In this document: one piece after another, positions 1-16,752 of the stretch | Position numbering within the stretch: the stretch's first letter is position 1 | How the letters are laid out: every line of letters starts with the position of its first letter | Position numbers and translations under genes: made by a program | Source of the DNA: Oscillospiraceae bacterium | GTDB lineage: Bacteria > Bacillota_A > Clostridia > Oscillospirales > WRJC01 | Length of the DNA stretch: 16,752 bases | NCBI GenBank assembly: GCA_009785015.1 | Contig: WQXD01000051.1 | Location: 1 to 16,752, forward strand | Direction: 5' to 3' | Notes under the pieces: model-generated | Database searches by the model: none | Told to the model about the DNA's origin: nothing | The model's input: the letters and a program-made list of their open reading frames with translations, nothing else

Positions 1-333
1 AAGCAGTACAGCGGATTCGACGTGGTGTACTGCGAAAACGACAATATGGCATACGGCGCCATGGAAGCTATGGACGCGGCGAAAGTGGCATACGGCATAA
101 ACGGCGGCGTAACGGTGATTTCCTTTGACGCGACGCGCAAGGGGCTGGAAGACACCTTGGAGGGAAAAATCAGCTATAACGTGGAATGCAATCCGCTGCA
201 CGGCCCGCGCGTGGAATCGATCATTTTGCAGCTCATAAAGGGAGAAACGCCCGACAAACTCGCTTATGTCGACGAAACCGCCTTTGACGCGGCGACCATA
301 ACGCGAGCCGATATCGACGCGCGGGCTTACTGA
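1..333 (+). CDS. Periplasmic-type sugar-binding protein, C-terminal fragment (5' end outside window)
   Basis: The open frame runs in from the left edge (first visible residues KQYSGFDVVYC) and ends at TGA 331-333, so only the last 110 residues are visible. The segment YCENDNMAYGAMEAMDAA is the usual C-lobe pattern of LacI-like periplasmic sugar-binding proteins (Peripla_BP_4: xxNDxMAxGAxxAL). It is followed by VTVISFDATRKGLE, where these proteins place the ligand-contacting Asp, and by a C-terminal tail (KGETPDKLAYVDETAFD) that resembles galactofuranose/galactose binders of the YtfQ type. It would deliver a monosaccharide to an ABC importer or to a membrane sensor. The next gene is a membrane histidine kinase 56 bp downstream with no terminator between them, so a binding-protein/kinase sensory pair is plausible. 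A GTG at 22 is internal to the gene, not its start. The family call is firm; the ligand is a guess. Confidence 0.8.
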   Translation, partial: KQYSGFDVVYCENDNMAYGAMEAMDAAKVAYGINGGVTVISFDATRKGLEDTLEGKISYNVECNPLHGPRVESIILQLIKGETPDKLAYVDETAFDAATITRADIDARAY

Positions 334-389
334 AAAAAAGCCGAAGCGCATCTTTTGATGAATTTGATGAAAGGGGAAAGGAAATCAGT

Positions 390-3365
390 ATGCGAAAGAA
401 CCTGCCTGTTTGGCTCGCGTTTTTATCGGTTATCGCCATCGCGGCAATATTTTTCTACAGCTTGGGAAACGGCGGTTCGGCCGCCGGGGATTCTCTTTAC
501 ACGGACCTGATGGCCTGTCCCGCATATGTCAAAAACGGATATGAGCCCGCCTACGCGAATCTCGACCCGCTTTTGACGGACTGGGATATGGAACTGCCCG
601 CAAATCACGGCCGCGTGCTCCGGATGAACAGCCTGCCGAAGGATGCTTCTTCGCAGCCCTCCGAGTTTTTGTCGGTCAAAAAGCGCAAGATCGAAGAGTT
701 TACGATATTGATTCCCTTTGAGATGAGCGGCGAAAAAATCGACAGCCTTTACGGCGACAACCCCGCCGCGCCGGGCATGTATCTGGCCGGAATCGGCGAA
801 AACTGGGAGATATATATAAATGGGGACCTGATCGCCAAACAAATACACACAAATCAGGAAAACCAAATCACCTCATTCAAAAGCCAAAGGGGGGTGTGCA
901 TCCCCTTTGACAAAAGATTTTTGGACGAAGGCGTCAATTATCTCGTCATCCACATCGTGGGGGCGCGCACCGGCTCCTTCACCGGCCTGTTTTACGCGGG
1001 GCCCTACTACATCGGCAACTACGCCCGGATATCCGGCGCCGGCGCGAACTCTTTGACAATCGCGCTGTGTACGGTTTTTATCTTTTTGGGCCTGTACCAC
1101 ATCCTTTTGTATTTTTTGCGGAAAGCCGACCGGTACAACCTGTTATTCGGCATATTTTCCGGCCTGCTCGCGGTTTACTATTTCGCGCGAAGCCCGGTCA
1201 TCTATCACGTTTTCGACGACACCGCCGTCACGCAGCGCATCGAACACGCCGCGCTTTACCTGTTTATGTTCGCCTTTTCCGTATTTTTGGAAAATCTCAA
1301 TTTCGGCAGGGTCAGGCGGGTCACTTTCGCCTACGGGGTATTTTACTCCGCGCAAAGCGCGCTGCAATGGTTTTTCCCGATTTGGTTCGCCGACGACCTG
1401 AAGATTGTGTGGCTGCTGGTCGGCGGTGTTTTTCTGCTGTATATCTTCGGCTACCTTCTCGTCTATACCTTTGCGAAGAACATCAAAACGCGGCTCGGGG
1501 AAGAAGCGGCAAAGGAGGCGCCGGCGGGTTTCGGGAAACTGTTTTTGGACAGCCTGCTGCATACGGAGCTCGGCAACATCTCCATCCCGATGGTCATAAT
1601 TTTTTTCACGGCCGTTTTTGACATGCTGGATCTGGCCTTTTGGCACACCGGAGCGCTCATCACGCGGTACGGTTTTTCGCTTCTGATGCTCTGCATGGCT
1701 TTCGTGCTGGCGCGCAAATACACAAACCGCTTTGAAGAGACTTCGCAGATGAACGAAATGCTCGAGGCCACGGTGAAACAACGCACCAAACAGCTTGAGG
1801 AGCAGGTGCTAATCGCGGAGTCGGCTTCAAAAGCCAAAAGCTCCTTTCTCAGCAATATGAGCCACGAGATACGCACTCCGATGAACGCCATCATCGGCAT
1901 GACCACAATCGGCAAATTGGCGCCGGCCGCCGACAAAAAAAACGAAGCGCTCGACAAGATCGAGGGCGCTTCAAAGCAGCTGCTGGGGATAATAAACGAC
2001 ATCTTGGACATTTCAAAAATCGAGGCCGACAAATTCGAATTGTCGCCCGTCAGCTTCGAGTTTGAAAAAATGCTGCAAAAAATCGCGGACATCGTGAACC
2101 TTCGCGTAGATGAACGCCGGCAAAAGCTTTACATCAGAATCGGAAAAGGCATACCGAACACGCTGGTGGGCGACGAACAGCGGCTTTCACAGGTCATCAT
2201 AAACCTTTTGTCCAACGCCGCCAAATTCACGCCGGAGGAAGGCTCGATAATCTTCGATTCCCGGCTTTTGTCGGAGGAAGACGGCGTGTGCCGGCTGCAG
2301 ATCAGCGTCGCGGACACGGGGATAGGCATAAGCGAGCAGCAACAGGCGCGCCTGTTCCAGTCCTTCCAGCAGGCCGACGCGAGCACCTCGCGCAGGTTCG
2401 GCGGCACGGGGCTCGGCCTCGCCATTTCAAAACGCATCGTGGAGCTCATGGGGGGGACGATCTGGATCGAATCGGAATTGGGAAAAGGCTCGAAGTTTTC
2501 ATTCACCGTATTGGCCAAACGCGGTTCAGGCGAGAAAAAACAGCTGCTCGACAGCAGCGTGAACTGGGGCAATATCCGCATTTTTGCCGTGGATGACGAG
2601 CCCGAGATCCGCGAGTTCTTTTCGGCGGTTTCCGAAAACCTCGGTATTTTCTGCACAGTCGCCGCCAGCGGCGAGGAGGCCGCCGAGCTTATAGAAAAAA
2701 ACAGCGCCTACAATATCTATTTTTTGGACTGGAAACTGCCCGGCATGAGCGGAATCGAACTCGCCCGGAGGATACAGGACAAAGCGCTGCGCAATTCCAT
2801 CGTCACGATATTTTCATCGGCCGACTGGCATTTCATCGAAGATGAGGCGCGCGGGGCGGGAGTGAGGAAATTCTTGTCCAAGCCTTTGTTTCCCTCGGTG
2901 ATAGTCGACGTCATCAATGAGAGCATAGGCACCGGGGGCGAAACAAAACAAGCCCAAATTTCCGGATATGCGGATGATTTCAGCGGGCACACGATACTGC
3001 TGGCGGAAGATGTGGAAATAAACCGCGAAATCGTCCTGGCGCTGCTCGAGCCCATGCGCGTGAATATCGACTGCGCGGAAAACGGGGCGGCGGCCTTTCG
3101 CATGTACTCCGAGTCGCCGGACAGATACGATATGATATTCATGGATATACAGATGCCGGAAATGGACGGCTACGAGGCCACGCGCAAAATCAGGGCGTTG
3201 GACAGCCCCAAAGCCAAAACCGTCCCGATCATCGCCATGACTGCAAACGTGTTCCGCGAGGACATCGAAAAATGCCTGGAGGCCGGTATGGACGGCCACG
3301 TGGGGAAACCGCTCGATTTCGACGAGGTCACCTCAAATCTGCGGACTTATCTCTGCCGGCCCTGA
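390..3365 (+). CDS. Membrane hybrid sensor histidine kinase with 7TM sensor module and two receiver domains
   Basis: This 991-residue protein begins at an ATG preceded by a GGGGAAAGGA ribosome site. Domains in order are: an N-terminal membrane anchor (about 7-24); an extracytoplasmic domain (about 30-215) with a jelly-roll-like patch WEIYINGDLI at 139-148; seven hydrophobic segments (about 222-441), an arrangement like 7TMR-DISM receptors; a short coiled linker; HisKA with SHEIRTP (phospho-acceptor His492); HATPase with N-box NLLSNAAKF at 605-613, G1 DTGIG at 642-646 and G2 GGTGLGL at 671-677. Receiver 1 has acidic pair D735/D736, phospho-acceptor Asp780 and Lys831. Receiver 2 has E873/D874, Asp919 and Lys973. 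All catalytic residues are present, so it should autophosphorylate and relay phosphate. There is no HPt domain and no DNA-binding response regulator in the window, so its output partner is unknown. The sugar-binding protein gene just upstream suggests carbohydrate sensing; that is inference. Confidence 0.93.
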   Translation: MRKNLPVWLAFLSVIAIAAIFFYSLGNGGSAAGDSLYTDLMACPAYVKNGYEPAYANLDPLLTDWDMELPANHGRVLRMNSLPKDASSQPSEFLSVKKRKIEEFTILIPFEMSGEKIDSLYGDNPAAPGMYLAGIGENWEIYINGDLIAKQIHTNQENQITSFKSQRGVCIPFDKRFLDEGVNYLVIHIVGARTGSFTGLFYAGPYYIGNYARISGAGANSLTIALCTVFIFLGLYHILLYFLRKADRYNLLFGIFSGLLAVYYFARSPVIYHVFDDTAVTQRIEHAALYLFMFAFSVFLENLNFGRVRRVTFAYGVFYSAQSALQWFFPIWFADDLKIVWLLVGGVFLLYIFGYLLVYTFAKNIKTRLGEEAAKEAPAGFGKLFLDSLLHTELGNISIPMVIIFFTAVFDMLDLAFWHTGALITRYGFSLLMLCMAFVLARKYTNRFEETSQMNEMLEATVKQRTKQLEEQVLIAESASKAKSSFLSNMSHEIRTPMNAIIGMTTIGKLAPAADKKNEALDKIEGASKQLLGIINDILDISKIEADKFELSPVSFEFEKMLQKIADIVNLRVDERRQKLYIRIGKGIPNTLVGDEQRLSQVIINLLSNAAKFTPEEGSIIFDSRLLSEEDGVCRLQISVADTGIGISEQQQARLFQSFQQADASTSRRFGGTGLGLAISKRIVELMGGTIWIESELGKGSKFSFTVLAKRGSGEKKQLLDSSVNWGNIRIFAVDDEPEIREFFSAVSENLGIFCTVAASGEEAAELIEKNSAYNIYFLDWKLPGMSGIELARRIQDKALRNSIVTIFSSADWHFIEDEARGAGVRKFLSKPLFPSVIVDVINESIGTGGETKQAQISGYADDFSGHTILLAEDVEINREIVLALLEPMRVNIDCAENGAAAFRMYSESPDRYDMIFMDIQMPEMDGYEATRKIRALDSPKAKTVPIIAMTANVFREDIEKCLEAGMDGHVGKPLDFDEVTSNLRTYLCRP

Positions 3366-3375
3366 TCCCCTGGGT

Positions 3376-4578
3376 CTATTTGTCAAAAACGATTTTTTCG
3401 CTGTTGAACATCATCGCGAGCGCTCCGGCGCAGATGAAGGTGAATACAAGGTTGATTCCGGCAGTCACCGCGATATTTATCGCGTTCACTTCAAAACTGA
3501 TCACCGACGTGATGCACAGCGCGCTGTTGAACACAGGTATCAGATAATAGTATATCTGGCTCGGCACCCCGCCCAGCATCGTGCTCGCCAGCCCGCAGAG
3601 CACCACCACGAGCATTATCGGCGTGGCATAGGCGGTGGCTTCCTTTACGGATTTCGCATAGGCGGAAAGCAGCGACAATATCGATACGAAGACGAGCGCG
3701 GTGGTGACGACCACGACAAGCAGCAGCGCGTACTGGGAAACGGAATAGAAATCGACTATGCTGACATCGAGCTGCATCATGCGCGGAAGCGAAAATATCA
3801 TCGCCGCCATGCTCACAAGCGCGCTCATAATGCCGAATATGGATATGCTCAGTATTTTGGCAAAGGCTATATCGCTGCGTTTGGTGGGGGTCACAAGCAT
3901 GCCTCCCAGGGTCCCGCGTTCTTTTTCGCCCGCTATCGATTCGGGCGCCAGGCCCATGCAGCCCGTATACAAAAACATTATCAGCAGCATGGGAACCATA
4001 AAGCCCAGCAGCATTCCGAACATGTCGGCGTCCGAGGCCAATTCGTAATTCCCGTCAAGCTCGCCTTCGGATTCGACGGGCGCGTTGATTGTGAATTTAT
4101 GCGTGAGGCTGTAATGATAGGCGTTCAAAATGCCCGATACGAGGCTTTGCGCCGAGGCCGACTCGGATTTTGCCGAATTTGCCCATATCTGCACATTCGG
4201 GGCGGGCACTCCGGCCGCCACGTCAAAGGCGGCAACCTCCGCGTCAAAATCCGGCGGGAATATGACGAGCAGGTCGGTTTGTTTGTCGGATATCTCCTGC
4301 TTTATTTTTTCGGCGTCGGATTCGGCGGTTTCGATGATAGCCAGTCTCAGCTCGGGCGGCGATAAAAGAGCGGCCACCGACTGCGGCATATTGACCGCGT
4401 GGACCTGATATATGTAATCCTCGGTCACTTCAAACATGGAGCCCATCAGGCTGCCCATAAAAAAATACATGACTCCGATCAATATGCCCGGCATCAGAAC
4501 CGCCGTGAAGAACAGCCTTTTGTCGCTGAAAATGCGGGTGCATTCTTTTTTCATTATCGTGATTATATTGTTTTTCAC
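3376..4578 (-). CDS. ABC-2 type exporter permease, NatB-like
   Basis: This 400-residue protein uses a GTG start at 4578 with a good ribosome site (GGGGGAAAGG) just upstream, inside the end of the ATPase gene. It has a first transmembrane segment at about 22-42 and a large extracytoplasmic domain (about 45-185). A C-terminal bundle of about six helices follows (187-209, 240-262, 281-305, 318-338, 340-360, 367-391). The cytoplasmic loop after the second segment carries SIAGEKERGTLGGMLVTP (214-231). This EKERGT loop, which contacts the ATPase, is typical of ABC-2/NatB permeases. Only 2 bp separate it from the ATPase gene, so the two certainly form one exporter. NatAB of Bacillus exports sodium, but relatives export other compounds, so the substrate is not predicted. 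The gene ends 10 bp from the stop of the convergent kinase gene. The symbol natB is not assigned because the substrate is unknown. Confidence 0.87.
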   Translation of the reverse strand: MKNNIITIMKKECTRIFSDKRLFFTAVLMPGILIGVMYFFMGSLMGSMFEVTEDYIYQVHAVNMPQSVAALLSPPELRLAIIETAESDAEKIKQEISDKQTDLLVIFPPDFDAEVAAFDVAAGVPAPNVQIWANSAKSESASAQSLVSGILNAYHYSLTHKFTINAPVESEGELDGNYELASDADMFGMLLGFMVPMLLIMFLYTGCMGLAPESIAGEKERGTLGGMLVTPTKRSDIAFAKILSISIFGIMSALVSMAAMIFSLPRMMQLDVSIVDFYSVSQYALLLVVVVTTALVFVSILSLLSAYAKSVKEATAYATPIMLVVVLCGLASTMLGGVPSQIYYYLIPVFNSALCITSVISFEVNAINIAVTAGINLVFTFICAGALAMMFNSEKIVFDK

Positions 4579-4580
4579 TT

Positions 4581-5357
4581 CTATACCCTTTCCCCCGTGG
4601 TTTTATTGTAAATATCAAAAAACGCCTCCTCGAGCCCCCCATCCCCCGCGACTTCGCCGACTGTATCGCAGACGACCATTTTCCCGTCGATTATTATGCC
4701 GATGCGGTCGCATAAGCTCTCGGCGAGATTGAAAATATGGGTCGACAAAATCACGCTCTTGCCCTGTTTTTTGAGTTCTATCAGAAAATCCGTCACCACT
4801 TTCGAAGTTATGACGTCCAATCCGTTGGTGGGTTCGTCGAAAATGATTATATCCGGGTCGTGCACTATCGAAATCGCCAGAGAAGTTTTTTGTTTCATGC
4901 CCTGGGAAAGGTTCGCCACCTTTACTTCGGCGAATTTGTCTATGCCGAATCTTTCAAACAGGTTTTTTTTGCGGCCGGCCGCCGTGTTTTTGTCTATGCC
5001 GTGCAGCTCCGCGAAAAAATCAAAAAGATAATTCGGCGTAAAAAATTCGTCCTGTTTGAGCTCGTTTGTGAGAAAGCCGATTTTTTGGCGCACGCTGGAA
5101 GGCTGCTTTGTTATGCTGAAACCGCCGACCGACGCATCGCCGGAATCGGGGACGATCAGCGTGGCGATCATTCGCATCGTCGTCGTCTTTCCCGCCCCGT
5201 TGGGCCCCAGCAGCCCGAACACTTCCCCTTCGTACGATTTGAAGCTTATATTGTCGACGGCCGTGATCACATTTTTGTGCAAATTCCTGATTTTTTGCTG
5301 TTTTTGGGACAATTTGAATGTCTTGCGGAGATTTTCCACCGTTAAAATTTCTTTCAT
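4581..5357 (-). CDS. ABC exporter ATP-binding subunit, NatA-like
   Basis: This is a 258-residue ABC ATPase from ATG 5357 (MKEILTVENL). The frame is open further upstream to 5471, but that extension overlaps the end of the preceding solute-binding gene and lacks any ABC homology, so the internal ATG is preferred. A GAAAGGA stretch lies 14 nt before it, a rather long spacing. Visible motifs are Walker A GPNGAGKT at 51-58, signature LSQGM at 150-154, Walker B IIIFDEP with D174/E175, D-loop NGLD, and switch His207 in STHI. The protein lacks the C-terminal extension of sugar-import ATPases (MsmK/MalK type), so it should energise the adjacent NatB-like permease, not the sugar-binding lipoproteins. 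Gene order is lipoprotein, ATPase, permease on one transcript, with a 40 bp gap from the lipoprotein gene. The family call is secure; the exported substrate is unknown. Confidence 0.92.
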   Translation of the reverse strand: MKEILTVENLRKTFKLSQKQQKIRNLHKNVITAVDNISFKSYEGEVFGLLGPNGAGKTTTMRMIATLIVPDSGDASVGGFSITKQPSSVRQKIGFLTNELKQDEFFTPNYLFDFFAELHGIDKNTAAGRKKNLFERFGIDKFAEVKVANLSQGMKQKTSLAISIVHDPDIIIFDEPTNGLDVITSKVVTDFLIELKKQGKSVILSTHIFNLAESLCDRIGIIIDGKMVVCDTVGEVAGDGGLEEAFFDIYNKTTGERV

Positions 5358-5397
5358 GTTGAAAAATTTTTTCCTTTCTTCCTTATCTTCTCTTCCT

Positions 5398-6894
5398 TTA
5401 TCCGATTTTATCCAATATTTTCGCGATATTTGCTTCCCACTTGGGCACCTGCTTTTCCAATGTGGAGACAAACGTGTTTTTATTGGAGCCGATGCTGCGC
5501 AGAATTACGCCGGGGTGGTCGATTATGTTGGTGTAGAGCATTCCGAAATTGAAGATCGCCCCGTCGCGTATCAAATCGATCATTTCGCCCGATTCGTCGT
5601 CGCGCGTAAACTTGTTTTTGAGGGCCACGTCGTAAAAGGCGGGTATGACGAGCTTGTAGCTCTCGGCGCACATCGCCTCGGTTATCAGCGCGGCGTTTTC
5701 GGCGTTTTTGACGTCGGCCGGGATTGCGAGCACTGAAAATCCGTTCTGCGGATACACGTGGTATTTTTCCTGGGCCTCGTTGTATTTGGGAAGGGGCAGT
5801 ATGCCGAAATCGGTGTCGAATGAGCGCAGTTTCTTCGAGTTGCCGAGCGTGTCAGGCAAAAACATGGCGCGGTTGTCGTGGAACAGCACGTCGAGGGGGT
5901 TGTCGGGAGTGGACACGCTTTCGCCCTGGTGGATGACGCCGGGGTTATCCACGATAAAATCGAACACCCGGTTCAGCTTGGCTATGTTGAGCTCGGAATC
6001 CAGCACAATCACCGGGAGCCCGTCGTCCCCTTTTTGGGTGATCGCTATGTCGAAGGCCGCCATGAACAAATCCACCAGGTTGCCCGTCTCCGTGGCGTAA
6101 CCGAATTTGTCCGCTTTGGTCATTTTGCCGTCGCCGTCGAGATCCTCGTGGATGTCCCTGACGATTTTGTCGAGGTAGTCGATAGTCCATTTGCCCTCGC
6201 GCGCTATTTTGTAAAAATCGTCCTGTATGCCGTAATCCTGCACCATCTGTTTGTTGAAATATATGCCGTACATATATTCCCACATGGTCAGCGACAGATC
6301 CCCCGCCATTATATACAGCTTGCCGTTCACGGTGAGCTCGTTGAACACCGACTCGGCCCACCACGGCTTTGTCTGATCGATATACGGCAGCGAGTTTATA
6401 TCGTACAGCCAGCCGTCGGTGGTCGCGCTCATGAAATACGCCTGATACCCGGCGACCAGATCGTAGGCCCCGTCGCCCGCCAGCACGGAATTTTTGAACG
6501 CGTTCATGAAAATGGAGAGGCTGGACCAGTCGCCCATCACTTCGGTCACGTCGATTTCGATGTTGAAGCGATCCTCCACTTTGCGGTTTCGCTTATACAC
6601 GTTGTCATTGATCACCTCGCCCGTCTCGCCCTCGCTCAAAAACTCGTAATTGCGCTCGGAGCGCGACAATATGGAAAACCTGTCCCCGCCGAGATCCGCC
6701 TCCGGCAAATCGTCGCCTATATCCCTGGGGTCGCCTGCGGCCTCCGCCGCCTGATCGGACGCCCCGTCATCGGATGCGTTTTCGTTTTTTTCATCTTTGG
6801 AATTGTCGCCCGCGCAGGAAAGCAAAAAACCGCACAACAATAAAACAGCCAGAAGCAGCGCCGCGAGCCCTTTTTTTTGTTTCATTTGTTTCAT
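5398..6894 (-). CDS. Extracellular solute-binding lipoprotein (SBP1)
   Basis: This is a 498-residue protein from ATG 6894; a TTG at 6900 or ATG 6885 are alternative starts. A GAGGGG ribosome site at 6906-6911 precedes them. The signal peptide is Lys-rich then hydrophobic (about 8-26) with lipobox LLSC and lipidated Cys27, followed by an acidic low-complexity linker (about 28-65). The body is a large sugar-ABC type binding protein. A D-L-D-G-D-G-K loop at 251-257 looks like a calcium-binding EF-hand loop. A late block (ALKNKFTRDDESGEMIDLIRD, about 424-444) is shared with the two other binding lipoproteins at 7894 and 11378. SBP1 resembles SBP3 most closely (GDLSLT, YDLVAGY and PYIDxxxPWW are shared). 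It is probably a receptor for an oligosaccharide or glycoside, anchored on the outer face of the membrane. No cognate importer permease is present; the following ABC genes look like an exporter. Confidence 0.85.
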   Translation of the reverse strand: MKQMKQKKGLAALLLAVLLLCGFLLSCAGDNSKDEKNENASDDGASDQAAEAAGDPRDIGDDLPEADLGGDRFSILSRSERNYEFLSEGETGEVINDNVYKRNRKVEDRFNIEIDVTEVMGDWSSLSIFMNAFKNSVLAGDGAYDLVAGYQAYFMSATTDGWLYDINSLPYIDQTKPWWAESVFNELTVNGKLYIMAGDLSLTMWEYMYGIYFNKQMVQDYGIQDDFYKIAREGKWTIDYLDKIVRDIHEDLDGDGKMTKADKFGYATETGNLVDLFMAAFDIAITQKGDDGLPVIVLDSELNIAKLNRVFDFIVDNPGVIHQGESVSTPDNPLDVLFHDNRAMFLPDTLGNSKKLRSFDTDFGILPLPKYNEAQEKYHVYPQNGFSVLAIPADVKNAENAALITEAMCAESYKLVIPAFYDVALKNKFTRDDESGEMIDLIRDGAIFNFGMLYTNIIDHPGVILRSIGSNKNTFVSTLEKQVPKWEANIAKILDKIG

Positions 6895-6924
6895 ATGCAA
6901 AATTACCCCTCATTAATTAAAAAT

Positions 6925-7722
6925 TTATTGTATTTTAAAAATCCTTTTCGCGTTTTCCCCCAGCATCGCGGATATGTCGCCGCCGGCGAGAGGGAGGGCC
7001 TTTAAATGCTCGATTTCCGTTTTCGCGTCGCTCCACGGGGAATCCGAACCAAACAGTATTTTGTCTGTCCCGTGGGATTTCGCGATGCTTAAAAACTGCG
7101 CCTCTGAAAAATATTCGAAGCCCATGGAAGTGTCCAAATAAATACCGCTTCCGGGCAAATATCTTTCGACGTCGTCCCACTGCGCGTGCCCGCCAAGGTG
7201 CGCCGCTATTACAGTCCCGCCCTTCAGCCGGGCGGCGATACTGGCGAATTTTTGAGGCGTGCTCCTGTAGGGGGGCGGGTATGCGGGGTCAAATCCGGCG
7301 TGGTGCAAAAGTATCAGCCCTTTGTTTAAGGCGTAATCGTATATTTTGAGCATTTTATCGTCGTCGAGCACAAATTCCTGATATTCCGCATGAAATTTGA
7401 GTCCTTTGAGCCCGAGCGAAACCGCGTGGTCGATATCGGGCTTGCAGTCCCCTTCGTGGGGATAAATGCCCCCGAACCCTATTATACGCTCCGAGCACAC
7501 GCTTCTCACCCACTCGTTTGTCTTTCTGACATGGGCTTTTTTTGTTATCACGGGGCAGATCACCGATATGCCGACACTGCATCTGTCCATGCTTTCAATC
7601 AGCCCCGAAACCGTGCCGTCGTGCACGGGCGTGTACAGGTTGTCGATGCTCTCCGTGAGTTTTTTCATGGCTTTCGGCGCCAGCTCGTCGGGGAAAACGT
7701 GCGCGTGGCAGTCGATTATCAT
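6925..7722 (-). CDS. Amidohydrolase-2 family metal-dependent hydrolase
   Basis: This is a 265-residue TIM-barrel protein of the amidohydrolase-2 family (PF04909 type). The start at ATG 7722 is chosen because GAGGTG (7729-7734) lies 6 nt before it; the GTG at 7731 would lie inside that ribosome site. Metal-binding and active-site candidates are the HxH motif at 6-8 (CHAH), KFH with His111, His140/His141 in LLHHAG, His175 in AAHLGG, and Asp227 in FGSDSPW. This is the normal order for the family. Members hydrolyse or decarboxylate cyclic and aromatic carboxylates or lactones; some act on sugar lactones. It is the first gene of the minus-strand operon, 30 bp before the SBP1 ATG, so a role in processing a compound related to the SBP1 ligand is conceivable but unproven. 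There is no signal peptide, so it should be cytoplasmic. Confidence 0.85.
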   Translation of the reverse strand: MIIDCHAHVFPDELAPKAMKKLTESIDNLYTPVHDGTVSGLIESMDRCSVGISVICPVITKKAHVRKTNEWVRSVCSERIIGFGGIYPHEGDCKPDIDHAVSLGLKGLKFHAEYQEFVLDDDKMLKIYDYALNKGLILLHHAGFDPAYPPPYRSTPQKFASIAARLKGGTVIAAHLGGHAQWDDVERYLPGSGIYLDTSMGFEYFSEAQFLSIAKSHGTDKILFGSDSPWSDAKTEIEHLKALPLAGGDISAMLGENAKRIFKIQ

Positions 7723-7728
7723 AACTTT

Positions 7729-7734
7729 CACCTC
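7729..7734 (-). promoter_or_regulatory. Ribosome binding site that decides the amidohydrolase start
   Basis: On the minus strand GAGGTG is placed 6 nt before ATG 7722. The GTG that would give a protein three residues longer overlaps this site, so it cannot use it. Confidence 0.6.
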
Positions 7735-7743
7735 GATACGGCT

Positions 7744-7753
7744 ATGATATCAT
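7744..7753. repeat. 10-bp perfect palindrome in the divergent spacer
   Basis: ATGATATCAT reads identically on both strands. It lies about 20 bp upstream of the amidohydrolase start in the 171 bp spacer between the two divergent operons. It could be part of a regulator site or of the minus-strand promoter, whose -35 and -10 boxes I could not place with confidence. Chance occurrence is possible. Confidence 0.25.
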
Positions 7754-7822
7754 CATTTTGTTACAGCCGCATTAACAAAAACCTAAATTTTATCCTGCGG
7801 TTCAATTCTTTAATCCTATCTC

Positions 7823-7851
7823 TTGACATCGGCGCGAATATGTGGTAGTAT
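7823..7851 (+). promoter_or_regulatory. Sigma-A promoter of the SBP2-GH36-SBP3-UroD-GH operon
   Basis: TTGACA (7823-7828) and TAGTAT (7846-7851) are separated by 17 bp. This is a consensus -35 and a four-of-six -10 at the ideal spacing. Transcription would begin near 7858, giving a leader of about 36 nt that contains the ribosome site AAAGGG at 7879-7884. It faces the plus-strand operon, and no other promoter as good was seen within that operon. Confidence 0.75.
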
Positions 7852-7893
7852 AGTGGCATAAAAATAAACATAAAAACGAAAGGGCGGATTATT

Positions 7894-9402
7894 GTGAAAA
7901 TTTTAACAAAAGTTGTCGTATTTATGCTGTGTTTTGCGCTGGCGGTCGCGCCGGGCATACTGTCAGCCTGCGGCGACGGCGGCAAAACTCCGGAAGGAAA
8001 TACGGAGGCAAAGGGGGAAGAGGCGGCGGACGGCGGCGCCGATAAGGCGGGAGACGGGTTGTTTTACGACAAAGTGCCCGCATTGAATTTCGGCGGATAT
8101 GAGTACAGGATACTGCAGGGGACCTACGACAGGGGCGGGGTGATCATGTTCCCCGAGGAACAGATCGGCGACGTGCTCAACGACGCCATGTTCGACCGGG
8201 ACAGGGGCATCGAGGAGCGTTTCAATATCACAATAAAAGCCGAGACAATCGACCTTTTCCAGCTTCAGCCGGCAGTCGTCAAAAATGTAAAATCGGGGAC
8301 GGACTCCTACGATGAATACATGATGATAGACAGGGACGCATACGCGGCGGTTGGCTCGAATCTGCTGTACCAGTTTGACAAACTGCCGTATATAGACCTT
8401 GAGCAGCCCTATTGGTGCAACCTCCCCAACCGGCAGCTGACAGTCGAAGGCAAACTTTACTGGGGATTCAACGACAACATGCTCTCCTTTTTCGAAGCGG
8501 CCGTCGTGACGTATTTCAACAAGAAACAGGTGGCGGACCTGGGGCTGGAGGATCTGTACGGATTGGTCCGCTCAGGCGCCTGGACCCACGACAAATTCTA
8601 TGAATTCGCGAGGGCGGCGGCGAAGGACACGGACGGAGACGGCAAAATGACCGGGGCGGACCACTGGGGGCTTGTGAGCGAGACGGATTATCTGTTCCCG
8701 TGTTTCTGGATTTCGGCGGGTATAAACTTGGTGGAAAAAGACAGCGGCGACATACCGTATTTCGCAGTTCCGGGCAATCAGAAGTTTTTTGAAATAGCCG
8801 AGCGGGTGATCGACGAATTCAACTCAAAAGAGGGGATATTCTTAAATTCGCAGGGGACTTCCACATTGTCGGCATACGGAAACAATTCGGCGGATTCGAG
8901 GATAGCGTTCTTTCGGGACGGCCACTGCCTTTTCTCCGTCGGCGAAACCTCCGAGGTGATAAAACTGCGGGATATGCCCGACGATTTCGGCGTTGTGCCT
9001 TTTCCGAAATATACCAAGGACCAGCCCCAGTACTTCACGAGGGTCTGCGTCGGGTTCCCGTTTGTGATACCCGCGACGATCACCAATCCCGAAATTGCCG
9101 GCGCGGTTATGGAGGCTATGGCGTGCGCGGCGCGCAATCAGATAATACCGGCATATTACGAATCGGCGCTGAAAAACAAATACTCGCGCGACGCGGACAC
9201 CGCCGAGATGCTCGACCTCATATTTGACACGAGGGTGTACGATCTGGGCGATACGATCTGGTGCATGACGATAAGAATCGGTTACACCGGCGTATTTACG
9301 AAGGGCGAAAACACTTTCGCTTCATTCACCGAAAAAAACGCGGAAAAATATTCCAAGGACATAGATAAATCCATAACCGCAATTCTGGATAACAACAGAT
9401 AA
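7894..9402 (+). CDS. Extracellular solute-binding lipoprotein (SBP2)
   Basis: This is a 502-residue protein with a GTG start at 7894, placed 9 nt after AAAGGG. The signal peptide (about 1-25) ends in lipobox LSAC with Cys26, followed by a Gly/Glu/Ala-rich linker (about 27-55). The mature part is a type I extracellular solute-binding fold of the large (about 500-residue) class. NFGGYEYRIL at about 65-74 opens the N-lobe, DTDGDGK at 245-251 is a calcium-loop-like motif, and the C-terminal block YYESALKNKYSRDADTAEML (421-440) is shared with SBP1 and SBP3. It is the most divergent of the three copies. It is first in the operon and is followed after 32 bp by a GH36-like alpha-galactosidase, so an alpha-galactoside or related oligosaccharide is a reasonable guess for the ligand. 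Importer permeases are absent from the window. Confidence 0.87.
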   Translation: MKILTKVVVFMLCFALAVAPGILSACGDGGKTPEGNTEAKGEEAADGGADKAGDGLFYDKVPALNFGGYEYRILQGTYDRGGVIMFPEEQIGDVLNDAMFDRDRGIEERFNITIKAETIDLFQLQPAVVKNVKSGTDSYDEYMMIDRDAYAAVGSNLLYQFDKLPYIDLEQPYWCNLPNRQLTVEGKLYWGFNDNMLSFFEAAVVTYFNKKQVADLGLEDLYGLVRSGAWTHDKFYEFARAAAKDTDGDGKMTGADHWGLVSETDYLFPCFWISAGINLVEKDSGDIPYFAVPGNQKFFEIAERVIDEFNSKEGIFLNSQGTSTLSAYGNNSADSRIAFFRDGHCLFSVGETSEVIKLRDMPDDFGVVPFPKYTKDQPQYFTRVCVGFPFVIPATITNPEIAGAVMEAMACAARNQIIPAYYESALKNKYSRDADTAEMLDLIFDTRVYDLGDTIWCMTIRIGYTGVFTKGENTFASFTEKNAEKYSKDIDKSITAILDNNR

Positions 9403-9410
9403 CAACAGAT
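9391..9410 (+). repeat. Tandem 10-bp duplication across the SBP2 stop codon
   Basis: The unit AACAACAGAT occurs twice in direct succession and is followed by a partial third copy (AGTAACAG). The first copy encodes the last residues (NNR) and supplies part of the stop codon TAA 9400-9402. It is probably a slippage product with no function. Confidence 0.5.
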
Positions 9411-9434
9411 AGTAACAGGGAGGAAAAAATATAT

Positions 9435-11351
9435 ATGTGGAGAAATGAAATCGCGGATCTGAAATCAGGAAAACTGCCCTTCAGATTCAATTATGACGGA
9501 AAATGCTCAAGCGGATTTTTGGATCTATGGGAGAGGGAGACGACGGACAATTCGGTTGCCTATTTTGAAAACAAAAAAAACGGCGGCCTTGTGATAAACG
9601 CGGAGCTGACCGCCTATGAGTCCTGCCCCGCTTTCGATTTGAAGATAACCTTGGAGAACACCGGCCAAACAAACACAAAAATGATCGACGTTTTCTCGAC
9701 GCTGTATTTCACCGTCGGCTCCCCCGTAAAAAGCGGCGGCTACGCGGTGCATAAGGCGATGGGAGGCCTCTCCACGCCCGAGGATTTCGTACAGGGCGAC
9801 GCCATGGTGTACGACGAAGAAAACTTTATCATTGAGACCGCCGGGGGCAGAAGCTCCAACAGGGATCTGCCCTTTTTTCAAATCGATACGGGAAGGGGAA
9901 AGATAATCGCCGCCGTGGGCTGGACGGGGCAGTGGAAATGCGAACTGAAAAACCGAAACGGAGAGCTCACGCTTGCAGCCGGGATGCCGAGGTCTCATTT
10001 TGTCGTGTACCCCGGCGAAAAACTGGTGCTCGGCTCGATGGTGGCCCTGTTCTGGGAAGGCGACCCGGATGAAGCCAACAACGCCTTTCGGCAGCTGCTG
10101 CTCGAACGGTATATCCCAACCCTGCCAAACAGGGGCAAGGAGCCGTATATTTTCTGCAACACGTGCTTTACCCGCGGCGGCGGCTGGCTGAACGAATGCG
10201 ACGAACAAAACCAGATAAGCCTCATAAACGCCCTTGAGCCGCTCGACTGCGAGAGCGTGATCACGGACGCAGGCTGGTTTACCGGGGGCTGGCCTTTCGG
10301 AGCGGGAAACTGGGACGCCGATCCCCTCAAATATCCAGGCGGCATAAAACCCGTGGCGGACGCCGCGAAATCGCACAACATGAAATACGGCCTGTGGTTT
10401 GAGCTCGAAAGGGCGGTCGCGCAGACCGAGCTCGCGAAAAAGCACATCGGCTGGCTGCTCAGAACAGCCGCCGGCGAGCCGCGCGAAAACGAGAATATGC
10501 TCCTCAACCTCGGAATCCCCGAAGCCGCCGACTATATATACGCCATCCTCGAGGACAAAATAACAAACGACGGCATCGAATGTTATCGGCAGGATTTCAA
10601 CATGGACCCCCTTGTTTACTGGGATACCAACGATACCCCAGACCGCGTCGGCGTCACGGAGATAAAATATATAAACGGCCTGTACGCCTATCTCGACAGG
10701 ATAAGAAAGAACCATCCCGGCATATTCTTGGACGGCTGCTCTTCCGGGGGCAGGAGGATCGATATCGAAATGCTCAAGCGCTTTCACACCCATCAGAAAA
10801 CGGACCTGTGGTTTGATTCGGCCGTCGACCAGAACTCTTTGTTTTCGCTCTCGCACTATATCCCCAACGCGGCCTTCACCGCGCATATAAACCGGTATGA
10901 CGATTACAGCTTCAATTCCGTCATGGCGGCCACGTTATGCCTCGGCTGGATTGCGGACAGCGAAGAGCAATTTATGGGAAACGGTGTTTTCGAACCCGGC
11001 CGGGCAGTTGAACTCATCGAAAGATACAAAACAGCGCGCCCGTATTTAAACCGCTCCTTTTATCCCCTCACGGCCCCCGACAGCAAACCCGGCGCGGCGA
11101 TCGCCTTCGAGTTCTTCGACAAAGAGAAGGATTCCGGGGTGATATTCGTATTCGCGAGAGAGCGGAGCGCAAAAGAAAAAATGACAATAAGCCCGAAAGC
11201 GCTGAAAGACAACTCAAACTACATTTTAACGGATCTCGCAACGCATGAAAAGAAAACCGTGAGCGGCAAGACTTTAAAATCCGGATATACGGTGGATATA
11301 ACCGGACTGCCGTTTTCCGCGGTTATCCATATCGAAGGCAAAGTGATTTGA
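9435..11351 (+). CDS. GH36-like alpha-galactosidase, divergent active site
   Basis: This is a 638-residue cytoplasmic protein (no signal peptide) starting at ATG 9435, with GGGAGG 11 nt upstream. The N-terminal 230 residues form a beta-sandwich domain, a TIM barrel follows, and a beta domain ends the chain, as in GH36. Barrel markers are TDAGWF at 278-283, W293 with DPLKYPGGIKP after it, GLWFELERA at 319-327, YRQDFN at 384-389 with probable nucleophile Asp387, and GCSSGGRRID at 434-443. GH36/GH27 enzymes cleave terminal alpha-galactosides by a retaining mechanism. The usual RSD or SDNTD block carrying the acid/base Asp is replaced by DLWFDSAVD (457-465), so the acid/base could be Asp461 or Asp465, or the specificity may differ. 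The gene sits between two binding-lipoprotein genes and the spacing suggests one transcript. The family is firm; galactose specificity is only likely. Confidence 0.83.
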   Translation: MWRNEIADLKSGKLPFRFNYDGKCSSGFLDLWERETTDNSVAYFENKKNGGLVINAELTAYESCPAFDLKITLENTGQTNTKMIDVFSTLYFTVGSPVKSGGYAVHKAMGGLSTPEDFVQGDAMVYDEENFIIETAGGRSSNRDLPFFQIDTGRGKIIAAVGWTGQWKCELKNRNGELTLAAGMPRSHFVVYPGEKLVLGSMVALFWEGDPDEANNAFRQLLLERYIPTLPNRGKEPYIFCNTCFTRGGGWLNECDEQNQISLINALEPLDCESVITDAGWFTGGWPFGAGNWDADPLKYPGGIKPVADAAKSHNMKYGLWFELERAVAQTELAKKHIGWLLRTAAGEPRENENMLLNLGIPEAADYIYAILEDKITNDGIECYRQDFNMDPLVYWDTNDTPDRVGVTEIKYINGLYAYLDRIRKNHPGIFLDGCSSGGRRIDIEMLKRFHTHQKTDLWFDSAVDQNSLFSLSHYIPNAAFTAHINRYDDYSFNSVMAATLCLGWIADSEEQFMGNGVFEPGRAVELIERYKTARPYLNRSFYPLTAPDSKPGAAIAFEFFDKEKDSGVIFVFARERSAKEKMTISPKALKDNSNYILTDLATHEKKTVSGKTLKSGYTVDITGLPFSAVIHIEGKVI

Positions 11352-11377
11352 TTTTAAAGAAAGGGGCGTACACACCA

Positions 11378-12904
11378 ATGAAGATTTTTGCAGATCATAT
11401 TTCGCCGGCAAAGCGGTTTTTGCTCGCCTGTCTGCTTGCCGCCATGATTTTGGCCGTGTTGTCGTGCAGTCAGGATACAAAAACCGGCCAAAACAACAAT
11501 GAAGAGACAAAACCGCCGGAGGCCGCCGGCGAAGGGAGCGGCGAAGAGGACGCCGGGGCGGGGCGGGAAAACACGCCCGACGGCGTGCCGCCCGATTTGA
11601 AATTTTCGGGAAAAACTTTCACAATCCTCTCAAGGGAGGAGTTCATGTTCGGCTATGAAATGGGCGTGGACGAAGAAAACGGCGATATCGTAAACGACGT
11701 GATTTACAAAAGAAACGTCTCAGTCGAAAACAGGTTCGACATAAAAGTGGACGTCATAAAGATCCCGGGGATATGGGGCCAGGAAGCCAGTTTCAACAAC
11801 ACCGTGAAAAACTGTGTCAAAGCGGGCGACAATTTGTATGATTTGGTGGCGGGATACGCCTACTTCATAACCCCGCTCGCCGCGGAGGGCAATTTTTTGA
11901 ATTGGGCAAAAGCGCCGTATATAGACAACAGCGCCCCGTGGTGGAACCTTGAGCTCGTGGAGAAAACGACCATCGACGGAAAACTGTACTTCATAACCGG
12001 CGATCTGAGCCTCACTTTCGTGTCGAATCTGACCTGTCTGTATTTCAACAAGCGCATACAGAGCGAATACGAAGCCGAAGATGTGTATAAGTTGGTTTTG
12101 GACGGCAAGTGGACTTACGACAAAATGTTCGAGGTGTGCCGGGGGGTATACAGGGACCTAAACGGCGACGGCATAAAAAACGAGGGCGATATATTCGGGG
12201 CGGGGCTGGCCCACGGCAATACCTGCGAGGCGGTATTCACCTCGCAGGACCAGCAAATCACCGAAATAGGCGACGACGGCTACCCGTATTTCGTATTCAA
12301 CTCCCCGAGGACGATCAAAATAGTGGAAAACATGATGACGCTTTTCTTCGACAACGCGGGGATATATTCATTCGCCGAAACCACGGAATACCCGGAGAGG
12401 ACCATATTCAAAAACGGCCAATCGCTTTTTATGAACGGGTATATCAACACCGCCGAGGACCTCCGGGACATGACCGATGATTTCGGGGTTGTGCCATATC
12501 CCAAATTCGACGAGACGCAGAAAAAATACAGATCCCGCTCGCAGGACGCCTTCTCGTTTTTCAGCGTTTTGTCGACATGCGACGACTATGAATTCGCGGG
12601 GGCGGTCACCGAGGCGCTCGCAGCCGAAAGTTACCGCTTCGTGACGCCCACATATTACGAAACGGCGCTGAAAATCAAATACTCGCGCGACGATACCACC
12701 TCTCAGATGCTCGATATAATAAGGGAGGGGGCGCAGTTCGATTTCGCCTATGTGTATTCCAACAGCCTGAACAACATAGTGCATATTTTCAGGAATCTGA
12801 CCGACAAAAAAAGCACGGATTTCGTCTCGCTCTATGAAAAAAGCGAATCGCAGTACAAAAAGGCGCTGGACAAGCTGATCGCCGCCTATCAGGAACTCGA
12901 ATAA
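11378..12904 (+). CDS. Extracellular solute-binding lipoprotein (SBP3)
   Basis: This is a 508-residue protein from ATG 11378, preceded by GAAAGGGG about 12 nt upstream. An in-frame TTG at 11348 that overlaps the GH36 stop codon is a less likely start because it would put ten polar residues before the signal peptide. The signal peptide (about 11-29) ends with VLSC and lipidated Cys30, and a Glu/Gly-rich linker follows to about 70. The body closely follows SBP1: FTILSREE, VNDVIYKRN, YDLVAGY, APYIDNSAPWWN and GKLYFITGDLSLT. A DLNGDG loop (260-265) corresponds to the calcium-loop-like motif of the other two copies. It shares the late block YYETALKIKYSRDDTTSQML. As a second receptor in the same operon as SBP2 it probably binds a different but related glycan. 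Confidence 0.86.
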   Translation: MKIFADHISPAKRFLLACLLAAMILAVLSCSQDTKTGQNNNEETKPPEAAGEGSGEEDAGAGRENTPDGVPPDLKFSGKTFTILSREEFMFGYEMGVDEENGDIVNDVIYKRNVSVENRFDIKVDVIKIPGIWGQEASFNNTVKNCVKAGDNLYDLVAGYAYFITPLAAEGNFLNWAKAPYIDNSAPWWNLELVEKTTIDGKLYFITGDLSLTFVSNLTCLYFNKRIQSEYEAEDVYKLVLDGKWTYDKMFEVCRGVYRDLNGDGIKNEGDIFGAGLAHGNTCEAVFTSQDQQITEIGDDGYPYFVFNSPRTIKIVENMMTLFFDNAGIYSFAETTEYPERTIFKNGQSLFMNGYINTAEDLRDMTDDFGVVPYPKFDETQKKYRSRSQDAFSFFSVLSTCDDYEFAGAVTEALAAESYRFVTPTYYETALKIKYSRDDTTSQMLDIIREGAQFDFAYVYSNSLNNIVHIFRNLTDKKSTDFVSLYEKSESQYKKALDKLIAAYQELE

Positions 12905-12934
12905 AAACAAATATATATACGGAGGAATAAATCT

Positions 12935-13909
12935 ATGAATTCCCGGGAACGGCTGACTGCGGTATTAAACGGGAAAATGCCAAGTGACAGGCTCCCCGCA
13001 ATCGAGACCGCTATATGGTGGGATCAGACCCTGCGCCGCTGGGAGGGCGAGGGGATGCCCCGGGGGCAGACGCTGGGGCAGAGTTTTGAGTATTTCGGGC
13101 TCGACGAATTATACGGGGTCACCGACTACAATACCCCGGCCGCTTTGGGCAGGATCAAAAACGAAGAAGATTACGAGCGGATAAAAAAGGATATGTACGG
13201 GGATTCGGAGTTTGAATACCATGTCAGCTGCATCAAAAATCTGAAGCCGCGCCACGACAGCGGGGAAATAAGTTTCTCCGCGGGGCTGTTCGGATTTTTC
13301 TGGTTCCCGCGCAGCCTGTTCGGGATTGAGCCGCATTTCTACGCTTTTTACGACTTCCCGGAGCTGATGCACAGGATAAACCGGGATTTGCTGGACTTCA
13401 ATATGAGGCTGCTGACCGAAATTTTCAAAATCGACAAACCCGATTTTATCGTGGTGTCCGAAGATATGTCGTATAATCACGGGCCCATGCTGTCGGGGGA
13501 ATTTTTTGATGAATTTATCCTGCCCTACTATCTGCTCCTGACCAAATTCACAAGAGAACGCGGCGTAAAGACGCTTCTGGACAGTGACGGGGACGTCACG
13601 GCCATGATACCGTGGCTCGAGAAGGCGAAAATCGACGGGATATGCCCGCTGGAACGCCAGGCGGGCGTGGATATTGTAAAACTGCGCGAGGCATATCCCG
13701 GCCTTATCATGCTGGGCGGGTACGACAAAATGGCCATGAACAAGGGCGAAGCGGCGATCCGCGCCGAATTTGAGCGCATATTGCCGCTGATGCAATCCGG
13801 GCGCTACATCCCGGGCCCCGACCACCAGACGCCTCCGGGGGTATCGCTGGCGGACTACAAGCTGTATGTAAAAATATTGAAGGAATACTGCGAAAAAGCG
13901 GTAAAATAA
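12935..13909 (+). CDS. Uroporphyrinogen decarboxylase (URO-D) superfamily protein, non-heme type
   Basis: This is a 324-residue protein starting at ATG 12935 with GGAGG (12921-12925) 9 nt upstream. It follows the URO-D/MtaA/CmuA superfamily pattern: an opening MNSRERLTAVLNGKMPSDRLP, then EDMSYNHGPMLS (176-187), TLLDSDGD (213-220), PLERQAGVDI (238-247), GGYDK (261-265) and GPDHQTPPGVS (294-304). The N-terminal Arg-rich motif of true heme-pathway HemE (PxWxMRQAGR) is missing, and there are no other heme or corrinoid genes nearby. It is therefore not a heme enzyme. Relatives transfer methyl groups from corrinoid proteins, and many of unknown function sit beside sugar-utilisation genes in Bacillota, as here between SBP3 and a glycoside hydrolase. 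A role in demethylating or modifying a methylated sugar or aglycone is possible but speculative. Confidence 0.8.
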   Translation: MNSRERLTAVLNGKMPSDRLPAIETAIWWDQTLRRWEGEGMPRGQTLGQSFEYFGLDELYGVTDYNTPAALGRIKNEEDYERIKKDMYGDSEFEYHVSCIKNLKPRHDSGEISFSAGLFGFFWFPRSLFGIEPHFYAFYDFPELMHRINRDLLDFNMRLLTEIFKIDKPDFIVVSEDMSYNHGPMLSGEFFDEFILPYYLLLTKFTRERGVKTLLDSDGDVTAMIPWLEKAKIDGICPLERQAGVDIVKLREAYPGLIMLGGYDKMAMNKGEAAIRAEFERILPLMQSGRYIPGPDHQTPPGVSLADYKLYVKILKEYCEKAVK

Positions 13910-13931
13910 AAAATCGGAGGTATTTGGGTAT

Positions 13932-16166
13932 ATGTTGAAATTTCCGGAGAATTACGAAAACGGCAAAAACTTATACAAACCCCTGAAACTCAAACACGGC
14001 TACACTTTGGACTATTTCGATTTCGAAGGCCTCGGCTCCGAGGGCGGCTTTGAGCAGGTATGCCATACAATCGAGCAGAGCATAGACGGACTGATAGAAA
14101 TAGGCTACGGCGGAATCGTCACAAACATATCGTTTCGCAGCTACTTTGAAGACGAAACCGCAAAAAGGCTGCTGAAACATAAAATCGAGTATTGCAAGAA
14201 AAAAGGGCTGCGCGTATGGCTCTACGACGAAAGAGGGTATCCCAGCGGCAAGGCGGGGGGCCTGACCTTGAAAAAGAATCCCGATTTTGAAGCCAAAGGG
14301 CTTGCCGGGATGTTTGAAACTGTAAAACCCGGCGAAAGCCTCTCGATAAAATTTCCGCGCGGCCATGAAAAAGTGGTCGCCGCCTATTCGTATGAGGGCG
14401 CCTGCTTTGACGACATGGACATAAATTCCGCGGTATCACTGACGGGAAACCTGAGCGGCGGATTTGACCTGGATTATACAAATGACACCGAAAAGACCCG
14501 TTTTGTCGCGTATTTCGTCTCAAAGAGGCTTTACGAGGGGACGCACGCCGAGCGAAACTATGACGACGCCAGGCGCTATCCCGATCTGATGAACAAAGAG
14601 GCGGTGGGCGAGTTCATTTCAAACACATACGAAGCCTACAAAGAAATAGCCGGGGAATATTTCGGGAACACGATAGAGGCGGTTTTTACCGATGAACCCT
14701 CATGCGTGGCATATTATCTCCCAAAGCTGCCCGCCGTGATTCACGACCAACCCGACGAATCCATACCGCTGCTTCCGGTTTTGAACTGGACGAACGATTT
14801 CAAAGCGAGATTTCAAAGGCTTTGCGGGTATGATATAGACAAATATCTGCCCTATGTGTTCGGCGGCAATACGGCACGGGCTTTCGATGTGAGGGAGGAT
14901 TTCCATTATGCCGTGTCTAAATTCTACGAAGAGGCGTTTTTTGCCCAAATCGGAGATTTCTGCCGAAAAAACAATGTGGCGTTTTCGGGTCATCTTTTAA
15001 TGGAGGAAAATTTATCGCTGCACCCGCCGTTTGAGGGCAATTTTTTTCATCAGCTCAAACACATGCAGTACCCCGGAATAGACGTTTTAACCACGATTCC
15101 GGAATCGATTTTGAATCACATGGCGCAGGTCCCCAAACTTGTGTCGTCCGCGGCGCTGCTGAGCGGCAAAAAACACGTCATGAGCGAGGCGTCGGGATAT
15201 CAGGAGACAATCGCCGTGGGCAAAGAGAACTTGAATTACAGGCAGATGATCGGGGCCTGCGCGCTGCAGTACGCTTTGGGGGTGGACACAATCGTCTCAT
15301 ATTATCAAAGAGGGGCAATAGACAAGCCCGATCACCGCCTCTGGAACGAAACGCTCGGGCGCATAGCCGCGATAATGTCAGCCGGAACCCAAAAGGCGAA
15401 AATTCTGCTCTATTATCCGATAGAAACGGCGGCCAGGTATTATCTGCCGCAATACAACTGGAGCGAAGAAGGGCAGAAATACTTGACAAAATATGATTTA
15501 TCATTTGCCAAAAAGGGCGCGGAGGCGGCGGCTTCATGGGCCAAACTGTCGCGCTCGCTGTTAAAGGGCCAATTGGACTATTTTATGACGGATTTTGAGC
15601 TTCTGGCAGCTTCAAAATTCGAGGGGGGAAAAATAAAGATAGGCGGAAACGAAAACGATTTTGAAGTTTTGGTTCTGCCGGTCTGCGATATGACCGAAAA
15701 GCTGCAAAAACTCATAAAAGAACTAAACGAACAAAACATAACGGTGTTATCCGTCGCGCCCGGGTTCGGAGACGGGATAAAAAAAGCGGAAAAATTGGAA
15801 AAATCGGAAAATTTCAAAATATATAAAGACGAAAAGGATCTGATAAAAAACCTCAAATCGATGATAACCCCCGACGTAGTCCTGAATGGTGAATCCGGCA
15901 GTACGGACAATATAGTCTACATGAAAAAAGAAAACGAAAACGGGTTTGATTTTCTTTTTGTAAACGCGGCCGGCAGCGCCGCCGCAGCCGAAACAAAAAT
16001 ATACCTCGGCGAGAGCGATAAAAAAGATTACAAGCTCTTTATGTACAATCCGGAAACAGACGAAGAAATCCCGTTTTGTTATGAAATAACGGGCGGCAAG
16101 GCGGTATTTGATTTGCATTTGCCGGCATACGGATTTATTTTTATTTTTTTTCGTTTTACCCCTTGA
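13932..16166 (+). CDS. Putative TIM-barrel glycoside hydrolase, GH106/clan-A-like, 744 residues
   Basis: The start is ATG 13932 with GGAGG (13916-13920) 11 nt upstream, 22 bp after the URO-D-like gene. There is no signal peptide. The first part shows a beta/alpha barrel: GYGGIVTNISF (58-68), then VWLYDERGYPSGKAGG (95-110), a motif of a poorly studied group of large hydrolases annotated as GH106-like or alpha-rhamnosidase-like. Candidate catalytic carboxylates are Asp254/Glu255 in FTDEP (252-256) and Glu419 in HVMSEASGY (415-423). Their placement at barrel strands 4 and 7 would match clan-A retaining enzymes; this is inference. A second domain (about 480-630, ILLYYPIET and VLVLPVCDM) has a glutamine-amidotransferase-like or Rossmann pattern seen in beta-galactosidase relatives. 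A beta-rich tail ends with LPAYGFIFIFF. It is the last gene of the operon and probably releases a sugar from an imported glycoside; specificity is unknown. Confidence 0.7.
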   Translation: MLKFPENYENGKNLYKPLKLKHGYTLDYFDFEGLGSEGGFEQVCHTIEQSIDGLIEIGYGGIVTNISFRSYFEDETAKRLLKHKIEYCKKKGLRVWLYDERGYPSGKAGGLTLKKNPDFEAKGLAGMFETVKPGESLSIKFPRGHEKVVAAYSYEGACFDDMDINSAVSLTGNLSGGFDLDYTNDTEKTRFVAYFVSKRLYEGTHAERNYDDARRYPDLMNKEAVGEFISNTYEAYKEIAGEYFGNTIEAVFTDEPSCVAYYLPKLPAVIHDQPDESIPLLPVLNWTNDFKARFQRLCGYDIDKYLPYVFGGNTARAFDVREDFHYAVSKFYEEAFFAQIGDFCRKNNVAFSGHLLMEENLSLHPPFEGNFFHQLKHMQYPGIDVLTTIPESILNHMAQVPKLVSSAALLSGKKHVMSEASGYQETIAVGKENLNYRQMIGACALQYALGVDTIVSYYQRGAIDKPDHRLWNETLGRIAAIMSAGTQKAKILLYYPIETAARYYLPQYNWSEEGQKYLTKYDLSFAKKGAEAAASWAKLSRSLLKGQLDYFMTDFELLAASKFEGGKIKIGGNENDFEVLVLPVCDMTEKLQKLIKELNEQNITVLSVAPGFGDGIKKAEKLEKSENFKIYKDEKDLIKNLKSMITPDVVLNGESGSTDNIVYMKKENENGFDFLFVNAAGSAAAAETKIYLGESDKKDYKLFMYNPETDEEIPFCYEITGGKAVFDLHLPAYGFIFIFFRFTP

Positions 16167-16191
16167 CATTTGCTGTGACATCTGTTATAAT
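16163..16191 (+). promoter_or_regulatory. Perfect-consensus sigma-A promoter of the GntR gene
   Basis: TTGACA (16163-16168) and TATAAT (16186-16191) are both perfect and are 17 bp apart. The stop codon of the upstream hydrolase (TGA 16164-16166) lies inside the -35 box, so coding end and promoter are fused. Transcription would start near 16198. The regulator therefore has a strong promoter of its own besides any read-through from the operon. Confidence 0.85.
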
Positions 16192-16203
16192 AGATATATA
16201 ACA
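16183..16203. promoter_or_regulatory. Candidate GntR operator: 7-bp inverted repeat over the -10 box
   Basis: TGTTATA (16183-16189) and TATAACA (16197-16203) are exact reverse complements with a 7-bp spacer, and they cover the -10 box and the predicted start site. GntR/YtrA regulators are dimers that commonly repress their own promoter through such sites. The sequence is A/T-rich, so chance symmetry is a concern. Confidence 0.45.
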
Positions 16204-16237
16204 AGTACACGGCCGTGTTTTGTCATCACTCAACTTC

Positions 16238-16245
16238 AAGGAGGT
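16238..16245 (+). promoter_or_regulatory. Ribosome binding site that fixes the GntR TTG start
   Basis: AAGGAGGT is a full-strength Shine-Dalgarno sequence placed 9 nt before TTG 16255. The frame is open upstream to 16108, but that would place the promoter inside the gene and reads through the hydrolase 3' end, so the TTG is the credible start. Confidence 0.8.
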
Positions 16246-16254
16246 AATTTCGGA

Positions 16255-16494
16255 TTGATTATCGAAATAAACACACAGAGCCCCTCGCCCATATACGAGC
16301 AGATCCGCGACCAGATCGTGCTGGGCATGGCGGCGAAAAAATTCATCCCGGGCGAAGCGCTGCCCTCAGTGCGGAACCTCGCCGCGGATCTCGGCGTAAA
16401 TTTCCACACTGTAAACAAAGCGTATTCCATGCTCTGCGAGGAGGTAACAGAAGAGTTACGAAAAACATATAAAAAGCAGGGAAAAGCTATATAA
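16255..16494 (+). CDS. YtrA-type GntR transcription regulator, 5' exon interrupted by a group I intron
   Basis: From TTG 16255 the protein reads as a typical YtrA-subfamily GntR winged-helix N-terminus: SPSPIYEQIRDQI, the GEALPSVRNLAADLGV helix-turn-helix, then NFHTVNKAYSMLCEE at residues 49-63. YtrA-type proteins usually continue with a Gly and the wing and reach about 110-130 residues. Here the similarity stops after codon 63, and an unspliced frame adds VTEELRKTYKKQGKAI before TAA 16492-16494, giving 79 residues that lack the wing and dimerisation part. The break coincides with the proposed 5' splice site after T16445, inside codon 64. If the intron splices, a full regulator would be made from a 3' exon beyond the window; if not, the product would be a truncated DNA-binding domain. 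The expected Gly would be Val (GTN) if the junction is exact, a small inconsistency. Position after a sugar operon suggests it controls that operon or itself. Confidence 0.72.
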   Translation: MIIEINTQSPSPIYEQIRDQIVLGMAAKKFIPGEALPSVRNLAADLGVNFHTVNKAYSMLCEEVTEELRKTYKKQGKAI

Positions 16495-16752
16495 ATATGT
16501 TAAGATAGTAATAAACGACAGCCTCCCATGTCCATAAAGGGCATGGAGCGGCACAAACGAAAAATGTGTCCAAAATTCATTGAATTGCTGGAAGTTCCTA
16601 AAGCTACGCAAGCTACAACGCAATACCGCGCAGGTATAGACGTGACAGCGGCGAAAGCAAAAAAAATTGCGTAGATAGTGCAAGGTTAAATCCTAAACAC
16701 CAAGACAAGAATGGATAATCAGCAGCGAAGGCCGAAAGGCAACGTTCAACGA
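16446..16752 (+). ncRNA. Group I self-splicing intron, 5' half (possible IStron; continues beyond window)
   Basis: A group I intron folds into a catalytic RNA that cuts itself out after a U paired with a G in helix P1. Here the exon end GGAGGU (16440-16445) pairs fully with an internal guide GCCUCC (16521-16526), with U16445.G16521 as the wobble at the junction. P2 is a 7-bp hairpin (16527-16533 with 16539-16545, loop AUAAA). Conserved core element P is GAAUUGCUGGAAGUUCC (16582-16598). Element Q is AAUCAGCAGCGAAG (16717-16730). P4 pairs UUGCUG (16585-16590) with CAGCAG (16720-16725). P6 is GCC-GAAA-GGC (16731-16740). Element R begins GUUCAACGA (16744-16752) and is cut by the window edge. The 118 nt between P and Q would be a long P5 extension. 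P3, P7 3' strand, P8, P9 and the terminal G are not visible. No plus-strand gene is seen inside the visible part. In clostridia such introns are often the left part of IStrons with a tnpB gene. Confidence 0.8.

What the first reader, a model, noticed from the sequence alone, without database searches (positions are those of the whole stretch)
16446..16752. Group I intron interrupting a GntR transcription-regulator gene
Directly seen: the regulator similarity breaks at codon 63/64, and the following 307 nt contain, in the right order, a guide sequence complementary to the exon end, a P2 hairpin, and matches to the conserved P, Q and R core elements, with a compensating P4 pairing (UUGCUG with CAGCAG). 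Known: bacterial group I introns are mostly in tRNA, rRNA and phage genes; chromosomal protein-coding hosts are uncommon apart from IStrons. A regulator whose synthesis depends on RNA splicing would couple a sugar operon to intron activity.
Basis: partly seen in the sequence, partly recalled or inferred. Interest (0 to 1): 0.85.

Follow-up and report, generated by a model that had tools for sequence, protein, structure and literature searches.

The report
Contig-end IStron inside a GntR gene
The end of this contig is the first half of a self-splicing intron, most likely of a known kind of mobile element called an IStron, sitting inside a bacterial regulator gene; it is real, but a new copy of something already described.

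Summary
The last 308 bases (16445-16752) are the 5' half of a group I intron inside codon 64 of a short GntR gene. Rfam Intron_gpI matches with 39.5 bits, E 1.2e-8, cut off by the contig end; a complete relative scores 78.9 bits whole and 43.7 when cut at the same base. In an alignment with 18 relatives, 26 of 55 pairs have two-sided changes, and the window keeps 51 of 55.

It is most probably not an exception to IStrons but one of them. The exon ends GAGG in 20 of 20 sequences with a readable boundary. Of 15 relatives with enough DNA downstream, 12 have TnpB, 2 lack TnpB but keep its guide-RNA motif and the element's 3' end, and 1 is a bare intron. This fits published group B (IS607-type) IStrons (PMC4227781).

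The 3' half, TnpB, 3' exon and splicing were not seen. Coupling to a sugar operon has no support; the GntR gene has its own 12/12 promoter-like site. One small extra: splice guide and insertion target differ together between two subfamilies.

The parts
16163..16191 (+). sigma-70 promoter-like site (TTGACA, 17, TATAAT), overlapping the end of the preceding ORF; likely promoter of the GntR gene
   Evidence: 12 of 12 matches, (2 sites found at 9/12 or better; 1.5 expected in shuffles); function inferred
16255..16444 (+). 5' exon: N-terminal 63 codons plus one base of a short GntR-family regulator gene, TTG start, ending GAGGAGG
   Evidence: Pfam GntR E 1e-9; 11 of 11 homologues read continue with glycine then Y or F; coordinates
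16445..16752 (+). 5' half of a group I intron, probably the left end of a group B IStron, cut by the contig end
   Evidence: RF00028; 20-of-20 GAGG exon end; 51 of 55 pairs kept
16445..16494 (+). translated read-through from the exon: 16 intron codons, then a stop, before P2
16521..16526 (+). splice guide (IGS) GCCTCC, can pair with exon end GGAGG plus the intron's first U
   Evidence: 6 contiguous pairs in the window; overlaps the P2 strand, so the two pairings compete
16523..16548 (+). P2 hairpin
   Evidence: 10 pairs, one with a two-sided change, which is in the window
16585..16593 (+). P element with the 5' strand of P4
16717..16730 (+). Q element with the 3' strand of P4 and the start of P6
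16744..16752 (+). R element (GTTCAACGA), 5' part of P7, last bases of the contig

Best explanation
A group B (IS607-type) IStron has inserted beside AGGAGG in a GntR gene, after the first base of the glycine codon that follows codon 63. The part on the contig is the 5' half of a group I ribozyme (shown). The rest should be P7-P9, a TnpB gene, a RAGATH-18-type guide RNA and a 3' end in TGCAACGG (inferred from relatives). In the transcript the ribozyme would cut after the exon GG, guided by GCCUCC, and join GAGGAGG to the rest of the gene, so the regulator is still made (inferred). Ribosomes entering unspliced RNA meet a stop at 16492-16494, before the guide and P2 (shown by sequence; its protective role is inferred). 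The contig ends here probably because such elements are repeats (inferred).
For: Truncated Rfam match with a cut-relative control. Covariation: 26 of 55 pairs with two-sided changes, 0 of 500 shuffles as high on five measures; the window keeps 51 of 55, 15 with both sides changed. Exon end GAGG in 20 of 20 readable boundaries, where only GG was required by the script. TnpB similarity downstream in 12 of 15 relatives with enough DNA; 3' end TGCAACGG in 12 of 15. Joined flanks of 3 of 3 elements tried give open frames across the junction. 8 of 20 relatives' contigs also begin or end inside the element; 7 of 10 genomes or records searched hold more than one match. The window is the whole contig. 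G+C is 51.7% before the intron and 41.3% in it.
Against: No IS part, 3' splice site or 3' exon is on the contig. One relative of the same family, L024, is a bare intron with the same GAGG exon end and no TnpB, RAGATH-18 or TGCAACGG. Two more (L016, L027) lack TnpB. Identity to relatives in the core is only 65-75%. The core also matches phage and Enterococcus plasmid sequences in part, so the core alone does not mark an IStron. At gathering thresholds Intron_gpI was reported for only 1 (L013) of the 11 family loci searched, though L018 and L024 score above the cut-off when searched alone with laxer filters. No splicing was observed.
Confidence: 0.85

Rival explanations
1. A stand-alone group I intron of the same family without an IS part, splicing from the GntR transcript.
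For: L024 is such a copy: Intron_gpI 61.9 bits over the whole model, no TnpB, RAGATH-18 or TGCAACGG found.
Against: It is 1 of 15 relatives with enough DNA, and the least similar to the window in the core (65.2%); 12 of 15 carry TnpB.
Confidence: 0.1
2. A decayed IStron or intron fragment that no longer splices, leaving the GntR gene broken.
For: The 3' half is unseen; 4 of 55 pairs are not standard in the window; several relatives have shortened elements or partial TnpB.
Against: 15 two-sided compensating changes in the window itself indicate selection on the structure; P2, P4, P5 and the guide are intact.
Confidence: 0.04
3. Assembly chimera: an IStron end joined by mistake to a GntR gene.
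For: It lies at a contig end, where repeats mislead assemblers.
Against: The junction is the family's own target at the element's own first base, within the gene at a glycine codon where GG is expected.
Confidence: 0.01

Closest known systems
Group B IStrons (BcISt1, LsISt1, SrISt1, CbISt1-4; Tourasse, Stabell and Kolsto 2014, PMC4227781)
   Same: Insertion after a GG-ending site such as GAGG; intron starts with U that is not exon; group I ribozyme at the 5' end; intragenic insertions common; partial copies at scaffold ends.
   Different: Only the 5' half is visible; 3' end, IS genes, P7.1/P7.2 and P9 are untested; host unidentified.
IStrons of the A. noterae / T. creatinophila / Clostridium kind found here (L010, L018, L013, L022, L026, L028)
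   Same: Same exon end and intron start, same P2-R structure, 69-75% identity in the core for these six.
   Different: These are seen whole, with TnpB, RAGATH-18 and a 3' end in TGCAACGG.
IS607 TnpB systems guided by RAGATH-18-derived RNA (PMC11061315, passages)
   Same: Target beside the element matches AGGAG, one of the two TAMs used there.
   Different: Neither TnpB nor guide RNA is on this contig; the one mention of 'intron' in that paper was not among the passages shown.
Stand-alone group I introns of phages (Twort-like hosts; name recalled)
   Same: Partial core matches in 13 phage records, 69-74% identity.
   Different: The matches cover 32-75% of the query; none was checked for the GAGG|TAAC junction.

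Membership tests
Group I intron (RF00028) | P, Q and R core elements with P4, P5, P6 pairing | tested here: met
Group I intron (RF00028) | P7 3' strand (S element), P8, P9 and terminal G | not testable with these tools
   contig ends at R; the S element GATATAGTC is present in 15 of 15 relatives with enough DNA
Group I intron (RF00028) | Guide sequence pairing with the 5' exon end, with U-G at the splice site | tested here: met
   6 contiguous pairs including U-G; the U is the intron's first base, as in group B IStrons
Group B IStron | Insertion after a GG-ending site | tested here: met
   GAGGAGG|
Group B IStron | Intron starts with U that is not part of the exon | tested here: inconclusive
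   T at 16445; homologues show a glycine (GGN) codon, which allows GAG GAG GGT as well, so the gene itself does not decide; the relatives' joined frames take the T as intron
Group B IStron | 3' end in CGG | not testable with these tools
   contig ends; TGCAACGG in 12 of 15 relatives
Group B IStron | IS607-type ORF A and/or TnpB (ORF B) downstream | not testable with these tools
   contig ends; TnpB in 12 of 15 relatives; ORF A was not searched for
Group B IStron | Class IA2 features (P7.1, P7.2, P9.0-P9.2) | not testable with these tools
   lie beyond the contig end
Short (YtrA-like; label recalled) GntR regulator | N-terminal GntR winged helix, total length near 120 residues | tested here: inconclusive
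   PF00392 met; best NCBIfam model has 125 positions but 45.8 bits is below its cut-off of 200; the C-terminal part is off the contig

The most novel reading that the evidence does not exclude
The IStron has become a switch for the regulator: splicing of the GntR transcript competes with TnpB and guide-RNA use of the same RNA, so regulator level reports the state of the mobile element. A milder version, better supported here, is that IStron insertion target and splice guide evolve together (GAGG|U with GCCUC; GGAG|C with GCUCC).
Probability: 0.04. Interest if true: 0.6.

Novelty: new member of a known kind. Interest (0 to 1): 0.2.

Why it matters
It adds a copy of a known chimeric element from an unidentified metagenomic host, and shows why such copies turn up as half introns at contig ends that fall below the Rfam cut-off. 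The joint difference of target and splice guide between two subfamilies suggests a simple rule for which sites an IStron can enter without harm.

Tried and rejected
Rejected: chance resemblance (Rfam and blastn E-values, covariation). Judged unlikely: a non-IStron exception (1 of 15 relatives), a dead fragment, a chimera. Set aside for lack of evidence: coupling to a sugar operon.

Led nowhere: the window's genome is not held, so further copies and the other half of the element could not be sought. A viral contigs pattern with a fixed four-base spacer found nothing. The alpha-galactosidase search did not place the organism: of the 120 proteins listed of 1006, the first is the window's own, the next six (68-82% identity) are unnamed, and the best named one is a Kiritimatiellaeota MAG at 65%. 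The GntR search with a 64-residue piece returns only short proteins (176 found, 120 listed, 11 read). The nine loci share only 25-48 bases with the window and were not used. One search gave matches in 19 of 391 genomes of the class of G003, but 11 of the 19 have nothing better than E 6e-5, so no prevalence is claimed. In one search, L066 and L070 do not show the GGAG|CAAC junction and were not counted. L014 and L029 were left out of alignment A2 because they are cut before R.

Full report
Observation. The frame from TTG 16255 matches Pfam GntR over residues 14-63 and then breaks. I read 11 of the 176 homologues found: all 11 continue with glycine and then Y or F, 10 of them as E-G-(Y/F) and P0002 as G-G-Y. 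The window reads GAG GAG G|TAACAG. The break therefore falls inside the glycine codon after codon 63, and the foreign sequence starts at 16445.

Intron. At gathering thresholds Rfam gives nothing for the window. With an E-value threshold on 16200-16752, Intron_gpI matches 16522-16752 with 39.5 bits, E 1.2e-8, cut at the 3' end. L018 scores 78.9 bits when whole and 43.7 when cut at the same base. The fast-filter search is weak for this family altogether: it reported Intron_gpI for 1 (L013) of 11 family loci (L010; L011, L012, L013, L016, L018, L022, L024, L026, L027, L028). The window is a whole contig of 16752 bases: its proteins P0001 and P0121 are each listed on one contig of that length.

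Relatives. A pattern made of the P2 strand and the P element found 17 loci in genome contigs and 2 in viral contigs; with the A. noterae locus this makes 20, L010-L029. By record title the 17 are Hathewaya massiliensis (2), Tissierellia MAG (2), Clostridium sp. KNHs214 (4), Haloimpatiens lingqiaonensis (3), Tissierella creatinophila (1), Clostridiaceae MAG (1), Clostridium sp. MAG (1), Clostridium liquoris (2) and Anaeromonas gelatinilytica (1). The pattern contains GCCTCC, so the guide's invariance is forced. My boundary script required GG|TAAC; the two exon letters before GG were free, and they are GA in 20 of 20 (the window and 19 loci; L015 starts inside the element). L023's boundary lies 208 bases from P2, with other DNA in between.

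Structure. Eighteen relatives that reach R were aligned with the window. RNAalifold gives 55 pairs, 26 with two-sided changes. Against shuffles: 97.8% of cells paired (mean 88.7, sd 0.5), 86 two-sided cells (mean 19.0), 0 of 500 as high; slid partners give 31-42% paired. The structure was derived from this same alignment, which favours it over slid versions, and shuffles ignore relatedness. The window forms 51 of 55 pairs, 15 with both sides changed against the relatives' commonest pair and 2 with one side changed; slid versions form 13-19.

Which element. Five of the 20 loci are cut within 320 bases after the start of P2 (L014, L017, L020, L023, L029). Of the other 15, 12 have TnpB similarity downstream on the same strand (L010, L011, L012, L013, L015, L018, L019, L021, L022, L025, L026, L028), some of it partial. 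L016 and L027 lack TnpB but keep RAGATH-18 and the 3' end. L024 is a bare intron (Intron_gpI 61.9 bits over the whole model; no TnpB, RAGATH-18 or TGCAACGG). The 3' end TGCAACGG is present in 12 of the 15; L012 and L019 stop before it, and L024 lacks it. RAGATH-18 was found in 9 of the 11 of these loci that were searched for it; L015, L019, L021 and L025 were not searched. RAGATH-18-derived RNA guides IS607 TnpB, and AGGAG and GAGGG are the TAMs used in that work (PMC11061315, passages). Joining the flanks of L010, L018 and L028 gives open frames across the site (3 of 3 tried). By recall, not by a search, L018 reads as phosphofructokinase and L028 as selenide-water dikinase; the L010 5' exon scores 26.3 bits against the Flavin_Reduct cut-off of 27.

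Contig breaks. In 8 of the 20 relatives the contig begins or ends inside the element (L012, L014, L015, L017, L019, L020, L023, L029), and 7 of the 10 genomes or records searched hold more than one match, up to 8. Tourasse et al. report the same: 115 partial copies at scaffold ends, taken as unassembled full IStrons.

Known counterpart. Tourasse et al. 2014 (PMC4227781; abstract, sections 14, 15 and 18 and passages; [quoted passage not shown] The window fits those features that it can show. They also note that in-frame insertions usually create a stop at the insertion point; here the stop comes 16 codons into the intron (16492-16494), still before the guide and P2.

Mechanism. Inferred: IS607-type insertion beside AGGAGG, then excision of the ribozyme from the transcript, joining GAGGAGG to the rest of the glycine codon. 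Nothing here shows splicing. The guide GCCTCC overlaps the P2 strand, so the two pairings compete; Tourasse draw an internal loop beside the U-G pair in group B.

Regulation. A 12-of-12 promoter-like site lies at 16163-16191; two sites at 9/12 or better were found and 1.5 expected. It suggests that the GntR gene starts its own transcript. Its operon and targets are not visible.

Guide and target. A second subfamily met in the blast searches (L063, L064, L065, L067, L068, L069) has the junction GGAG|CAAC and the guide GCTCCC: 5 contiguous pairs in 6 of 6, against 2 with the first subfamily's guide; a GAGG|U exon against the second guide breaks after 3. GAG|CAAC and the guide letters were required by the script; the G before GAG was free and is present in 6 of 6. 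GAACCAG as 3' end was found in 5 of 6, and one joined frame (L063) is open across the site. Tourasse describe CsISt1 with an AG site and a CAG end, so the subfamily's kind is known; the joint difference is not stated in the sections and passages that I read.

Other matches. Parts of the intron core also match 20 Enterococcus plasmid records (74-75% over 37% of the query in the 19 that were listed) and 13 phage records; these were not examined further.

Literature limits. A 2024 study of competition between transposon-encoded introns and guide RNAs is recalled; its title phrase occurs in three papers listed, none of which was opened.

Noticed in passing
L010-L029 against L063, L064, L065, L067, L068, L069: Two IStron subfamilies differ in insertion target and splice guide together: GAGG|T with GCCTCC, GGAG|C with GCTCCC.
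   Followed up: partly
L022 element start; L016 element start; L069 near 380: Some elements sit directly in a GGAGG or GGAG that looks like a ribosome-binding site just before an ATG, so splicing would restore the spacing between the two.
   Followed up: no
L024:271-700: A bare group I intron of the same family with the IStron's GAGG exon end but no IS part: a possible ancestor or deletion product.
   Followed up: partly
L016 and L027: Short elements (897-927 bases) without TnpB that keep the intron, RAGATH-18 and 3' end: possible non-autonomous copies.
   Followed up: no
L023 (minus strand), between element start and P2: The 5' part is about 130 bases longer than in relatives and contains an inverted repeat: possibly a small insertion in the intron.
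   Followed up: no
window 5398-6900 (-), 7894-9402 (+), 11348-12904 (+): Three ORFs of about 500 residues that look like related lipoprotein solute-binding proteins; the two submitted to Pfam (7894-9402 and 11348-12904) gave no family at E 0.001.
   Followed up: no
window 13932-16166 (+): 744-residue protein with only a weak, below-cut-off match to Glyco_hydro_106 (22.6 bits, cut-off 29).
   Followed up: no
L010 record NZ_CP154629.1: A 2.63-Mb replicon filed as a plasmid of Acetoanaerobium noterae with 4 annotated features; its size suggests a chromosome.
   Followed up: no
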